DNA of 64,000 nt from Halogeometricum limi (GTDB lineage Archaea; Halobacteriota; Halobacteria; Halobacteriales; Haloferacaceae): assembly GCF_900115785.1 (NCBI RefSeq), contig NZ_FOYS01000001.1:486769-550768 (forward strand), in the 5' to 3' direction. How positions within the stretch are numbered: position 1 is the first letter of the stretch; each line of letters begins with the position of its first letter. The translations under genes were made by a program, and so were the position numbers. Shown one piece after another: positions 1 to 64,000 of the stretch. Under the pieces are notes generated by a model that was not told the DNA's origin, did no database searches, and saw nothing but the letters and a program-made list of their open reading frames with translations.

Positions 1-144
1 CCCCTCGACGGCGGTGAGACGCGAGAGGTGACGGGTGAACTCGACGTGACTCGTGCAGAGATGCGTCGACACCTCGCACGCGAGGCTCGGTCGTCGCCGT
101 TCGAGACGCCGGAGCAGTCGCTCGGGAACAACGTCGAAGTGTAA
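1..144 (+). CDS. C-terminal end of an unidentified protein (cut by window edge)
   Basis: An open frame runs from the first base to a TAA at 142-144, giving the last 47 residues of a protein whose start lies outside the window. It is acidic with arginine-rich patches (for example TRAEMRRHLAREAR), has haloarchaeal codon use, and ends NNVEV. No motif identifies a family and no membrane segment is visible. An 11-bp inverted repeat begins 2 bases after the stop and may end its transcript. Confidence 0.6.
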   Translation, partial: PLDGGETREVTGELDVTRAEMRRHLAREARSSPFETPEQSLGNNVEV

Positions 145-146
145 GA

Positions 147-200
147 GGGACCTACGAAATGACCCTACCTAATCCTAAATTGGGAGTCCTCGTAGGTCCC
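147..200. repeat. 11-bp inverted repeat just past the first stop codon
   Basis: GGGACCTACGA at 147-157 is matched perfectly by TCGTAGGTCCC at 190-200, with a 32-base AT-richer spacer. Its place right behind a stop codon suggests an RNA hairpin at the 3' end. The long loop is unusual for a terminator, so a protein-binding site or remnant repeat is also possible. Confidence 0.45.
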
Positions 201-244
201 GTTCGTCACTCGCGCACCCGCGCACGTAAGCGTACTGACTGCGC

Positions 245-250
245 GGAGGT
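245..250 (+). promoter_or_regulatory. Shine-Dalgarno GGAGGT ahead of a GTG start
   Basis: GGAGGT ends 9 bases before the GTG at 260. Strong Shine-Dalgarno sites are uncommon in haloarchaea, where many genes are leaderless, so this site supports the small open frame that follows and fixes its start. Confidence 0.5.
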
Positions 251-259
251 GGTCGACTC

Positions 260-418
260 GTGACGCTCGTTGCAGAGGCACCCGTCACGACCATCTCCCA
301 CGGCACCGCGTGGTACCGCGAGTTCGGACACGACGGCGCGCTCCGGTACGAGAGCGGCATCGAACTCTACCGCGACTACGTTCGTCCCTGTGACTCGGCC
401 GTCCTGTGCCCCCCATAA
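260..418 (+). CDS. Small uncharacterised protein, 52 aa, GTG start
   Basis: A GTG-initiated frame preceded by GGAGGT encodes 52 residues ending in TAA at 416-418. An in-frame TGA at 236-238 excludes a longer protein. Codon use is typical of the neighbours and the composition looks like protein (aromatic-rich middle with WYREFGHDGALRYESG and IELYRDYV). Two cysteines lie near the C-terminus, but there is no zinc motif and no membrane segment. I do not recognise the family. It could be a decayed fragment, but the ribosome site and clean frame favour a real gene. Confidence 0.5.
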   Translation: MTLVAEAPVTTISHGTAWYREFGHDGALRYESGIELYRDYVRPCDSAVLCPP

Positions 419-461
419 GAGAACGTTAGTGGAACAGCATCTCGACGCGTACCGACCCGCT

Positions 462-629
462 TCACTCCCGATAGTCGGTCCCGTCGGGTTCCTGCAGAAC
501 ACGCTGAAGGTCCCCGACGCTGTCTTCGCGCCACTTTCGCGTACACTCCTCACAGACGTAGTCCGCGCCGTCGGCGTCGTGCGGGTCCGCCTCTTGCAAC
601 GCGTGGCCGCAGTTCGGGCACTCGGTCAT
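462..629 (-). CDS. Small zinc-ribbon protein, 55 aa
   Basis: This 55-residue protein has two CxxC knuckles (C4/C7 in TECPNCGH and C26/C29 in VCEECTRKW), the layout of a single zinc ribbon. The ATG at 627-629 is preferred over an upstream ATG because the zinc motif then starts at residue 4, as in other haloarchaeal mini zinc proteins. Such proteins are abundant in haloarchaea and are usually of unknown function, with nucleic-acid or protein binding inferred. The C-terminal half is acidic and probably helical. Confidence 0.75.
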   Translation of the reverse strand: MTECPNCGHALQEADPHDADGADYVCEECTRKWREDSVGDLQRVLQEPDGTDYRE

Positions 630-771
630 GTCCGGAGAGTCGACGCAGGCGGCATTCAAACTGGTGGCACCGCTCGCGACGGACGAAGACGCGGACAGCC
701 CTGACGACGACTCCCCGACAGAACCGAACCGAGACGGAATCGCGGTCCGGCGACTCGATTCTCGGCGCTAC

Positions 772-780
772 GCTTATCAG
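772..780 (+). promoter_or_regulatory. TATA-like box for the CBS-domain gene
   Basis: GCTTATCAG lies 22-30 bases before the ATG at 802, the spacing of a leaderless haloarchaeal promoter. It supports choosing this ATG over the upstream ATG at 628. Confidence 0.45.
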
Positions 781-801
781 TCGAGACTGTTAGATACGTT
801 C

Positions 802-1206
802 ATGGATGATATCTTCGTCGCCCGACTGATGTCCACCGAACTCCACACAGTCACGCCCGACACGCTCGTCGAGGACGCCGCGAAGGTGATGATGGAGGAG
901 GGAATCGGGTCGGTTCTCGTCGTCGACGAGGAGAACCAGTTAGCGGGTATCCTGACGAACACGGACTTCGTCCGCATCGTCGCCGAACGGCAACCGAAAG
1001 ACCAGACGCCCGTCTCCGAGTACATGACGCGCGACGTGGTGACGACGACGGCGCAGGTGGCCATCACGGACGTCGCGGACACGATGATGGAACGGGGCTT
1101 TCACCACGTTCCCGTCGTCGACGACGACGAGGGCGTCATCGGCATCGTCACCACGACGGACCTCGCGGCCTACGTCTCGACGGCCGAAGCACCCAGTCCG
1201 TCGTAG
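802..1206 (+). CDS. CBS-domain pair protein
   Basis: The 134-residue protein consists of two CBS motifs (about residues 5-60 and 70-125), each with the recurring core G-(I/F)-x-x-x-(L/V)-V-V-D and a closing G-I-(L/V)-T-x-T-D. Stand-alone CBS pairs bind adenine nucleotides or SAM and act as cytosolic energy or ligand sensors for partner proteins. No effector domain is fused. An upstream in-frame ATG at 628 would add 58 low-complexity residues, and a TATA-like box sits correctly for the internal start, so 802 is used. Confidence 0.85.
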   Translation: MDDIFVARLMSTELHTVTPDTLVEDAAKVMMEEGIGSVLVVDEENQLAGILTNTDFVRIVAERQPKDQTPVSEYMTRDVVTTTAQVAITDVADTMMERGFHHVPVVDDDEGVIGIVTTTDLAAYVSTAEAPSPS

Positions 1207-1270
1207 AACACGGCGACCGCGCCACGGTGTGCATCGGTACCACTAAGCGTACGCCGCTCGCACGGAGCGT

Positions 1271-1504
1271 ATGGACGACGCGGAGTACGACGAACTCACC
1301 ACCTCGTTGACGCCGAACGAGTCCGTCGACGGGGTCACGACGTACAGAAACACCGTGAGCATCGCCTGTCCGGCCTGCGAGAAACCGTTCGACGACCTGG
1401 TCGTCTGCGAGGACGAGTACAGCAGTCTCGAACTCAGTCGGATGTTGGACCTCTGCGTAACCACGCACGAGGACGAAGTCGTGCTGTTCACGCACAAGAA
1501 GTAA
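1271..1504 (+). CDS. DUF7385-like haloarchaeal protein, 77 aa
   Basis: This is a small acidic cytosolic protein with four cysteines, C33 and C36 (ACPAC), C46 and C62, which could bind one zinc. The text resembles a haloarchaeal family that I recall as DUF7385, sometimes named a flagella cluster protein. No motility genes lie nearby, so that name should not be taken as function. It starts 64 bases after the CBS gene on the same strand and may share its transcript. Confidence 0.75.
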   Translation: MDDAEYDELTTSLTPNESVDGVTTYRNTVSIACPACEKPFDDLVVCEDEYSSLELSRMLDLCVTTHEDEVVLFTHKK

Positions 1505-1545
1505 TCGCGGCAGTCGCGACCGGAGGGCGTCTTCGGTCGGTCGGA

Positions 1546-2868
1546 CTACTCTTCTTTCGGCGGGAGGCCGTCTTCGTCGACGACGGTGCCGTCCTCGTCG
1601 ACGGTGACGATACCGCGGTTGTTCACCGCGTAGGGGTCGAGTCCGACCTCTTCGAGGAACTGCTTGTACAGTCGCTCTGCGGTCTCGGCGTCTTTCTGGC
1701 GGTCCGAGGCGCGGTCGCAGAGTTCGATGAGGTCCTCGGGGACGTCGTTCTCGTGGACGATCCAGTGGTTGATGAGGTCCGAGAGGCGTCGGATGGGCGA
1801 GGTGAAGTGGCCGTAGATGTCGAAGTTCAGCGCGTGGTGTCCGCCGAATGGGTCGTTCATGTACTTCGCGCGCGGCATCACCTTCAGCACGGCGCGCTGA
1901 ATCTTGTTCAGCGCGCGTCCGGGCGAGTCTTCGAGCGCCGCGTTGACGGCCTTCCGCGGGTCGTCGAACGACGCGCTCGGAATCTTCACGCCGTCGAGTT
2001 CCATGATTTCACGGAGCGCCTTGTCCCACTGGTCCGGGGTCGGTTGCGGGTGGACGCGGTACATCGCCTCGACGCCGCGACCCCACATCAGTTCGTGCGT
2101 GACGGCCTTGTTCGCCTTCAGCATGCACTCTTCGATGATGGTGTGCGCGCGGTCACGGCTGGGATTCAGGACGAGCGAGCCGTCTTCTTTGCGCTGTTCG
2201 TGCATCTGGTCTGCGAGTTCGAAGACCAGCGCACACTCCTCGTGGAGGGGGAGACTCTCGTCGTCCAGCCGCTTCTCGGCCTGCGAGTAGGTGAGTCGCT
2301 CGTCGGACTCGATGACGGATTTGTAGATGTCGATGTTCTCGAACGAGAGGTTCTCCTTTTTGATCTCCATCTCGACGGTGTGGGCGAGCCGGTCTTCGTT
2401 GGGGACGAGAGAACAGACCGTCTCCGCCAGCGTCGGCGGGAGCATGTGGATGGTGTACGCGGGGAGGTAGACCGTGTTGCCGCGTTTGACCGCCTCGTCC
2501 CACATCTCCGACCCGGGGTGGACGTAGTGGCTCACGTCGGCGATGTGGACCCAGAGCGTGTACGTCTCCTCGTTCTCTTTGATGGAGATGGCGTCGTCGA
2601 AGTCCTGGGCGTCGATGGGGTCCGTCGTCCACGTCGTCAACTCGCGGAGGTCCTGTCGGTCGTCGACTTCGTCTCGAATCTCGTCGTGAACGTCTTCGGT
2701 TCGCGCTCTGGCCTCCGAGAGGACGGGGCCGGGGAACGCGTCGCGAATCTCGAACTCCTCGAAGAGTTCCTCACGTTTCTCTTGCAGTTGCCGGGCGACC
2801 TCGGGACTGATTTCGACGGGGCCTTGCCCCTCGGCGGTCCCGGCCTGCGCCTGCGCGTCGTTCGACAT
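1546..2868 (-). CDS. rnr: RNase R/RNase II-family exoribonuclease (RNB domain)
   Basis: The 440-residue protein is almost entirely an RNB catalytic domain, which degrades RNA 3' to 5' to nucleoside monophosphates. The metal-binding cluster TDPIDAQDFDDA carries D83, D86, D89, D91 and D92, followed by the IADVSHYV segment. Near residue 370 is the HFTSPIRRLSDLINH active-site strand. Bacterial RNase R (about 700-800 aa) adds cold-shock and S1 domains, which are absent here as in other haloarchaeal homologues. The frame stays open far upstream, but the ATG at 2866-2868 begins the protein-like sequence; the upstream part is arginine-rich shadow of the transporter gene. Confidence 0.9.
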   Translation of the reverse strand: MSNDAQAQAGTAEGQGPVEISPEVARQLQEKREELFEEFEIRDAFPGPVLSEARARTEDVHDEIRDEVDDRQDLRELTTWTTDPIDAQDFDDAISIKENEETYTLWVHIADVSHYVHPGSEMWDEAVKRGNTVYLPAYTIHMLPPTLAETVCSLVPNEDRLAHTVEMEIKKENLSFENIDIYKSVIESDERLTYSQAEKRLDDESLPLHEECALVFELADQMHEQRKEDGSLVLNPSRDRAHTIIEECMLKANKAVTHELMWGRGVEAMYRVHPQPTPDQWDKALREIMELDGVKIPSASFDDPRKAVNAALEDSPGRALNKIQRAVLKVMPRAKYMNDPFGGHHALNFDIYGHFTSPIRRLSDLINHWIVHENDVPEDLIELCDRASDRQKDAETAERLYKQFLEEVGLDPYAVNNRGIVTVDEDGTVVDEDGLPPKEE

Positions 2869-2921
2869 GCACCCGACTAGACGCGAGAGATAGTTAGTCG
2901 TGTCGCACACGCGGCGAACCG

Positions 2922-3524
2922 TCAGGCGACGCCGCCCAGCAGTGCCCCGACGGTGTACGCGACGCCGGCGGCGGTCATCCCGACGAGGAACATCTCTAAT
3001 CCGTTGACGTACCACCGCCGACTCGTCACGAGACTCCGACTCGCGCCGACGAGAAAGAACGTCACTCCCGTGAACGCCACGGAGTACGCGAACGGCGTCG
3101 GAAGGGCGAGGAGGTACGGGACGAGCGGTGCTCCGCCGGCGGCGACGAACGCGGCGAACGTCACGCCCGCCGTCACTCGCGGTGACTTCCCGTCGCCTTC
3201 GTCCTCCGTCGGCGGGTGGTCTGCGTCCTCCGTCGGGTCGCGGTCCTCGCCTCTGACGGTGCGCTGGTAGTCGAGTTCGGACCGTCGACTCAGGTAGTTG
3301 CTCATCCCCATCGAGAACCCGTCGGCGAAGAGGTTCGCGAGGCCGAGAACGACGACGATAGAGGGACTCAGCGCGGCCCCGGCGACGCCGGAGACGACGG
3401 CGAACGTCGTCACGATGCCGTCGTTCGCCCCGTAAACGACCTCGGCGAGGTACCGTCCGGAGGATTCGACGTCGTCTCCGAGTATCCGTTCTAACACGTC
3501 CACCTCGTCGTCGCGAGACCGCAA
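2922..3524 (-). CDS. VIT1/CCC1-family Fe/Mn transporter
   Basis: This roughly 200-residue membrane protein has the VIT1/CCC1 signature in its first helix (YLAEVVYGANDGIVTTFAVVSG) followed by LANLFADGFSMGMSNYLS, the metal-path region. About five membrane segments are visible, with a short acidic loop between helices 2 and 3. The family moves Fe2+ or Mn2+ out of the cytosol. The start is uncertain: the longest frame begins with TTG at 3524, and a GTG at 3503 is a good alternative. Either leaves the domain intact. Confidence 0.85.
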   Translation of the reverse strand: MRSRDDEVDVLERILGDDVESSGRYLAEVVYGANDGIVTTFAVVSGVAGAALSPSIVVVLGLANLFADGFSMGMSNYLSRRSELDYQRTVRGEDRDPTEDADHPPTEDEGDGKSPRVTAGVTFAAFVAAGGAPLVPYLLALPTPFAYSVAFTGVTFFLVGASRSLVTSRRWYVNGLEMFLVGMTAAGVAYTVGALLGGVA

Positions 3525-3581
3525 AAACGCATCTCCAGTCGACGAGGAAACAGCTTCGACGTTCGGGATCCATAGAGTTGC

Positions 3582-4007
3582 ATGGGTGAACGCGTTCTCG
3601 TTCCGTTCGACGGGTCGCCGCTCTCACAGCGAGCGCTCGAACACGCGCTCACGACGTACGACGACGACGTACTCGTCTTCTACGTCGTGGACCCGTTGTT
3701 GGCGGTGTACGAAGCCGAGACGAAGGGGCTCGCCGCGGCGGAAGCGTGGTCCGAGGAGATGGCCGAAGTGACCGCAGACGTGCGGGCGGCGGCCAGAGAG
3801 ATTGCCGACGCGCACGACGCCGCGGTGACGACGGAGGTGGTGACGGGCCGTCCGGCCCGCGCGATACTGGCCTACGTGGCCGACCACGCCATCGACCACG
3901 TGGTGATGGGGAGTCACGGCCGCTCCGGTATCTCGCGACTCGTCCTCGGCAGCGTCGCAGAACAGGTGATGCGGCAGTCGCCCGTGCCCGTGACTATCGT
4001 CCGATAG
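3582..4007 (+). CDS. Universal stress protein (UspA family)
   Basis: This 141-residue single Usp domain opens with the RVLVPFDGSPLS strand-turn. It ends with the nucleotide-binding pattern G-x2-G-x9-G-S (GSHGRSGISRLVLGSVAEQV) and the closing strand PVPVTIVR. The ATP-binding glycines are present, so it is likely an ATP-binding type. Haloarchaea carry many Usp paralogues, and four occur in this window. It is read divergently from the VIT1/CCC1 gene, with 57 bases between them. Confidence 0.92.
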   Translation: MGERVLVPFDGSPLSQRALEHALTTYDDDVLVFYVVDPLLAVYEAETKGLAAAEAWSEEMAEVTADVRAAAREIADAHDAAVTTEVVTGRPARAILAYVADHAIDHVVMGSHGRSGISRLVLGSVAEQVMRQSPVPVTIVR

Positions 4008-4023
4008 CGGGGCGGGCGGGTCG

Positions 4024-4332
4024 CTACCGCTCGCGTTCGGTCTCTTCTGTCGGGCCGTATCGCTCCTCGACGGCGTCGAGGTAGCGTCGGAGGAACTCGC
4101 TTCGACTCAGGCCGTCGGCTTCGACGTCGACCAGGAGCGACTCGAGTTCCGCGCGCGGTTGGTGACACAGCCCTCGATAGCACGCCTTGCAGAGGTGTTC
4201 GAACTCCTTGCCGTGTCGGTTCCAGCGGTCACCCTCTTTGTCGTACTCCCGGGCTTCGCCGCGGAGGACGGAGGTACCACAGGCGATACAGACGACCGTT
4301 TTCCGGTCCCGGTTGGTCCGGGAACGCCACAT
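4024..4332 (-). CDS. DUF7562-like zinc-binding protein
   Basis: The 102-residue protein is basic at its N-terminus and has CIAC (C15/C18) paired with CKAC (C48/C51) plus C56, consistent with one treble-clef or zinc-ribbon site. The C-terminal 45 residues are probably helical (RAELESLLVDVE, RSEFLRRYLDAVEERY). It resembles a haloarchaeal family recalled as DUF7562; its function is unknown, and nucleic-acid binding is only inference. It converges on the Usp gene with 16 bases between stops. Confidence 0.75.
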   Translation of the reverse strand: MWRSRTNRDRKTVVCIACGTSVLRGEAREYDKEGDRWNRHGKEFEHLCKACYRGLCHQPRAELESLLVDVEADGLSRSEFLRRYLDAVEERYGPTEETERER

Positions 4333-4484
4333 ACGACTGCGAAAGTACCCCCGTTACTTAGCGTTTGTTCCGCGTCAGACGGGCGCACGCCGCTGATACG
4401 TCGCAGAAGACGAACGTCGTCGAAGACGGAACGACCGCCTCGGATAACGGTCGATTTATTCACGACGATTGCGTGTTCACGCGT

Positions 4485-4967
4485 ATGAACGTCAAGTCCC
4501 GTCACCACCTCCGGTCGGACGAGATATCGGAGTTGGAGGAGGAAATCGCCGAACAGACCGGTGTGGAGTTGGACGGCGACACGTACGAGATGGTCGAACT
4601 GACGGACGTCGACTTCGACGTCGTCCTCGTCGACGGCGACCCGTCCGTCGTCTACATGGACGGCGAGCGACCGTTTCTCACCGTCGTCGGCGCGAACGCC
4701 TACGACCCGACGAAGAACGTCGTCACCGTCGACGCCGGTGCCGTCTCGTTCGTCAGCGGCGGCGCGGACGTGATGCGTCCGGGCATCGTCGAGGCCGACG
4801 AGGGAATCGCGGCCGGTGACCTCGTCCTCGTCGCCGAAGAGACGCACGGAAAAGTGCTCGCCGTCGGCCGCGCCCTCGAACCCGGCACGGAGATGGTCGG
4901 CGACTCCGGCAAGGTCGTCGAATCGCTCCACCACGTCGGCGACGACCTGTTCGAGTTCGCGGTCTAA
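4485..4967 (+). CDS. PUA-domain RNA-binding protein (Tma20/MCT-1-like)
   Basis: This 160-residue protein has an archaeal pre-PUA N-terminal region (residues 1-75, MNVKSRHHLRSDEISELEEEI) followed by a PUA domain (about 76-155). The PUA domain shows the glycine-rich core VMRPGIVEADEGIAAGDLVLV and KVLAVGRAL. PUA domains bind structured RNA; the eukaryotic relatives Tma20/MCT-1 act in ribosome recycling and reinitiation, so a translation role is likely. The ATG at 4485 is preceded by a TATA-like TTTATT about 30 bases upstream. Its stop overlaps the stop of the convergent DUF1028 gene. Confidence 0.85.
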   Translation: MNVKSRHHLRSDEISELEEEIAEQTGVELDGDTYEMVELTDVDFDVVLVDGDPSVVYMDGERPFLTVVGANAYDPTKNVVTVDAGAVSFVSGGADVMRPGIVEADEGIAAGDLVLVAEETHGKVLAVGRALEPGTEMVGDSGKVVESLHHVGDDLFEFAV

Positions 4968-5638
4968 TCCTGGTACTTCGCGACCGCGGCCTCGTACCCT
5001 TCTTTCGCCGTCTCGTAGGTCGCTCTGAGGTCCGCAATCGGGTCGCGTGTCGCGTCAACGCGCAGGTCGTTGTAGTACGGTTCGGGGGTCTCGTCCGCCG
5101 TCGAGGTCACGACGAGGGCCGCACTCTGTACCTCCAGGTCGTCGCGCTTGTCGCCGCCTTCCTCGTGTCCCGCTTCGAGGGCGTCGACGAGTCGCTTCGC
5201 CAGCGGTTCGTCTCGGTCGCCGGACTCGTACGCCTCGGCGGTGGCGTCGACGACGGACTCCCCGGTGAGGAGGTTGCCCGCGACGGTGTAGTTCTCGCCG
5301 ACGCGGTGGCCGAACCAGCCCTGACACTCCGCGCCGGAGAACGCGAACGTCTCGTCGCTGTCCACGCCGTGCAGTTGTCGCTGTTCGCGGCCGTCGTCGG
5401 CGTTCAAGAGCGCTTGGAGGGCGTCGTCGACGGCGAGTCCGTCGTCGAGGTATTCGACGCCCTTCCGCCCCAACTCCACGTTCACGAGACTCTGCGTGGC
5501 CACCACGCCGTTCTCGGAGGCGAACGGGCAGAGCGTCCCCACGGCGGGTAGGCGCGTCGTCACCGCGACGCCGAACCGCGTCCGGTCCGCGCCCGTCTCG
5601 TCGGCGTACGTCTCTCGGACACAGATGCTAAACGTCAT
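4964..5638 (-). CDS. DUF1028 family protein (Ntn-hydrolase-like)
   Basis: The 224-residue protein starts MTFSICVRE and contains the DUF1028 hallmarks GVVATQSLVNVELGRKG and AGNLLTGESVV. The family has an Ntn-hydrolase-like fold and may act on small peptides or amides, but no substrate is established. The C-terminal 60 residues are acidic and helical. Its TAG (4964-4966 on the plus strand) overlaps the TAA of the convergent PUA gene, so the two transcripts must overlap. Confidence 0.88.
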   Translation of the reverse strand: MTFSICVRETYADETGADRTRFGVAVTTRLPAVGTLCPFASENGVVATQSLVNVELGRKGVEYLDDGLAVDDALQALLNADDGREQRQLHGVDSDETFAFSGAECQGWFGHRVGENYTVAGNLLTGESVVDATAEAYESGDRDEPLAKRLVDALEAGHEEGGDKRDDLEVQSAALVVTSTADETPEPYYNDLRVDATRDPIADLRATYETAKEGYEAAVAKYQD

Positions 5639-5726
5639 GGTGGGTGGTCACGGCCGGGGTGGAAAAACTTCGGCGTGGCGGCACGAGACGCCCGTTCTGT
5701 CGGGTGTCTGACCACCGTCTGACGTA

Positions 5727-5736
5727 AGAACTAACC
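5727..5736 (+). promoter_or_regulatory. TATA-like box for sepF
   Basis: AGAACTAACC lies 24-33 bases before the sepF ATG at 5760, consistent with a leaderless or near-leaderless transcript. Just upstream, GTCTGACC and GTCTGACG form a short direct repeat. Confidence 0.4.
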
Positions 5737-5759
5737 CGGCGGTCGCGTTTGTAGAGTTT

Positions 5760-6113
5760 ATGGGAATCATGAGCAAGATCCTCAGTGGCGGCGAGAACCA
5801 CTCGACTGAGGACTACGTCGAACTCGACTTGGACGACTTCGACACCGCTCGCGGCGAGGCGGGAATGAGCGTCCGAATCGCGACCATCGGCGACAAACAG
5901 GACGTCATCGGAATCAAGGACGCCGTCTACGACGGTGACCTCGTCATCGCCGACATCACGCGGCACACCACCTCCGACAGCACGATGGAACACATCATCG
6001 ACGACCTGCGACAGGTCGCAGACGAAGTCGACGGCGACATCGTCCAGAAGGGCGACGACCAACTCATCATCACGCCGACCGGCGTCACTATCGCCCGCGA
6101 GAAACTCTCGTAA
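5760..6113 (+). CDS. sepF: Cell division protein SepF
   Basis: This 117-residue protein has a short amphipathic N-terminus (MGIMSKIL), an acidic linker (YVELDLDDFD) and the SepF core (about residues 40-117, VRIATIGDKQDVIGIKDAVYDGDLVIADI). Archaeal SepF anchors FtsZ rings at the membrane through the N-terminal helix and is essential for division in Haloferax volcanii. A second ATG 9 bases downstream would keep most of the helix. The gene stands alone in its own short transcription unit before uvrA. Confidence 0.92.
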   Translation: MGIMSKILSGGENHSTEDYVELDLDDFDTARGEAGMSVRIATIGDKQDVIGIKDAVYDGDLVIADITRHTTSDSTMEHIIDDLRQVADEVDGDIVQKGDDQLIITPTGVTIAREKLS

Positions 6114-6177
6114 CGCGACGGCCTTCGCTCCGCTTCGACACCGTTCTGTGCCGTGTGCTACACCACCGCAACCGATG

Positions 6178-6186
6178 GGTTTAGCC
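6178..6186 (+). promoter_or_regulatory. TATA-like box for uvrA
   Basis: GGTTTAGCC lies 26-34 bases before the uvrA ATG at 6212, the expected distance for a haloarchaeal leaderless promoter. Confidence 0.45.
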
Positions 6187-6211
6187 GTGCGCTCTCCTTA
6201 CCCGCGCGTAG

Positions 6212-9160
6212 ATGAGCAAGGACTTTATCGAGGTCCGGGGTGCGGAGGAACACAACCTCAAAAACCTCGACGTCCGGATTCCTCGCGAAGCGTTCACCGT
6301 CGTCACCGGCCTCTCGGGGTCGGGTAAATCGTCGCTCGCGTTCGAGACGATCTACGCCGAAGGGCAACGTCGGTACATCGAATCGCTGTCCGCGTACGCC
6401 CGGAACTTCCTCGGGCAGATGGACAAACCGCAGGTGGAGGCCGTCGAAGGTCTCTCGCCGGCCATCTCCATCGACCAGAAGAACGCGGCGAACAACCCGC
6501 GTTCGACCGTCGGGACGGTCACGGAGTTGCACGACTACCTCCGTCTCCTCTACGCCCGGGTCGGCACGCAGTACGACCCCATCACCGGCGAAGAGGTGGG
6601 CGAACAGTCCGCACAGGACATGGTCTCGCAGATTCTCACGCTCCCCGAGGGGACGAAGGCGAAGATCGTCGCGCCCGTCGTCCGCGACCAGAAGGGGGCG
6701 TTCGAGGACCTGTTCGACGAACTCGTCGCCGACGGCTACGCGCGCGTCGAAGTCGACGGCGAGGAGTTCGACCTCACCGTGGAGCGACCGGACCTCGACA
6801 AGAACTACGACCACACCGTCGACGTGGTGGTCGACCGGGTGAAGATTCGCCCCGAGGACCGCTCTCGAATCGGTGACAGCGTCGAGACGGCGTTAGAGGA
6901 GGCCGACGGCGTCCTCAAGTTGGTCGTTCCCGACCCGCCCGAAGACGTGCCGTTCGCCTCGAACACCCGGTCGACGGGTGACCTCGCGGGCGAGGACGAC
7001 GACCGACTCGTCGTGGAGTTCTCCGAGGAGTTGGGCAACCCGAACTCCGACTTCCAGTTCTCCGAGATAGAGACGCGGTCGTTCTCGTTCAACAGTCCGC
7101 ACGGCGCGTGTCCCGACTGCGAGGGCCTCGGCCAGACGAAGGAGGTGGACGAGAACCTCGTCGTCGTCGACCCCTCGAAACCCATCAAGCACGTCTTCGA
7201 ACCGTGGTCGTACAACCGGTCGTACTACCGGACGCGACTCGACTCGGTGGCGAAGCACTTCGACGTGAGCGTCGACACGCCGTTCGAGGACCTCGACGAG
7301 TCCGTCCGGCAACAGTTCCTCTACGGGACCGATTCGCAGGTCGTCTTCGAGCGACAGACCCGGAACGGCACTCGGCGGAAGAAAAAGCGGTTCGAGGGCG
7401 TCGTCCCGAACCTCCAGCGTCGTCACGTCGAGACGGACTCGGACTCCACGCGCGAACACATCGAGGACTACATGGCCGTCACCACCTGTCCCACCTGCGA
7501 CGGCACGCGCCTGAAAGAGCAGTCGCGACACGTCCTCGTCGCCGGCACGGCCATCACCGAGGTGAACCGGATGAGCATCGGCGACGCCCTCGAACACTTC
7601 GAGGGACTGGAGGCGAAACTCGACGAACGCGGCCGAACTATCGCCGAGGAGATTCTGAAGGAGATTCGCGCCCGTCTCGGCTTCATGGAAGAGGTCGGAC
7701 TGGAGTATCTCACCTTGGACCGCGAGGCGGCCACGCTCTCGGGCGGGGAGAGCCAGCGGATTCGCCTCGCCACGCAGGTCGGGTCCGGTCTCGTCGGCGT
7801 CCTCTACGTCTTAGACGAACCGTCCATCGGTCTGCACCAACGCGACAACGACCGCCTCCTGAACACCTTGGAGGGCCTTCGCGACCTCGGAAACACGCTC
7901 ATCGTCGTCGAACACGACGAGGAGACGATGCGCCGCGCGGACAACGTCGTCGACATGGGTCCCGGCCCCGGCAAGCGCGGCGGCGAAATCGTCGTGCAGG
8001 GCGACTTCGACGACATCTGCGACGCCGAGGACTCGCTGACCGGCGACTACCTCTCCGGTCGAAAGGAGATTCCCGTCCCCGAAGAACGACGCAGTTCGGA
8101 CGCCGCGCTCACCGTCCGCGGCGCGCGCCAGCACAACCTGAAGGACCTCGACGTGGACCTGCCCATCGGCCAGTTCACCGCCATCACCGGCGTCTCCGGG
8201 TCGGGGAAGTCGACGCTGATGCACGAGATTCTGTACAAGGGGCTCGCGCGGCGGATGAACGACAACACCTCCGTCCACCCCGGCGAACACGACGCCATCG
8301 ACGGACTCGACCATATAGAGACGGTGCGTCTCATCGACCAGTCGCCCATCGGCCGGACGCCGCGTTCGAACCCCGCGACGTACACCGGCGTCTTCGACTA
8401 CGTCCGCGAACTGTTCGCCGAGACGAAACTCGCCAAACAGCGCGGCTACGACAAGGGCCGCTTCTCGTTCAACGTGAAAGGCGGGCGCTGTGAGGCCTGT
8501 GGCGGGCAGGGGACGGTGAAGATAGAGATGAACTTCCTCTCGGACGTGTACGTCCCCTGCGAGGAGTGCGGCGGCGCGCGCTACAACGACGCGACGCTGG
8601 ACGTGACGTACAAAGGCGAGACCATCTCCGACGTGTTGGACATGGAAGTCGCGGACGCCCTAGAGTTCTTCGAGGCGAACTCGCAACTCCGTCGGCGTCT
8701 CCAACTCTTGAAAGACGTCGGACTCGGCTACATGACGCTCGGTCAGCCCTCGACGACGCTCTCCGGCGGCGAGGCCCAGCGCATCAAACTCGCAGAGGAG
8801 TTGGGCAAGAAACAGACGGGCGACACGCTCTACCTCCTCGACGAACCGACGACCGGACTCCACAAAGAGGACGAACGGAAACTCATCGACGTCCTGCAAC
8901 GCCTCACCGACAACGGCAACACCGTCGTCGTCGTCGAACACGAACTCGACCTGGTGAAGAACGCCGACAACATCGTCGACCTCGGCCCGGAAGGCGGCGA
9001 GAACGGCGGCGAGATAGTCGCCACCGGGACGCCGGAGGAGGTGGCTCGCACGGAGGAGTCACACACCGGCCGATATCTGCGTGACCTCCTCCCGAAAGTG
9101 GACGAAGAGGGCCCGCGCTCCGACCGGCGCAAACCGGCGAAGGCGCCGAGCGACGACTAA
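6212..9160 (+). CDS. uvrA: Excinuclease ABC subunit A
   Basis: This 982-residue UvrA is the damage-recognition ATPase of bacterial-type nucleotide excision repair, which haloarchaea use. It has two ABC modules: Walker [10 protein letters not shown] near residue 33 and GVSGSGKST in the second half, with signatures [12 protein letters not shown] and [12 protein letters not shown], each followed by a DEPS or DEPT Walker B. Zinc cysteines are seen in CPDCEGLG and in CEACGGQG with [11 protein letters not shown]. Length and domain order match bacterial UvrA. uvrB and uvrC are not in the window. A TATA-like box at 6178 supports the start. Confidence 0.97.
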
Positions 9161-9187
9161 CACGTTCTCGGCTCTGATTCTTCGGCC

Positions 9188-9391
9188 TCACTCGACGGTC
9201 GCGAGCAGCGTCGTCGCCGCGACGAGTGAGACGGCGAGCGCGAAGATACCGACGCTCTTCGTCGCCGTCGCTGCGTTCGGTCCGGCCGTCGTGCTCACTT
9301 CCCCAGAGAGCAGGAACGCCGCGAGCCAGAACCCGCCGACGGCGATGCCACCCATCCCGAGCGCGTACCTCGCCGTCACGTTTGCGGACAT
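9188..9391 (-). CDS. Small two-helix membrane protein, 67 aa
   Basis: Starting at the ATG at 9389-9391, the 67 residues form two hydrophobic segments (about 12-30, GMGGIAVGGFWLAAFLL, and 47-66, SVGIFALAVSLVAATTLLA). These are joined by a polar loop with little charge. The longer upstream frame is rejected because its 27 extra residues are low-quality sequence. No family is recognised. It converges on uvrA with a 27-base gap. Confidence 0.6.
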   Translation of the reverse strand: MSANVTARYALGMGGIAVGGFWLAAFLLSGEVSTTAGPNAATATKSVGIFALAVSLVAATTLLATVE

Positions 9392-9504
9392 ACCTTCACT
9401 CTCGGCTCGGAGGCAATGAAGCTGTGCCGCCGTTTTTCGAATACGATAATTTGAACCCGACTCGCCACACAACTGTCAAGTTCTCTCGTGTGGTACGAGA
9501 CTGC

Positions 9505-10491
9505 ATGACCGTGTGTTACGTCGCGATGCGTGAGGGTGTGCTCGTCGTCGACGGTGCTGCGGGTGACGCACCGACGGGTGACCACGTGTTCGAGGGGCAC
9601 CAGGTGGAATGTCTCACCGCCGGTCCGGACGACGCGCGGGCGTTCTGCGGGACGTTCGACGCGGGTCTACACCGGACGACCGACGGCGGCGAGACGTGGC
9701 ACCGCGTCGGACGCGACGTGCTCGCGGAGTCGGTGACGAGCGTCGCCGTCTCGCCGCACGACGCCGACGTCGTGTACGCGGGGACCGAACCGAGCGCGGT
9801 GTTTCGCTCGGCGGACGGCGGCGAGACGTGGACCGAACTCGACGGCCTCACCGACCTTCCGTCCGCGTCGTCGTGGTCGTTCCCGCCCCGTCCGCACACC
9901 CACCACGTGCGGTGGATCGAACCCGACCCGCACGACGCCGACCACCTCTACGTCGGCGTCGAGGCGGGCGCACTCGTCCAGACGCACGACGGCGGTGAGA
10001 CGTGGGAGGACCGTCTCCCCTCGGCGCGGCGAGACACGCACTCGATGGCGACGCATCCGGACGAACCGGGGCGCGCGTGGACCGCCGCGGGCGACGGGTA
10101 CGCCGAGACGCGCGACGGCGGCGAGACGTGGCACCACCCGCAGGCGGGACTCGACCACCGGTACTGCTGGAGCGTCGCCGTCGACTCCTCGCGGGTTCTC
10201 CTATCGGCGGCACAGAGTGCGCGCGCCGCCCACAACGTCGGCGACGCGGAGTCGTACCTCTACCGGCGCGAGGGAGACGAGGAGTGGGAGCGACTCGACG
10301 CGGGGATTCCGACCGGTGCGGGCGTCGCTCGGGCCGTCCTCGCGCGCGGTCACAGCGAGGGGGCGTTCTACGCCGTCACCAACCACGGCCTGTTCCGAAC
10401 CGACGACGGCGGCGACTCGTTCGCCCGCGTCGCCGTCGACTGGCCGGACGCGTTCGAGCGACAACTGCCGCGCGGACTCGCCGTCGTCTGA
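9505..10491 (+). CDS. BNR/sialidase-like repeat protein (beta-propeller)
   Basis: The 328-residue protein carries at least five BNR-type boxes of the form (T/S)xDGG(E/D)(T/S)W (RTTDGGETW, RSADGGETW, QTHDGGETW, ETRDGGETW, RTDDGGDSF), spaced about 55-70 residues. This indicates a six- or seven-bladed beta-propeller like the Ycf48/sialidase superfamily. Catalytic sialidase residues are not evident. No signal peptide is seen, so it is probably cytosolic. The start is the ATG at 9505 with MTVCYVAMREGVLVV. An open extension upstream is judged a shadow. Its substrate or partner is unknown. Confidence 0.85.
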   Translation: MTVCYVAMREGVLVVDGAAGDAPTGDHVFEGHQVECLTAGPDDARAFCGTFDAGLHRTTDGGETWHRVGRDVLAESVTSVAVSPHDADVVYAGTEPSAVFRSADGGETWTELDGLTDLPSASSWSFPPRPHTHHVRWIEPDPHDADHLYVGVEAGALVQTHDGGETWEDRLPSARRDTHSMATHPDEPGRAWTAAGDGYAETRDGGETWHHPQAGLDHRYCWSVAVDSSRVLLSAAQSARAAHNVGDAESYLYRREGDEEWERLDAGIPTGAGVARAVLARGHSEGAFYAVTNHGLFRTDDGGDSFARVAVDWPDAFERQLPRGLAVV

Positions 10492-10524
10492 CGCCGACGC
10501 CGCTTCGCGACTCGACCGTTCGGG

Positions 10525-11283
10525 TCAGGCTCTGATGCCCTGCTCTGTCGTTCGGAGGCGACGGACCCGGTTCTCCGCGGCGGCGGCGAGAAGCGAGATG
10601 CCGAGTGGGAGCACCCACGCGACGGCGTACAGCGTCCCGAACGACAACTCCCCGCCCGTCGGCGCGACCACGACGAGGCCGAACCCGGTGCCGACGACGG
10701 CCGCGGGCGAGAGGCGACTGGTCTTCAGCGAGACGTAGATGGGGACGGACCCGAGAACGACGAGTCCGGCCGTGACCCAGAGGGCGAACCCGACCGTTCC
10801 GAGGTCGAGCGTCTGGAACTGCAGTCCGGAGAAGCCGACGACGATGGCGGCGTGGAGGACGCCGACGGTGAGCGCACCGACGCCCGTCTGGCCGTCGAGT
10901 GCGTGATTGACGCGCGGTTCTTTGAGCGCCAAGTGTTCTATCGCGGCGAGCGTGAAGACGACGACGCCCGCGATGACGACGCCGACGAGGAAGTCGACGA
11001 CGACGAGCGACTCCGGCGACACCGCTCTCGGCCCGGACCCGACGCGGGGTCCGAAGCCGATCCACGGGACGAGGAGGAGCAGCGACGTGGTGACGGGAAG
11101 CGGCGTGAGGAGGCCGAGTCGGTGGCCTTCGGCGACCAGCAAGCCGACCGCTGCGAGGAGTCCGACGTACAACAGAGCGGTTCGCGGGTCGCCGACCGCC
11201 CCCGGGCGAACACCGAGACTCAGGAGGTAGCTCGTGAACGCGACGGGGGCGAGGGCGGCCGCGAGGAGGGCGTCCCGGCGCAT
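10525..11283 (-). CDS. Polytopic membrane protein of unknown function
   Basis: Its 252 residues show about seven hydrophobic helices (for example LLAAALAPVAFTSYLLSLG, ALLYVGLLAAVGLLVAEG, VVVDFLVGVVIAGVVVFTLAAIEH, LWVTAGLVVLGSVPIYVSL). The loops are short and charged, and the C-terminus is basic (ENRVRRLRTTEQ). No transporter or enzyme motif is recognisable. The ATG at 11281-11283 has a TATA-like stretch (GATAAGTCC on the minus strand) about 26 bases upstream. The longer antisense frame reaching 12459 is a shadow of the reductase gene. Confidence 0.75.
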   Translation of the reverse strand: MRRDALLAAALAPVAFTSYLLSLGVRPGAVGDPRTALLYVGLLAAVGLLVAEGHRLGLLTPLPVTTSLLLLVPWIGFGPRVGSGPRAVSPESLVVVDFLVGVVIAGVVVFTLAAIEHLALKEPRVNHALDGQTGVGALTVGVLHAAIVVGFSGLQFQTLDLGTVGFALWVTAGLVVLGSVPIYVSLKTSRLSPAAVVGTGFGLVVVAPTGGELSFGTLYAVAWVLPLGISLLAAAAENRVRRLRTTEQGIRA

Positions 11284-11400
11284 ACGTAATAGTTCATCAT
11301 GTAAGGACTTATCATTTCGCCTCGGCTTCACTGTGTGGGCACGCTCTACCGTCGTGCAGACAGCGAAGGTATTAGTCCGACGCCGAACGAACCGGGAGTA

Positions 11401-12483
11401 ATGTACGACTTCGCCGTCGTCGGCGTCGGCCCCGCCGGTGCCCGCTTCGCTCGCCGGGCCGCCGAGGCCGGATACGACGTCGTCGCCTTCGAGAAAGGCA
11501 CCGTCGGTACCCCCTTGGCGTGTTCCGGTCACGTGAGCACCGACATCTGGGCGTACGTCCCCGACGACGCCAAAGACCGTCTCCTCCAGAACCGCGTCTA
11601 CGGCGCGAACTTCCGCGTCGGCGGACCGAACAGTCGCGCGTATCCGTTCTACAAGACCGAGGAGGTGTCGAACGTCATCGACCGTGTCGAACTCGACCGG
11701 ACGCTGGCCGACTGCGCGCGCGAGGCCGGTGCCGACGTCCGCGAACGCCACACCGTCACCGCCGTCGACGAACGCCACGACGGCGTCGAACTCACCGTCT
11801 CCGCCGAGGGCGACGAACGGACGTTCGAGGCGAAGATGGTCGCCGGCTGTGACGGCCCCGTCTCGCGCGTCCGTCGACAGGTTGGCTTGGCGGAACCCGA
11901 GGAGATTCTGCACGGCGTCCTCGCGTTCGACGAGACGCCGGACCACGAGGACTTCGTCGACGTCCACCTCACCGTCCCGCGCTTTTTCGCGTGGCGCATC
12001 CCCCGCGGCGACGCCGGCGTGGAGTACGGCCTCGCCGCCCCGCCGGGCGCGGAGGTCAACGAGATGTTCGACGTGCTCACCGACACCTACGACGTGGAGA
12101 CGACGCACTTTTGCTCCGGCGGGATTCCCATCGGCCCGCCCGAACGCGTCACCACGCGCCGCGTGTTCTTGCTCGGCGACGCCGCCGCCCAGACCAAGCC
12201 GTTCACCGGCGGCGGAATCCTGTACGGGATGACCGCCGCCGACTGCGCCGTCGACGCTATCGACCCCGACGACCCGGCGACGCTCCGCGACTACGAGTCG
12301 GCGTGGCGGTCCGAACTCTCCCGAGAGATTTCGATGGGCCACTGGGTGCGCCGCGCGTACTCGCTCCCGGAGCGAGTCCAACATCTCGGCCTCAGAAGTC
12401 TCTCCGGCGAAATCGCGGTGCACATGGACAAGCCCACCTCGTTCTTCTCGCGCGAACACCTCGGCAAAGTCCTGAGTCGCTGA
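11401..12483 (+). CDS. Geranylgeranyl reductase-family FAD protein
   Basis: The 360-residue flavoprotein has an N-terminal Rossmann motif (VVGVGPAGARFARRAAEAGYDVVAFEK, GxGxxG at residues 8-13). It also has the family's C-x-G-H loop (LACSGHVS, C41) and the second FAD motif LLGDAAAQTKPFTGGGILYGM near residue 260. This family reduces the double bonds of digeranylgeranyl lipids or of isoprenoid side chains; the haloarchaeal core enzyme has close paralogues, so the exact substrate is uncertain. The start at 11401 has a GGTATTAG box about 30 bases upstream. It converges on the YgfZ-like gene. Confidence 0.85.
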   Translation: MYDFAVVGVGPAGARFARRAAEAGYDVVAFEKGTVGTPLACSGHVSTDIWAYVPDDAKDRLLQNRVYGANFRVGGPNSRAYPFYKTEEVSNVIDRVELDRTLADCAREAGADVRERHTVTAVDERHDGVELTVSAEGDERTFEAKMVAGCDGPVSRVRRQVGLAEPEEILHGVLAFDETPDHEDFVDVHLTVPRFFAWRIPRGDAGVEYGLAAPPGAEVNEMFDVLTDTYDVETTHFCSGGIPIGPPERVTTRRVFLLGDAAAQTKPFTGGGILYGMTAADCAVDAIDPDDPATLRDYESAWRSELSREISMGHWVRRAYSLPERVQHLGLRSLSGEIAVHMDKPTSFFSREHLGKVLSR

Positions 12484-12520
12484 CCGTCCCGAGCCTACTC
12501 GTAGACGCCGCCGACTCGCC

Positions 12521-13615
12521 TCACTCCCGGTCGACGTACGTCGGCAGTCGCTCGGACACGGCGCTCCCCTCCACGAACGGGAGCGACGTCCGCTCTGCGG
12601 TCACGTCGTCGCCGTCGACGCGGACGTCGAACGAGTCCGCGTCGGCGTCGTAGTCGACAAGCGCCAGCGCGATTGGCCGCTCCAGCGTCGGACTCTCGAC
12701 GGCGCGCGTCACTTCGCCGACGGAGGCGTCACCGGCGAACACGGCCGCACCCGCCTCGGGCAGTTCCTCGGGAAGGAGGCCGACGAGACGCTGACTCGGT
12801 CGCCCGCGGTTCTCCACCTTCGAGACGACTTCTTGCCCGACGAAACAGCCCTTGTCGAAGTCGACGGCGTTGCGAACGCCGAGGACGTTCGGGAGCCGTC
12901 CCGATAGCTCGGAGTCGAAGAGCGGGGTGCCCGCCTCCGCCGTGAGCGTGTCCCACGTCGCGTAGCCGAACGGGGCGGCGCCGTTGCCCATCGTGAGCAG
13001 GATGTCGAACACGTCCTCTGCGGCGTCGGCCGCGCAGACTATCTCGTACCCCTCCTCGCCCGTCAGGCCGTCGCCCGCGACGACGGTGACGCCCGCCTCG
13101 CCCAGCGACCCGCGGACGAACGAGAGGGCGGGTTCGGGCGCGCCCGCCTGGTGGAGGACGCTCGCGACTTTCTCCGTCGCCTGCGAACCGTGGACGCCGA
13201 AGACGCCGAAGTCGGCGGAGGCGTCGCGGACGGACACGTCCTGGATGAACACCTTGCTCGACCAGTCTTCGACGAGGGGTTCGGCCCGTTCGGGCGGCGT
13301 GAAACAGAGCAGTCGCTCGCCCGCGTTGTAGACGTACATGTCCGTCTCGACGCGGCCCTGCGGGTCCAACAGGAGGGCGTAGACGCCCTCGCCGTCCTCG
13401 TCGGGGACGCGGTTCGAGACGGCGTTGTCGACGAACTCGACTCGGTCGTCGCCCTCGACGACGACGACGCCGTACCCCATCTCTATCACGCCCGCGCCGT
13501 TCCGGACGGCGCGGGTGGTTCGCTCCGGGCGGCCGTAGTCCCGGACGACTTTCCGACCCGCGCGAGTCTCGAACGTCGCCCCGTACCGTTCGTGCATCTC
13601 CTCTACGACGGTCAT
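12521..13615 (-). CDS. YgfZ/GcvT-type aminomethyltransferase-family protein
   Basis: This 364-residue protein of the GcvT fold contains the YgfZ hallmark K-G-C-F-V-G-Q-E at residues 255-262 (C257). That cysteine motif marks folate-dependent proteins supporting Fe-S enzymes and tRNA thiomodification, rather than the glycine-cleavage T protein. The folate-binding GcvT N-domain begins MTVVEEMHERYGATFETRAGRKVV. No gcvH or gcvP neighbours are present, which favours the YgfZ role over glycine cleavage. NCBI-style names call it only an aminomethyltransferase family protein. Confidence 0.85.
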   Translation of the reverse strand: MTVVEEMHERYGATFETRAGRKVVRDYGRPERTTRAVRNGAGVIEMGYGVVVVEGDDRVEFVDNAVSNRVPDEDGEGVYALLLDPQGRVETDMYVYNAGERLLCFTPPERAEPLVEDWSSKVFIQDVSVRDASADFGVFGVHGSQATEKVASVLHQAGAPEPALSFVRGSLGEAGVTVVAGDGLTGEEGYEIVCAADAAEDVFDILLTMGNGAAPFGYATWDTLTAEAGTPLFDSELSGRLPNVLGVRNAVDFDKGCFVGQEVVSKVENRGRPSQRLVGLLPEELPEAGAAVFAGDASVGEVTRAVESPTLERPIALALVDYDADADSFDVRVDGDDVTAERTSLPFVEGSAVSERLPTYVDRE

Positions 13616-13715
13616 TGTCGCCTATGCGCACTCGGGAGTGAAAACGTCCGCGTCACGCGACCGAACCGCGCGCGCCGTTCGGCGGGACGGGGCACGGGGG
13701 GACAGGGCACGTCTC

Positions 13716-13752
13716 GACGCCGCACGCCGCGACGCCGCACGCCGCGACGCCC
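13716..13752. repeat. 15-bp direct repeat, 2.4 copies
   Basis: The unit GACGCCGCACGCCGC occurs at 13716-13730 and 13731-13745, followed by a partial third copy. It lies in the 150-base gap between two minus-strand genes. The rest of that gap is G-rich, with a GGGCAC-type motif repeated at about 13690 and 13705. It looks like simple slippage expansion. Confidence 0.6.
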
Positions 13753-13765
13753 GCCGACGTTCCGT

Positions 13766-14065
13766 CTAGAGGCCGAATCGGTCGCGGATGCTGTCGAGGA
13801 GGCTCTTGTCCTCTTCGACCTGTTCGCTCGGGTCCGGAACCACTCGGTCGGCGGGGAGGATGACCACCCGTTCGTCGCCCGCGTCCACGGAGATGAGCCC
13901 GTCCGCTTTCAGCGCGGCCAGCGCCTCCTCTATGGTGTCGATGTCGGCGTCGACGGCCGCGCGTAACTCGAAGACGGTCATCCCCTCCTCCGCCCGTTCG
14001 ACGAGTGCGTCGAGGAGGGACACCTCTACGTCTCGTCGGTTTCGAAACTCCCGCCGCGCTCTCAT
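13766..14065 (-). CDS. DUF6432-like winged-helix protein, 99 aa
   Basis: The 99 residues include a winged-helix-like region (about 15-75: VSLLDALVERAEEGMTVFELRAAVDADIDTIEEALAALKADGLI) with the wing VVILPADRVV. A short acidic tail ends SIRDRFGL. It resembles the haloarchaeal family I recall as DUF6432, probable small DNA-binding proteins. The ATG at 14063-14065 is chosen because a GTATAAA box lies 25 bases upstream on the minus strand. The upstream extension is low quality. Confidence 0.8.
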   Translation of the reverse strand: MRARREFRNRRDVEVSLLDALVERAEEGMTVFELRAAVDADIDTIEEALAALKADGLISVDAGDERVVILPADRVVPDPSEQVEEDKSLLDSIRDRFGL

Positions 14066-14089
14066 GGTCGGTACATCGACCGCAGTCGG

Positions 14090-14096
14090 TTTATAC
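14090..14096 (-). promoter_or_regulatory. TATA box for the DUF6432-like gene
   Basis: TTTATAC (GTATAAA on the minus strand) sits 25-31 bases upstream of the minus-strand start at 14065. It is a near-canonical archaeal TATA box for a leaderless transcript. Confidence 0.6.
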
Positions 14097-14240
14097 TGTC
14101 CCCCCACGCTCCTCGGGGTACTCCACCCACCCGAATCGAGTGCCGCGGGGACGGCGACGGCGACGAACGCCCGTCTCGTCTGCCGGGCGTCGGACGGCGA
14201 GGGGGTACATTTTAGTCGCTGAGTTTCCGAAAGGCGGGTA

Positions 14241-15296
14241 ATGGGACTCAAGTGCCGTCTACTCGGGCATCAGTACGGGGACCCCGAGATAGAACGCGAA
14301 CGCGAGGAGAACGGTGACGAAGTCGTCGTCACCATCCGGGAGGTTCAGGTGTGCCAGCGGTGCGGGACCGAACACGTCGTGAGCGAGAACAAAGAGATCA
14401 CGTCGATTCGAAGCCCCGCGGACGTGGGCTTAGACGAGTCTGCGGCCGCCGCCCCCGAGGCGGCCGACCCCGTCGCCGCGGACGACGCCCCCGCCGGCCC
14501 CGAGACGACGCCGACCGACGCCGGGTCGCCCATCGCCGAGGCCGAACCGGGCGCCGAGTCGGGCGACGCCGCACCGGGCGCCGAGGAACCGGACGAGGTG
14601 ACGGCCGACACGGTGCCCGAGACGTTCGGCGACGACGACGACTTCGAACCGCCGGAGAACCCCGAAGAGGACGACGCGGTCATCCTCGGCGACGAGGAGG
14701 AGACCGAACGCGACGAGACGCAGTGGCCCGAAGATGCCGGACCCGACCCGGCGACGGCGGCCCAGGAGTCCGCGGCGGTGGAGGGCGACCAACCCGTCGA
14801 CCCCGACCCGGCCCCCGCCGACTCGGGGGACGCCGTCACCGACGACGCGGAGTTCATCGACGCCGACGAGGTGGCCGCCGAGGAGTCGGAGACGGCGACG
14901 GACCGCGGCCACGGCGAGTGGCCCGAACGCGACGACACCGAGTCGGAACCCGCCTGGCCCGTCCACGAGGGAGAGGACGAGGGGTTCGCCTCGCAACCGT
15001 CCGACGGAACTCCCGCGGAGGTGTCGTTCGGGAGCGGTCTCACGCCGGAGGCGAACGGACAACTCGACCACGACCACGACGCCGGCGACGAAGCCGAGTA
15101 CATCACCGCCGGCGACGACGGCGGGTTCACCCGCGCGGAGTCCCAGTCGGACCTCCAGTCGGACGTGCCGGACGACGAGATAGAGTTCTACTGCCCGAAC
15201 TGCGGACACGCCCGGACGGCCGGTGCCTCTTCGATGCGGGCGGGCGACATCTGCCCCGAGTGCAAGCGGGGATACATCGCGGAGCGACAACTGTAA
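14241..15296 (+). CDS. Zinc-ribbon protein with long acidic disordered linker (DUF7093-like)
   Basis: In this 351-residue protein an N-terminal C5/H10 plus CQRC (C38/C41) unit and a C-terminal zinc ribbon (CPNCGH, C318/C321, and CPEC, C338/C341) bracket about 250 residues. That linker is almost only Asp, Glu, Ala, Pro, Thr and Gly. Such a layout suggests two folded metal sites joined by a disordered, highly negative tether. It resembles the haloarchaeal family recalled as DUF7093; its function is unknown. The next gene (DUF5611-like) follows on the same strand but has its own promoter-like boxes. Confidence 0.82.
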   Translation: MGLKCRLLGHQYGDPEIEREREENGDEVVVTIREVQVCQRCGTEHVVSENKEITSIRSPADVGLDESAAAAPEAADPVAADDAPAGPETTPTDAGSPIAEAEPGAESGDAAPGAEEPDEVTADTVPETFGDDDDFEPPENPEEDDAVILGDEEETERDETQWPEDAGPDPATAAQESAAVEGDQPVDPDPAPADSGDAVTDDAEFIDADEVAAEESETATDRGHGEWPERDDTESEPAWPVHEGEDEGFASQPSDGTPAEVSFGSGLTPEANGQLDHDHDAGDEAEYITAGDDGGFTRAESQSDLQSDVPDDEIEFYCPNCGHARTAGASSMRAGDICPECKRGYIAERQL

Positions 15297-15321
15297 CCTC
15301 CGCCCCGCGCTTGTAAACGAG

Positions 15322-15350
15322 TTATAGGCGGCCCGAGACGCATTTATAGG
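15322..15350 (+). promoter_or_regulatory. Two TTATAGG boxes 22 bp apart before the DUF5611-like gene
   Basis: TTATAGG occurs at 15322-15328 and again at 15344-15350, exactly 22 bp apart (two helical turns). The second, within CATTTATAGG, is the better TATA box and lies 58 bases before the ATG, implying a 5' leader of about 30 bases. A further CATAAG follows at 15352. Confidence 0.45.
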
Positions 15351-15407
15351 GCATAAGAAGCGACGAGGGACGAAACAGGTAAACCGTACCCTGTCAAACC
15401 ACCGGCC

Positions 15408-15788
15408 ATGAAGGAGTACAAGATGCGTCGCGGTGAGACCCTCGAAGAACGCGTTCCGGACATGGAGTCGTACGTCGAGGAGACGTTCGGTCCCATCACC
15501 GAGACGATGGACTACAAGGGGAGCGACCTCTACGTCGTCGGCGAACCGGCCAACCCCGTCTTCGAACGCGTCGTCGCCGGCGCGGTGAAGTACAGCGGTA
15601 AGAAGGACAAACTCGCCGTCGAGTTCAAAGAGCGCGACCCGACGGAACTGAGTCCCGACGAACTCGAAGCCGCCGGCGAGGCCGTCGACGCGAAGAACAC
15701 CTTCCTCCTCGAAGCGACCGGTCGCGACGCGAAGTCCCGCCGCGAATCGCTGAAGCGGCAGGTCGAAGACGACGCGCCGGACTACTGA
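15408..15788 (+). CDS. DUF5611-like haloarchaeal protein, 126 aa
   Basis: This compact cytosolic protein begins MKEYKMRRGETLEERVPDMES, has a mixed alpha/beta pattern (LYVVGEPANPVFERVVAGAVKYSGKKDKLAVEFKER) and a charged C-terminal helix. It matches the haloarchaeal family I recall as DUF5611, conserved across the class and of unknown function. It is less acidic than its neighbours. No catalytic motif or metal ligand cluster is visible. Confidence 0.82.
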   Translation: MKEYKMRRGETLEERVPDMESYVEETFGPITETMDYKGSDLYVVGEPANPVFERVVAGAVKYSGKKDKLAVEFKERDPTELSPDELEAAGEAVDAKNTFLLEATGRDAKSRRESLKRQVEDDAPDY

Positions 15789-15868
15789 GCGACGCCGGTC
15801 CTTCTTCGTGTGGGTCGGACGGAATCCGAACGACACTCCGTGCCGAGTGACGACGCCCGCCCGTCTCG

Positions 15869-16609
15869 CTACAGCGTCTCCGGAAGCCACCCGCCGTCGA
15901 CTTCGACGTTCTCGCCCGAGACGTACGCGGAGTCTTCGTCCCAGAAGAACGCCGCCGCGTGCGCGATGTCCTCGACGGACGCCCACCGTCCCCGCGGGGC
16001 GTCGTCGGGGAACTCGTCCGACGTCTCGACGACGTACGGCGACACGGCGTTGACCGTCACACCGTCGTCTTGGGTGTCCGCGGCGAGCATCCGCGTGAAC
16101 ATCAGCACGCCCGTCTTCGCGACGAAGTACGGGAAGTTCTTCGGGTAGACGAGCGCCTTCTCGCTGCCGGCGTAGCCGACGTTGACGACGCGCCCCCACG
16201 ATTGCTCGCGCATCCCCGACAGCGCCCGCTTCGAGCAGAGGTAGGTGCCGTAGAAGTTCGTCTCTATCACGCCCTTCCACGCGTCGAACTCGATGTCCTC
16301 CCAGTGGGCCGGTGCGAAGTCGCCGACGTTGTTCACGAGGACGTCGACCGGACCGAGTTCGTCCTCGACGGCCGCGAACAGTTCGTCCACCGAGTCGGGG
16401 TCCGTCACGTCGCCCTGCACCGTCGTCGCGTTCGGCGCGCCGAGTTCCCGGGCCTCTTCGGCCGCCTCCTCGGCGGCGTCTTCGCTCGTGTGGTAGTGAA
16501 TCGCCACGTCTGCGCCGGCGACGGCCGCGCGGAGGGCGATGGCCCGCCCGACGCCGCGCGCGCTTCCGGTCACCAACGCGACTCGTCCGTCCAACTGCGG
16601 AGAGAGCAT
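15869..16609 (-). CDS. SDR-family oxidoreductase
   Basis: The 246-residue short-chain dehydrogenase/reductase has the cofactor motif TGSARGVGRAIA, the NNVG strand end and the catalytic Y-F-V-A-K. A serine 12 residues before the tyrosine (in YAGSEKA) completes the Ser-Tyr-Lys triad. The closing VSGENVEVDGGW is typical of FabG-like members. Cofactor preference and substrate cannot be read from sequence. The internal ATG at 16607-16609 (MLSPQLDGRVALVTG) is preferred; an alternative start at 16636 adds nine residues. Confidence 0.88.
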   Translation of the reverse strand: MLSPQLDGRVALVTGSARGVGRAIALRAAVAGADVAIHYHTSEDAAEEAAEEARELGAPNATTVQGDVTDPDSVDELFAAVEDELGPVDVLVNNVGDFAPAHWEDIEFDAWKGVIETNFYGTYLCSKRALSGMREQSWGRVVNVGYAGSEKALVYPKNFPYFVAKTGVLMFTRMLAADTQDDGVTVNAVSPYVVETSDEFPDDAPRGRWASVEDIAHAAAFFWDEDSAYVSGENVEVDGGWLPETL

Positions 16610-16747
16610 GTCTCGACCGTCGGAGGGAACCCACATAGCAGACTCGGCGGAGAAAACTACATAGTGCTAGCACGAGACACGACCGTAGACGACGAGTCTC
16701 CGTAGCGTTCCTGAAAGTTTATTCGGAATCGAGTAAAAAGTCGCCAG

Positions 16748-16755
16748 AGTTAAGG
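16748..16755 (+). promoter_or_regulatory. TATA-like box for the second usp gene
   Basis: AGTTAAGG lies 24-31 bases before the ATG at 16779. A second candidate, AAGTTTATTC, lies about 60 bases upstream, so two transcription starts are possible. Confidence 0.4.
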
Positions 16756-16778
16756 CTCCGGAGAATGTTACCTCATAC

Positions 16779-17237
16779 ATGGCAATCGAAACGATTCTCC
16801 TCGCCGTCGGCCCGGGAGACGAAGAGCGACTCGACCGACTCGCCGAAGAGACCATCGACGTCGCCGGACCGACCGGCGCCCGCGTCGTCCTCGGTCACGT
16901 GTTCACGCGCGAGGAGTACGACACCGCCGTAGACAACCTCGACTTCGACACGACGGCCGACGAGGTCACCGCCGACGACGTGGCGACGCGTCACTCGACG
17001 ACCCGTGACCTCGCCGCGAAACTCGACGCGGCGGACGTCGACTACGAGATTCGCGGGAGCGTCGGCGACCACGGCGAGTCCATCGTCGAACTCGCGAAAG
17101 ACGTCGACGCCGACCGCGTCCTCGTCGGCGGTCGGAAACGCTCCCCCACCGGGAAGGCCGTCTTCGGCAGCGTCGCCCAAGAGGTCATGCTCTCGGCTCC
17201 GTGCCCGGTCACCTTCGTCCGGTCGGACACGAAGTAG
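16779..17237 (+). CDS. Universal stress protein (UspA family)
   Basis: This 152-residue Usp domain starts MAIETILLAVGPGDEERLDRL and ends with GGRKRSPTGKAVFGSVAQEVMLSAPCPVTFVR. The second half of the nucleotide loop (GSVAQEV) is intact, while the first glycine-rich turn is GGRKRSPTGK. It lacks the aspartate-glycine-serine turn of the canonical N-terminus (VGPGDEE instead of xDGS), so ATP binding may differ from the other paralogues in this window. It is a single-gene unit. Confidence 0.9.
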   Translation: MAIETILLAVGPGDEERLDRLAEETIDVAGPTGARVVLGHVFTREEYDTAVDNLDFDTTADEVTADDVATRHSTTRDLAAKLDAADVDYEIRGSVGDHGESIVELAKDVDADRVLVGGRKRSPTGKAVFGSVAQEVMLSAPCPVTFVRSDTK

Positions 17238-17350
17238 TCGAGTTTCGTCCCGCGCGGTCGGGCGGACGCTCGTTTCGGGACCTGCAAACCGTACCCGAAT
17301 TCGCGTGAGAAACCTCTTAGTTAAGTGCGGGGCAAACGGGTATCGGTACA

Positions 17351-18319
17351 ATGGCCTACTACGTGGGTGTCGACCTCGGGGCGACCAACGTCCGCGCGGT
17401 CGTAGCCGACGAAGATGGCACGGTCATCGGCAACAGCAGCGACGGTACACCTCGCGGGCCCACCGGTATCGCGGTGACGGAGGCGGTTCTCCGCGTCACC
17501 CGTGAGGCGTGTGCCGAGGCGAACGTGCGACCGAAAGACGTGGTCGCCGCGGGTATCGCCGCTATCGGTCCGCTGGACTTAGCCGAAGGTGCCGTCGAGA
17601 ATCCGGCGAACCTCCCCGACACCATCGACCGCATCCCGTTGACGGGACCGCTCTCGGTCTTGCTCGACACCGAGCGTGTCTACCTCCACAACGACACGAA
17701 CGCGGGCGTCATCGGCGAACGATTCCACTCGGAACGCAACCCCGACGACATGGTGTACGTCACCATCTCCTCGGGCGTCGGTGCGGGCGTCTGCGTCGAC
17801 GGGAACGTCCTCTCGGGATGGGACGGCAACGCGGGCGAAGTCGGACACATGACGCTCGACCCGCAGGGGTTGCTCACCTGCGGATGCGGCCACGACGGCC
17901 ACTGGGAGGCGTACTGTTCCGGCAACAACATCCCGCGCTACGCCGAGTATCTCCACGAGGAGGACCCCGTCGAAACCTCGCTTCCCATCGAAGACCCCGA
18001 CTTCTCCGCCGCTGACGTGTTCGAACACGCTGAGGACGACGAGTTCGCACGCTACGTCGTCGACCAGGTCGGCCACTGGAACGCGATGGGTATCGCCAAC
18101 ATCGTCCACGCGTACGCACCGCTCACCATCTTCGTCGGCGGTGCCGTCGCACTCCACAACCCCGACCTCGTCTTGGACCCCATCCGCGAACGGATGGACG
18201 AGATGGTAATGGTGAACGTCCCGCAGATTCAGTTGACGACGCTCGGCGACGAAGTCGTCGTACAGGGGGCGTTGGCGAGTGCGTTGACCGGAGGAACGGG
18301 CGACCGTTCGCGCCTGTAG
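17351..18319 (+). CDS. glk: ROK-family glucokinase
   Basis: The 322-residue ROK kinase has the phosphate-1 motif VGVDLGATNVRAVV, the catalytic Asp in LHNDTNAG (D115) and the metal-binding region GHMTLDPQGLLTCGCGHDGHWEAYCSG (H166, C177, C179). The usual third cysteine is replaced by GHWE. ROK enzymes phosphorylate glucose or other hexoses with ATP. Haloarchaea degrade glucose mainly by the semi-phosphorylative Entner-Doudoroff route, so the real substrate is open. CTTAGTTAAG at 17315-17324 may be its TATA region. Confidence 0.88.
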   Translation: MAYYVGVDLGATNVRAVVADEDGTVIGNSSDGTPRGPTGIAVTEAVLRVTREACAEANVRPKDVVAAGIAAIGPLDLAEGAVENPANLPDTIDRIPLTGPLSVLLDTERVYLHNDTNAGVIGERFHSERNPDDMVYVTISSGVGAGVCVDGNVLSGWDGNAGEVGHMTLDPQGLLTCGCGHDGHWEAYCSGNNIPRYAEYLHEEDPVETSLPIEDPDFSAADVFEHAEDDEFARYVVDQVGHWNAMGIANIVHAYAPLTIFVGGAVALHNPDLVLDPIRERMDEMVMVNVPQIQLTTLGDEVVVQGALASALTGGTGDRSRL

Positions 18320-18470
18320 GGCGCGAAGACTCGGGCGTTCTTTCGCAGGTGGGACCGGCGACCGGTCTCGTCTGTAGACCACGGCTATCGACCACGCGCC
18401 CATCGACCGAACCGACGCCGCTTCTCGCGCCCGTCGCCCAACTTATCAACACGGAACCCCGAGGAGCGAT

Positions 18471-19973
18471 ATGCGCCGCCGCGACTTCCTCCGCACGGGT
18501 GCCCTCCTCGGTGCGGCCGGCTTCTCCACCTCCCTCTCGACGCGGGCCCGCGCCCACCCCGGTCCGTACGAACCGTTCGGCCACGTCGACGTCGAGGGGG
18601 CGAAGGACGTCGTCGTCTCGCCGGACGGCGGCGTCGCCTATCTCGCGGCGGGAACCGGATACGCCACCGTCGACGTGTCGACGCCCGACCGTCCGCGGGT
18701 CCTCGCGAACGTCCGCGACCCCGTCGACGAACACGAGAACGGCCCCCTTCGCGGCATCTACGACGTGAAACTCGACGTGACCGACCCCGAGACGCTCGTC
18801 GTCGTCGGCCCCGCGAACCCGCTTCCGGGGGCCGTCGCGGGCGTCCTCGTCGTCGACGTCTCCGACCCCGCGGCCCCCGAACGCGTCTCGTTCTTCGAGA
18901 CGGGATTTCCCGTCCACAACTGCTTCGCCCGCGACGGCTACGCCTACCTGACGAAGAACACTGGCGAGACGAACGCCCTCGTCGTCCTCGACTACGCGGC
19001 GGGCGAAGTCGTCGGCCGGTGGGCGCTCACCGACGTCGCGGCGGGATGGGCCGACGTCGCGAACGGCCGCCGACCGCTTCACGACGTGTACGTCCACGAG
19101 GAGACGGCCTACCTCGCTCACTGGGACGCCGGCACGTGGATACTCGACGTGTCGGACCCGACGGCCCCGACACACGTCGGGAGCGTCGACGCGCCCGCCC
19201 CCGGAGCGCTCGCGGGTGACGGACGCGGGGAGGCGCTCGTTCCACCGGGCAACCACCACTACGTCGCCACCGACGAGTCCGGGACGCTCCTCGGCGTCGG
19301 CAAGGAGTCGTGGGCGCGACGCGTCGGCACGAACGACGAGGACGAGACGGCGCGCCTCGTCGGCGGTCCCTCGGGTATCGACCTCTGGGACGTGTCGGAC
19401 CCGCGTTCGCCGAGGCGACTGTCGACTATCGACCCGCCGCCGACGCCGGACCCGACGTACGGCGGCGTCTGGACGACGGCGCACAACTTCGAGTTCCGCG
19501 ACGGCCGTCTGTACTCCTCGTGGTACCGCGGCGGCGTCAAGCGTCACGACGTGTCGAACCCCGCCGACCCGGAGGAACTCACGTGGTGGCGGATGCCGAG
19601 CGAAGCCTCGTTCTGGTCGGCGCGGGTCGGGAAACCGGGTGCCGAGACGGGTTACTTCGTCGGGTCGAGTCGGGGCGTCGGCGACACGCCCGGACGACTC
19701 TACACGTTCCCGGACCACGCGGGCCAGCAGGTGTCGCCGCCGAGTCTCACGCCGAACGGAACGGCGGCGACGAGAACTGGCGCGGGAACGAAGACGGAGA
19801 CGGAGTCGCTCGTCGTGACGGGGACGCCGACTGCGGACGCCTCGACGGAGTCGACACGGACCGACCCGACGGAGACGGCCGCGGCGGACGCACCCGGATT
19901 CGGCGTCGGTGCGGCCGTCGGCGCGGTGGGGTACGCCTCGTGGCGCTTGTTCCGGCGAACGCGCCGCGAGTGA
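18471..19973 (+). CDS. Tat-exported LVIVD-repeat protein with PGF-CTERM-like tail
   Basis: The 500-residue exported protein begins with a Tat signal ([18 protein letters not shown], cleavage probably after TRARA). It carries LVIVD-type beta-propeller repeats, seen as blocks such as [50 protein letters not shown] and [18 protein letters not shown] Thr/Ser/Glu-rich stalk leads to [27 protein letters not shown], a PGF motif, hydrophobic stretch and basic end like archaeosortase (ArtA) substrates. It is therefore probably surface-anchored. Its ligand is unknown. ACTTATCAAC at 18441 is a TATA candidate. Confidence 0.85.
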
Positions 19974-20074
19974 CGCCGAAAAGGCGGCGATAGACCGTGA
20001 ACGAAACCAGATTCGGTGTCGCTCGCGCGTCCGTAACCGCAAGGCATCAAAAGATGGGGTGCCAAGAGCGTATC

Positions 20075-20407
20075 ATGAGCGACGCTGGGGACTCGTTGAA
20101 ACGGCGAATCGAGGACTGGATGGTCGGCCAGATGCCCATCATCCAGATGCACGGCGGCGACAGCGTCGTGCGCAAGGCCGACCCCGAGACGGGCGAAGTC
20201 GTCGTCGAACTCGGCGGGGCCTGCGCGGGATGCGGTATCTCGAACATCACGGCGAACAACATCAAAGCCGACCTCATCATGGACTTCGACGACGTGACGG
20301 ACGTGCAGGTGAAGGTCCCCAGTTCGGGCGACCACGGGGCCAGTACGGTCGAAGGCGGCCGCGGCGGCGAACTCCAGTACGGCGACGAGGACCCGGGTCA
20401 CTTCTAA
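20075..20407 (+). CDS. NifU C-terminal-domain (Nfu-like) Fe-S protein
   Basis: The 110-residue Nfu-type domain has the C-x-x-C cluster ligand [10 protein letters not shown] (C50/C53) and the surrounding [23 protein letters not shown]. Nfu proteins carry a [4Fe-4S] cluster between two subunits and pass it to client enzymes. The ATG at 20075 ([11 protein letters not shown]) is chosen over an upstream ATG because the upstream residues do not resemble the family. No suf genes are nearby. A strongly palindromic element starts 1 base after its stop. Confidence 0.9.
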
Positions 20408-20496
20408 CGAGCTTTTTGCACGTTCGGGTCGCGCGGAGCGCGACCGCTCACCGCAAAAAGCTCGACCAAAACCTGCCGCGAGGCGGGGCCTCGCGG
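20408..20496. repeat. Nested palindromic intergenic element
   Basis: There are three perfect stems within 89 bases. The outer stem is CGAGCTTTTTGC (20408-20419) with GCAAAAAGCTCG (20453-20464). Inside it GGTCGCGC (20427-20434) pairs with GCGCGACC (20438-20445) around a 3-base loop. Next to it CCGCGAGG (20476-20483) pairs with CCTCGCGG (20489-20496). It fills the gap between two convergent genes, so it can act as a two-way terminator, and it has the look of a dispersed palindromic repeat. Confidence 0.7.
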
Positions 20497-20536
20497 TACG
20501 ATGCAGTGGCCGTCCGTCTCAGCGCCGTATCCGTAG

Positions 20537-21964
20537 CTACTTCGAGAGCGCGTTCTCCAGACTCGACGCGACAGAGCGTGCTTTCTCCGCGAGTTCCTCG
20601 TTCAGGTTTCCGCTCTCGACGGCCGCGTCCAGTTCGTCGTCGTCGACGCGTTCGACGGTGCCGTCGGGGTGCTTTATCACGTCCACGTGCAGGTCCACGT
20701 AGCGCACCTCGTCGGGGAAGCACTCGACGGGGGTACAGACGTTCACGTACGTTCCCTTCAGGTCGCCCTCCGAACTCCGGTAGACGGTCGGATACCACCA
20801 CCGACCCTCGCGGAACTTCGTGAGGGCGGTATCGCCCGACTCGCGCGCCGTCCCGAGGGCGTCGTACTCGCCGCCCCCCGACAGCGTCCGTTCGACGGAG
20901 AGCGTCCCGTCCTCGTCCCATTCGACCACCTCTCCTCGGCCGAGTGAGAACGCGCGGCCGTCGGGCTTGCCGTGCCCGATGCTCACTCTGTCGCCCTCCG
21001 TCGGCCCGAACTGTCGCGTCACGACGTCGAACGGGAACTCCCCCGAAGGCGAGCACATCGCCTCGACGAAATCCACGCCCGCGGAGGCCGCCTCGCAGGA
21101 GGCCTTCGTCCGGTGGTGTCCGGGCATCGTCGTCTCCACCTCTCTGCGATGCTCGTCGAGGCCGAACCGGGACTCGCGGCCGAACCAGCACCACGTTCCC
21201 GCGCCGGGTGTCGCGAGGCGTCGGAGGGGTTCGGGGTCGCCCGCGTCCGAGAGTTCGTCGTCTATCGTCGCCGCGCGTTCGACGGCGCGTTCGAGCGCCG
21301 ACCCGAGGGCGTCCATGTCGGCCTTCGTCGCGGCGTGTGACCACTCGATACCCCACCCGTCGGGGGCGTCGACCGAGAGGAAGTCGGTCATGCCGACGAG
21401 TTCCCGCCCGGCGGCGTCGTCGCGGGTGTTCACGGTGACGCCGTCGCGGCCGCGGACGAGCGTCGCCAGCCCCCCGTCGACCCTGACGTCGGTTCCGAGC
21501 GACGTTCGCCGGTCGCTCCACGGCGGTTCGGGGTCTCTGACTTGCACCCGCACGGCGTCGCCCTCCTCGATTCTGTCGTCGGTCACGCGAAACGGGAGAA
21601 AGCCCTCCGTCTCGCCCAGCGAGCAGACCGCACCGGAGCCTTTCGTCTCGGTCACGCGAGCGTCGAAGACGGTGCCGGGCGGTGCCGGGTCGGCCCACGC
21701 GAGGGTGTCGATGCCGACGGCTTCGAGGTGGTCGGTGACCGTCGCCACCGCGTCGTCGTCGCCGTGGACGCCGATGCCCTGTCGGTCGTCCGTCGTCGCC
21801 ACCGTCACGTCGTGATGCCCGTCTGCGAACTCGGCGTCGAAGCGGGCGCGGATGGGTTCGGAGGCCTGGACCACGTCGTGTCCGGCCGCTAGGAGGAGGC
21901 GCGTCACGGCCGTCGTGTAGATGCCGCGCACCCGGACGCGAACGGGGTCGACGTCTCCGGTCAT
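20537..21964 (-). CDS. FAU-1-type RNA-binding protein / probable ribonuclease (DUF402)
   Basis: The 475-residue protein has an S1-like segment in its N-terminal half (GTVFDARVTETKGSGAVCSLGETEGFLPFR, EEGDAVRVQVRDPEPP). Its C-terminal DUF402 domain runs from about residue 330, with REGRWWYPTVYRSSEGDLKGTYVNVCTPVECFPDEVRYVDLHVDVIK. This order matches archaeal FAU-1, related to RNase E/G, which binds AU-rich RNA and processes rRNA. Its ATG overlaps the stop of the upstream DUF7532-like gene (ATGA), so the two are translationally coupled. The open frame that extends to 23527 is a shadow. Confidence 0.85.
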   Translation of the reverse strand: MTGDVDPVRVRVRGIYTTAVTRLLLAAGHDVVQASEPIRARFDAEFADGHHDVTVATTDDRQGIGVHGDDDAVATVTDHLEAVGIDTLAWADPAPPGTVFDARVTETKGSGAVCSLGETEGFLPFRVTDDRIEEGDAVRVQVRDPEPPWSDRRTSLGTDVRVDGGLATLVRGRDGVTVNTRDDAAGRELVGMTDFLSVDAPDGWGIEWSHAATKADMDALGSALERAVERAATIDDELSDAGDPEPLRRLATPGAGTWCWFGRESRFGLDEHRREVETTMPGHHRTKASCEAASAGVDFVEAMCSPSGEFPFDVVTRQFGPTEGDRVSIGHGKPDGRAFSLGRGEVVEWDEDGTLSVERTLSGGGEYDALGTARESGDTALTKFREGRWWYPTVYRSSEGDLKGTYVNVCTPVECFPDEVRYVDLHVDVIKHPDGTVERVDDDELDAAVESGNLNEELAEKARSVASSLENALSK

Positions 21965-22338
21965 CGGAGTAGGTCCGGGTCGCGGGCGAACCGGACGCGG
22001 GCGTTCACCGTCGGACCGAGCGACAGTTCGACCTTCTCGTCGGTCAGGACGCGGCCCCCCTCGACGGGCACGCCCCACGAGTCGAAGCGGAGGTAGCCGC
22101 GGATGTCGCTGCCGTGCGTGAACAGGTCGAGATACGCCACTTCGTGTTCCTGCACGTCGCTCGCGCTGTGTGCCATCTCCATGTCCGAGTACGTCGTCCC
22201 GCCGTCGTCGAAGAACGCCTGTAACGCGTCTGCGTCGCGTTCGACCGCGTCTACGACGGCGTCGGACGCCGCCCGAATCTCCTCGTCGGTGAGGCCCGCC
22301 TCGCGGAGGGCGGCCTGCGTTCGTTGGTCGAAGTGCAT
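21961..22338 (-). CDS. DUF7532-like haloarchaeal protein, 125 aa
   Basis: This acidic cytosolic protein has a helical N-terminal half (QRTQAALREAGLTDEEIRAASDAVVDAVERDADALQAFFDD) and a beta-rich C-terminal half (VAYLDLFTHGSDIRGYLRFDSWGVPVEGG). It resembles the haloarchaeal family recalled as DUF7532; its function is unknown. Its TGA overlaps the ATG of the FAU-1-type gene, so a role with that ribonuclease is the best guess. It is read divergently from prsW, sharing a 103-base promoter region. Confidence 0.78.
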   Translation of the reverse strand: MHFDQRTQAALREAGLTDEEIRAASDAVVDAVERDADALQAFFDDGGTTYSDMEMAHSASDVQEHEVAYLDLFTHGSDIRGYLRFDSWGVPVEGGRVLTDEKVELSLGPTVNARVRFARDPDLLR

Positions 22339-22406
22339 CTGTTACCGGGCGTTGGTCCCCGGACCCTTTCAAGCGCCCGTTTCGGTATCTCGTCGGTTCG
22401 GCCGAA

Positions 22407-22414
22407 GATATTAC
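22407..22414 (+). promoter_or_regulatory. TATA-like box for the PrsW-family gene
   Basis: GATATTAC lies 28-35 bases before the ATG at 22442, in the divergent intergenic region shared with the DUF7532-like/FAU-1 operon. Confidence 0.45.
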
Positions 22415-22441
22415 GCGGCATCGGCTTGTATCGTCAGGCAG

Positions 22442-23446
22442 ATGTCCGATAGACGAGACCCAGTCGAACGCGCAGGAGACGGCTCCAGAGACCTGTACGA
22501 CATCTCCACGTGGGAGGAGCGAACGTCGGTCGACGGTCTCGCCGTCGCACTGTACCGATTCCTCGCGGCCTCCGCGAGAGTTGCGATCATCCTCGTCGCG
22601 TTCGCCCTCCTCCTCCTCGTCGGCGGGTTCGCCGCCCTGACGAACCTCGAAATCGGGACGCTCACGGTGTTGTCTGCGGTTCCCGCACTCGGTCTCGCGG
22701 CGTACGTCTACTACTCCGACGTGACGACGAGCGAACCGCTGTCGCTGCTCGTCGGGACGTTCCTCCTCGGCGTCCTGACCGCCAACTTCGCCGCCGTCCT
22801 CAACGGCGTCACGAAACCGTTCTTCCAGGGGTTCGGCTTCCTCGGGACGGTGCTTTTCTTCTATCTCGTCGTCGGTCCCGTCGAGGAGACGGTGAAACTC
22901 CTCGCGGTTCGCCTGTACGCCTACACGGACGACCGGTTCAACTCCGTCGTCGACGGTGCCGTCTACGGCGCGATGGCCGGCCTCGGCTTCGCGTTCGTCG
23001 AGAACGCTCTCTACATCAGCCGCGAACTCCCCACCGAGGGGCTGGACCTCGGACTCGACCTCATCGGCATGGGCGGCGGTATCACGGCCGTTCGCGCCCT
23101 CGCCGGGCCGGGACACGTCATCTACACCGCCATCGCGGGCTACTACCTCGGGTTGGCGAGGTTCAACCCGGAGAACCGCGGCCCCATCGTCATCAAGGGT
23201 CTGCTCATCGCGTCGTTCGTCCACGCGACGTACAACTCCACCGTCGGCATCGGGTCGGGACTCATCTCGATGGTGACCGGGCTGGAGGGACTCGCGCCGT
23301 TCGTCGTCTACGTCCTCATCTTCGACGGCGTCTTCGGCTTCTACCTCATCCGAAAGATTCGGCGCTACCGCGACGCCTACCGAAACGCGCACACGCCGTC
23401 GTACGACGACGCGTCGGCACACCCGGAACCGAGCGAGTCCGAGTAG
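22442..23446 (+). CDS. PrsW-family intramembrane metalloprotease
   Basis: The 334-residue protein has about eight membrane helices. The family motifs are present: VGPVEETVKLLA (EExxK), GLGFAFVENALYI (FxxxEN), GHVIYTAIAGYYLG and the late His in FVHATYNSTVG. These glutamates and histidines form the metal site of PrsW/CPBP-type intramembrane proteases, which cleave membrane-bound regulators in bacteria. An acidic N-terminal stretch and a Pro/Ser/Glu tail are cytosolic. Substrate unknown; no anti-sigma factor equivalent is near. Confidence 0.88.
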   Translation: MSDRRDPVERAGDGSRDLYDISTWEERTSVDGLAVALYRFLAASARVAIILVAFALLLLVGGFAALTNLEIGTLTVLSAVPALGLAAYVYYSDVTTSEPLSLLVGTFLLGVLTANFAAVLNGVTKPFFQGFGFLGTVLFFYLVVGPVEETVKLLAVRLYAYTDDRFNSVVDGAVYGAMAGLGFAFVENALYISRELPTEGLDLGLDLIGMGGGITAVRALAGPGHVIYTAIAGYYLGLARFNPENRGPIVIKGLLIASFVHATYNSTVGIGSGLISMVTGLEGLAPFVVYVLIFDGVFGFYLIRKIRRYRDAYRNAHTPSYDDASAHPEPSESE

Positions 23447-23465
23447 GGCCGACGTCTCGACTCGG

Positions 23466-24134
23466 TCACTCGGCTGACGCGTCGGCGTCGCCGTTGGTGT
23501 CGATGTCGACGTCGGCGTCGGCCTCAACGCCGGCGTCGACGTAACCCGACACCATGTTCTCGACGTACTTCGCGACGACGTCCACTTCGACGTGGGCGGG
23601 GTCGCCGACGTCTTTCTCCGAGAGCGTCGTCAGGTCGTACGTCGTCGGGATGATGGCGACGGCGAAACTCGACGCGCGGCGGTCGGCGACGGTGAGACTG
23701 ATTCCGTCCAGACAGACAGAGCCCTTCTGGACGACGTAGTTCGCCATCTCCGCGGGCAACTCGAACCCGAAGTACCAGTCGTCGCCGACGCGTTCGATTT
23801 CGGTCACGCGCGTCGTCGTGTCGACGTGTCCCTGTACGATGTGTCCGTCCAGACGGCCGTTCGCCGGGAGTGCGCGTTCGAGGTTCACCCGGTCGCCCTC
23901 CGTGACCGCTCCGAGGTACGTCTTCTCGACCGTCTCCCGGGCGAGGAACACCTCGAACCACTGCTCGTCGACCGAGTAGTCTTCGACGGTGAGACAGACG
24001 CCGCTGACCGAGATGGACTGGCCGTGGTGGAGGTCTTCGAACGTCGCGTCGGGGCCGAGACGGAGTCGGCGGCCGCCGTCGTCGTCCGTCGCCGCGACGA
24101 CGATGCCGATGGTCTCGACGATGCCTGTGAACAT
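23466..24134 (-). CDS. ribE: Riboflavin synthase (alpha chain)
   Basis: The 222-residue bacterial-type riboflavin synthase turns two 6,7-dimethyl-8-ribityllumazines into riboflavin plus the pyrimidine precursor. It has the diagnostic start MFTGIVETIG and two lumazine-binding repeats (about 1-95 and 98-195), each with an S-x-x-G-x-(C/S)-L-T-V or D-G-I-S-L-T-V core. The last 30 residues are an acidic Asp/Ala tail beyond the usual family end. Other rib genes are not adjacent. A TATA-like GCTTTTCACC lies about 25 bases upstream. Confidence 0.95.
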   Translation of the reverse strand: MFTGIVETIGIVVAATDDDGGRRLRLGPDATFEDLHHGQSISVSGVCLTVEDYSVDEQWFEVFLARETVEKTYLGAVTEGDRVNLERALPANGRLDGHIVQGHVDTTTRVTEIERVGDDWYFGFELPAEMANYVVQKGSVCLDGISLTVADRRASSFAVAIIPTTYDLTTLSEKDVGDPAHVEVDVVAKYVENMVSGYVDAGVEADADVDIDTNGDADASAE

Positions 24135-24269
24135 ACGCTCAGTCGTGTCCCACTGGTGAAAAGCATCACGAATGTGGTCGTCGCGTCGTCGTTCGGTTTC
24201 GGGCCGACTCCCCTCTCACCGACCTTCGGCGGGAGTACACTTTTGGTCGCTTCTCACCACCGCCTCACG

Positions 24270-24917
24270 ATGACGTTCCTCTCACGACTCCGAACCAGTT
24301 TCATCACGGGCGTGTTCCTCGTCGCACCACTCGCGGTGACGGTTCTCGTCCTCGATTTCATCTTCGACCGGCTGACGGGAATCATCCTCAACCCCATCGT
24401 GACGACGACGCGCCTCCAGAACTTCACCGGCGACGAACTCCTCCTCGCGCAGTTACTGGCCGCGCTATTGCTCGCCGTCACCTTGACCGCCGTCGGCTAC
24501 GTCGCCTCGCGCGAACTCGGTCGTCGGTTGTTCGGCGGCTTCGAACGCGGCGTCCGACTCGTCCCACTGGTGCGCACCATCTACTTCGGCGTGCGACAGG
24601 TCTCGGAATCGCTCACGCGGCAGACGGAGGGGTTCGACCGCGTCGTCCTCGTCGAGTACCCGCGCGAGGGGTTGTACTCCATCGGGTTCGTCACCAACGA
24701 CGGCCCGCAGTCGGCCGAACGCGCCACCGAGAGCGACGAACTGTTCACGGTGTTCGTCCCGCACAGTCCGAACCCGACGGCGGGAGCGCTGGTGATGGCC
24801 GCCCCCGACGAGGTGTTCGACGTGGACATGTCGGTCCGACACGGACTCCGCCTCATCGTCACGACCGGGTTGGGCGGCGAGACGATGGAGGAACTCCCCG
24901 AGGGCGTCGTCCGCTGA
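24270..24917 (+). CDS. DUF502 membrane protein
   Basis: The 215-residue DUF502 protein has two N-terminal membrane helices (about 12-35, ITGVFLVAPLAVTVLVLDFIF, and 58-82, LLAQLLAALLLAVTLTAVGYVA). A conserved soluble domain follows with VPLVRTIYFGVRQVSESL, RVVLVEYPREGLYSIGFVT and FVPHSPNPTAGALVM. The family is widespread and uncharacterised; a channel or transport role is only proposed. It ends exactly where the convergent SLC13 gene ends, with no base between. Confidence 0.88.
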   Translation: MTFLSRLRTSFITGVFLVAPLAVTVLVLDFIFDRLTGIILNPIVTTTRLQNFTGDELLLAQLLAALLLAVTLTAVGYVASRELGRRLFGGFERGVRLVPLVRTIYFGVRQVSESLTRQTEGFDRVVLVEYPREGLYSIGFVTNDGPQSAERATESDELFTVFVPHSPNPTAGALVMAAPDEVFDVDMSVRHGLRLIVTTGLGGETMEELPEGVVR

Positions 24918-26786
24918 CTACAGCCCCCACCAGAACGCGATGGCCACCGACGTGACGACGGCGAGGAGCAGTTGGAGCGGACCGCCGACGCGGACGTAGT
25001 CGGTGAACGTGTAGCCGCCGGGGCCGTACACCATGAGGTTCGTCTGGTAGCCCACGGGCGTCACGAACGCGGTGGAGGCGGCGAACGTCACGCCGAGGAC
25101 GAACGAGAACGGGTCGGCACCGACGCTCTCGGCCGTCGAGACGGCTATCGGCAGAAAGAGCACGACGCTCGCGACGGGCGTGATGACGTTGGCGAACAGT
25201 CCCGTGAGCAGGTAGAACAGCGCGAGGACCGCGAGTATCGGGAGTCCGGCCGTCGCGCCGACGACGGCGTCGGCGACGAGGGCCGCCCCGCCCGTCTCCC
25301 GAAGCGCGATGCCGAGGGGGACGATGCCCGCGAGCAGGAAGATGACGTTCCAGTTCACGGCGTCGTACGCCTCGTTCGGCGAGATGACGTCGGTGACGAC
25401 CATGGCGACGACGCCCGCGAGGGCGGCGATGGCGATGGGGAGGACGCCGAGGGCGGCGACGGCGACGACGGAGAGGAGGATACCGACTGCGACGACGGTG
25501 GCGCGACTCACTCCCGTCTCGCGGACGCGCGCCATCACCTCGTCGAACACCTCGTTCGTCACGACGAAGTCGTCGGTCTCAGCGAGGAAGTCCGCCGCCT
25601 CGGCCGTCGTCTGCAGGAGGAGTGCGTCGCCGCCGCGGAGTTCGGTCGCGCCGATGCCGTCGCGCACGAGTTCGCCCCCGGCCCGTCGCACCGCCAGCAC
25701 GATTGCGTCGTAGCGTTCGCGGAGACGGGCGCTCTCGACCGTCTCCCCTTCCAACGGCGAGTTCGCGGGAACGACCAGTTCGACGAGCGTCGAGCGCTCC
25801 GGGTGGTCGAGTTCCGCGTCCGTCACCGCCGCGCGCGGGAGTTGTCTAAGTGCCGCGTACTCGACGAACCGTTGGATGCTCGGGGGATTCCCGCGGACGG
25901 TCAGGATGTCTCGGGCCTCCAACTGCCGGTCGGAGTCGGCGGCGACGAAGTGCTGGTCGCCGCGCACCACGTCCACCACGTCGATACCGAGGTCACGGCG
26001 GGCGTCCTCGGCGACCACCTGTGCGAAGTTCCCGACGAGTGGCGACCGAGACGTGACGAGAACCCGCGCGAGGTACGGTTGCACCTCGTAGCGCTCGGTC
26101 CGCGACCCCGGCGGGACGCGGGCGGGCAACAGCCACTTCCCCACGGTGAGGAGGTAGACGCCGCCGACGAGGAAGACGACGATGCCGACGGGGGTCAACT
26201 CGAAGACGCCGAACGACCGCCCCAACAGGTCCGCGGACAGTTCCGAGGCGACGAGGTTCGTCGCCGTTCCGAACAGCGTGAGCGTTCCCGCGAGCATCGA
26301 CGCGTACGAGAGCGGGATGAGCAGTTTCGACGGCGACACGCCCGCCTCGTTCGCGAGGTCAGTCACCATCGGGATGAAGACGGCGACGACGGGCGTGTTG
26401 TTGACGATGCCCGCGATGGGACCGGTGAGACCGACGATGGCGGCGAGGAGGCGGTTCTCGTCGCCGCGGGTGAGGTGGGCGACTTCGACGCCGAGGCGGC
26501 GGACGATGCCCGTCCGTTGGACGCCCGCGCTCAGGACGTACATCGCGATGATAGTCACCGTCGCGGGGTTCGAAAAGCCCGAGAGTCCGTCCGCCGCCGA
26601 GACGTTCGTGAACGGTTCGAGAGCCACGAGGACGACGACGACGCCGATGGCCGTCACGTCCGGCGACACCGCCTCCGAGACGAACAGGGCGACGGCGGCG
26701 ACGAGGACGGCGAAGACGACGAGAACGTCCGCCGAGACGGACGTACCGAACACGTCGACTGCGGCGACGAGGCTCTCGATGTGCAT
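24918..26786 (-). CDS. SLC13-family permease with paired RCK_C (TrkA-C) domains
   Basis: The 622-residue membrane protein has two helical halves. The first (about 1-220) carries AGIVNNTPVVAVFIPMV and GTATNLVASE, and the second lies at about 430-622. Between them are two RCK_C domains (about 230-310 and 325-405) that probably sense a ligand. The family includes sodium-coupled dicarboxylate, sulfate and citrate carriers; the substrate is not readable. The ATG at 26784-26786 is used because AGTATATG lies about 29 bases upstream; a start at 26813 would fall inside that box. Confidence 0.85.
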   Translation of the reverse strand: MHIESLVAAVDVFGTSVSADVLVVFAVLVAAVALFVSEAVSPDVTAIGVVVVLVALEPFTNVSAADGLSGFSNPATVTIIAMYVLSAGVQRTGIVRRLGVEVAHLTRGDENRLLAAIVGLTGPIAGIVNNTPVVAVFIPMVTDLANEAGVSPSKLLIPLSYASMLAGTLTLFGTATNLVASELSADLLGRSFGVFELTPVGIVVFLVGGVYLLTVGKWLLPARVPPGSRTERYEVQPYLARVLVTSRSPLVGNFAQVVAEDARRDLGIDVVDVVRGDQHFVAADSDRQLEARDILTVRGNPPSIQRFVEYAALRQLPRAAVTDAELDHPERSTLVELVVPANSPLEGETVESARLRERYDAIVLAVRRAGGELVRDGIGATELRGGDALLLQTTAEAADFLAETDDFVVTNEVFDEVMARVRETGVSRATVVAVGILLSVVAVAALGVLPIAIAALAGVVAMVVTDVISPNEAYDAVNWNVIFLLAGIVPLGIALRETGGAALVADAVVGATAGLPILAVLALFYLLTGLFANVITPVASVVLFLPIAVSTAESVGADPFSFVLGVTFAASTAFVTPVGYQTNLMVYGPGGYTFTDYVRVGGPLQLLLAVVTSVAIAFWWGL

Positions 26787-26810
26787 ACGAGACGACACGT
26801 CGGACGCGGA

Positions 26811-26819
26811 CATATACTC
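26811..26819 (-). promoter_or_regulatory. TATA box for the SLC13 gene
   Basis: CATATACTC (GAGTATATG on the minus strand) lies 25-33 bases upstream of the start at 26786. It decides between the two possible starts, because the longer reading frame begins within this box. Confidence 0.55.
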
Positions 26820-26882
26820 TCGTCCGACCCGTTCGAGGTCCGCAGACGTTCACACACCGCGGCGCTTTTCGTCTCCGATGTA

Positions 26883-26896
26883 GTAGGCACGCCTAC
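26883..26896. promoter_or_regulatory. Palindrome GTAGGC-AC-GCCTAC at the DUF7533-like start
   Basis: A perfect 6-bp inverted repeat with a 2-base spacer ends one base before the ATG at 26898, between a weak TATA-like GCTTTTCG about 30 bases upstream and the start. A repressor dimer bound here would cover the transcription start. The TAGGC/GCCTA halves recall DtxR-family metal-regulator sites, but this is only resemblance. Confidence 0.4.
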
Positions 26897-26897
26897 G

Positions 26898-27137
26898 ATG
26901 CGACTCGGAATCCTCGGAACGATTCAACTCGCGGCGACGCTGATATTCGCCGTTCCGGTCGGCGTCTTCGGGTTGAACACGCTCCTCGACGGACAACAGA
27001 TTCTCGGCGGGGGTCTCCTCGCCGTCGCGGTGTTGATGGTCGTCCTCCCGCACGTCCTCACGACGCCCGGCGACATCCCCGCGAAAATCGGCGAGAAACT
27101 CGTCGGAAGCGCCGTGAAGACGCCCGACGACGAGTAG
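26898..27137 (+). CDS. DUF7533-like small membrane protein, 79 aa
   Basis: The 79-residue protein has two membrane helices (about 4-26, GILGTIQLAATLIFAVPVGVFGL, and 36-54, ILGGGLLAVAVLMVVLPHVL). A short cytosolic tail with a TPGDIPAKIGEKLVG motif and an acidic end follows. It resembles the haloarchaeal family recalled as DUF7533; its function is unknown. A perfect palindrome touches its start codon, so it may be controlled by a dedicated repressor. Confidence 0.78.
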   Translation: MRLGILGTIQLAATLIFAVPVGVFGLNTLLDGQQILGGGLLAVAVLMVVLPHVLTTPGDIPAKIGEKLVGSAVKTPDDE

Positions 27138-27157
27138 ACCGCTTCTCGACGACGTCG

Positions 27158-28324
27158 TTACTCCGTCCGCGGTGCGAACGACCGCGGATACTCGTGCAGC
27201 ACCTCGTGGCCGTCGTCGGTGACGGCGACCAACTCTTCTAGTCGGACGCCGCCCCGTTCGGGGTCGTAAACGCCCGGTTCGACGGTGAACACCATCCCCG
27301 GTTCGAGTTCGACCGGGTCGCGGAGCGACGGTCCCTCGTGCAGTGAGACGCCGACGCCGTGGCCGGTGCCGTGCGTGAACCCCGCCTCGCCCTCGTCCGC
27401 GTTCGGGTCGAAGCCGTAGGCGGCGAGTTCGGCGGCCGCCTCGCGGTGGACGTCGGCGGCGTCCGCGCCCGGCGCTATCTCGTCGAGTGCGGCGTCGAGT
27501 GCCGCTTCGACGGCGACGTAGGCGCGGCGTTCCCACCCGCCGTCGCTGTCGACGACGTACGTCCGCGAGAGGTCGCCGTAGTAGCCGTGCGGGCCGCGCG
27601 GTGAGAGGTCGAGGAGGACCGTCTCGCCGGGGTGAAGCACGTCCGTGCCGGTGTAGTGGAGGTCCGCGCAGGTCGGTCCCGCGCCGACGACGGTGTTGCC
27701 CGCGTCGCGGACGCCGTAGACGGCGAACTCGGCGTTCACCTGTCGACGGAGGCGTTCCGTGGAGAGAGGGCCGCCCTCCCAGACGAGTTCGTCTCCCTCG
27801 ACGCGACTCTCGGCGAGTATCGTCTCCGCGCGGCGCATCCCGCGAACGGCGGCGCGTTGGACCCGCCGGAGGCAGTCCAGTTCCGCGTCGGTCTTCACGA
27901 GGCGCGCGTCGGCGACGGCCGTCGTCGACCGGAGGTCGTAGCCCGCGCGTTCGAGGTGGACGGCGGCGTCGTGCGGAATCGACTGCGGGACGAGGACGAG
28001 TCCGGCGTCGACGCCGAACGCGGCGAGTGCCTCTGCGGCGCGGACGCCCGCCGGGTCGCCGACGCCGTCCATCCGGACGGTGCCGTCGAACTCGCGGGTC
28101 GCCTGCTCTTCGAACAGTCCCGGTGCGCAGAGGACGCTCTCGCCGTCAGCGCGGACGAACGCGTAGTCGCGGTCCGGGCCGTCGAACCGCGTGAGATATC
28201 GCAGGTCGTCGTCGAACCGGTCGCCGACGGCGACGAACCCGACGGCGTCGGCCGCGTCGAGTGCGTCGTCGAGGAACGCGCGGTCCGTCGTCGGTGCGGG
28301 CAGCGAGTCGGGGGCGTCGCGCAT
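27158..28324 (-). CDS. M24-family metallopeptidase (Xaa-Pro peptidase-like)
   Basis: The 388-residue protein has a creatinase-like N-domain (1-150) and a C-terminal pita-bread metallopeptidase domain. The metal ligands are visible: Asp in VLLDLSPRG and YYGDLSRTY, His in THGTGHGVGVSLHEG, Glu in FTVEPGVYD and Glu in GVRLEELVAV. These enzymes remove N-terminal residues before proline in the cytosol. It starts 3 bases after the UvrD-like helicase stop and so is probably in the same operon. Confidence 0.92.
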   Translation of the reverse strand: MRDAPDSLPAPTTDRAFLDDALDAADAVGFVAVGDRFDDDLRYLTRFDGPDRDYAFVRADGESVLCAPGLFEEQATREFDGTVRMDGVGDPAGVRAAEALAAFGVDAGLVLVPQSIPHDAAVHLERAGYDLRSTTAVADARLVKTDAELDCLRRVQRAAVRGMRRAETILAESRVEGDELVWEGGPLSTERLRRQVNAEFAVYGVRDAGNTVVGAGPTCADLHYTGTDVLHPGETVLLDLSPRGPHGYYGDLSRTYVVDSDGGWERRAYVAVEAALDAALDEIAPGADAADVHREAAAELAAYGFDPNADEGEAGFTHGTGHGVGVSLHEGPSLRDPVELEPGMVFTVEPGVYDPERGGVRLEELVAVTDDGHEVLHEYPRSFAPRTE

Positions 28325-28327
28325 CGA

Positions 28328-30187
28328 CTACGCTTCGGGTTCGGGCGTCGGCGTGTCGCCCGTCTGCGCCTCTTCGAGGAGTTCCTCTATCGGCGTGTCG
28401 CGAACCTCGTTGTGGAGCAGGACGCTCACGGGGAGCGTCGGCGCGCCCTTCACGACGTTCTCCAAGATGACGAGGCGTTCGCGGGCACGCGAGAGGCCGA
28501 CGTAGAACACGCGACGTTCGTTGTCGGTGAGGATGGGGACGGGGTCGGTCGTGGAGGTGAACTCGTCGACGCCCGGCACCTCCTCGTCGTCGATGGAGGC
28601 GGCCATCTGCTCGACCACCTTCTCGGTCAGGTCGGTGGAGACGAACACGTGGTCGGCCTCGCGACCCTTCGCGGAGTGGATGGTGCCGACGCGGACGCGG
28701 TTGGGGTCCATCCCGCGGTACTCGCCGTCGAAGTAGGCCTCGACGGACTTGCGCTGGAACGACGTGACCTTCCGGACCATGTCGCCGGCGGCGGCCCCGT
28801 CGGGGACGAACGGCGCGTGGTCGGTGATGACGTCGGGTTCGACTTCGAGCTCGGTCAGGTCCTCGACGCCTTCCGTGTCCTGCAGGTCGTCGATGTAGTC
28901 GAACAGGTCGTCGCGTTCGTTCGACCCGAACGCGGAGTCCTGCAGCATATCGGCGAGTCGACGGGCTTCCAGACCGTTGATGTTCTCTTCGCGTTCGAGT
29001 TTCTCGATGGCCTCGACGTACTGTGTCAGGCGGTCGGTCCACATCCGCTGGTCGGTGAGGACCGAAAAGGGGATTCCGAGCGGGAGGAACTCGTCGATGA
29101 ACTGGAACATCTGGTAGCGCGCGCGGAACAGGAGCATGATGCTCTCGTCGTCGTCGTCGTCCTTCTCGATGGTGTAGCGGACGTTCCGCGCGAGGTCCAG
29201 CATCGAGGGCGAACTGACGCCCTCGACGACGCCGCCCTCTTTCCGGGGTCTGAGGTCTTTCTCCTGGCGCTTGTCGATGTGGCGAATCTCCTTGTTCACC
29301 ACGTCGAGAATCTTCGAGGGGAGGCGGTAGGAGTTCGGCAGGACCACGTCCTCGTCGCGTTCGGTGTCGAGGAGGAGGTTCGGGTCCGCACCCTGCCACG
29401 CGTAGACGACCTGGTCGTCGTCACCGGCGATGAGGACGTTCTCTAAGTGGGGGAGCCACTCCTGATAGACGTCGTACTGCAGGGTGGTGATGTCCTGAAA
29501 CTCGTCGATGACGAGGTAGTCCACGTTCGGGACGAGCGAACGCTGTTTCACTCGTTCGAGCATGTCCGCGAAGCCGACGAGTCCGTTGTCGCCTTTGTAC
29601 TTCCGCCAACCGCGGATGACGCTCGGCACGTCGATTCGGTCGTCGTCGCCGGGCCACGTCGGCGTGTACTTGTTGCCCTCCTGCGCGTTGGGGTCTATCT
29701 CGGGCGGCAGACGGACCTCCTCGACGTTCCAGTTGAATGGCACGTCGTACCAGTCGGCCACGTCGCGCCGCGTCCGCTGGAGCCACTGACTTGTCGCGAT
29801 AATCTTGTTCCCGATGGTCGTCGAGCGCGCGGTTCGACGGCCCGCGCCCCCGTACTCGTCTTCGAACTCGACGCCGAAGTCCTCGCAGAACTCCTTTTTG
29901 TCCTTCTCGCCGACGACGTCGTTCCGCGAGAGGTCGAGCAGTTCGTACGCCTTCGCGTGCATCGTCGCGACGTTGCCCTGTAACGCCCGCGGCGAGATGT
30001 CGAGTCGCTCTGCGAGGCGTTCGCGAATCTCCGCGGCGGCGGCGCGCGTGTACGAGACGACGAGTATGTCCCGAATCGTCACGTCGTCGTCTTCGAGAAT
30101 CTCCTCGACTCGGTCGAGGAGGGCCGTCGTCTTCCCGCTACCCGGACCCCCGAACAGACGGGTGACTGTCGCGTCGGAGTCGGTCAT
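28328..30187 (-). CDS. UvrD/Rep-family SF1 DNA helicase
   Basis: The 619-residue superfamily 1A helicase shows all core motifs in order: Walker A GGPGSGKTTALL (residues 13-24), VVSYTRAAAAEIRERL (Ia), DYLVIDEFQDITTLQ (II), GDDDQVVYAWQGADP (III), NSYRLPSKIL (IV), RVGTIHSAKGREADHVFVS (V) and VFYVGLSRARERLVIL (VI). It translocates 3' to 5' on single-stranded DNA and probably acts in repair or replication restart. It is shorter than bacterial UvrD (about 720 aa), mainly in the 2B and C-terminal parts. It leads the operon with the M24 peptidase. Confidence 0.93.
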   Translation of the reverse strand: MTDSDATVTRLFGGPGSGKTTALLDRVEEILEDDDVTIRDILVVSYTRAAAAEIRERLAERLDISPRALQGNVATMHAKAYELLDLSRNDVVGEKDKKEFCEDFGVEFEDEYGGAGRRTARSTTIGNKIIATSQWLQRTRRDVADWYDVPFNWNVEEVRLPPEIDPNAQEGNKYTPTWPGDDDRIDVPSVIRGWRKYKGDNGLVGFADMLERVKQRSLVPNVDYLVIDEFQDITTLQYDVYQEWLPHLENVLIAGDDDQVVYAWQGADPNLLLDTERDEDVVLPNSYRLPSKILDVVNKEIRHIDKRQEKDLRPRKEGGVVEGVSSPSMLDLARNVRYTIEKDDDDDESIMLLFRARYQMFQFIDEFLPLGIPFSVLTDQRMWTDRLTQYVEAIEKLEREENINGLEARRLADMLQDSAFGSNERDDLFDYIDDLQDTEGVEDLTELEVEPDVITDHAPFVPDGAAAGDMVRKVTSFQRKSVEAYFDGEYRGMDPNRVRVGTIHSAKGREADHVFVSTDLTEKVVEQMAASIDDEEVPGVDEFTSTTDPVPILTDNERRVFYVGLSRARERLVILENVVKGAPTLPVSVLLHNEVRDTPIEELLEEAQTGDTPTPEPEA

Positions 30188-30294
30188 TGTACACGTTCAC
30201 GGACTTATCCCTGATAAACTGCCTGCTTTGGGGAACGGCGAAAATTGCGGAGAACGAGGGTCGAACGTCGATACGACGGCGGCGTGTGTGCACC

Positions 30295-30480
30295 CTATCG
30301 CGCTCGCGGGTCCCACCCACAGACGGTGCAGTCGATGGCTGCTTTGTCGTGAATCGCCCCGCAGTCTGGACACTGCTTCTTGTTATAAGATGTCTCCCAG
30401 TCTTCCTCGGATACGTCGTGACCGCGGTCGTCCAAGAACTGGTCGAACAGCGCCTCATCGGCGTTGGGTGCTGAGGCCAT
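30295..30480 (-). CDS. HVO_0416-type small zinc-finger protein, 61 aa
   Basis: The 61-residue protein has a helical N-terminal half (ADEALFDQFLDDRGHDVSEEDW) and a zinc ribbon, CPDC (C37/C40) with CTVC (C51/C54), followed by GWDPRAR. This layout matches a haloarchaeal family known as HVO_0416 family zinc-finger protein; its function is unknown. The ATG at 30478-30480 is used; the upstream alternative adds eight unlike residues. It lies upstream of the UvrD-like gene, but that gene has its own TATA-like TTTATC. Confidence 0.82.
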   Translation of the reverse strand: MASAPNADEALFDQFLDDRGHDVSEEDWETSYNKKQCPDCGAIHDKAAIDCTVCGWDPRAR

Positions 30481-30590
30481 ACATGGTGTGCTATGGCGTA
30501 CCACTACTTAGTCTTGTTGCCCGTCCCCATCCGGTGAGAGCACTCCATAGACTCCCGAGACCGAAGGGCACCGTTTCGAGCCGAGCGCTC

Positions 30591-32075
30591 CTACAGGTCG
30601 TACAGCGACCCGAACTTCGTCGTCGCGTAGTCGCAGAAGGCGTCCGCGGAGAGCGGTTCGCCCGTCGCCTCCACGACGAGTTCGTCCGTCGGGTACCGGC
30701 GGCCGCGTCGGTGGACGTTCTCGGCCAAGAACTCGTGGACGGGCGCGAACTCGCCGTCGCGAATCAGGGCGTCTACGTCGTCCAGTTCCGCGCGCATCGC
30801 GGCGTCTAACTGCGCCGCCAGCACGCTCCCGACGGTGTAGTTCTGGAAGGCGGCGAGGTAGCCCGCCGTCCAGTGGATGTCCTGCATGCATCCCTCGGCG
30901 TCCGTCTCCGGCCGAACGCCCAGATACTCCTCCATCTTCTCGTTCCACACCGCGGGCACCTCGGACACCTCGATGTCGCCGCCGAGGAGTGCCTTCTCCG
31001 TTTCGAAGCGCACGAGGATGTGCAGGTGGTAGGTCAACTCGTCGGCTTCGACGCGAATCACGTTGTCCGGTTTCACGCGGTTGACGGCGGCGTAACCCGC
31101 CTCCGCGGTCGTATCCGTGCCGAGTCGGTCGTTCACCGTCCCGACGAACCCCTCCCAGAACGCCTTCGACCGGCCGACGTGGTTCTCGAAGAACCGCGAT
31201 TGGGACTCGTGGACGCCGTGACTCCCCGACTCGCCGAGGGGAGTCGCGTAGTGCTCTTGCGGCAACCCGAGGTTGTAGGTGGCGTGGCCGAACTCGTGAA
31301 TCGTGGAGGTGAGCGCCGCGAGCGGGTCGTCCTCGTCGACTCGCGTCGTCACGCGGCAGTCGAACTGCGTGCCGAAGGTGAACGGGTGCGCGGAGGTGTC
31401 GAGTCGGCCCCGGTTCCAATCGTAGCCCACGAGGTCCAACGCGTCCTCCGAGAGCGCCAACTGCGACGCCTCGTCGTACGTCCCGCCGAACGGCGTCGGC
31501 AACTCCTCGGCGGCGCGAATGTCGTCGATGAGAGGGACGAGCGTCTCTTTCAACTGCGCGAATATCTCTTCCACCGTCGAGAGCGGCAGGTGCGGTTCGG
31601 AGTCCTCGTAGATGGCCTCGAACGGGTGTTTCTCGGGGTCGAGATGTTCGGCGCGTTCCCGGTACAACTCGACGATTCGCTCCAGCGTAGGCGCGAGTGC
31701 GTCGAAGTCGTCCTCGGCCTTCGCCTCCACCCACGCCTCGTGCGCGCTCGACTCCACGCGCGAAATCTCTTCGACGAGTTCGTCCGGGACGCGGACGGCG
31801 CGTTCGTGTTGCCGCCGAATCTCGCGGACGACCGCTCGCCGTTCGTCGTCGAGGTGCGCCTCGTCCGCCTCGTCGAGTAACGCGCCGAGTTCGTCGGCGG
31901 TCAACAGGTCGTGTCGGACCGCAGAGAGCGTCGAACGCTGTTCGGCGCGGGCGGGCGTTCCGCCCGCGGGCATCATCGTCTGTTGGTCCCACATCAGCAT
32001 CCCGTCGGCGTGCCGGACGTTCGAGACGCGTCGGTAGTGGTCGAGGAGGGCGTCGTACGTGTCGCTCGTGGACAT
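30591..32075 (-). CDS. M32 carboxypeptidase, copy 1
   Basis: This is a 494-residue thermostable carboxypeptidase 1-type (family M32) metallopeptidase, an all-helical enzyme that removes C-terminal amino acids except proline. The zinc site HEFGH is at residues 260-264 (STIHEFGHATYN), followed by the conserved ESQSRFFENHVGRS helix and HPFT near residue 230. It is a clear paralogue of the next gene upstream, and the two run in the same direction with a 143-base gap. Both keep the full active site. Confidence 0.95.
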   Translation of the reverse strand: MSTSDTYDALLDHYRRVSNVRHADGMLMWDQQTMMPAGGTPARAEQRSTLSAVRHDLLTADELGALLDEADEAHLDDERRAVVREIRRQHERAVRVPDELVEEISRVESSAHEAWVEAKAEDDFDALAPTLERIVELYRERAEHLDPEKHPFEAIYEDSEPHLPLSTVEEIFAQLKETLVPLIDDIRAAEELPTPFGGTYDEASQLALSEDALDLVGYDWNRGRLDTSAHPFTFGTQFDCRVTTRVDEDDPLAALTSTIHEFGHATYNLGLPQEHYATPLGESGSHGVHESQSRFFENHVGRSKAFWEGFVGTVNDRLGTDTTAEAGYAAVNRVKPDNVIRVEADELTYHLHILVRFETEKALLGGDIEVSEVPAVWNEKMEEYLGVRPETDAEGCMQDIHWTAGYLAAFQNYTVGSVLAAQLDAAMRAELDDVDALIRDGEFAPVHEFLAENVHRRGRRYPTDELVVEATGEPLSADAFCDYATTKFGSLYDL

Positions 32076-32218
32076 GTCTCGTGGCTCTCGCTCGCGACGT
32101 AAGAAGCTCCGTCACCCGGCAGTCCGCGAAAGAACCGTGGTGCGTGCCCGCACCTTCAGCGTCGTTTACGCGCCGGGTTCGTCGTCTGCACCACCCGCGT
32201 CTGCGCCGCCCGCGCCGT

Positions 32219-33757
32219 CTACGCGTCGATGCCGTACAGGTCGCCGTACTTCTCGGTCACGTAGTCGAGGAAGTCGTCCGCGGCGAAGTCCTCGCCCGTC
32301 GCCTCCACGACGAGTTCGTTCGTCTCGTAGCGCGCGCCGTGCTGGTGGACGTTCTCGGTCAACCACTCGTGGAGCGGTTCGAAGTCACCGTCTTCGATGT
32401 GCGATTCGAGGTCGTCCACGTCGTCCTCGGCGGCGGCGTACAGTTGCGCGGCCATCACCGACCCGAGCGAGTACGTCGGGAAGTAGCCGAAGTTACCGTG
32501 GCTCCAGTGGATGTCCTGCAGACAGCCTTCCGAGTCCGTCTCGGGGCGGATGCCGAGATACTCCTCGTACTTGTCGTTCCACACTTCCGGCACGTCTTCG
32601 ACGTCGATGTCGCCGGAGATGAGCGCGCGCTCTATCTCGAACCGGACGATGATGTGCAGGTGGTAGGTCAGTTCGTCGGACTCGACGCGGATGAGGTTGT
32701 CCTCGTACACCTGATTGGCCGCCTCGTACGCCTCCTCCAGCGTCACGTCCTCCGCTTTCGGGAAGTGCTCTTTGAACTTCGGGAGGAGCACGTTCCAGAA
32801 CGCCTTCGACCGGCCGACGTGGTTCTCCCACAGACGCGACTGCGACTCGTGGACCGAGAGGTCACGCGACTCGCCCAGCGGCGTCGCGTAGTGCTCGTCC
32901 GGCAGCCCGAGGTTGTAGGTGGCGTGGCCGAACTCGTGGACCGTCGAGAACAGCGAGCCGAGGGGGTCCGTCTCGTCGAAGCGCGTCGTCACGCGAGCGT
33001 CGAACATCGTCCCCGAGGAGAACGGGTGCGAGGAGGTGTCCAGACGGCCGCGCTCCCACGGATAGCCGAGCGTCGACAGCACGTCGCGGCAGAGTTCCTC
33101 TTGGTCTTCTTCGGGGTACTCGCCCGCCCGCGTGAAGGCGTCCGTCGCGATGTCGTCGCCCTCCTCGCGAATCTGCGTGATCATCGGCACGAGCGTGTCG
33201 CGGAGTTCGTCGAGGATGGACTCCGCCTGTTCGAGCGGCAAGCAGGGCTCGAAGTCCTCGAACAGCACCTCGTAGGGGTCTTTGTCCGGGTCGATGTGTT
33301 CCGCGTACTCGCGCTTGAGTTCGACGTGCTTCTGCAGGTGCGGCGCGAAGATGGAGAAGTCGTTCTCGGCTTTCGCTTTCTCCCACGCGGGAAGCGCCTC
33401 CGAGGAGGCGGTCGAAATCTCTTCGACGAGTTCCGAGGGGACGCTCACCGCGCGGTCGTACTTCCGGCGAATCTCGCGGACGACGCCCGCCTGTTCGTCG
33501 GTCAGGTCGGCGTCTTCGAGTTCGTCCAGCGCCTCGCCCACCTCGTCGTCGGTGAGCAGTTCGTGCGACAGCGACGAGAGCGTCGAGAGCTGCTGGGAAC
33601 GCGCGGGATTGCCGCCCTCTGGCATCATCACCTGCTGGTCCCACGAGAGGAGTCCGGCCGCGTTGCGGACGTTCGAGACTCGCTTGTACGTCTGGAGGAG
33701 TTGCGTGTAGGCTTCGGGGGCCGACTCCGCGTCGGCACCTGTTGCTTCGGTCGCCAT
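32219..33757 (-). CDS. M32 carboxypeptidase, copy 2
   Basis: The 512-residue M32 carboxypeptidase has HEFGH at residues 274-278 (STVHEFGHATYN), HPFSSGTMFDARVTTRF before it and ESQSRLWENHVGRS after it. It begins MATEATGADAES at 33757; a start 10 codons upstream is possible but adds a non-family stretch. Compared with copy 1 it has a longer acidic segment around residues 200-225 (DDIATDAFTRAGEYPEEDQE). Tandem retention of two intact copies suggests different substrates or expression. Confidence 0.94.
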   Translation of the reverse strand: MATEATGADAESAPEAYTQLLQTYKRVSNVRNAAGLLSWDQQVMMPEGGNPARSQQLSTLSSLSHELLTDDEVGEALDELEDADLTDEQAGVVREIRRKYDRAVSVPSELVEEISTASSEALPAWEKAKAENDFSIFAPHLQKHVELKREYAEHIDPDKDPYEVLFEDFEPCLPLEQAESILDELRDTLVPMITQIREEGDDIATDAFTRAGEYPEEDQEELCRDVLSTLGYPWERGRLDTSSHPFSSGTMFDARVTTRFDETDPLGSLFSTVHEFGHATYNLGLPDEHYATPLGESRDLSVHESQSRLWENHVGRSKAFWNVLLPKFKEHFPKAEDVTLEEAYEAANQVYEDNLIRVESDELTYHLHIIVRFEIERALISGDIDVEDVPEVWNDKYEEYLGIRPETDSEGCLQDIHWSHGNFGYFPTYSLGSVMAAQLYAAAEDDVDDLESHIEDGDFEPLHEWLTENVHQHGARYETNELVVEATGEDFAADDFLDYVTEKYGDLYGIDA

Positions 33758-33833
33758 ATCGAACCGAAACACCTCCCGCATTATCAACCATGTGTATCCG
33801 GGTGTGCGGCTCGTTCACATTTCTCTCTCTTCG

Positions 33834-34916
33834 CTACTCGCTCGGCCACGACTCGGCCGCCCCGAGATACGTCCGATAGCACCGCGCCAGAACCTCGACG
33901 GAGACGCTCTCGTCTCTCGTGTGGGCCTCTCCCGGCTCCGAGGCTCCGCAGATGACACAGGTCGTCCCCGCCTGCGAGAGCCATCCGGCGTCCGTCGCGT
34001 GCGGTTTCGTCACCTGTTCCGGCACGCCGTCCTGCGCCGCCGTCGCCGCCGCCAACACGGCGTCGGCGAACGCCTCGTCGTCGCACGCCATCGGCGGCAG
34101 GTCCTGTTCGAGCACCCACTCGACTCCTTCGACGGTTTCGACCCGCGCCAGGTCGGCGTACTCGCCGGGGACGGTTCGCTCGTCTATCGTCACCTCGCAG
34201 CGTTCGGGGACGACGTTCCACGCCGACCCGCCGTCTATCTCCGTGACGACGACGGTACCCGAGAGACGTTCGCCGAACACCTCCGCCTCCGGGGCGGGGA
34301 GTTCGCGAATCACGTCGACGGCGTCGCAGGCGCGGTAGACGGCGTTGACTCCGGCCTCGGGTTCGCTCGCGTGCGATGCGGACCCGCGGGCGACGACGGA
34401 GGAGGCGCGACGGCCCTTGTGCGCCACCACCACGTCGGTCACGCCGTCTTTGGAGTAGTTCGTGGACCCCTCGGCGACGATGGCGTAGTCGGGGACGACG
34501 CCGTCTTCGATGGCTCCGCGCGCGCCGTCGCCACCGGTCTCTTCGGCGACGAACGAGGCGAAAATCAGTTCGCCCGCCGGGTCGGCGTCGCGGAAGGCGA
34601 GCATCGACGCCGCGACGGCACCTTTCATGTCTGCCGCGCCGCGGCCGTAGATACGCCCGTCTCGCTGTTCGACGACGTACTCGCCGCTGTCGACCTGTGA
34701 CTCGTCCGGCGGCACGACGTCGTGGTGGCCGACGAGTGCCAGCGACTCCGACCCCCCGTCACCTTTCCGAGCGACGACGTTGCCGTGGTCGTCTCTCGTC
34801 ACCGCTGCGTCCGTCTCCTCGCGAAGCCACGCTTCGATGGCGTCGCCGCAGGCCGTCTCGTCCTCGTGGCTCGGGATGGAGACCAGATGCCTCGTGAGCG
34901 CGTTCAGTTCTTCCAT
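33834..34916 (-). CDS. M20-family metallohydrolase (ArgE/DapE-like)
   Basis: This 360-residue di-zinc hydrolase shows its metal ligands in ALVGHHDVVPPD (His, Asp), IYGRGAADMKGAVA (Asp), FVAEETGGDGARG (catalytic Glu pair) and YAIVAEGS (Glu). The dimerisation domain lies at about 165-275. Members remove acyl groups from amino-acid intermediates (ArgE, DapE, LysK) or cut dipeptides, and the sequence alone does not choose. The ATG at 34914-34916 (MEELNALTRHLVSIPSHE) is used; the upstream extension is a shadow of the promoter region. Confidence 0.9.
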   Translation of the reverse strand: MEELNALTRHLVSIPSHEDETACGDAIEAWLREETDAAVTRDDHGNVVARKGDGGSESLALVGHHDVVPPDESQVDSGEYVVEQRDGRIYGRGAADMKGAVAASMLAFRDADPAGELIFASFVAEETGGDGARGAIEDGVVPDYAIVAEGSTNYSKDGVTDVVVAHKGRRASSVVARGSASHASEPEAGVNAVYRACDAVDVIRELPAPEAEVFGERLSGTVVVTEIDGGSAWNVVPERCEVTIDERTVPGEYADLARVETVEGVEWVLEQDLPPMACDDEAFADAVLAAATAAQDGVPEQVTKPHATDAGWLSQAGTTCVICGASEPGEAHTRDESVSVEVLARCYRTYLGAAESWPSE

Positions 34917-34995
34917 GGCTCCTCGGTCACCCTCCGCCGGTATAAGTATCGCCGACGTCCGTGGTATCGGCACCATCCGTCCGCCGTGATACGTT

Positions 34996-35003
34996 CTTTT
35001 ATC
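34996..35003 (+). promoter_or_regulatory. TATA box for the PIN-ATPase gene
   Basis: CTTTTATC lies 25-32 bases before the ATG at 35028, consistent with a leaderless transcript and supporting this start over the long upstream frame. Confidence 0.55.
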
Positions 35004-35027
35004 CGTCTCGCACGCCAAACCCGGGCC

Positions 35028-36884
35028 ATGAAGCTAGTGCCGGACACGAGCGCGGTCATCGACGGTCGCGTGTCCGAGCGAGTCGAGTCGGACGACGAGG
35101 AGACGACGGTCTGTGTGCCCGAAGCCGTCGTCGGGGAACTCGAATCGCAGGCGAACCAGGGGCACGACACCGGATGGGAGGGTCTCTCCGAACTCCAGCG
35201 ACTCTCCGAACTCGCCGACGACGGGGCGATTACGCTGGAGTACGTCGGCCGACACACGAAACCGAGCGAGGCGACGGGTGCCCACGAGGGCGACATCGAC
35301 GCGGTCATCCGCGACGTCGCGGAGGAACAGGGCGCGACGCTCCTCACGAGCGACCAGGTGCAGGCCGAAGTCGCCCGCGCGAAGGGCCTCTCCGTCGAGT
35401 TCGTCGAGGCGCGCGTTCGCGGGTCCGGCGACCTGGTCATAGAGGAGTTCTTCGACGACCAGACGATGTCGGTCCACCTCAAGACCGACACGAAACCGAA
35501 GGCAAAGCGCGGCGCTATCGGCGAGATGCACTACCAGACCATCTCCGAGGAGGTGTCCGACGAGGCGACGATGAAGTCGTGGGCCGACGACATCGAGAAC
35601 TCCGCGCGGGCGAGTCCCGACGGCTTCATCGAACTCTCCGAACCGGGGATGACCATCGTCCAGTTCCGCGACTACCGAATCGCCATCGCCCGTCCGCCGT
35701 TCGCGGACGGCATCGAGATAACCGCGGTCCGCCCCATCGTCAAGACCGACTTGGACGACTACGAGTTCGCCGACGAACTCCGTGACCGCCTCGCCGAACG
35801 TCAGCGCGGCGTCCTCATCTCCGGGTCGCCCGGTGCCGGGAAGTCCACCTTCGCGCAGGCCGTCGCCGAGTTCCTGAACGACAGCGACTACGCGGTGAAG
35901 ACGATGGAGAAACCGCGCGACCTGCAGGTCGGTCCCGAGATTACGCAGTACACCGCGCTCGACGGGCAGATGGAGAAGACGGCGGATTCGTTGCTTCTCG
36001 TCCGTCCGGACTACACCATCTACGACGAGGTTCGCAAGACGAACGACTTCAGCGTCTTCGCGGACATGCGACTCGCCGGCGTCGGCATGGTCGGCGTCGT
36101 CCACGCGACGCGGGCCATCGACGCCCTCCAGCGACTCGTCGGCCGTGTCGAACTCGGCATGATTCCGCAGGTGGTCGACACCGTCGTCTACATCGAAGAC
36201 GGCCGCGTCGACACCGTCTACGACGTGCAGACGCAGGTGAAGGTGCCCGAGGGACTCACCGCCGAGGACCTCGCACGCCCCGTCATCCAGGTGGTCGACT
36301 TCGAGACGAACACCCCCGCGTACGAGATTTACACGTTCAACCGGCAGGTCGTCACCGTCCCCCTCGGCGAGGAGGCGGAGGGTCGCGACGAGACGGGCGT
36401 GAGTCGTCTCGCACGACAGGAGATAGAGCGGGAGATTCGCTCCATCGCCCGCGGTCACGTCGACGTCGAACTGCAGGGACAGAACAACGCCGTCGTCTAC
36501 GTCGACGACGACGACATCTCGTACGTCATCGGGAAGGGCGGCGGCCGCATCTCCGACGTGGAGGACCGCCTCGGTCTCGACATCGACGTGCGGACGCACG
36601 ACGAGAACCCCGCGAACACCGGTTCCAGCGGCGGGTCGGCCGCGGCGACGCCCGACGACGACTCCGGCGAAATCGTCACCCCCGAGGTGACCTCCCGGCA
36701 CGTCGTCGTCCGGATGGACGAACACGTCGGCGAGACGGTCGAAGTCCGCGCTGACGGCGACTACCTCTTCACGGCCACCGTGGGGCGCGGCGGCGACATC
36801 CAGGTCTCGCGCGGCAGCGCCATCGCCGACGAACTCGAACAGGCCATCGACCGCAAACAGAAGATCACGGTCCACCCGGCGTAA
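35028..36884 (+). CDS. PINc/VapC-type ATPase (PIN + secretion-type ATPase + KH)
   Basis: The 618-residue fusion starts with a PIN nuclease domain (about 1-135; VPDTSAVIDGR with D6 and D12, and late acidic residues near LLTSDQVQAE). A type II/IV secretion-like RecA ATPase follows, with Walker A SGSPGAGKSTFAQAVA near residue 268 and DEVRKTNDFSVFADMRLAGVGM. Next come a KH-like RNA-binding segment (YVIGKGGGRISDVEDRLGLDIDV, near 505) and a small TRAM-like end. The related Sulfolobus protein PINA is a hexameric Holliday-junction ATPase, so a role in DNA or RNA processing is likely. It is not a VapC toxin: no antitoxin gene accompanies it. Confidence 0.93.
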   Translation: MKLVPDTSAVIDGRVSERVESDDEETTVCVPEAVVGELESQANQGHDTGWEGLSELQRLSELADDGAITLEYVGRHTKPSEATGAHEGDIDAVIRDVAEEQGATLLTSDQVQAEVARAKGLSVEFVEARVRGSGDLVIEEFFDDQTMSVHLKTDTKPKAKRGAIGEMHYQTISEEVSDEATMKSWADDIENSARASPDGFIELSEPGMTIVQFRDYRIAIARPPFADGIEITAVRPIVKTDLDDYEFADELRDRLAERQRGVLISGSPGAGKSTFAQAVAEFLNDSDYAVKTMEKPRDLQVGPEITQYTALDGQMEKTADSLLLVRPDYTIYDEVRKTNDFSVFADMRLAGVGMVGVVHATRAIDALQRLVGRVELGMIPQVVDTVVYIEDGRVDTVYDVQTQVKVPEGLTAEDLARPVIQVVDFETNTPAYEIYTFNRQVVTVPLGEEAEGRDETGVSRLARQEIEREIRSIARGHVDVELQGQNNAVVYVDDDDISYVIGKGGGRISDVEDRLGLDIDVRTHDENPANTGSSGGSAAATPDDDSGEIVTPEVTSRHVVVRMDEHVGETVEVRADGDYLFTATVGRGGDIQVSRGSAIADELEQAIDRKQKITVHPA

Positions 36885-37021
36885 GCCGGTTCGACGCCTC
36901 TTTTCGCCCGACCGTCACTCGCCGCGAGCGTCGGGACTCCGCGTCCGGAAAGAGAGAATAACGGGGGTTGCCGCGTGATCGTCGGTCGGTACTGTGTCGC
37001 CTCCGCACCCGTGCCAGGGGG

Positions 37022-37309
37022 TTACTCGGCGTGGCAGGCTTCTGCCTCGTCAACTTCGTCTGCGGACTGTTTCGGGGCCGCGTCGGTGAGTTGATAGAGG
37101 TTCTGCCGCGCGTCTGCGAAGTAGACGTCTTCGTCGACGACTCCGATTCCTTCCAGTCGCTCGAGAGCGTAGCGGACCGTTCGAGCCGACAGCATCGACT
37201 CCTGAACGATGCCCTTCTGTGTGAGCGGACCGTTGTATTCGAGCACTTTGAAAACTAACTTCGCACTCGGGGGGAGGTCGTCGAGACTCTCCTGTTCTGC
37301 CTCAGCCAT
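37022..37309 (-). CDS. MarR-like winged-helix regulator, 95 aa
   Basis: The core of this 95-residue protein (about 10-75) is a winged helix: SAKLVFKVLEYNGPLTQKGIVQESMLSARTVRYALERLEGIGVV, then a wing with VYFADARQNLYQL. It is likely a small DNA-binding regulator, and haloarchaea have several of this type. The ATG at 37307-37309 is preceded by GGTTTATG about 28 bases upstream on the minus strand. The C-terminal tail is acidic with one Cys. The target is unknown; it stands alone facing away from the EMC6-like/RLI operon. Confidence 0.8.
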   Translation of the reverse strand: MAEAEQESLDDLPPSAKLVFKVLEYNGPLTQKGIVQESMLSARTVRYALERLEGIGVVDEDVYFADARQNLYQLTDAAPKQSADEVDEAEACHAE

Positions 37310-37462
37310 CGTTACGAATCGAAACGTCGAGACGGCATAAACCTTCGTGGACCTGTCCGAGCGTTCGGGTTCGTTTCGGTCTCCCGTTCGGCGTCCTCGA
37401 CGCGTCGTCGCCGCCGCCACGGGAACGAACGCCTTTTGACGCCGGGTATCGCACTCGTACGC

Positions 37463-37789
37463 ATGGCAACGGAAACGCAGACGGGCCTCTCGGGTCACTT
37501 ACGAGGGGTCACTGTCACCACGCTCGCCTGTCTCGCCGGCATCGGGGCCGCACTGGCGTCGGGCGCGTTAGTCGGACTGGGGTCTGGTCCCGTGGGCGAC
37601 GCGGCGACGAACCAGCAGACGCTGTTCGTCCTCGGCGCGTTCCTCCTCGCGCAGTTCCCCGTCCTCCGAGTTCTCGGCGTCGACGTGAGTGATTTCGGGG
37701 CGAAAGACTACCTCTACGTCGGCTTCATGACGTTCACCCTCTGGTACATCTCGTACGGTATCCTGCTGACTTCGGGTGTGTCTCTGTAA
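37463..37789 (+). CDS. EMC6-like membrane protein
   Basis: The 108-residue protein has three membrane helices (about 22-46, VTVTTLACLAGIGAALASGALVGLG; 60-80, TLFVLGAFLLAQFPVLRVLGV; 88-106, YLYVGFMTFTLWYISYGILL). The last two are joined by VDVSDFGAKDY. It fits the EMC6-like membrane proteins annotated in haloarchaea, distant relatives of the eukaryotic ER membrane complex subunit. Its TAA is 2 bases from the ATG of the ABCE1/RLI gene, so the two are surely cotranscribed. Confidence 0.82.
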   Translation: MATETQTGLSGHLRGVTVTTLACLAGIGAALASGALVGLGSGPVGDAATNQQTLFVLGAFLLAQFPVLRVLGVDVSDFGAKDYLYVGFMTFTLWYISYGILLTSGVSL

Positions 37790-37791
37790 AC

Positions 37792-39624
37792 ATGGCCGAC
37801 GACAGCATCGCGGTCGTCGACCTCGACCGGTGTCAACCGGACCGCTGTAGCTACGAGTGCGCGAACTACTGCCCGCCGAACCGAACGGGCAAAGAGTGCA
37901 TCGTGACGCGCGGGGAGTACTACGAGGACGACGAACCCTACGACGGCGGCCCGGACCAGATTCGCATCTCCGAAGAGGTCTGTCTCGGCGAGACGTGCGG
38001 TATCTGCGTCGAGAAGTGTCCGTTCGACGCTATCGAGATAATCAACCTCCCGACGGAACTGCAGGAGGACCCGGTCCACCGCTACGGCGAGAACTCCTTT
38101 GCCCTCTACGGTCTCCCGGTCCCCGAGTCGGGTGCGGTGACGGGTATCCTCGGCCCGAACGGTATCGGGAAGACGACCGCCGTCCGCGCCCTCGCGGGCG
38201 AGATGGTCCCGAACCTCGGCGACTACGGTCGAGAGGCGACGTGGGACGCCGTCCTCGACCGCTACCGCGGGACGGAACTGCAGAACTACATCGAGCGCGT
38301 CCGCCGAGAGGACGTCACCATCGCGCGGAAACCCCAGTACGTCGACCAGATTCCGAAGCAGTTCGACGGCGTGACGAGCGACCTCTTGAACTCGACGGAC
38401 GAACGCGGCAAACTCGACGAGTACGTCGACCGACTCGGCATCGCTCCGGTCGTCGACCAACCCCTCGACACGCTCTCGGGCGGGGAACTCCAGCGCGTCG
38501 CCCTCGCGGCGACGCTCTCGCGTGACCGCGACTTCTACTTCCTCGACGAGATTTCGCCGTACCTCGACATCGGTCAGCGCGTCACCGCGGCGCGACTCAT
38601 CCGCGAACTCGCCGAAGAGGAGGACAAGGCGGTGCTGGCGGTCGAACACGACCTGGCCATCCTCGACCTCCTCGCGGACACGCTCCACATCGCCTACGGT
38701 GAACCCGGCGCGTACGGTGTCGTCACGGACCCGAAGTCCGTCCGCAACGGCATCAACGAGTACCTGAAGGGCTATCTCTCCAACGAGAACATGCGGATTC
38801 GCCCCGACGAGATAGAGTTCCACGAACACGCGCCGCGCGAGACGGCCAAGAGCAAGCCGCTCATCGACTACCCCGACCTCTCGAAGTCCTACGGCGACGG
38901 CGAGTTCTCCTTGGACGTGGAGGGCGGCACCATCTACAAGTCCGAAGTGCTCGGCATCGTCGGTCCGAACGGTATCGGGAAGTCCACCCTGGCGAAGATG
39001 TTCGCGGGCGCGCTCGAACCCGACGAGGGCGAACTCAACTTCACGCTCGACATCGCCTACAAACCGCAGTACATCGAGATAGACCAGCCGATGCGCGTGG
39101 ACACGTTCCTCTCGTCTATCACCGACGACTTCGGCACCTCCTACTGGAAGACCGAAGTCGCGAACCCGCTCCAACTCGGCCGCATCATGGAACGGAACTT
39201 AGACGACCTCTCCGGCGGTGAGAGACAGCGCGTCGCCATCGCGGCCACCCTCTCGGAGGACGCCGACCTGTTCGTGCTCGACGAACCCTCGGCGCACCTC
39301 GACGTGGAACAACGCGTGCAGGCGACGACGGCCATCCGCCGCTACGCGGAGAACCACGACGCGACGGTGATGGTCATCGACCACGACATCTACATGATAG
39401 ACCTCTTGGCGGACCGCCTGATGGTGTTCGACGGCGAACCGTCCGTGGAGGGTCACGCCGGCACGCCGCAGGAGATGCGCGCGGGCATGAACGACTTCCT
39501 CTCGGACCTCGATATCACGTTCCGCCGGGACGAACGCACCCAGCGTCCCCGCATCAACAAGCCCGGGTCGCAACTCGACTCGAAGCAGAAAAAGCAGGGC
39601 GAGTACTACTACTCGCCGAACTGA
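37792..39624 (+). CDS. rli1: Ribosome recycling/translation ATPase RLI (ABCE1)
   Basis: This 610-residue ABCE1 splits ribosomes into subunits after termination. The N-terminal Fe-S domain has two cysteine clusters (RCQPDRCSYECANYC and CLGETCGICVEKCPFDA). Two ABC modules follow with Walker A GPNGIGKTTAV and GPNGIGKSTLA, signatures LSGGELQRVALA and LSGGERQRVAIA, and Walker B FLDEISPYLD and VLDEPSAHLD. Length and order match the family. It is directly coupled to the EMC6-like gene upstream, an arrangement that links translation machinery to a membrane protein. Confidence 0.97.
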   Translation: MADDSIAVVDLDRCQPDRCSYECANYCPPNRTGKECIVTRGEYYEDDEPYDGGPDQIRISEEVCLGETCGICVEKCPFDAIEIINLPTELQEDPVHRYGENSFALYGLPVPESGAVTGILGPNGIGKTTAVRALAGEMVPNLGDYGREATWDAVLDRYRGTELQNYIERVRREDVTIARKPQYVDQIPKQFDGVTSDLLNSTDERGKLDEYVDRLGIAPVVDQPLDTLSGGELQRVALAATLSRDRDFYFLDEISPYLDIGQRVTAARLIRELAEEEDKAVLAVEHDLAILDLLADTLHIAYGEPGAYGVVTDPKSVRNGINEYLKGYLSNENMRIRPDEIEFHEHAPRETAKSKPLIDYPDLSKSYGDGEFSLDVEGGTIYKSEVLGIVGPNGIGKSTLAKMFAGALEPDEGELNFTLDIAYKPQYIEIDQPMRVDTFLSSITDDFGTSYWKTEVANPLQLGRIMERNLDDLSGGERQRVAIAATLSEDADLFVLDEPSAHLDVEQRVQATTAIRRYAENHDATVMVIDHDIYMIDLLADRLMVFDGEPSVEGHAGTPQEMRAGMNDFLSDLDITFRRDERTQRPRINKPGSQLDSKQKKQGEYYYSPN

Positions 39625-39702
39625 CCAGTCTCTCTTCGACTCTGTCTCTCCGCCGAGGACGTGGCCTCAAGCGTTAACGGGCCGTAGCGTGCATCTCGGT
39701 GT

Positions 39703-39912
39703 ATGGCACGCAAAGGCGGCAACTCGAACAACATCAACTTGCTGAGCGCCGCGGTACCCCTGATACAAGCAGTCCTCGCACTGGTCCGAAAGAAACCGAA
39801 GCGGGCGGTGCTCCTCCTCGGCGTCGCACTCGTCTCGGCGCGGTCCGCGAAACTCGGCACCGTCGCACAGGTGCTCTTGCGGGTGCTCATGCGAGCGCTC
39901 GACCGCAAGTAG
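39703..39912 (+). CDS. Small basic hydrophobic protein, 69 aa
   Basis: The 69 residues hold one or two hydrophobic stretches (LLSAAVPLIQAVLALV and AVLLLGVALVSA) separated by RKKPKR, with a Arg/Lys-spotted C-terminal helix. It has about 13 basic and only one acidic residue (D67), which is striking in an acidic proteome. It probably lies on the membrane with cytosolic positive loops. No family is recognised. The promoter region has a GTTAACG stretch about 30 bases upstream. It lies 78 bases after the RLI gene. Confidence 0.65.
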   Translation: MARKGGNSNNINLLSAAVPLIQAVLALVRKKPKRAVLLLGVALVSARSAKLGTVAQVLLRVLMRALDRK

Positions 39913-39932
39913 CCGAGACACCGAGACAGTAC

Positions 39933-39972
39933 CGTCTTCGAGCGTCTTCGAGCATCCTCCGAGCATCCTCCG
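39933..39972. repeat. Two short tandem duplications between convergent genes
   Basis: CGTCTTCGAG is repeated head to tail at 39933-39942 and 39943-39952, followed at once by CATCCTCCGAG at 39953-39963 and a second copy of its first nine bases at 39964-39972. The four units are variants of one another. The array fills most of the gap before the rtcA stop. Confidence 0.6.
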
Positions 39973-39973
39973 C

Positions 39974-40993
39974 TCACGCGTCGGGCGGCGGCGCCGTCAC
40001 GACGACTCCGTCTCCGTTCTCCCGTCGGACCTCGATATCGTACCCGAACGCCCGTATCACCTCGACGTTCGTCCGCACGTGGTCGGTGACGCGGGGGATT
40101 CGAACCGCGCCGCCGGCGAGTGCGACCCAGACGAGGAGTTGGTCGCCGAGGAACTCGTCGGCGGGCGCGCCCGTCTCTCGCCACGCTACAAACGCCTCGG
40201 CCGCGTCGTCTCCGACCCGTTCGGCCGGGACACCGCGACGACCGAGCGCATCGAACCCCGCTCTCGACGCTCCGCAGTCGGCGACGAGGGTGACGACGGC
40301 CCCCGGCGAGTTCGCCTCCGCGTACGTCACTCTCGTCCTCGTCTTCGCCACGCCGCCGACTCGTTCGTGGACGGCGGTCGCCATCCGGTCTGCGACGTTC
40401 GCCGACTGGAGCGTCGTGGAGGCGACGGCGTGGACGGACAGGCGACGGAGCGCGCCGGGGGTTCGCAGCGTCAGCGGCCTCGCGGAAGACGGGCGGAGCG
40501 AGAGCGTGAGACGGCCGCCGCCCGCCGGATAGAACCCCCGTCGCTCGACGGTGAGGTGCGCGTCGAGGCCGACGTCTCTGAGCAGTGGCAGTTTGACGTA
40601 TCGGAGGTAGTCGGCGGGCGGCGACCACCGAACGTCCGTCCCGCCGATGACCGTCACGCGGAGGGTGTCGTCGAGAGCGAGTGCGAGTGGCGCGAGGGCG
40701 TCACAGACGAGCGTCGCACTCCCCGCGGTCGGAATCTCGACGCGCGTCTCGCCGCCGCGGACCCTCCCGGGGTCGAACGAGAACGTCTCGCTGCCCGCGT
40801 CGACGCCGGCCGTCTCCCCCTCCGTCACCGACCCCACGGCTTCGATAGCCGCGACGTGTTGCGCCTTCAGGCCCGGAGACGGTCGGTCGCCTCGGACGTT
40901 CCGCATCCGCACCGCTCGGCCCGTGAGTGCGGACATCGACACGGCGGTCCTGACCAGTTGGCCGCCGCCGTCGCGTCCGTCGAGTTCGAGCAT
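39974..40993 (-). CDS. rtcA: RNA 3'-terminal phosphate cyclase
   Basis: The 339-residue RtcA turns RNA 3'-phosphate ends into 2',3'-cyclic phosphates using ATP through an enzyme-adenylate. The family start (LDGRDGGGQLVRTAVSMSALTGRAVRM), the VRGDRPSPGLKAQHVAAIEA segment, RRGFYPAGGGR and the late DQLLVWVALAGG are all present, at the usual length. Its ATG directly abuts the stop of the upstream usp gene, so both are on one transcript. No rtcB is nearby. It likely serves in RNA repair or end protection. Confidence 0.94.
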   Translation of the reverse strand: MLELDGRDGGGQLVRTAVSMSALTGRAVRMRNVRGDRPSPGLKAQHVAAIEAVGSVTEGETAGVDAGSETFSFDPGRVRGGETRVEIPTAGSATLVCDALAPLALALDDTLRVTVIGGTDVRWSPPADYLRYVKLPLLRDVGLDAHLTVERRGFYPAGGGRLTLSLRPSSARPLTLRTPGALRRLSVHAVASTTLQSANVADRMATAVHERVGGVAKTRTRVTYAEANSPGAVVTLVADCGASRAGFDALGRRGVPAERVGDDAAEAFVAWRETGAPADEFLGDQLLVWVALAGGAVRIPRVTDHVRTNVEVIRAFGYDIEVRRENGDGVVVTAPPPDA

Positions 40994-41440
40994 CTAGCGG
41001 ACGACGGTCACGGGGACTGACGCCCGCTTGAGGAGGTCTTTCGCCACGCTCCCGAGCAACCCTTCCGCGCGGTGCGACAGGCCGCGGTGCCCGACGACGA
41101 TGCCGTCGACGCCGTTCGTTTCGGCGTACTCCGCGATGGTCTCGGCGGGGTCGCCGTACAGCATGACCGTCTCGGCGGCGACGCCCGCTTCGTCCGCGTG
41201 CGCCTCGGCCTCCGCGAGAATCGACTCGCCGCGCGTCTCGGCGTCGTCCGGGTCCTCCGTGTAGAGGCGGTCGTCCGACGCGTTCGCCGTCGACTCGTCG
41301 GCACCGCCTTCGACGACCATCTGCGGTTCGACCGAGTAGGCGACCGTCAGCGTCCCGTCGAGTCCCCTCACGAGTAGTAGTGCGTGGTCGAGTGCCTGTG
41401 CGCCCGACTCGGACCCGTCCACGGCCACGAGATAGTGCAT
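40994..41440 (-). CDS. Universal stress protein (UspA family), cotranscribed with rtcA
   Basis: This 148-residue Usp starts MHYLVAVDGSESGAQALDHAL and ends GHRGLSHRAEGLLGSVAKDLLKRASVPVTVVR, with the nucleotide glycines in place. An acidic loop (about residues 45-70: GGADESTANASDDRLYTEDPDDAETR) is typical. The TAG is followed directly by the rtcA ATG without a spacer. Linking a stress protein to RNA-end repair suggests a shared stress response, but that is inference. Confidence 0.92.
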   Translation of the reverse strand: MHYLVAVDGSESGAQALDHALLLVRGLDGTLTVAYSVEPQMVVEGGADESTANASDDRLYTEDPDDAETRGESILAEAEAHADEAGVAAETVMLYGDPAETIAEYAETNGVDGIVVGHRGLSHRAEGLLGSVAKDLLKRASVPVTVVR

Positions 41441-41518
41441 CGTTTCACCGACCCTACTACGCGCGCTGAACGTTTATGCGTGGCTGTGTCACGGCGGTGA
41501 GAAGAGCGAGACGGTCGG

Positions 41519-42040
41519 TCAGTGGACGAGACGGCTACAGGTGCCACAGAGGTTCTCCTCTTTCACGTCGACTTCCCGAACCGTCGGCGAGAAGGACATG
41601 ACGCACTTGGAGTTGTCACAGTGTTCGAGCCCGAGCGTGTGGCCGATTTCGTGGACGACCTCTTTGCGGACGCGGTCTGCGAACACCTCCGACTGGGGCT
41701 TCGTGGTGATTCCGCCGTCCGAAGACGTCTGGAGGCGATACGTGGAGATGACAGAGCCGTTGCCGTTGAGGTAGGCGAGTCCGAACACGTAGTTTCGACG
41801 GCGGTAGTAGAGGTCCTGTGCCGTGATTCCGATGTTCTTCTCACCGCTCCCGATTCGGCTGGCGAGTTCGATGAACTGCTCGGCTCGGTACTGGTTTCGG
41901 CCGCGGTCGAACGCGCCTTCGGGGATGGACTGCTCGTTGTGCACGGTGACGTCGCAGTCGTAGACGCCGCGGAGGGCCGCAGATGCCTCGCGCTTCACCT
42001 GCGCTGGGAGGTCCCCGATAGGCACGATGTCGACAAGCAT
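41519..42040 (-). CDS. amzA: Archaemetzincin metalloprotease
   Basis: The 173-residue archaemetzincin shows the full family signature: H130-E131-x-x-H134 then H140-C141, C146, M148 and C165/C168 (VVHEIGHTLGLEHCDNSKCVMSF and CGTC). It holds a catalytic zinc in the HExxHxxGxxH site and a structural zinc in the cysteine knuckle. The physiological substrate of archaeal members is unknown. No signal peptide is present, so it is cytosolic. It is read divergently from the UPF0146 gene, and its TATA box lies within the 39-base gap. Confidence 0.95.
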   Translation of the reverse strand: MLVDIVPIGDLPAQVKREASAALRGVYDCDVTVHNEQSIPEGAFDRGRNQYRAEQFIELASRIGSGEKNIGITAQDLYYRRRNYVFGLAYLNGNGSVISTYRLQTSSDGGITTKPQSEVFADRVRKEVVHEIGHTLGLEHCDNSKCVMSFSPTVREVDVKEENLCGTCSRLVH

Positions 42041-42063
42041 GAAAGTTGTTAAGCAGGGTGGTA

Positions 42064-42074
42064 TCATAAATATC
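42064..42074 (-). promoter_or_regulatory. TATA box of amzA inside a 39-base divergent gap
   Basis: TCATAAATATC (GATATTTATGA on the minus strand) lies 24-34 bases upstream of the amzA start at 42040. The opposite gene begins at 42080, so the two promoters must overlap. Confidence 0.6.
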
Positions 42075-42079
42075 CCGCC

Positions 42080-42511
42080 GTGGAAACCGAACTTCGAGAC
42101 GCTCTCGCTGCCCGTCTCGCACACTACGAGACGCTCACAGAGGTCGGCGTCGGTCGCCAACCGACGGTCGCCGCCGCACTCGCCGCCGCCGGCAAACGCG
42201 TCGTCGTCACGGACGTCCACGAGTTCGAGGTGCCGCCCGAACTCCGATTCGTGAGAGACGACGTCGTCACCGCGAGCGAACGCCCCGACCCCGGCCCGGC
42301 CTACCGGTCCGCCGCCGTCTACGCGCTGAACCTCCCGCCCGAACTTCACCGGCCGACCCGCGACGTGGCCGCCGCCGTCGGCGCGGACTTCCTCTTCACC
42401 ACGCTCGGGTACGAGACGCCGGACGTGCCGTGCGAGACGGAGACGCTCGCGGGCGGGCGAGAGACGCTGTACGTCGTCTCCCGCGACCGGCGGCCGAAAG
42501 GACAACGCTAA
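42080..42511 (+). CDS. UPF0146 family protein
   Basis: The 143-residue protein starts at a GTG ([48 protein letters not shown]). It has a Rossmann-like beginning ([14 protein letters not shown], then VVVTDV) typical of this archaeal family, with a possible methyltransferase-like fold. No activity is established. It shares a 39-base divergent promoter region with amzA and is followed 25 bases later by the HAD phosphatase. Confidence 0.85.
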
Positions 42512-42536
42512 GGGTTCCGTGCCGTCGTCTCTCGGT

Positions 42537-43412
42537 ATGCACGCAGACGCAGTCGTCCTCGACATCGACGGAGTCCTCGTCGACGTCGCCGACTCGTACC
42601 GACGGGCCATCGTAGAGTCCATCTCGCGCCTGTACGACCGCACCATCGACAAGTCCGACATCCAACGGTTCAAAGACGCCAGCGGGTTCAACAACGACTG
42701 GGAACTGACGTACGCCGCCGCGCTCTACCTCCTCGCGGACGACCGTCGACCCGTCTCGCTCGCCGCGTTCACCGACCGCATCCACGAGCGAGGCGGTGGC
42801 CTCTCGGCCGCCGAAGCGGTCGCCGAAGCCCACCTCTCGGCCGACGACTACGCCGCCGTCCGCGACGAGTGGGACCCCGAGGGTCTCAGAGAGGCGTTCC
42901 AAGCGCTCTACCTCGGGACCGACCTGTACCGCGACCTCGAAGGCGGCGACCCGCCGTTCGAGGCCCCGGGCTACATCCACGACGAACCCGTCGTCGTCGA
43001 CGGCGAGACGCTGGACTACCTCACCTCGAACCACCGCGTCGGCGTCCTCACGGGCCGTCCAGAGGCGGAAGCTGAAATCGCGCTCTCCCGCGCCCTCCTC
43101 TCCGTCCCGCCGGAGCACCGGTTCACAATGGACGACTGGGAGGCGGGAAAGCCGGACCCGCACGCGCTCACGACGCTCGCCGAACGGTTCGACGCGGACT
43201 CGGTCGTGTTCGTCGGCGACACCCTCGACGACGTGCAGACGGCCGTCAACGCCGCCGCCGCGGACGAGTCGCGGACCTACCACGGCGTCGGCGTCCTCAC
43301 GGGCGGCCTGACCGGCGAGGACGGGCGAGAGAAGTTCGCGTCGGTCGGTGCAACCGCCGTCCTCGACTCCGTGAACGACCTCCCGGCGTTCCTCGGCGAC
43401 GCAGAGGAGTAA
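42537..43412 (+). CDS. HAD-superfamily hydrolase (TIGR01548 type)
   Basis: The 291-residue HAD phosphatase has motif [12 protein letters not shown] (nucleophile D9 and D11), motif [12 protein letters not shown], the Lys of EAGKPDP and motif [20 protein letters not shown]. The large helical cap (about 20-130) fits subfamily IA. TIGR01548 members are found mainly in haloarchaea; the substrate is unknown. The internal ATG at 42537 is preferred because residues before it (MPSSLG) are unlike the family. It sits between UPF0146 and a pair of small membrane proteins. Confidence 0.87.
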
Positions 43413-43443
43413 GCTTAGGCCGACGGCGAACCGAGCGAACGAT

Positions 43444-43827
43444 ATGGATGCGCTTCGTCTCGAACGACTCGTCTGGTCGGTGGTGTTCGGCGCGTTCGTC
43501 GCGATTCCGGTCGGACTCCTCGTCGCACCGGACCCGACGGGACTCCTCCCGGTTCTGCTCGCGGGCGCGACGCTCGCCGTCTCGATTCCCGTCGCCTTTC
43601 GCCTGTTCGAGTACTCCGAGTCTCGACTGGCAGAAGCGGGCGACATGACCGCTCGGTTCGTGACGCTGTTCTCTGTCGCCTTCGCGCTTCGATTCGCGCT
43701 CTCGGCCGTCGGCGTCGGTGGCTTCGTCGGGAACCTCGTCGCCTTCGGGGGCGGGTGGCTCTCGGCGTCGTACGCCTCCGAACGGCTGAACCCCCGTCGC
43801 TGGGGGGGCGGAGGTGTCTCCTCGTGA
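43444..43827 (+). CDS. Small membrane protein, first of a coupled pair, 127 aa
   Basis: The 127 residues hold four likely helices (about 10-27, WSVVFGAFVAIPVGLLVA; 33-50, LLPVLLAGATLAVSIPVA; 69-88, FVTLFSVAFALRFALSAV; 90-108, GGFVGNLVAFGGGWLSASY). The C-terminal tail is RRWGGGGVSS. No family is recognised. The gene follows the HAD gene by 31 bases. Its TGA overlaps the GTG of the next gene, and the ribosome site of that gene lies within this tail, whose Gly repeats reflect the GGAGGT sequence. Confidence 0.72.
   Translation: MDALRLERLVWSVVFGAFVAIPVGLLVAPDPTGLLPVLLAGATLAVSIPVAFRLFEYSESRLAEAGDMTARFVTLFSVAFALRFALSAVGVGGFVGNLVAFGGGWLSASYASERLNPRRWGGGGVSS
43810..43815 (+). promoter_or_regulatory. 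Internal Shine-Dalgarno GGAGGT for the overlapping GTG start
   Basis: GGAGGT ends 8 bases before the GTG at 43824 and lies inside the end of the upstream gene, a clear coupling arrangement. Confidence 0.6.
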
Positions 43828-44015
43828 ACGACACGCTGTCGCACCTCTCGCGGTTTCTCACCGTGATGATTCTCGTCGACTTCCTCGGACTCGGCGTGTT
43901 CGCACTGCTCCCGCCGTCGGTGGGGATACGGCAGTACGTCCTCCTCGGAACGCTCGTCGTCGCACCGCTCGTCGCCTTTCTCGTCACCTACGGTCCCGAG
44001 TTCGACGCCGCCTGA
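43824..44015 (+). CDS. Small membrane protein, second of a coupled pair, 63 aa
   Basis: The protein begins with GTG (43824-43826) that overlaps the TGA of the previous gene, with a Shine-Dalgarno site in place. Its 63 residues form two membrane helices (about 10-29, FLTVMILVDFLGLGVFALL, and 36-56, QYVLLGTLVVAPLVAFLVTYG) and a short acidic end, FDAA. No family is recognised. The tight coupling suggests that it works in a complex with the 127-residue partner. Confidence 0.7.
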   Translation: MNDTLSHLSRFLTVMILVDFLGLGVFALLPPSVGIRQYVLLGTLVVAPLVAFLVTYGPEFDAA

Positions 44016-44097
44016 GACGGGCTGTCGCCCTCGCGAGGCCCCGGCAGATGCTCCCGGTCACACAACGCTTTACCCCTCACCGTCCCGAGGCGATAGC

Positions 44098-44766
44098 ATG
44101 CGAATCGCACTCCTCGGTGGGACCGGCGACATCGGCGAGGGACTCGCCCTCCGGTGGGCCTACCATACGAACCACGACGTGATTCTCGGCTCTCGCGACC
44201 CGGAGAAGGCTCGCGCGAAGGCCGACGAGTACGAGACGGAACTGTCCAGTCGCGGCCGCGACGTGAAGGTGAACGGCTTCACCAACGAGATGGCCGCCGA
44301 CCGGGCCCGCATCGTCGTCCTCGCGGTGCCGCCGTACCACGTCGCCGACACCGTCGAGTCGGTCGAAGACAGTCTCTCGGAGGGCGACGTGCTGGTCACG
44401 CCCGCGGCGGGCGTCAAACGCGACGACGACGGCTTCCACTACCACCCGCCGAGCGCGGGGAGCGTCACGAAGTTAGTCGCCGACGCCGCCCCCGACGGCG
44501 TTCCGGTCGTCGGCGCGTTCCACAACCTCGCGGCGGGGCGACTCGCGGACTTGGACGCCGAGTTGGGAATCGACACGCTCGTCGTCGCCGACGACGACGA
44601 CGCCAAAGACACCGTGGTGCATCTCGCGGAGGGTATCGACGGTCTGCGGGCCCTCGACGCGGGCGGCATCGCCAACGCCGCCGAGGTGGAGTCGGTGACG
44701 CCGCTTCTCATCAACGTCGCCCGGCACAACGAGAAGATGCACGACTTGGGCGTGCAGTTCCGGTGA
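44098..44766 (+). CDS. npdG: F420H2:NADP oxidoreductase (NpdG)
   Basis: The 222-residue protein has the N-terminal NADP Rossmann motif MRIALLGGTGDIGEGLALRWA, SRDPEKARAKADEY after strand 2, and VVLAVPPYHVADTVES. The closing part SVTPLLINVARHNEKMHDLGVQF is conserved in the family, and the length is right. It transfers hydride between coenzyme F420 and NADP, feeding NADPH to biosynthesis. AACGCTTTACC about 28 bases upstream is a TATA candidate. It follows the membrane pair on the same strand but has its own promoter region. Confidence 0.92.
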   Translation: MRIALLGGTGDIGEGLALRWAYHTNHDVILGSRDPEKARAKADEYETELSSRGRDVKVNGFTNEMAADRARIVVLAVPPYHVADTVESVEDSLSEGDVLVTPAAGVKRDDDGFHYHPPSAGSVTKLVADAAPDGVPVVGAFHNLAAGRLADLDAELGIDTLVVADDDDAKDTVVHLAEGIDGLRALDAGGIANAAEVESVTPLLINVARHNEKMHDLGVQFR

Positions 44767-44904
44767 CGTTCTCTCGGTGAATCAGACGATTCGCTGCTCA
44801 TTTCTCGGGGAACCTCGTTCGAGAGTGCGAACTTATCGTGTCTCGGCGTCTCCATTCGAGTAGTGGTCTCCCCGTAACCCGTCGCTCGGGCGCGGCGCGA
44901 GGCC

Positions 44905-44912
44905 GGAGGTGA
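44905..44912 (+). promoter_or_regulatory. Strong Shine-Dalgarno GGAGGTGA for the SnoaL-like gene
   Basis: GGAGGTGA, fully complementary to the 16S rRNA tail, ends 6 bases before the ATG at 44919. Such a site implies a leadered mRNA, unlike most neighbours. GAACTTATCG further upstream is a TATA candidate. Confidence 0.65.
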
Positions 44913-44918
44913 CAAAAG

Positions 44919-45362
44919 ATGGCCGGGACACAGAACACGCGCAACAAAGAACTCGTCCGGCACCTCCTGACGGAGGTGTGGCAGCGAAAGAACGTCGACG
45001 CCGTCGACGAACTGTTCTCCGAGGACGTCCTCGTCGGCGGGACGCGGACCAGCACGGGCGACCGAACGATACGGCGAGACGACCTGAAGGAGATATTCCG
45101 CGAGTGGCTGGAGGCGTTTCCCGATGCGAGCGTCGAGTCGCACGCGCTCCTCGCCGAACACGACGCCGTCGTGAGTTTCGCCACGCTCCACGGGACGCAC
45201 GAGGGGGCGTTCCGCGGCGTCTCCCCCACGCACGAACCGGTCGAGATGCGGGCGTTCGCCCTCTACCGCATCCGCGACGGCCGCGTCGTGGAGTACACTG
45301 CCATCGGCGAACTGCTGAAACTCATGGAACAACTCGAGTCCGAGCGACCGCTAGACGCCTGA
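44919..45362 (+). CDS. SnoaL-like ester cyclase family protein
   Basis: This 147-residue NTF2-like fold protein has the SnoaL pattern (NKELVRHLLTEVWQRKNVDAVDELFSEDVLV, LKEIFREWLEAFPDASVESHALLAEHDAVV, FALYRIRDGRVVEYTAIGELLKLMEQL). In Streptomyces such proteins close polyketide rings, but the many stand-alone archaeal relatives have unknown small-molecule roles and no polyketide genes lie here. It is preceded by an unusually strong ribosome-binding site, suggesting high or regulated translation. Confidence 0.83.
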   Translation: MAGTQNTRNKELVRHLLTEVWQRKNVDAVDELFSEDVLVGGTRTSTGDRTIRRDDLKEIFREWLEAFPDASVESHALLAEHDAVVSFATLHGTHEGAFRGVSPTHEPVEMRAFALYRIRDGRVVEYTAIGELLKLMEQLESERPLDA

Positions 45363-45407
45363 ACAGCGTTCTCGACCGCGAAAACAGTCGGTCTCTCGTC
45401 CGCTCGG

Positions 45408-46040
45408 TCAGTCGTCTTCCTCTTCCTCGTCGTCCTCGTCGTCACCGTCGGGTGACTCGGTCTGCACGTCGAGGACGTCGCCGTTCGTCGCGTCGACGTA
45501 CACCTCCGTCTCGTCGCCGTCAGCGCTCACTACTTCGACTTCCCAGACGGGCGTACCATCCACGCGGGCGGGGAACAGTTCGCCTTCGACGGCGACGCCG
45601 CCGTCGACTTCGCCCTCGGCGATGACGACGGCATCACGCAGCGGAACCTCGACCAGACTCGCGTTGGCCTCGTCTTCGTCGTCCGCCTCGTCCGCGTCGG
45701 CGGGTTCGGTCTCGACGTTCAGCACGTCGCCGCTCGTCCCGTCGACGTACACCTCCGTCTCGTTTCCGTTCTCGTCGACGAACTCCACCTCCCACACCGG
45801 TAACCCGCTCAGGATGGAGGTGAACGCCTCCAGTTCGACCGCCGTGCCGTCGGACTCGCCTTCGGCTATCTCGACCGCTTCCGCGGCCGAAACCTCGACG
45901 TCCCCGAGATTCACCGGGCCGTCGTCGACCTGCGCGAACGTCGACGCCGGTCCGAGTGCGCCGCCGACGCCGACCGCCCCGATTACTGCCACGAGGGCCA
46001 CGATTCCCACCACTACCGCACGTGTCGTTGGTACGTTCAT
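45408..46040 (-). CDS. Exported PepSY-domain protein (two repeats)
   Basis: The 210-residue protein starts with an N-terminal signal or anchor (TRAVVVGIVALVAVIGAVGVGGAL). Two PepSY-like repeats follow (about 45-110 and 128-195), each with (A/D)A(V)x(I)AEGExDG, (P)VWEVE(F/V)V and ETEVYVD(G/A)T(S/N)GDVL. Both ends of the repeats are rich in Asp and Glu. PepSY domains often act as peptidase inhibitors or propeptides at the cell surface. The ATG at 46038-46040 is used; a GTG codon directly before it is possible. GGTTATGCC upstream is a TATA candidate. Confidence 0.85.
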   Translation of the reverse strand: MNVPTTRAVVVGIVALVAVIGAVGVGGALGPASTFAQVDDGPVNLGDVEVSAAEAVEIAEGESDGTAVELEAFTSILSGLPVWEVEFVDENGNETEVYVDGTSGDVLNVETEPADADEADDEDEANASLVEVPLRDAVVIAEGEVDGGVAVEGELFPARVDGTPVWEVEVVSADGDETEVYVDATNGDVLDVQTESPDGDDEDDEEEEDD

Positions 46041-46131
46041 CACGGTACCTCACACGGAAGACGTTGGAAAGAGGCATAACCGCCGCTCACGGCGCACCTG
46101 ACGCTCAGAAACACGATACTGTCCCCCCTCG

Positions 46132-46440
46132 TCAGAACCGTTCGCGCAACTCCGCGCGCAAGTCGTCCAGCGAGGCGTCCTTCATCGACAGGAGGACGAG
46201 GAGGTGGTACACCAAGTCGGCGCTCTCGGCCAAGAGTTCCTCTCTGTCGTCGTCTTTCGCCGCGAGGATGGCCTCCGTCGTCTCCTCGCCGAGTTTCTCC
46301 AAGACGTAGTTCTCGCCTTTCTCGTGGGTGAAGAGCGTCGTCGTGTACGACCCCTCGGGCAACTCCCGCTTTCGGGACTCGATGGTGGAGAAGAGTTCGT
46401 CGAGCACCTCGTCGGGGTTCGACGCGGATTCGTCGCTCAT
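46132..46440 (-). CDS. hisE: Phosphoribosyl-ATP pyrophosphatase HisE
   Basis: The 102-residue MazG-like all-helical protein performs the second step of histidine synthesis, hydrolysing PR-ATP to PR-AMP. The signature is clear: LDELFSTIESRKRELPEGSYTTTLFTHEKGENYVLEKLGEETTEAILAAKDDD with the metal-binding EExxE-type helix, then ADLVYHLLVLL. The ATG at 46438-46440 is used. It lies downstream of an MFS gene and pdxT. Other his genes are scattered, with hisH about 8.4 kb away on the other strand. Confidence 0.95.
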   Translation of the reverse strand: MSDESASNPDEVLDELFSTIESRKRELPEGSYTTTLFTHEKGENYVLEKLGEETTEAILAAKDDDREELLAESADLVYHLLVLLSMKDASLDDLRAELRERF

Positions 46441-46494
46441 ACCGGTGAGTCGAAACGTCGGGAGAAAACGGTTCTGACTCGACCGCACCGACGC

Positions 46495-47748
46495 TCAGGA
46501 GAGTCGCGAACGCGGGACGGGGTCCGTCTCGCCGTACAGCGTCTTAGCGACGAGTACGCCGACGACTGCGACGAGTCCGACGCAGGCCAGATACTCCGCG
46601 CGAAAGCCGACGTACTCGACCAACGGGACGGCGACGAGTGGGCCGAGCGTCGACCCCACGTCGCCGAAGACGTTGTAGACGCCGCCGAGTTTGCCGACGT
46701 CGTCGGCCGGGCTGATGTCGCCGAGGTAGGCGAGAAGCGGCGGGTTCGACGCGCCGACGCCGACGCCGACGAGGGCGACGCCGACCAACACCGCGGGGAG
46801 CGTCGGGACCAGTGCGAGCGTCGCGAACCCGGTTCCGAGAATCGCGAGGCCCGGAAGCGCCAGCGACGCGCGGTTCGCGAGGCGGTCGGAGTACCGCCCC
46901 ACGAAGAGCGTGGTCACGCTGGACGCGACGACGGCGACGGCCATCACGACGCCACTCACGCCCGTCTCCGAGAGGAGTCCGATGGAGAGGTTCGACGCCC
47001 GCGCGTAGAGGACGGCCGTCGAGAGGAGGACGCCCGCGAAGAGGAAGCGGACGACGAAGTTGACGGCGCCGACGGTGAAGATGCGGACGTCGGCGCGCAC
47101 CAACCGCGGCACGTCGCGGAGCGAACTCGCCGTCTCCACGTCGGTGTCGACGTTCGGGAGGACGACGGCGGCGACGACGGCGGCGAACGACGCCGCACAG
47201 CCGGCGACGAAGAAGGCGGTGGAGTAGCCGAACGCGTCCGTGACCAGTCCGCCGACGACGAGGCCGGCGGGAAAACCCAGGCTCTGCCCGCCTCGCATGT
47301 AGCCGACCCACTTGCCGCGGTTGCCGGGCGTCGTGACGTGGGTGATGGTGCTGAACGCGCCGACGAAGACGAACGCCGACCCGACGCCCCACAGGGCCCG
47401 AGAGAGCAGGAAGATGCTCGCGGCGTCGAGGGGGACGAGCGAGGCGTTGAGGCCGAGGACGTAACCGAACGGCGACAGTCCCTGCACGACGAACCCGGCT
47501 ATCATCGGCCGCCGCGTCCCCATCGTGTCGAGTATCTGTCCCGCGGGGGTGTTCATCACGAGTCGCGTAAAGCGGTTCGCCGAGAGGATGAGTCCCACCA
47601 GAAACGGCGAGATACCCAAGAGGGGGCCGAGCGTGGGGAGCGTCGGGAAGGCGACGCCCGCGCCGACGCCGCCGAAGAAGACGCCGGCGATGAGACTCCC
47701 GGCGACGAAGCGGACGCTCGGGTCGTCGCCGCCGAACAGTCGGCTCAT
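46495..47748 (-). CDS. Major facilitator superfamily transporter
   Basis: The 417-residue protein has 12 predicted helices and the MFS loop motif between helices 2 and 3 (SANRFTRLVMNTPAGQILDTMGTRRPM), repeated weakly between 8 and 9 (VGRYSDRLANRASL). Drug or metabolite export is common for such proteins, but the substrate is unknown. It lies between pdxT (upstream) and hisE (downstream, 54 bases). A 7-bp GC hairpin sits between pdxT and this gene, so it may have its own promoter. Confidence 0.88.
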   Translation of the reverse strand: MSRLFGGDDPSVRFVAGSLIAGVFFGGVGAGVAFPTLPTLGPLLGISPFLVGLILSANRFTRLVMNTPAGQILDTMGTRRPMIAGFVVQGLSPFGYVLGLNASLVPLDAASIFLLSRALWGVGSAFVFVGAFSTITHVTTPGNRGKWVGYMRGGQSLGFPAGLVVGGLVTDAFGYSTAFFVAGCAASFAAVVAAVVLPNVDTDVETASSLRDVPRLVRADVRIFTVGAVNFVVRFLFAGVLLSTAVLYARASNLSIGLLSETGVSGVVMAVAVVASSVTTLFVGRYSDRLANRASLALPGLAILGTGFATLALVPTLPAVLVGVALVGVGVGASNPPLLAYLGDISPADDVGKLGGVYNVFGDVGSTLGPLVAVPLVEYVGFRAEYLACVGLVAVVGVLVAKTLYGETDPVPRSRLS

Positions 47749-47880
47749 CCCGCGTTCCTCGGTGCTCCTCGCAGACCGACGCGGTCCTCGTCCGCCGCCG
47801 TGGTGGCCGGATGCTCGACGCTCACTGCCTTCTCGGTGGCGGGCGACGACTCTTGGTGCTTTGGAATCCGGGTATCCGTC

Positions 47881-47906
47881 CGGGGGCGGGACCGGTCGGG
47901 CCCCCG
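47881..47906 (-). terminator. GC hairpin downstream of pdxT
   Basis: CGGGGGC (47881-47887) and GCCCCCG (47900-47906) form a 7-bp stem around a 12-base loop that itself contains the palindrome GACCGGTC. It begins 18 bases after the pdxT stop in the direction of transcription. No U-tract follows, so pausing or processing is as likely as true termination. Confidence 0.4.
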
Positions 47907-47923
47907 ACCCCGGTGTTCGCCAC

Positions 47924-48526
47924 TCAGTCTGCCGCGTCCGCTTCGACGTGGTCGAAGAACGCCAGGTCGTGCAGACGGCTGTCGGTGGTCAGTTCGGGAT
48001 GAAAGGAGGTGCCGACGACGGGGCCCTGCCGGACGGCGACGGGTTCGTCGTCCCAGCGTGCGAGCACTTCGACGCCGTCGCCCACCTCGTCGATGAGTGG
48101 CGCACGGATGAACACGGCGGGGAACGGGTCGTCCATGCCTTCGACGGTCAACGGGGCCTCGAAACTGTCGACCTGCCTGCCGAACGCGTTGCGGTCGACG
48201 GTCACGTCGACGAGGTCGAGCGTCTCCACGCGGTCGTCCTTGGCGTCTCTGGAGGCGACGATGAGGCCCGCACAGGTCGCGAGGACGGGTTTTCCGGCGG
48301 CGACGTGGTCGCGAATCTCCTCGTCGATACCCTCGCGGCGGAGCAGGCGCGATATCGCCGTCGACTCCCCGCCGGGGACGAGGAGGACGTCGCACTCGGC
48401 GACGTGACCCGACTGGCGAATCTCGACTATCTCGACGTCTTCGTCGTGGGCGGCGGCGGCGCGGCGGATGGCCGCGGCGTGTTCCGACACGTCGCCTTGG
48501 ACGGCGACGACTCCTGCGCGTATCAT
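47924..48526 (-). CDS. pdxT: Pyridoxal 5'-phosphate synthase glutaminase subunit PdxT
   Basis: The 200-residue class I glutaminase feeds ammonia to PdxS for one-step PLP synthesis. It has the start AGVVAVQGDVSEH, the PGGESTAISRLL oxyanion loop, the nucleophile C85 in LATCAGLIVA and the closing His-x-Glu in VVGTSFHPELTTD. The family AFGRQVDSFEAPL segment is intact. pdxS is not in the window. The gene downstream is an MFS transporter. Confidence 0.95.
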   Translation of the reverse strand: MIRAGVVAVQGDVSEHAAAIRRAAAAHDEDVEIVEIRQSGHVAECDVLLVPGGESTAISRLLRREGIDEEIRDHVAAGKPVLATCAGLIVASRDAKDDRVETLDLVDVTVDRNAFGRQVDSFEAPLTVEGMDDPFPAVFIRAPLIDEVGDGVEVLARWDDEPVAVRQGPVVGTSFHPELTTDSRLHDLAFFDHVEADAAD

Positions 48527-48607
48527 ACGTACACGTCGGTCTCCGGGAGTGAAAAATCGAGCGTTCGGGGTGCGATTCGTCGCGTGGGGTCCGCGTCCTA
48601 CGCCGCC

Positions 48608-48772
48608 TCAGAAGGCGACGGAGTTCAGGACGAGGATGCCGACGCCGAAGAGGAGGCCGAACGCTACGATGCTCTTCGGGTCCAGACGGATGGCGTTGCG
48701 GTCCTCGGCGTCGAAGTATCGAACGAGACCCGCACTAGACATCAGCCCACCGCTGTTCTGTCCGCTGCTCAT
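48608..48772 (-). CDS. secG: Preprotein translocase subunit Sec61-beta
   Basis: This tiny gene (54 aa) has a Ser/Gly-rich polar N-terminus ([20 protein letters not shown]), the conserved [16 protein letters not shown] linker and a single C-terminal membrane helix, [19 protein letters not shown]. This is the archaeal Sec61-beta layout, the small third subunit of the SecYE-beta protein channel. Translation runs from the ATG at 48770-48772 to the TGA at 48608-48610. It is a short stand-alone gene between pdxT and the thioredoxin. Confidence 0.92.
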
Positions 48773-48877
48773 GTCACTCAGTGGGACTCGCCGTCGCCTA
48801 AACGTTTCGACTCTCAGCGGAATCCGCGGGGTGAGAAACCCTTATGCGCGGGGGCAGGCTAACGTCGAATCGATACG

Positions 48878-49144
48878 ATGACCGTTCGACTCAAAGATTT
48901 CTACGCCGACTGGTGCGGCCCGTGTAAGACGCAGGACCCCATCCTGGACGAACTCGAGGCCGACTACGGTGACGTCGAGTTCGAGAAGGTAGACGTCGAC
49001 GAAGAGCAGGACGTGGCCAACGAGTACCAGGTTCGCTCGCTCCCGACGCTCATCGTCGAGAACGACGACGGAATCGTCGACCGATTCGTCGGCGTCACGC
49101 AGCGAGAGGACATCGAGGACGCCCTCCAGAAGGCGGGCGCCTGA
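48878..49144 (+). CDS. Thioredoxin-family protein
   Basis: The 88-residue thioredoxin fold has the redox centre D-W-C13-G-P-C16-K and the cis-proline loop SLPTLIVEN. It is shorter than classical thioredoxin (about 105 aa) because it begins directly at the first core strand (MTVRLKDFYADWCGPCK). It likely reduces protein disulfides in the cytosol. L40e follows 111 bases later on the same strand. Confidence 0.92.
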   Translation: MTVRLKDFYADWCGPCKTQDPILDELEADYGDVEFEKVDVDEEQDVANEYQVRSLPTLIVENDDGIVDRFVGVTQREDIEDALQKAGA

Positions 49145-49255
49145 ACGACGTCTCCTCGTTCTTTCGCGCGGTTCGACCGACGCCCGTGACTCGACAGCGA
49201 CGGCCTCGCCCGCCGTCTCGCAAGCGTTATACGGTCGGCTCGGGAATCAGCGTGT

Positions 49256-49405
49256 ATGCCTAGCAACGACGCCGCGACGAAGCGAACCCTCGAAAAGCAG
49301 ATCTGTATGCGATGCAACGCGCGCAACCCCCCACGCTCGGAGAGCTGCCGCAAGTGCGGCTACAAGAACCTTCGTCCGAAGTCCAAGGAACGCCGCGCGG
49401 CGTAA
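49256..49405 (+). CDS. rpl40e: 50S ribosomal protein L40e
   Basis: The 49-residue ribosomal protein has the family zinc finger [19 protein letters not shown] (C17, C20, C31, C34) and the basic tail [12 protein letters not shown]. It is a structural part of the large subunit in archaea and eukaryotes. The gene is too short for common length cut-offs but the match is unmistakable. Its own promoter region carries CGTTATACGG about 30 bases upstream. Confidence 0.96.
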
Positions 49406-49470
49406 GCCGGCGCGTCCGTCGACCGACCTCTCTCTACGCGCTTCTGCGCACCACCGAGCGGTGGCCTCGT

Positions 49471-50103
49471 TCAGTCGTCGGGGTATTTCGGTTCGCGGCG
49501 TTCCGCCCGCGAGAGCGCCCTCTCGACCACCTCGCGGACGGAGTCCGCGCCGCTCTCGGGGTCCGCGCGATAGACGTCGCCGTGCCCCGCGTACAGTTCT
49601 TCGACCGTCTCCGGTATCCGGTCTAACAGGCCCCGGAGACTCGCGACGAGTCGTTCGCGCGACTGCCCCGGCATGTCCGTCCGTCCGAAACTCCCGTCGT
49701 CGAACGCGCCGTCGTTGTACACCACGACGTCGCCGCTGAACACGCGCGTCTCGCTGACCAGCGACACGTGGTCGGCGGCGTGCCCCGGCGTGTACACCAC
49801 CTCGAACGACTCGTCACCGATCTGTATCTCGTCGCCGTCTTCGAGTGCGCCGTCGCGCCGAGGGTGCTCTCCGTAGGCGTACAGGTCGGCGTCGAATCGG
49901 TCGAGGACGGCGTCGAGTTCCCCGACGTGGTCGGAGTGTTGGTGTGTGAGGACGACGGCGTCCACCTCGTCGGTGTGTTCGGCGACGACGTCTTCGACGC
50001 CGGGCATCGTGCCGACGTCGACGAGGACGTTCCGTTCGCCGAGGACGAGGTACGCGTTACAGGTGAACTGCTCCGCGCCGTCTGTGACCGTGACGATTTG
50101 CAT
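49471..50103 (-). CDS. MBL-fold metallohydrolase
   Basis: This 210-residue metallo-beta-lactamase fold protein has the zinc motif H-x-H-x-D-H (VVLTHQHSDHVGEL), a later His in YTPGHAADHVSL, the bridging Asp in VFSGDVVVYN and a final His near AGHGDVYR. It resembles glyoxalase II-like hydrolases of thioesters, but the substrate is not defined. It is read divergently from the DUF5786-like gene. Confidence 0.9.
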   Translation of the reverse strand: MQIVTVTDGAEQFTCNAYLVLGERNVLVDVGTMPGVEDVVAEHTDEVDAVVLTHQHSDHVGELDAVLDRFDADLYAYGEHPRRDGALEDGDEIQIGDESFEVVYTPGHAADHVSLVSETRVFSGDVVVYNDGAFDDGSFGRTDMPGQSRERLVASLRGLLDRIPETVEELYAGHGDVYRADPESGADSVREVVERALSRAERREPKYPDD

Positions 50104-50268
50104 ACAGAGGAGACTCCCTCCGCGAAGAAAAATCCCCCACGAGTCGGCAAGTCCGCGTCGTCGAAGCGACCCCTCCGTCCCCGCAGACTATGTTTCTCTG
50201 GTTCACGACGCGAACGAAAGTCTCTCCTGCGTATCACTTTTCCGTCCGAACCGCCTACGTGGTCGTGT

Positions 50269-50445
50269 ATGGGATTTGGGAGCTACGACGAGTCTGAGCA
50301 AGACAGTCAAGACTACGACCAGGACCTCGACGAGAACGACGGCGTCGCCACCGCGGAGAACGACCACAAAGGCGAGGTCAGCTTCGAGAACGGCGCGTCG
50401 AACGACGAGTTGCTGGACCGTCTGCAAGAGATAAAAGACGACTGA
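50269..50445 (+). CDS. DUF5786-like acidic small protein, 58 aa
   Basis: The 58-residue, very acidic protein (MGFGSYDESEQDSQDYDQDLDENDG) ends in a short helix (SNDELLDRLQEIKDD) after GEVSFENG. It matches a haloarchaeal family I recall as DUF5786; its function is unknown. The N-terminal half is probably disordered. It starts a likely operon with the DUF99 gene (9-base gap) and the uracil-DNA glycosylase. Confidence 0.83.
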   Translation: MGFGSYDESEQDSQDYDQDLDENDGVATAENDHKGEVSFENGASNDELLDRLQEIKDD

Positions 50446-50454
50446 CGACCCGCC

Positions 50455-51075
50455 GTGACGCTCTCGCTGCAGTCGGGGACGCGCGCTCTCGGCGTCGCCG
50501 AGTCGTACGTCGACGACGGAGGGGCGGAGACGAGCGTGTTGTGCGGCGCCGTCGTCCGCGCGGACCGCGTCGTCGACGGCGCGGCGTTCGCGACGTGTAC
50601 CGTCGGTGGCGACGACGCCACGGACGCGGTGCGGCGACTTTTCACCGACCTCGGCCGAGAAGACGTGCGTCTGCTGTTCGTCGCGGGCGTCGCACCCGCG
50701 TGGTTCAACCTCCTCGACCTCTCGGCGGTCGCCGACGCCGTCGACAGACCCGTCCTCTCCGTCTCGTTCGAGGAGAGCGACGGGCTGGATTCGGCGCTCA
50801 GAGAGCAGTTCTCCGGCGACGAACTCGACGCCCGTCTCGCCGTCTACGACTCGCTTCCGCCGCGTCGCCCCGTCTCTGTCGGCGACGACACCGTGTTCGC
50901 CCGCGCCGTCGGCGTGGCCGACGACGATATCGCGCGAGTCGTCCGCGCGTACACACCCGAGGGCGGCCGTCCGGAACCGCTTCGCGTCGCGCGACTGCTC
51001 GCTCGCTCGGGGAGAGCGTGGCGCGAACGCGAGGGGTTCTGCGGACCCCCGACCGCGCCGGACCGCCGCCGCTAA
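50455..51075 (+). CDS. DUF99 family protein
   Basis: The 206-residue protein starts at GTG, 9 bases after the DUF5786 gene. It has the DUF99 beginning (SGTRALGVAESYV, LCGAVVRADRVVDGAAFATCTVGGDDATDAV) and a strand VRLLFVAGVAPAWFNLLDL. The fold resembles endonuclease V and RNase H, and nuclease activity has been proposed but not shown. It lies just upstream of a uracil-DNA glycosylase, so a DNA repair link is plausible. Confidence 0.88.
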   Translation: MTLSLQSGTRALGVAESYVDDGGAETSVLCGAVVRADRVVDGAAFATCTVGGDDATDAVRRLFTDLGREDVRLLFVAGVAPAWFNLLDLSAVADAVDRPVLSVSFEESDGLDSALREQFSGDELDARLAVYDSLPPRRPVSVGDDTVFARAVGVADDDIARVVRAYTPEGGRPEPLRVARLLARSGRAWREREGFCGPPTAPDRRR

Positions 51076-51100
51076 GTCGAATCGGCCCGCCGTCTCGACT

Positions 51101-51703
51101 ATGGACGACGACGCGATGGACGGCCTCACCGTCCGCGACTGCCAGCGGTGTCCCGCCCTCGTCGACTCCCGGAGTCGAATCGTCAACGGCGTCGGCCCGG
51201 ACGACGCGGACTTGGTCTTCCTCGGCGAAGCGCCGGGTGCGAACGAGGACGAACGGGGCGAACCGTTCGTCGGTCGGTCGGGGAGCGTCTTGGACGACGC
51301 TCTCAGAGACGTGGGTCTCGCGCGGTCGGACGTGCGCATCACCAACTGCGTCCGCTGTCGCCCGCCGGAGAACCGCGACCCCTCGAAAGCGGAACTGAGC
51401 AACTGCCGCGGCTACCTCGAACGAGAACTGGCGCTCGTCGAACCCGACCTGGTGGTCACGCTCGGGAAAGTCCCCTCCGAACACCTCTTAGACCGCTCCG
51501 TCGCCGTCACGAAGGAGGCGGGCGACGTGGTGGACGTTCGGTTGGGCGAGCGGTCCCAGCGCGTCCTCGTCTGCGTCCACCCGGCGGCGACGCTGTACGA
51601 CCGCAGCCAGAAGGACACCTTCTTCGACACCATCGCGCAGGCGGCGGACCTCTCCGGACTCGCAGACAGTTCGGACGGACAGTCCAGTCTCGGCGACTTC
51701 TGA
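51101..51703 (+). CDS. udg: Uracil-DNA glycosylase, family 4 (Fe-S)
   Basis: The 200-residue family 4 enzyme removes uracil from deaminated DNA. The active-site motifs are GEAPGANEDERGEPFVGRSG (residues 42-61) and HPAA (160-163). The [4Fe-4S] ligands are C14 and C17 (DCQRCPAL), C83 or C86 (NCVRC) and C102 (NCRGYL). A polar Ser/Asp-rich tail ends GQSSLGDF. It is 25 bases after DUF99. High GC and heat or salt stress raise the cytosine deamination load, which suits a dedicated glycosylase. Confidence 0.94.
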   Translation: MDDDAMDGLTVRDCQRCPALVDSRSRIVNGVGPDDADLVFLGEAPGANEDERGEPFVGRSGSVLDDALRDVGLARSDVRITNCVRCRPPENRDPSKAELSNCRGYLERELALVEPDLVVTLGKVPSEHLLDRSVAVTKEAGDVVDVRLGERSQRVLVCVHPAATLYDRSQKDTFFDTIAQAADLSGLADSSDGQSSLGDF

Positions 51704-51758
51704 GCCGTTGATACCGCCGTTTTAGTCGCCGAAAAGAGAGCGCCGAACGCGTCCGCCG

Positions 51759-52724
51759 TCACTGCCAGATGGACCGGGCCATCCGCTGCGGGAACTCGAC
51801 GACGAGTTTGAGGAAGCTCGTTCCCTCCTCGTTACCGCGGATGTACGACCGGACGCGCTGGCTGATGAACTCGACGGAGACGACGAGCACGAAGATGACG
51901 AGGATGGTCGCCATCATGTTCGTGTACTTGAACAGGCCGCGCTGGGTCTGCAGCACCTGTCCGAGGCCACCGCCGCCGATGAGTCCCATCGTGACGGCGA
52001 TGCGGACGTTTATCTCCAGGATGTACATCGTCCACGCGATGAACGGGGTGAACACCTGCGAGAGCATCCCGAAGACGACTTTCTGCGGACTGTTCGCTCC
52101 GGTGGACTCGATGGCCTCTATGGGGCCGTCTTCGACCTCTTCGAGCGCGTCGGTGAACAGTCGCCCGAGGTTCCCCATCGTGTCCGTCCCGATGGCGAGC
52201 GTCGCCGTGAACGGCGAGACGCCGCCGAGCGGGATGTAGATGAGCGCCCACACCAGCGCCGGGATGGCGCGGATGATGCTCATCGTTCCGCGGAAGATGA
52301 AGTTGAACGGGTACGGCGTCACGCGCTCGGAGCCGAGCACGCCGAGGAGCAACGCGCCGGGGATGCCGAGGACGGTTCCGGCAAAGCCCATCGCGAAGGT
52401 GACGAACATCGCGCCGAGGACGGGGTTCCCGTTCTCGAACTGGAGCAGGAGGTTCCGGTCCTGGATGAACGCCCAGTACTGGCTCACGTCCACGAACGGA
52501 ATCACGCCGAGGAGCGCGCCGGGCGGGAAGAACTCGCCGAGCGCTTCGGTGAACTGCGGCCAGTACTTGATTATCTCGCCGATGGAGAAGCCGACTTCGC
52601 TCAGCGCGTTCGTAAAGAGGAACGCGAACAGTGCGAGGACGACGAGCGAGAACACGAGTCGTACGCGTTTGGCTATCGTGATGTTCCGCAACGCGTTTTG
52701 AACCCGGTCGGTGTCGGTGCTCAC
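51759..52724 (-). CDS. phnE: Phosphonate/phosphite-type ABC transporter permease PhnE
   Basis: The 321-residue permease has six or so helices and the ABC EAA loop (EVEDGPIEAIESTGANSPQKVVFGMLSQVF) where the ATPase docks. The start MSTDTDRVQNALRNITIAKRV is cytosolic. Its ATG overlaps the stop of phnC (ATGA), so the two are coupled. With phnD it forms a complete importer for phosphonates or related oxyanions. No C-P lyase or phosphonatase genes are nearby. Confidence 0.9.
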   Translation of the reverse strand: MSTDTDRVQNALRNITIAKRVRLVFSLVVLALFAFLFTNALSEVGFSIGEIIKYWPQFTEALGEFFPPGALLGVIPFVDVSQYWAFIQDRNLLLQFENGNPVLGAMFVTFAMGFAGTVLGIPGALLLGVLGSERVTPYPFNFIFRGTMSIIRAIPALVWALIYIPLGGVSPFTATLAIGTDTMGNLGRLFTDALEEVEDGPIEAIESTGANSPQKVVFGMLSQVFTPFIAWTMYILEINVRIAVTMGLIGGGGLGQVLQTQRGLFKYTNMMATILVIFVLVVSVEFISQRVRSYIRGNEEGTSFLKLVVEFPQRMARSIWQ

Positions 52725-53476
52725 GCCTCTACCTCCCGTTCCTCGCGGATCGCTTCGGTCTCGATGTCACCGTATATCTCGTCGATGACGTCGACGGTGA
52801 AGTCCTCGCGATAGCCGTCGAAGACGACGCGGCCGTCTTTCATGCCGAGGAACCGTTCTCCGAACTCGCGAGCGATGTTGACCTGGTGGAGGCTGGCGAT
52901 GGTCGAGAGGTTGCGCTCCGCGGCGGCCTCGCGGATGTACCGCATCACCGACTCCGCGCTCGCGGGGTCCAGACTCGCGACGGGTTCGTCCGCCAGCAAG
53001 AGGTTCGGCTCCTGGACTAGCGCTCGGGCGATACCGACCCGCTGTTGCTGTCCGCCGCTCATCTTCCCCGCACGCTGGTTCGCCTCGTTCAGCAGTCCGA
53101 CGGTGTCGAGCGCGCGGAGCGCCTCCTCTTTGTCGGCGTCTCTGTACAGACCGAGGAGACTGCCGAGGAACGAAGTGCGCCCGAGCGCGCCCGTGAGCGC
53201 GTTGCTGTAGGCGCTCATCTGCTCTAAGAGGTAGTGCTGCTGGAAGATCATCGCCACGTCGTTTCGCGGCCCCAGTACGTCGGTTCCGTCTATCGATATC
53301 GACCCGGAAGTGGGTCGTGTGATGCCGTTGAGACAGCGCAGAAGCGTCGACTTGCCCGCCCCCGACTGCCCCAAGAGGACGACGAACTCGCCGTCCGGGA
53401 TGGTGAAGGAGACGTCGTCGAGGGCCTGCACGTCCCCGTACGACTTGCTGAGATTACTGACTTCTATCGTGCTCAT
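52721..53476 (-). CDS. phnC: Phosphonate/phosphite-type ABC transporter ATPase PhnC
   Basis: This 251-residue ABC ATPase has Walker A LLGQSGAGKSTLLRCLNG, Q-loop IFQQHYLLEQMS, signature MSGGQQQRVGIARAL, Walker B LLLADEPVASLDP and the H-loop IASLHQVNIA. The QQQRVGIARALVQEP and DPASAESVM segments are typical of PhnC. The ATG at 53474-53476 is chosen; 24 extra upstream residues are not family-like. Between phnD and this gene lies a 103-base gap with an AT-rich patch (ACAATAAAATGATACG) that may lower its expression relative to phnD. Confidence 0.93.
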   Translation of the reverse strand: MSTIEVSNLSKSYGDVQALDDVSFTIPDGEFVVLLGQSGAGKSTLLRCLNGITRPTSGSISIDGTDVLGPRNDVAMIFQQHYLLEQMSAYSNALTGALGRTSFLGSLLGLYRDADKEEALRALDTVGLLNEANQRAGKMSGGQQQRVGIARALVQEPNLLLADEPVASLDPASAESVMRYIREAAAERNLSTIASLHQVNIAREFGERFLGMKDGRVVFDGYREDFTVDVIDEIYGDIETEAIREEREVEA

Positions 53477-53579
53477 GTTTCGTCTGTTGTGGCCCCTGTC
53501 TGCACGTACACGCGGACCTGTCGTGTGCTGGTTTGCGAATCTGCACAATAAAATGATACGAATCGCACGTCGGCGACGG

Positions 53580-54620
53580 TTACTGTCCGAGCGTGACGCC
53601 GAGTTCGTCGAGCACGTTCTGGACGGGCTGGTAGTCCTCGACGGTCCCTTCGTCGACGCCCGTGAACCAGAGCTGCTGGTCGTCGCCGAGGTCCTCGTTG
53701 ATGAGGTCCTCTTCGCTCACTTCGAGAAGCGCCGTCTCTATCTCTCCGTAGAGCTCTTGGTTCATGTCCGCGCGGCCGAGAATCGGCGCGCGCGGGATGG
53801 GGTCCGAGCACGAGACCAGTTGCAGTTCGGGGCTCTCCGTACCGAGGTCACCGTCGTTCTCGGCGGACATCTCGAGGAACTGCTCGGGGAACTGGTCTTT
53901 GGGGACGTGCGGTGCCGTCGAGAACGCACCCGTGCCGGCGGCGACGACTTCGTCGCGGTTGATGAGCGTCTCGCGCGCCGTGGAGTGGTCAGAGAACTGC
54001 GCCGAGAAGTCGTTCGGGTCGCCGTCGGGCGCGCCGCCCGTGTCGAGTCCGGCCTTGCTCATCATGTAGAGCGGGAAGAGCGCGCCACTCGTGGAGAGTC
54101 GGTCCGCGAACGCGACCGTCTCGCCTTCGAGGTCGGCGAGTTCCTCGACGCCGCTGTCGGGCGTCGTCGTGATGAGCGAGAAGTACCGCGAGGCACCGTA
54201 CGCGATGCGGATACCGACGACCTTGGTCACGCCTTCGTTCCCGCCCTGAATCGCGATGGCGGGTGCGGCGTCGGCGATGTCCGCCTGACCGCTCTTCATC
54301 GCCTGCAGGACCGCCGCGTAGTCGGCCGCGACCGTCGACTCGACCGTGACGCCGACTTCGTTCTCGATGTAGTTGAAAAGCGGTTGGTACTGCTCTTCGA
54401 TGTCCACGTCCGACTCCGCGGGCGTCAGCGCGAACATGACCGACTCTTGCGAGGACGACCCGGTCGCCGTCCCCTGTGTCGTGTCTCCGCTGGAACCGCC
54501 TTCTGTTCCGGTGGACTGTTGCTCCGTCGTGTTACCTTCGCCCGTACACCCGCTGAGCCCCGCGAGACCAGCGACCCCGGTGGCACCTGCCGTCTTGAGG
54601 AATCGTCGTCGACTTGCCAT
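53580..54620 (-). CDS. phnD: PhnD-type substrate-binding lipoprotein
   Basis: This 346-residue extracellular binding protein starts with a Tat signal (SRRRFLKTAGATGVAGLAGLSGC) whose lipobox LSGC implies lipid anchoring. A Ser/Thr/Gly linker (about 24-58) leads to the periplasmic-binding fold (FALTPAESDVDIEEQYQPLFNYIENEVGV, AADYAAVLQAMKSGQADIADAAPA). It captures a phosphonate, phosphite or similar anion for PhnC/PhnE. The operon starts here. The upstream region is AT-rich (about 54640-54690) and holds the likely promoter, with hisH on the other side. Confidence 0.92.
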   Translation of the reverse strand: MASRRRFLKTAGATGVAGLAGLSGCTGEGNTTEQQSTGTEGGSSGDTTQGTATGSSSQESVMFALTPAESDVDIEEQYQPLFNYIENEVGVTVESTVAADYAAVLQAMKSGQADIADAAPAIAIQGGNEGVTKVVGIRIAYGASRYFSLITTTPDSGVEELADLEGETVAFADRLSTSGALFPLYMMSKAGLDTGGAPDGDPNDFSAQFSDHSTARETLINRDEVVAAGTGAFSTAPHVPKDQFPEQFLEMSAENDGDLGTESPELQLVSCSDPIPRAPILGRADMNQELYGEIETALLEVSEEDLINEDLGDDQQLWFTGVDEGTVEDYQPVQNVLDELGVTLGQ

Positions 54621-54801
54621 TGAACTCGCGTAACTGCTTCGACAGATCGATGATAAGACTTTCTATTTTTCCTATAGCTGTCGCTGTATATTTCTGCGGC
54701 GGCCCCCGAGACCCGTCCTCGGTCGCGGTGCGCCGGTTTCGCGTTCGGCGAATCTGTCTCGGAGGGAAACGCACTTTGCTCCGCTTCGCGGACGTTCTGG
54801 T

Positions 54802-55518
54802 ATGAGTACGACGACGACCGAACCGCGGGAGACGCTGGCGTCCGTGGTCATGGTCGACTACGGCCTCGGTAACCTCCGGAGCGCGCAACGCGGCCTCGAA
54901 CGCGCGGGCGCGGACGTGACCGTCTCCGACGACCCGTCCACGTTCGCCGACGCCGACGGCATCGTCCTGCCCGGCGTGGGGGCGTTCTCCGAGGGGATGG
55001 AGAACGCCGGTCCGTTCCGCGAGGCACTCGCCGAGGCGGCCGACCGCGGACAGCCGATATTCGGTATCTGCCTCGGGATGCAGATGCTCCTGACTTCCTC
55101 TGAGGAGGCCGCACACGCTGGTGAAGGAGAGGTCGAAGGGCTGGACTTCATCCCGGGACAGAACGTCCGCTTCGACGAGGGACAGAAGGTGCCGCACATG
55201 GGCTGGAACGAACTGCACGTGAAACGCGACCACCCCCTCGTCGAAGGGGTCGACACCGGTGCGTCGGAGACGCCCCGAGCAGACGGACCCACCGGTGGGT
55301 CCGTCGACGGGGAGTACGCCTACTTCGTCCACTCGTACTACGCCGTCCCCGAGGACGACGAGGCCATCGTCGCGACGACGGACTACGGCGTGGAGTTCCC
55401 CGCTATCGTCGCCAACGAGGAGGGCAACGTGTTCGGCACGCAGTTCCACCCGGAGAAGTCCGGTGAGACGGGGCTGACCATCCTCCGGAACTTCGTCGAG
55501 TTCTGCGCCGAGCAGTAG
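54802..55518 (+). CDS. hisH: Imidazole glycerol phosphate synthase glutaminase subunit HisH
   Basis: This 238-residue HisH supplies ammonia to HisF. It has VVMVDYGLGNLRSAQRGLERAG, the nucleophile C90 in FGICLGMQML and the H216/E218 pair in GTQFHPEKSGETG. The conserved GWNELH and YFVHSYYA segments are present. Between them is an extra block, about residues 151-168 (TGASETPRADGPTGGS), bounded by GTCGAC codon pairs and containing a 24-base perfect DNA palindrome. The family normally has a short turn here. The enzyme core looks intact, so the insert is probably tolerated in a surface loop. Confidence 0.94.
   Translation: MSTTTTEPRETLASVVMVDYGLGNLRSAQRGLERAGADVTVSDDPSTFADADGIVLPGVGAFSEGMENAGPFREALAEAADRGQPIFGICLGMQMLLTSSEEAAHAGEGEVEGLDFIPGQNVRFDEGQKVPHMGWNELHVKRDHPLVEGVDTGASETPRADGPTGGSVDGEYAYFVHSYYAVPEDDEAIVATTDYGVEFPAIVANEEGNVFGTQFHPEKSGETGLTILRNFVEFCAEQ
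55282..55305. repeat. 24-base perfect palindrome inside hisH
   Basis: ACGGACCCACC at 55283-55293 is followed without a spacer by its exact reverse complement GGTGGGTCCGT, and the flanking G and C extend the symmetry to 24 bases. It lies in an apparent 18-codon insertion flanked by GTCGAC at 55249-55254 and 55303-55308. Confidence 0.85.
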
Positions 55519-55533
55519 TCCGACTCCCGGCCG

Positions 55534-56115
55534 TCAGGAGAGCGCGATATCGTCTATCGTCCGCGCGACTTCCGTCTCCCAGATGACGCTCATCCCGACG
55601 GCGACGATGCCGACGTCTTCTGCGTCCACCGGGTAGTCGAACCGACGCCACCCCGCGTGGTTCTCTATCGCCTGTGTGGTGTCGAAGTCCGCTTCTCTGA
55701 GCCACCCGCGTTCGGGCCGCGGCCCCGCGTACGCCGCGAGGTTGGTGATGGTGTTGAACGACTCCTCGGGCGAGTGAACCGACACCGAGAGCGTATCGAT
55801 GCCGTCGAGGACGGCGGCCTGTTGGACCCAGATGGTGCCGTCGTCCTGTCTCCCGTCGATGAAGAACTGGAGGGCTCTGTCGCCCGCCGCCACGGGGTCG
55901 CTCACGACGCGGGCCGACGACTCCACCGGGAGACCGGTGTTCGGGTCCGTCGGGAGGTCACGACCGACCAACCACCCACGAAGGCCGTCCTCGAAACCGG
56001 GATTCACTACCTGTGCCGAGGGGTCTGTCGTGCCGTCGTCGACGACGGGCGCGGCGCATCCCGCGAGGCCGACCGTACCCGCGCCGCACGCCGCGAGGAA
56101 CCGTCTTCTATTCAT
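55534..56115 (-). CDS. Tat-exported lipoprotein of unknown function
   Basis: The 193-residue protein starts with a Tat signal MNRRRFLAACGAGTVGLAGC carrying a lipobox (LAGC). A single domain follows of the carbohydrate-binding jelly-roll type: QVVNPGFEDGLRGWLVGRDLP opens it (the NPGFE-x-GLxGW pattern of such modules) and SVIWETEVARTIDDIALS closes it. It is probably a surface protein that binds a glycan. No catalytic residues are visible. It converges on hisH with 15 bases between them. Confidence 0.78.
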   Translation of the reverse strand: MNRRRFLAACGAGTVGLAGCAAPVVDDGTTDPSAQVVNPGFEDGLRGWLVGRDLPTDPNTGLPVESSARVVSDPVAAGDRALQFFIDGRQDDGTIWVQQAAVLDGIDTLSVSVHSPEESFNTITNLAAYAGPRPERGWLREADFDTTQAIENHAGWRRFDYPVDAEDVGIVAVGMSVIWETEVARTIDDIALS

Positions 56116-56190
56116 AGTATGACATTTGCGCGCGAGCGTATAACTGCCCCTCCCGACGCCCTTTTACTGAGCGGTGAAGAATCACGCGCT

Positions 56191-56997
56191 ATGCAGGCAG
56201 TTACGCTGGGTCCCGCCGGGACGTACTCACACCGCGCCGCCCGCGCCGTCGCCGACGAGGTGGCGTTTCGCGAGTCGGTGTCGGCCATCGTCGACGCCGT
56301 CGACACGGGAACGTACGACCGCGGTGTGGTCCCCATCGAGAACAGTATCGAGGGAAGCGTCACCGAGACGCTGGACGCCATCGCCGACGCGAACATCGCC
56401 GTCACGCGCGAGATAGTCACGCCGATTCGGCACGCACTCCTCGCACAGTCCGATAGCTTCTCCACCGTCGCGTCGCACTCACAGGCCCTCGCGCAGTGTC
56501 GAACCTACTTAGAGACGGAGTATCCGAACGCCACGCTGGAAGCCGTCACCAGCACCGCCCGCGGCGTCGAACGCGCCCGCGAAGACGCCTCCGTCGCCGG
56601 CATCGGCCACCCCGACAACGCGGGCGACGGACTCCGCGTCCTCGCCGAAGACATCCAGGACCGGTCCTCGAACGCGACGCGTTTCTTCGTCCTCGCGCCC
56701 GCCTCCGAACGCTCCGACGCGGGCGGCAAATCCACCGTCGTCGTCTATCCGAACGCGAACTATCCCGGCCTCCTCCTCGAACTCCTCGAGGCGTTCGCCG
56801 AACGCGACATCAACCTTTCGCGCATCGAGTCGCGCCCGAGCGGAAACCGCCTCGGCGACTACCTGTTCCACATCGACTTCGAGGCCGGTCTGTACGAGGA
56901 ACGCGCCCAGGAAGCCCTCGAAAGCGTGGACGACATCGCCTCGCGCGGGTGGGTCAAACGACTCGGTTCCTACGACACCCAGCACGTCCTCTACTGA
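56191..56997 (+). CDS. pheA: Prephenate dehydratase
   Basis: The 268-residue monofunctional enzyme makes phenylpyruvate for phenylalanine synthesis. The catalytic domain (1-180) has TLGPAGTYSHRAARAVADE, VVPIENSIEGSVTETLDAI, SHSQALAQCRTYL and the substrate segment SNATRFFVLAP. The C-terminal ACT domain (about 188-262; STVVVYPNANYPGLLLELLEAFAERDINLSRIESRPSGNRLGDYLFHIDF) senses phenylalanine, so feedback control is likely. The ATG at 56191 is preceded by CTTTTACTG, a TATA-like box about 26 bases upstream. Confidence 0.95.
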   Translation: MQAVTLGPAGTYSHRAARAVADEVAFRESVSAIVDAVDTGTYDRGVVPIENSIEGSVTETLDAIADANIAVTREIVTPIRHALLAQSDSFSTVASHSQALAQCRTYLETEYPNATLEAVTSTARGVERAREDASVAGIGHPDNAGDGLRVLAEDIQDRSSNATRFFVLAPASERSDAGGKSTVVVYPNANYPGLLLELLEAFAERDINLSRIESRPSGNRLGDYLFHIDFEAGLYEERAQEALESVDDIASRGWVKRLGSYDTQHVLY

Positions 56998-57055
56998 CTC
57001 CCCGTCCGCCCGTTCTGCGAAAACCTTGATGACGTGACGGGTCGAACTCCCGTTC

Positions 57056-57472
57056 ATGCCGCGCCAGAATCCCTTCGACGAGATAGAGCAGTTCTTCAAG
57101 CGCATGGGTCGAGAGTTCGAGGACTCCGGCCTCGCGAAACTCCACGACGTCAGCGTCGACGTCTCCGAGACGGACGACGCCATCATCGTCGCCGCGGACG
57201 TGCCGGGGTACGAGAAAGAGCAGATAGACATCACCGCCTCGGGGCGCGAACTCACCATCAGCGCGGAGCGGAGTTCCGACGAGGAACACGCGGGTGACCG
57301 CTACGTCCGCCGCGAACGGACCCGAAGTAGCGTCGAACGGACGGTGACGCTCCCCGAGGAAGTCGTCGAAGAGGAAGCCTCGGCGACGTACCAGAACGGC
57401 GTCCTCGTCGTCACCCTCCCGAAGGAGACGATAGACGAGGACGACGAGTCCACCGCCATCGACGTGCTGTAG
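57056..57472 (+). CDS. Hsp20/alpha-crystallin small heat-shock protein, copy 1
   Basis: The 138-residue Hsp20 has the N-terminal NPFDEIEQFFKRMGREFED, an alpha-crystallin domain (about 35-120: IIVAADVPGYEKEQIDITASGRELTISAER, then RRERTRSSVERTVTLPEEV and the conserved ATYQNGVLVVTLPK) and a short acidic tail ending TAIDVL. Such ATP-independent chaperones hold unfolding proteins. The C-terminal I-x-(I/V)-type tail is present as AIDV. The second copy lies 280 bases downstream. Confidence 0.93.
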   Translation: MPRQNPFDEIEQFFKRMGREFEDSGLAKLHDVSVDVSETDDAIIVAADVPGYEKEQIDITASGRELTISAERSSDEEHAGDRYVRRERTRSSVERTVTLPEEVVEEEASATYQNGVLVVTLPKETIDEDDESTAIDVL

Positions 57473-57631
57473 TCGGGACGCGACGACCGAGACGTCGGAC
57501 CATCTCCCGTCGTACCGAACTCCGCTTTTCGACCCGAGTGGACCCTCGTCCATCTCGTCGGTGTCGGCGAATCGGTCCGTTCGTCCGCCGACGAATGCTT
57601 TCTCCGCGTGGCGAGTGAACTCCGCCGAGAC

Positions 57632-57644
57632 TAACTTCGAGTTA
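57632..57644. repeat. Palindrome TAACT-TCG-AGTTA before the second hsp20
   Basis: A perfect 5-bp inverted repeat with a 3-base centre lies about 60 bases upstream of the hsp20 TATA box, in the AT-richer part of a 279-base gap. It could be an activator or repressor site for the heat-shock gene. The rest of the gap (57473-57751) shows no coding potential. Confidence 0.35.
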
Positions 57645-57704
57645 ATGTGTGATATTCGGTGTCTCTGAGTCTTCTACCGTGCGAACTGTCGTCTCACGTC
57701 CTGC

Positions 57705-57714
57705 AATATTTATC
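57705..57714 (+). promoter_or_regulatory. TATA box for the second hsp20 gene
   Basis: AATATTTATC is the strongest AT-rich box in the region, 38-47 bases before the ATG at 57752, implying a 5' leader of about 15 bases. It fits a strong, inducible heat-shock promoter. Confidence 0.6.
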
Positions 57715-57751
57715 TCCTCGAACGTCGTTACTATCTCTCGGTGAACCCACA

Positions 57752-58204
57752 ATGATGCGACGTTCCAACCCCTTCGACGAAATCGAATCGATGTTCGAGC
57801 GCATGTCCCGCCAGTTCGACGAGATGAGCCACCAGTTCGACGCCTCGAACGTGGTGAAGTCCTCGTACGGCATGGACATCGACGTGCGCGACGGTGACGA
57901 GGAGTTCGTCGTCGTCGCCGACCTGCCCGGCTTCGAGAAGGAGGACATCGACCTCTCTATCGCCAAGCGCTCGCTCACCATCTCCGCGTCCCGCGACATG
58001 AGCGAGGACACCGAGTCCGAATCCGACTCGGGCCAGTACCTCCGCCGCGAACGCCGCCACGAGTCGATGCGACGTTCGCTCCGACTCCCCGAGGACGTGA
58101 AGGCCGACGAGGCGAGTGCGTCCTACAACAACGGCGTCCTCACGATTAGCCTCCCCAAGATGCTGACCGAGTCGGACGACTCGCACCACATCGACATCAA
58201 CTGA
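57752..58204 (+). CDS. Hsp20/alpha-crystallin small heat-shock protein, copy 2
   Basis: The 150-residue Hsp20 begins MMRRSNPFDEIESMFERMSRQFDEMSHQFD. Its alpha-crystallin domain has FVVVADLPGFEKEDIDLSIAKRSLTISASRD, RRERRHESMRRSLRLPEDV and the ASYNNGVLTISLPK motif. It ends HHIDIN, an I-x-I type tail that can dock between subunits. It differs from copy 1 in a longer Met/Gln-rich N-terminus. A strong TATA box and a nearby palindrome suggest separate, stress-induced control. Confidence 0.93.
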   Translation: MMRRSNPFDEIESMFERMSRQFDEMSHQFDASNVVKSSYGMDIDVRDGDEEFVVVADLPGFEKEDIDLSIAKRSLTISASRDMSEDTESESDSGQYLRRERRHESMRRSLRLPEDVKADEASASYNNGVLTISLPKMLTESDDSHHIDIN

Positions 58205-58388
58205 GACGTCTCTCGCGGGACGAACTCGAACGTCTCCCCGTCTCACGACGGACTCGCACGTCTCTACGGTGGCTGTGACCCCGCTTTCCCGAGCGCAGGT
58301 GGCTCTGACTCCCGTCTCCGGTTCGTTCTCCGACTCTGATATCTCTGGGAGTATATCTTGATGACACGTCGGTGCGACTAGCGTGGTG

Positions 58389-58844
58389 ATGTACGAGAAT
58401 ATCCTCTTTCTCACGGACGGTAGCGACGAGTCGCTCCAAGCGCTCAACGACGCGGTCGATATCGCGAGCCAGTACGACGCGACGTTGCACGCGTTGTACG
58501 TCGTCGACACGGATCGGTCGGACGCCGGACTCGAAGACGGGCCGATGGACCTCACGCCGATATTCGAAGCGCTCCGCGACCAAGGCGAGAAGGCGATTCG
58601 GCGCGCACGCGACGCGGCGGAAGACGCGGGCGTGTCAGTCGTGGAGTCGGTACGTGACGCCCCCGTGGTCCACCGCGCGGTCAACGACTACGTCGCGGAG
58701 AACGACGTCGACCTCGTCGTGATGGCGACGCACGGCCGACGGGGACTCGACCGACTGCTCCTCGGCAGCGTCACCGAACGAGTCGTCCGTACCGCGGACG
58801 TGCCCGTCCTCACGGTCCGGGGCAAGCCGACGCCGGCCGAGTGA
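58389..58844 (+). CDS. Universal stress protein (UspA family)
   Basis: This 151-residue Usp starts MYENILFLTDGSDESLQALNDAVDIA and ends with MATHGRRGLDRLLLGSVTERVVRTADVPVLTVRG, the full ATP-binding pattern. Two GTG codons directly precede the ATG, so the start could be 3 or 6 bases earlier. GAGTATATCTTG about 35 bases upstream is a good TATA candidate. It follows the Hsp20 pair on the same strand, and these three genes form a small stress-related group, probably as separate transcripts. Confidence 0.92.
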   Translation: MYENILFLTDGSDESLQALNDAVDIASQYDATLHALYVVDTDRSDAGLEDGPMDLTPIFEALRDQGEKAIRRARDAAEDAGVSVVESVRDAPVVHRAVNDYVAENDVDLVVMATHGRRGLDRLLLGSVTERVVRTADVPVLTVRGKPTPAE

Positions 58845-58896
58845 GTCAGAAGAACTTGTGCGCCTCGTGAACGGGGTGCGCTCTCTCGTCTCGCGC

Positions 58897-60051
58897 TTAC
58901 TCTTGACTCTCTGTGCTCTGTTCGTCTCCGCCTTCGTCAGTCTCTCCGTCGTCGCCCTCGCCCTCGTCCGTGTCGTCGGTTCCGTCGCCGCCGTTCCCCG
59001 TTTCGTCGCCATCGTCGTCCTCGTCAGCGAACGGATGCGCACGGAGAATCGCTCCCTCCTCGGGCGTCTGATTGGCGAAGTTGCAGACGAACAGGTCGCT
59101 CCGTTGTCGCGGCGTCACGCCGAACAGCACGTCCGAGGGGAAGACGAGTCCGTCGTCGCCGCCGGCGATGGTCTCCACCTCTCGCTCGGGGGTCACCCGG
59201 ACGACGCGGTTCTGCGAGTTCGCGGCGACGTACACGTCCGGCCCGTACGTGGTAATTCCGTCCGCGCCGAATATCTCGGCCGATTCGAGATACGTCTCTC
59301 CGTCGCCGGCACTGCCGTCGCCGCCGACGGGGACGCGGACGAGTCGTCCGACGTCGTTTTCGTCCTCGTCCGTCGCCCGCGTGACGGCGACGTACACCGA
59401 CCCGTCGCGCCCGAACGCGAGGCCGTTCGCGCCGAAACTGTCGGTGTCGAGGCGTTCGTCCTCGAACCACACCGTCGCCTCGGGGTCCGTGTCGTCCAGT
59501 GGGACCTCGTAGACGGCACCGTTCACCGACTCCGTGACGAGGAGTCGGCCGAAGTCGGGGTCGTACAGGACGTCGTTCGGAAAGCCCGAGACGGCGGCGA
59601 GGGGGAACGGCGCGTGGCCGTCGCGCGGCACCTCCCAGACGCCGGTGTCCTCGCCGCCCGTCGAGGAGGCGACGTATATCGACCCGCCGGGGACGACTTC
59701 GACGCCGACGACGCTCCCCGGAAGCGTCGCCACGCGCCGCAGGTCCGCCGTCATGAGTCCGGTCTGTTGCGTCTGCGGGTTCGTTACCTCCCACACCTCA
59801 CCGGCCGTGATTCCGAAGTAGAGCGTCCCGTCGCAGTCGAGCGCTAAATTCTCGGGGACGGGTTCGCCGCGGACGTCGACGACCGTCTCGACCGGGACGG
59901 TTCGCCCGTCGCCGTCGCCGCCATCTCCCGGTTCGCTCCCGTCTCCGTCTTCTCCGTCCGCTTGCGCCGCGGCGGTACCCGCCGCGAACGACGAGAGCGC
60001 CAGCCCGGTCCCGAACATTCGTAGTGTCGACCGTTTGGTGAGTTTTACCAT
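58897..60051 (-). CDS. Exported SMP-30/gluconolactonase-like beta-propeller protein
   Basis: The 384-residue protein has a Tat-like signal with KR in place of RR (TKRSTLRMFGTGLALSSFAAGTAAAQA). An acidic Gly linker leads to a six-bladed propeller of the SMP-30/LRE type (PENLALDCDGTLYFGITAGEVWEV, GFPNDVLYDPDFGRLLVTESVNGAVYEV, FGANGLAFGRDGSVYVAVTRA). The last 45 residues are nearly all Asp, Glu and Gly. No anchor is visible, so it is probably secreted. Enzymatic lactonase activity is unproven. The ATG at 60049-60051 is used; an upstream extension is rejected. Confidence 0.83.
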   Translation of the reverse strand: MVKLTKRSTLRMFGTGLALSSFAAGTAAAQADGEDGDGSEPGDGGDGDGRTVPVETVVDVRGEPVPENLALDCDGTLYFGITAGEVWEVTNPQTQQTGLMTADLRRVATLPGSVVGVEVVPGGSIYVASSTGGEDTGVWEVPRDGHAPFPLAAVSGFPNDVLYDPDFGRLLVTESVNGAVYEVPLDDTDPEATVWFEDERLDTDSFGANGLAFGRDGSVYVAVTRATDEDENDVGRLVRVPVGGDGSAGDGETYLESAEIFGADGITTYGPDVYVAANSQNRVVRVTPEREVETIAGGDDGLVFPSDVLFGVTPRQRSDLFVCNFANQTPEEGAILRAHPFADEDDDGDETGNGGDGTDDTDEGEGDDGETDEGGDEQSTESQE

Positions 60052-60225
60052 ACCTCGACAAGGGACGTTCCGAGCATAGCGGTTGTCGGCGGTCGTCGTG
60101 ACTGTCAACCGAACTGTTCGGTCACCGTTCGTCTCACGCGCCGTCGCGCGTTCTCGGCGCACGGCGTGCTACTGCCTTCCGCATCCGTCTTCGAAATCGA
60201 GCGGGTGCGGAAGCCGGGTATAGGA

Positions 60226-60236
60226 GTTAATTTATG
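60226..60236 (+). promoter_or_regulatory. TATA box for leuS
   Basis: GTTAATTTATG lies 23-33 bases before the leuS ATG at 60259, consistent with a leaderless transcript. It rules out the longer upstream frame, which begins at 60166 and would put the box inside the coding region. Confidence 0.6.
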
Positions 60237-60258
60237 CGCGCATCCTGACGACACAGGT

Positions 60259-63135
60259 ATGGAATACGACCCGCAGGAACTCGAGGAACGCTGGCGGGAG
60301 CGGTGGGCCGAGACGGGCCGCTACGAGGCGGACCCCGCGGACGCCGCGTCCGACGACGACCCGACGTTCATCACGGTTCCGTACCCGTACCCCAGCGGAG
60401 GGATGCACATCGGTCACGCGCGGACGTACACCGTCCCCGACGTCTACGCCCGCTACCGGCGGCAACAGGGCGACAACGTCCTCTTCCCCATCGCGTGGCA
60501 CGTCACCGGCACGCCCATCATCGGTGCCGTCGAACGGTTGAAGAAAGGCGAGGAGAAACAGCTCTCGGTCCTCCGAGACACGTACGACGTCCCCGAGGAC
60601 ACGCTGACCGACCTGGAGACGCCGATGGGGTTCGCCCGTTACTTCATCGAACAGCACTACAAGCAGGGGATGCAGTCGCTCGGCCTCTCCGTCGACTGGC
60701 GGCGCGAGTTCACGACGAACGACGAGCGCTACTCGAAGTTCATCACGTGGCAGTACGAGACGCTCAGAGACCGCGGACTGCTGGAGAAAGGTCTGCACCC
60801 GGTCAAGTACTGCACGAACGAGAAGCAACCGGTCACGACGCACGACATCCTCGAAGGCGAGGAGGCGGAGTTCCAGGAGTACACGCTCGTCCGCTTCGGT
60901 CACGGCGACACCGTCGTCCCGATGGCGACGCTCCGCCCCGAGACGGTCCGCGGCGTGACGAACGCCTACATCGCGCCCGACGCCGACTACGTCTACGCCG
61001 ACGTGGACGGCGAGCAGTGGTTCGTCTCGGCGGCCGCCGTCGAGAAACTCCAGTTACAGGCGCACGACGTGACCGTCGAACGGCGCGTCTCCGGCGCGGA
61101 ACTGGTCGGCGAACGCGTCACGAACCCCATCACGGGCGACGACGTCCTCGTCCTGCCCGCGGACTTCGTCGACCCCGAGAACGCGACGGGCGTCGTCATG
61201 TCCGTTCCGGCGCACTCGCCGGACGACTACGTCGCTCTGCAGGAGGCGAAGGCCGACGATGCGCGGATGGCCGAGTACGGTATCGACCCGGCCGACGTGG
61301 ACGCCATCGAACCCGTCCCCATCCTCTCCGTCGAGGGCTACGGCGAGGTTCCCGCACAGTCGGCCGTCGAGGAGGCCGGAATCACCGACTCCGCGGACCC
61401 CGCCCTGGAGAAGGCGACGAAGGACCTCTACAACAAGGAGTTCCACGCAGGCCGCCTGAACGACGACTACGGCGAGTTCGCCGGTGAACTGGTCGAAGAC
61501 GTTCGGACCCGATTCCGCGACGCCCACCGCGACGAGGGCGCGTTCGGGACGATGCAGGAGTTCTCCGAGGACGTCGTCTGTCGCTGCGGCGGCGACGTCG
61601 TCGTCGCCGAACAGGACACGTGGTTCCTGCGCTACAACGACGAGGCCTGGAAACAGAAGGCCCATCGGGTCGTCTCGGAGATGGACGCCATCCCCGAGAA
61701 CACGCGCGGCGAGTACGACCACACCATCGACTGGCTGAACGAGTGGCCGTGCATCCGCAACTACGGACTCGGGACCCGCCTGCCGTGGGACGACGACTTC
61801 GTCATCGAACCGCTGTCGGACTCCACGGTCTACATGGCGTACTACACCATCGCGCACCGTCTGCAGGACGTCCCCGTAGACGAGTTGGACCGCGAGTTCT
61901 TCGACGCCCTGTTCTACGGTGCCGACGCCGTCGACGACGCGCCGGACCGGGCACTCGAACTGCGCGAGGAGTGGGACTACTGGTACCCCGTCGACTACCG
62001 GTTCTCCGCGAACGACCTCATCTCGAACCACCTGACGTTCTATCTCTTCCACCACGCGGAACTGTTCGACCGGCCGCAGTGGCCACAGGGAATCGTCATC
62101 ATGGGGATGGGACTGCTGGAGGGCGAGAAGATGTCCTCCTCGAAGGGACACGTCGTCCTCCCCGGCAAGGCCATCGAGGAGTACGGCGCCGACACTGTCC
62201 GGTTCTTCCTGCTCAACTCCGCGGAACCGTGGCAGGACTACGACTGGCGCGACGACCAGGTGGCGTCGGTCAAGAACCAACTGGAACGGTTCTGGAACCG
62301 CGCCGACGAGCGTATCGAGGCGGGCGCACCCGACGAACGCCCCGAACTCGAACAGGAGGACCGCTGGCTCCTGTCGAAACTCCAGCAGACCGTCCGCGAC
62401 GTGACCGAGGCGATGGAGGCGTCCGAGACGAGAAGCGCCAGTCAGGCCGCCTTCTACAACTTCGAAGAACAACTGCGCTGGTACCGTCGACGGACCGAAA
62501 CCGAGCGTCCGGCCGCGCGGTGGACCCTCCAGCACGTGTTGGAGACGCGTCTGCGACTCCTCGCCCCGTTCGTCCCGTTCCTCACGAACGAGTTACACGA
62601 GCGTCTGACGGGGACGCCGGCCGAAGACGCGCCGTGGCCCGACGTCGACGAGGAGTTCGAAGACGACGCCGTCGAGGCCAGCGAGGCACAGATAGAGCGA
62701 CTCACCGAGGACATCAAAGGCATCCAGCAGTCGCTCGCGAACGCCGAGGAGGACGTGCCGGAGGCGGACCCCGACCGAATCAGAATCACCGTCGCCGCCG
62801 ACTGGAAGCGCGACGTGTTCCACACCGTCGTCGAAGAGGGCGGCAACCAGGGCGCGGTGATGGGAACGGTCATGCAGGACCCGGACCTGCGCGAACGCGG
62901 CAACGCCGTCAACGACCTGGTGGGCGAACTCGTCGACTTCGTCCGCGGCCGGGAAGAGAGCGAAGTCGCCGCCCTGTCGGAACTCGACGAGTTCGCGGCG
63001 TACGAGGCGGCGACGGCGTTCCTCTCGCGAGAGTTCGACGCCGACGTCGTCCTCCAACTCGAAGGCGAGGACACCGACGCGACGAAACACGCGATTCCGC
63101 TCCGTCCGGCCATCGAACTCGAAGCGGACGAGTAG
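60259..63135 (+). CDS. leuS: Leucyl-tRNA synthetase
   Basis: The 958-residue class I synthetase of the archaeal type attaches leucine to tRNA-Leu. It has HIGH (YPSGGMHIGHART), the KMSKS loop as EKMSSSKGHVVLPG, a CP1 editing domain (about 190-480; TLRPETVRGVTNAYI) and a zinc-like CRCGGDVVV segment near residue 440. The anticodon-binding helices and an archaeal C-terminal domain follow (about 830-958). Length and order match archaeal LeuRS. Two hairpins follow the stop. Confidence 0.96.
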   Translation: MEYDPQELEERWRERWAETGRYEADPADAASDDDPTFITVPYPYPSGGMHIGHARTYTVPDVYARYRRQQGDNVLFPIAWHVTGTPIIGAVERLKKGEEKQLSVLRDTYDVPEDTLTDLETPMGFARYFIEQHYKQGMQSLGLSVDWRREFTTNDERYSKFITWQYETLRDRGLLEKGLHPVKYCTNEKQPVTTHDILEGEEAEFQEYTLVRFGHGDTVVPMATLRPETVRGVTNAYIAPDADYVYADVDGEQWFVSAAAVEKLQLQAHDVTVERRVSGAELVGERVTNPITGDDVLVLPADFVDPENATGVVMSVPAHSPDDYVALQEAKADDARMAEYGIDPADVDAIEPVPILSVEGYGEVPAQSAVEEAGITDSADPALEKATKDLYNKEFHAGRLNDDYGEFAGELVEDVRTRFRDAHRDEGAFGTMQEFSEDVVCRCGGDVVVAEQDTWFLRYNDEAWKQKAHRVVSEMDAIPENTRGEYDHTIDWLNEWPCIRNYGLGTRLPWDDDFVIEPLSDSTVYMAYYTIAHRLQDVPVDELDREFFDALFYGADAVDDAPDRALELREEWDYWYPVDYRFSANDLISNHLTFYLFHHAELFDRPQWPQGIVIMGMGLLEGEKMSSSKGHVVLPGKAIEEYGADTVRFFLLNSAEPWQDYDWRDDQVASVKNQLERFWNRADERIEAGAPDERPELEQEDRWLLSKLQQTVRDVTEAMEASETRSASQAAFYNFEEQLRWYRRRTETERPAARWTLQHVLETRLRLLAPFVPFLTNELHERLTGTPAEDAPWPDVDEEFEDDAVEASEAQIERLTEDIKGIQQSLANAEEDVPEADPDRIRITVAADWKRDVFHTVVEEGGNQGAVMGTVMQDPDLRERGNAVNDLVGELVDFVRGREESEVAALSELDEFAAYEAATAFLSREFDADVVLQLEGEDTDATKHAIPLRPAIELEADE

Positions 63136-63137
63136 CG

Positions 63138-63204
63138 TTCTCGAACCTGATATTCGAGAAGCGACACTCGAAAACGCTCTGAAGGGATTTTTCACCGCTT
63201 CAGA
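63138..63204 (+). terminator. Two hairpins downstream of leuS
   Basis: TTCTCGAA (63138-63145) and TTCGAGAA (63153-63160) form an 8-bp stem with a 7-base loop starting 3 bases after the stop. Next, TCTGAAG (63178-63184) and CTTCAGA (63198-63204) form a 7-bp stem whose loop includes GGATTTTTCACC, a run of five T. Together they look like a transcription end region. Confidence 0.5.
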
Positions 63205-63257
63205 CCACTTCCGTTCTGCTACCTAGATTGATACTATCACGCGAGATAACGAGTGGC

Positions 63258-63392
63258 ATGCGTTGTTCCGAGTGCGACGTCGAGATGTACCGGGTCACTT
63301 CCCGGCGCGGTTCCGACTGCGAGGACCACCGGACGTTCGAGTGTCCAGACTGCGGGGCGACGCGTCAGCGGACGCGGTGGCGACCGCTCTGA
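63258..63392 (+). CDS. Tiny basic zinc-ribbon protein, 44 aa
   Basis: A 44-codon frame from ATG 63258 to TGA 63390-63392 encodes CSEC (C3/C6) and CPDC (C29/C32) knuckles plus C21, with many arginines (RRGSDCEDHRTFECPDCGATRQRTRWRPL). It is a compact zinc ribbon with net positive charge, unusual here and suggestive of nucleic-acid binding. A TATA-like TTGATACTATC lies about 25-30 bases upstream. No known family name comes to mind. Confidence 0.7.
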   Translation: MRCSECDVEMYRVTSRRGSDCEDHRTFECPDCGATRQRTRWRPL

Positions 63393-63438
63393 GCGGACGG
63401 CGAACGAGCTTTTACTCTCTGCGACCGTATCTACTGGT

Positions 63439-63660
63439 ATGGCGACAGATGAGTCTCCGAGTGCACTGACGCGCGCGTACAGGACGGTAACGCCGGGCTA
63501 TCGGTCCCACCCCGACGCAGAGATGAACTCCATCGGGTGGGCGATGTTTCTCGGCCTCCTCGCGCTGTTGCTCCCACTGCTTCCTTTCATCATCGTCACC
63601 TGGGTGGTGTCGAAAATCGTCGAGTTCTTCGCCGCACAGACTCGAAACACCGACGAGTAA
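63439..63660 (+). CDS. DUF7535-like single-helix membrane protein, 73 aa
   Basis: The 73-residue protein has a polar N-terminus (MATDESPSALTRAYRTVTPGYRSHPDAEMNSIGW) and one long hydrophobic stretch (about 35-62: AMFLGLLALLLPLLPFIIVTWVVSKIVEFF). It ends in a short tail. It resembles the haloarchaeal family recalled as DUF7535; its function is unknown. The ATG at 63439 is used because the upstream frame overlaps the zinc-ribbon gene in another phase. A TTTTACTC box about 30 bases upstream is a TATA candidate. Confidence 0.78.
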   Translation: MATDESPSALTRAYRTVTPGYRSHPDAEMNSIGWAMFLGLLALLLPLLPFIIVTWVVSKIVEFFAAQTRNTDE

Positions 63661-63676
63661 GCGGAGGATTCGGTCG

Positions 63677-64000
63677 TTACTCGCTGCGGTCGCCGAGACC
63701 GAGGAGGTCGAACTCGTAGCCGTTGTCGTTCTCTTTTGCGTGTTCGTAGACGACGTGTGCGGCCGCGACGTCCTGAATCGCCAGGCCGGTGGAGTCGAAG
63801 ACGCTGATTCCGTCGTCGGCCGTTCGACCCTCTCTGTCGCCGACGACGATCTCGCCGATGTCGCCGTAGATGTCGTCGTCCGAGAGGACGCCCTCGTTGT
63901 AGGGGACGTTTATCTCGCCGGAGTGGGTGGTCTGTTCGTGGTCGTCGATGACGAGTTTCGCGTCGAGCAGAATCTCGTCGGCGAGTTCGTGTTTGCCCTC
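63677..64000 (-). CDS. Ornithine cyclodeaminase/alanine dehydrogenase-family protein (C-terminal part)
   Basis: The frame enters from the right edge and stops at TAA (63677-63679), giving the last 107 residues. Visible are KLVIDDHEQTTHSGEINVPYNEGVL, YGDIGEIVVGDREGRTADDGISVFDSTGLAIQDVAAAHVVYEHA, typical of the C-terminal NAD-binding half of the mu-crystallin/ornithine cyclodeaminase family. Members act as alanine dehydrogenase, ornithine cyclodeaminase or imine reductase, and the visible part does not decide. The N-terminal part lies outside the window. Confidence 0.87.
   Translation of the reverse strand, partial: EGKHELADEILLDAKLVIDDHEQTTHSGEINVPYNEGVLSDDDIYGDIGEIVVGDREGRTADDGISVFDSTGLAIQDVAAAHVVYEHAKENDNGYEFDLLGLGDRSE

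Follow-up and report, generated by a model that had tools for sequence, protein, structure and literature searches.

An in-frame insert in hisH of Halogeometricum limi

The window (the whole 64,000-nucleotide stretch of DNA analyzed here, taken from positions 486,769-550,768 of contig NZ_FOYS01000001.1 of Halogeometricum limi) contains hisH, homologues of which were found in 147 of 147 relatives. The features of the locus are listed in Table 1. The HMGWN-FVHSY stretch of HisH comprises 48 residues in this species, as compared with 30 in all four congeners, and the insert therefore corresponds to exactly 18 codons, or 54 bp. An earlier note, made from the sequence alone, had estimated about 18 extra residues, a figure that the comparison with the four congeners makes exact. 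The perfect uninterrupted 24-bp palindrome that it described, GACGGACCCACC/GGTGGGTCCGTC, is present, and the two GTCGAC sequences that it had placed 54 bases apart are borne out in position. The palindrome, which the note took for the element, corresponds to hairpin 2 and makes up only half of the element, being preceded by a hairpin with a GGA loop (hairpin 1). The GTCGAC flanks do form a direct repeat, but the right-hand GTC belongs to the element, so that the repeat is nearer to 3 bp (GAC) than to 6 bp. A covariance model (CM) of the element matched positions 55252-55311 with a score of 62.9 bits, and 52.5 bits were obtained with a model free of hisH copies.

Table 1. Features of the insert-bearing hisH locus (positions in the window)
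Feature	Position	Strand	Description
hisH	54802..55518	+	Glutamine amidotransferase subunit of imidazole glycerol phosphate synthase, 238 aa, insert-bearing
Left flank GTCGAC	55249..55254	+	Left member of the 3-bp flanking direct repeat is GAC (55252-55254), which is also the target side where the site is empty
Inserted element, 54 bp	55255..55308	+	Encodes TGASETPRADGPTGGSVD, residues 152-169; basis: comparison with four congeners without the insert, and CM match
Hairpin 1	55257..55277	+	CGGTGCGTC-GGA-GACGCCCCG; 8 of 9 pairs formed, T-C mismatch 55260/55274; consensus stem covaries
Linker AGCA between the hairpins	55278..55281	+	Family linker is GAGCAG-like (alignments A2 and A4)
Hairpin 2	55282..55305	+	The 24-bp palindrome; homologous hairpin 2 with compensatory changes in other hisH copies
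Right GTCGAC	55303..55308	+	GTC completes the stem of hairpin 2; the right member of the short flanking repeat is GAC

The predicted structure of HisH had a mean pLDDT of 86.2, and low confidence was found mainly within the insert, where residues 154-169 were below 50 and lacked secondary structure. In the prediction, the insert is positioned between the strand following GWN and the strand YFVHS, which fits a flexible, exposed loop. Most likely, the insert is a tolerated disordered loop without a catalytic role. That HisH with the insert is still functional is inferred from the conservation of the remaining gene, without activity data.

The element consists of two abutting hairpins

Elements of this family are approximately 45-60 bp long and consist of hairpin 1, with a 9-bp stem and a GGA loop (for example, CGTTGCGTC-GGA-GACGCAACG), a GAGCAG-like linker and hairpin 2, which occurs as GACGGC-GAA-GCCGTC or in longer forms such as GACGGACCCACC/GGTGGGTCCGTC. 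The two arms of the stems varied in concert, as in GTTGCGTC/GACGCAAC, GGGGCGTC/GACGCCCC and GTTGGGTC/GACCCAAC. In an alignment of 21 copies (A2), 96.8% of the cells paired and 30 cells carried a double change, against 8.1 in shuffled alignments (0 of 500 reached 30); an alignment of 53 copies (A4) had 89 double-change cells, against 21.1 in shuffles. Slid controls for A2 and A4 gave no value close to those observed. A4 was fitted to the model and so leans towards the structure, whereas A2 and a third alignment were produced by MAFFT without model fitting. Class B copies encode another peptide (..EASDDASSSRTQSGDD; for example, DSEASGDASGSRTESGDG) from the same kind of hairpin DNA, because their loop lengths differ, and the reading frame is still restored. 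In the cupin gene of two genomes (G134 and G092; L132:1432-1536 and L197:1470-1574, both on the minus strand), a further hairpin unit was nested inside hairpin 2, yielding a 105-bp in-frame insert; judging from these nested units, elements may accept further elements.

Recurrence in the host genome and taxonomic range

The search of the host genome for the palindrome, as proposed in the earlier note, returned this one occurrence only: no second copy was found with up to three mismatches allowed. Because the palindrome is single in the host genome, a search restricted to it would miss the family and suggest chance; the family was seen through other patterns and models. The 24-base core TCGGAGACGCAACGAGCAGACGGA (three mismatches or fewer) was detected in 23 of the 147 relatives, mostly outside hisH, and its reversed control pattern had no match in the 147.

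Models R1 and R2 were built from matches that they then score, and only R3, built solely from copies in genes other than hisH, constitutes a held-out test. R3 returned the copy in the window as its best match in the host genome (E = 1.4e-10; next, E = 2.8e-4). It also matched ten other carriers of the hisH insert at 30.9-59.4 bits and found nothing above 22.9 bits at the loci of insert-free hisH genes. The 24-bp palindrome is thus more than a chance occurrence: it is the second stem of a recurrent element with covarying stems, at a site that the hisH-free model ranks first. With the first model, the maximum in twelve unrelated genomes was 27.1 bits, on which ground host-genome matches of 23-30 bits were regarded as noise. 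The second-best element-like match in the host genome (G000:C6:76057-76113, L212; 35.1 bits with R2 and 29.0 with R3) lies in a 337-aa open frame and is probably a chance match or a decayed copy.

Among 295 genomes sampled from the phylum, 39 had a match at E <= 1e-6, all of them Halobacteriales (39 of the 53 listed from the order), with none outside. Within the samples searched, no member of the family fell outside Halobacteriales. Copies on plasmids were located inside annotated protein genes in Haloterrigena turkmenica (pHTUR04), Halorientalis sp. IM1011 and Halosolutus gelatinilyticus, where the frame was checked, and also in Haloterrigena salifodinae. Searches of phage records, of viral contigs (with one exact pattern) and of E. 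coli did not yield the element. No Rfam 15 match above the gathering score was obtained in six element-bearing loci, except for a tRNA next to one copy.

In-frame copies in unrelated genes and copies of non-triplet length outside genes

At a threshold of 36 bits or more, 75 genic copies were identified in 47 host-gene groups other than hisH, in 42 haloarchaeal genomes. The host genes encode biotin carboxylase, a heavy-metal P-type ATPase, a cupin protein, DNA topoisomerase I, a class-V aminotransferase (SufS-type), PheT, MetG, a ThiD-like kinase, a thiolase, another class-I aminoacyl-tRNA synthetase and others. When the frame was determined from flank codon usage, independently of the element, 57 of the 75 copies were in sense orientation and frame 0, 18 were undecided and none was antisense or in another frame. 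Length was divisible by 3 in 72 of the 75, and in the other three the match boundary seems to be shifted by one base. Copy number was low, at about 1-6 strong copies per genome, and only the hisH copy is strong in the host genome; near-identical copies were present in different genes. The proposal of the earlier note, a palindromic element inserted in frame in the manner of the RPEs, is supported by these in-frame copies of the same DNA in many unrelated genes, and is further backed by the compensatory stem changes, the empty sites in close relatives and the non-genic copies.

Nine non-genic copies were 50, 53, 53, 53, 53, 55, 55, 59 and 59 bp long, none of these lengths being divisible by 3; the non-genic assignment of the weakest copy (L223) is uncertain. 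Taken together with the different peptide of the class B copies, the in-frame genic copies and the non-genic copies of non-triplet length are better explained by insertion of DNA and subsequent selection for open frames than by selection of a single peptide. Five of the nine interrupt the IS605-type terminal palindrome CCCGCCGTGAAC^GGCGGG or a relative of it, and tnpB (OrfB_IS605) adjoins three of these five. The unsplit palindrome was detected in 31 of 99 genomes, with 0 control matches, and the genic targets (GAC^GGC) resemble the split palindrome target.

Two further arrangements were noted. One non-genic copy, in G006 (L172:1501-1559, minus strand), directly adjoins a tRNA gene. At L210, L211, L218, L228 and L198 (G004, G001, G002 and G016), element-like units adjoin a kinase N-box and read (N/D)SVEHGSTSSRTQSGD(T)VEHG, sometimes twice running; L211 is a histidine kinase by Pfam, and the native motif NSVEHG resembles one arm of hairpin 1.

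Empty sites and target sequence

The absence of the insert from close relatives and the existence of other copies in related genomes had both been put forward in the earlier note as tests of its proposal, and the outcome was positive in each case. The hisH site reads GTCGAC[54 bp]GGGGAG when filled and GTGGACGGGGAG when empty in G002, and the empty hisH sites of congeners conform to GT[GA]GACGG. A thioredoxin-like gene reads CGCGAC[45 bp]GGCGAG in G003 as opposed to CGCGATGGGGAG in a same-genus relative, and a ThiD-like gene reads CTCGAC[45 bp]GGCTAC in G004 as opposed to CTCGACGGCTAC in G001. As far as read, each of these three sites is filled in one of five congeneric species. Among the genic copies with GAN on both flanks, the third base agreed in 33 of 40, compared with 24.1 expected (p = 5e-5), which suggests a 3-bp duplication; target preference and D/E codon bias could partly cause the 3-bp flanking repeat.

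The insert at hisH across haloarchaea

Homologous inserts were found at exactly the same position of hisH in other genera and families of Halobacteriales, where the HMGWN-FVHSY stretch spans 38 to 50 residues, and close relatives of several carriers lack the insert. Several other genera thus carry a homologous insert in hisH, which is therefore not peculiar to this genome. In a HisH tree computed without the insert, the backbone largely follows genera, and at least 10 changes are required to account for where the insert occurs. When the source genome (G000) was compared with a genus of another family, codons were identical at 12 of 12 shared insert residues, as opposed to 60% in the rest of hisH. 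Averaged over all carrier pairs, codon identity was 68% in the insert and 63% elsewhere, a small difference, and the high identity is therefore limited to some carrier pairs. CGA, GCA and GGA are recurrent codons of the hisH inserts. The hisH copies have in common a long, locus-specific hairpin 2, from which it follows that spread at hisH was mostly by inheritance or recombination and not by repeated transposition. No short recombination tract around the insert was apparent from the identity of its flanks.

Shorter hisH inserts, such as GVEGGRGGSVDGEY, occur in L010, L011, L013, L022 and L027 (g25) and in L114-L119 (g3), and resemble copies that have decayed or been deleted in part, with only the terminal GGSVDG retained. 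Recoding was considered for the g3 hisH genes (G006, G033, G052, G067, G077 and G085; L114-L119) and rejected, as the apparent in-frame TGA is the normal stop, which the match had overrun. A second hisH-like gene, approximately 58-64% identical to the query, was present in G126, G129, G030 and G076.

Discussion

As a whole, the insert in hisH is best explained as a copy of a dispersed, RPE-like coding element that is non-autonomous, belongs to Halobacteriales and consists of two abutting hairpins of approximately 45-60 bp in total, a reading to which we assign a probability of about 0.88. Its recurrence, the covarying hairpins, the in-frame sense copies in genes, the non-genic copies and the precise absence from close relatives were all observed directly; its mode of movement is inferred. 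The element would move or spread as hairpin DNA into GAC^GGC-like targets, although no transposition was seen, and the enzymes for movement would probably be supplied in trans, although no mobilizing enzyme was identified. New genic copies would survive only if the frame is kept and if they land in surface turns, often D/E-G-E, and survivors would then be translated as an acidic, flexible loop. At hisH, one or a few insertions may have been followed by repeated loss or exchange among lineages, possibly through deletion between the short flanking repeats and through recombination; given the long hairpin 2 common to the hisH copies, this history explains the locus better than repeated insertion.

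An ordinary, length-variable surface loop of HisH with a palindrome arising by chance would account for an insert peptide that hisH of other genera shares with varied DNA and for the several loop lengths, and a hand estimate assuming independent bases suggests that, somewhere in a GC-rich genome of 3.6 Mb, a single perfect palindrome of 24 bp would be no surprise. The same DNA is nevertheless found in dozens of unrelated genes and outside genes, its stems covary between copies and the held-out match reaches E = 1.4e-10, so we give this explanation almost no credence; an ordinary homologous HisH loop was likewise dropped, as the insert codons are conserved across families and the core is present in other genes. 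Removal of the segment before translation, as an archaeal intron or another RNA segment, is just as hard to sustain. Introns are known in archaeal protein genes and the insert is rich in hairpins, but a removed segment needs neither a length that is a multiple of 3, found in 72 of 75 genic copies, nor frames open on both sides, and the only Rfam match in six element-bearing loci was a tRNA. Selection at the protein level for the motif SETxRADGEAVDG, as an acidic salt-adaptive or interaction tag acquired by convergence or gene fusion, has slightly more in its favor, since the sense frame is always the same where it can be decided and the peptide is acidic, hydrophilic and predicted to form a loop in HisH. 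It remains improbable, because the changes in amino acids are concerted and leave codons and both stems intact, non-genic copies have lengths not divisible by 3 and hairpin DNA of this type encodes another peptide in the class B copies.

Less easily set aside, though we still doubt it, is the possibility that the element has lost its mobility and that the insert travels among haloarchaea solely as an allele of hisH, through homologous recombination. The 10 or more gains or losses at one site on the hisH tree, the identity of all 12 insert codons between G000 and a different family against a 60% backbone, and the common long hairpin 2 all speak for it. On the other side, the single-species copies elsewhere in the genus (thioredoxin-like gene of G003, ThiD-like gene of G004) and the near-identical copies in different genes suggest fairly recent insertion. 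Within the reading of a dispersed coding element, we tentatively raise the idea, without claiming that it is probable, that these unusually small coding palindromes, a family spread across the haloarchaeal lineage, are a parasite of IS200/IS605-type transposons: they would normally land in terminal palindromes as single-stranded hairpin DNA, and look-alike AC^GGC sites in genes would gain a ready-made, in-frame, salt-compatible loop, so that the element would serve as a natural source of inserted protein segments in essential enzymes.

Coding palindromes have precedents. RPEs are palindromic elements of approximately 105-150 bp in Alphaproteobacteria (Ogata et al. 2000; PMC2229807, PMC10969869). 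RPEs and the coding palindromes of Wolbachia resemble the present element in that palindromic DNA is translated in frame in many unrelated conserved genes, also occurs outside genes and is tolerated in non-structured segments (PMC2229807, PMC10969869). Thus, in-frame insertion in many unrelated genes and non-genic copies are features that our element meets, whereas size and structure are not: the RPE is a long stem-loop of approximately 100-150 bp with terminal inverted repeats, and the haloarchaeal element is mostly 45-60 bp with two separate abutting hairpins. The niche of insertion differs from that of RPEs as well. Palindromic repeats with coding potential have been reported in Methanocaldococcus jannaschii (Suyama et al. 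2005, cited in PMC2996958, PMC2229807), which is also an archaeon but of a lineage distant from Halobacteriales.

Closer in host is SMR-A of Haloquadratum walsbyi, a transposase-free element of approximately 110 bp with terminal inverted repeats that is inserted within near-terminal palindromes of IS605-type transposons and PATEs (PMC3119063). It shares with our element a haloarchaeal host, the lack of a transposase, inverted repeats and the niche in IS605-type or PATE near-terminal palindromes, which the five non-genic copies confirm. However, no in-frame coding insertions are reported for SMR-A (PMC3119063), and the present element is half that length and mostly genic; a length of approximately 110 bp, prominent terminal inverted repeats and the absence of target duplication do not apply to it, given its approximately 45-60 bp and the agreement of its 3-bp flanking repeats. 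PATEs and IS200-IS605-type ends are similar in being short elements with palindromes near their ends (PMC3119063), but here the IS605 palindrome is the target split by the element, with no evidence that the element derives from it. PARCEL repeats are likewise palindromic coding sequences spread horizontally, but they are tandem amphipathic repeats, and none is reported in archaea (PMC2996958). No earlier description of the peptide SETQRADGE or of haloarchaeal coding palindromes was found in the open-access literature (subscription papers were outside the scope), and the two-hairpin family is apparently undescribed so far.

The element is probably selfish DNA that is now part of many proteins, and with it the range of in-frame "selfish" coding DNA, for which intracellular bacteria are the best-known hosts, now includes free-living halophilic archaea with well-developed genetics. 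Its hosts include housekeeping proteins (aminoacyl-tRNA synthetases, topoisomerase I, biotin carboxylase, a SufS-type enzyme and HisH). With such hosts in tractable haloarchaea, excision, fitness, transposition and effects on protein structure are directly testable. The element accounts for one kind of puzzling short indel seen when haloarchaeal proteins are aligned, and ties it to the biology of IS605-type transposons.
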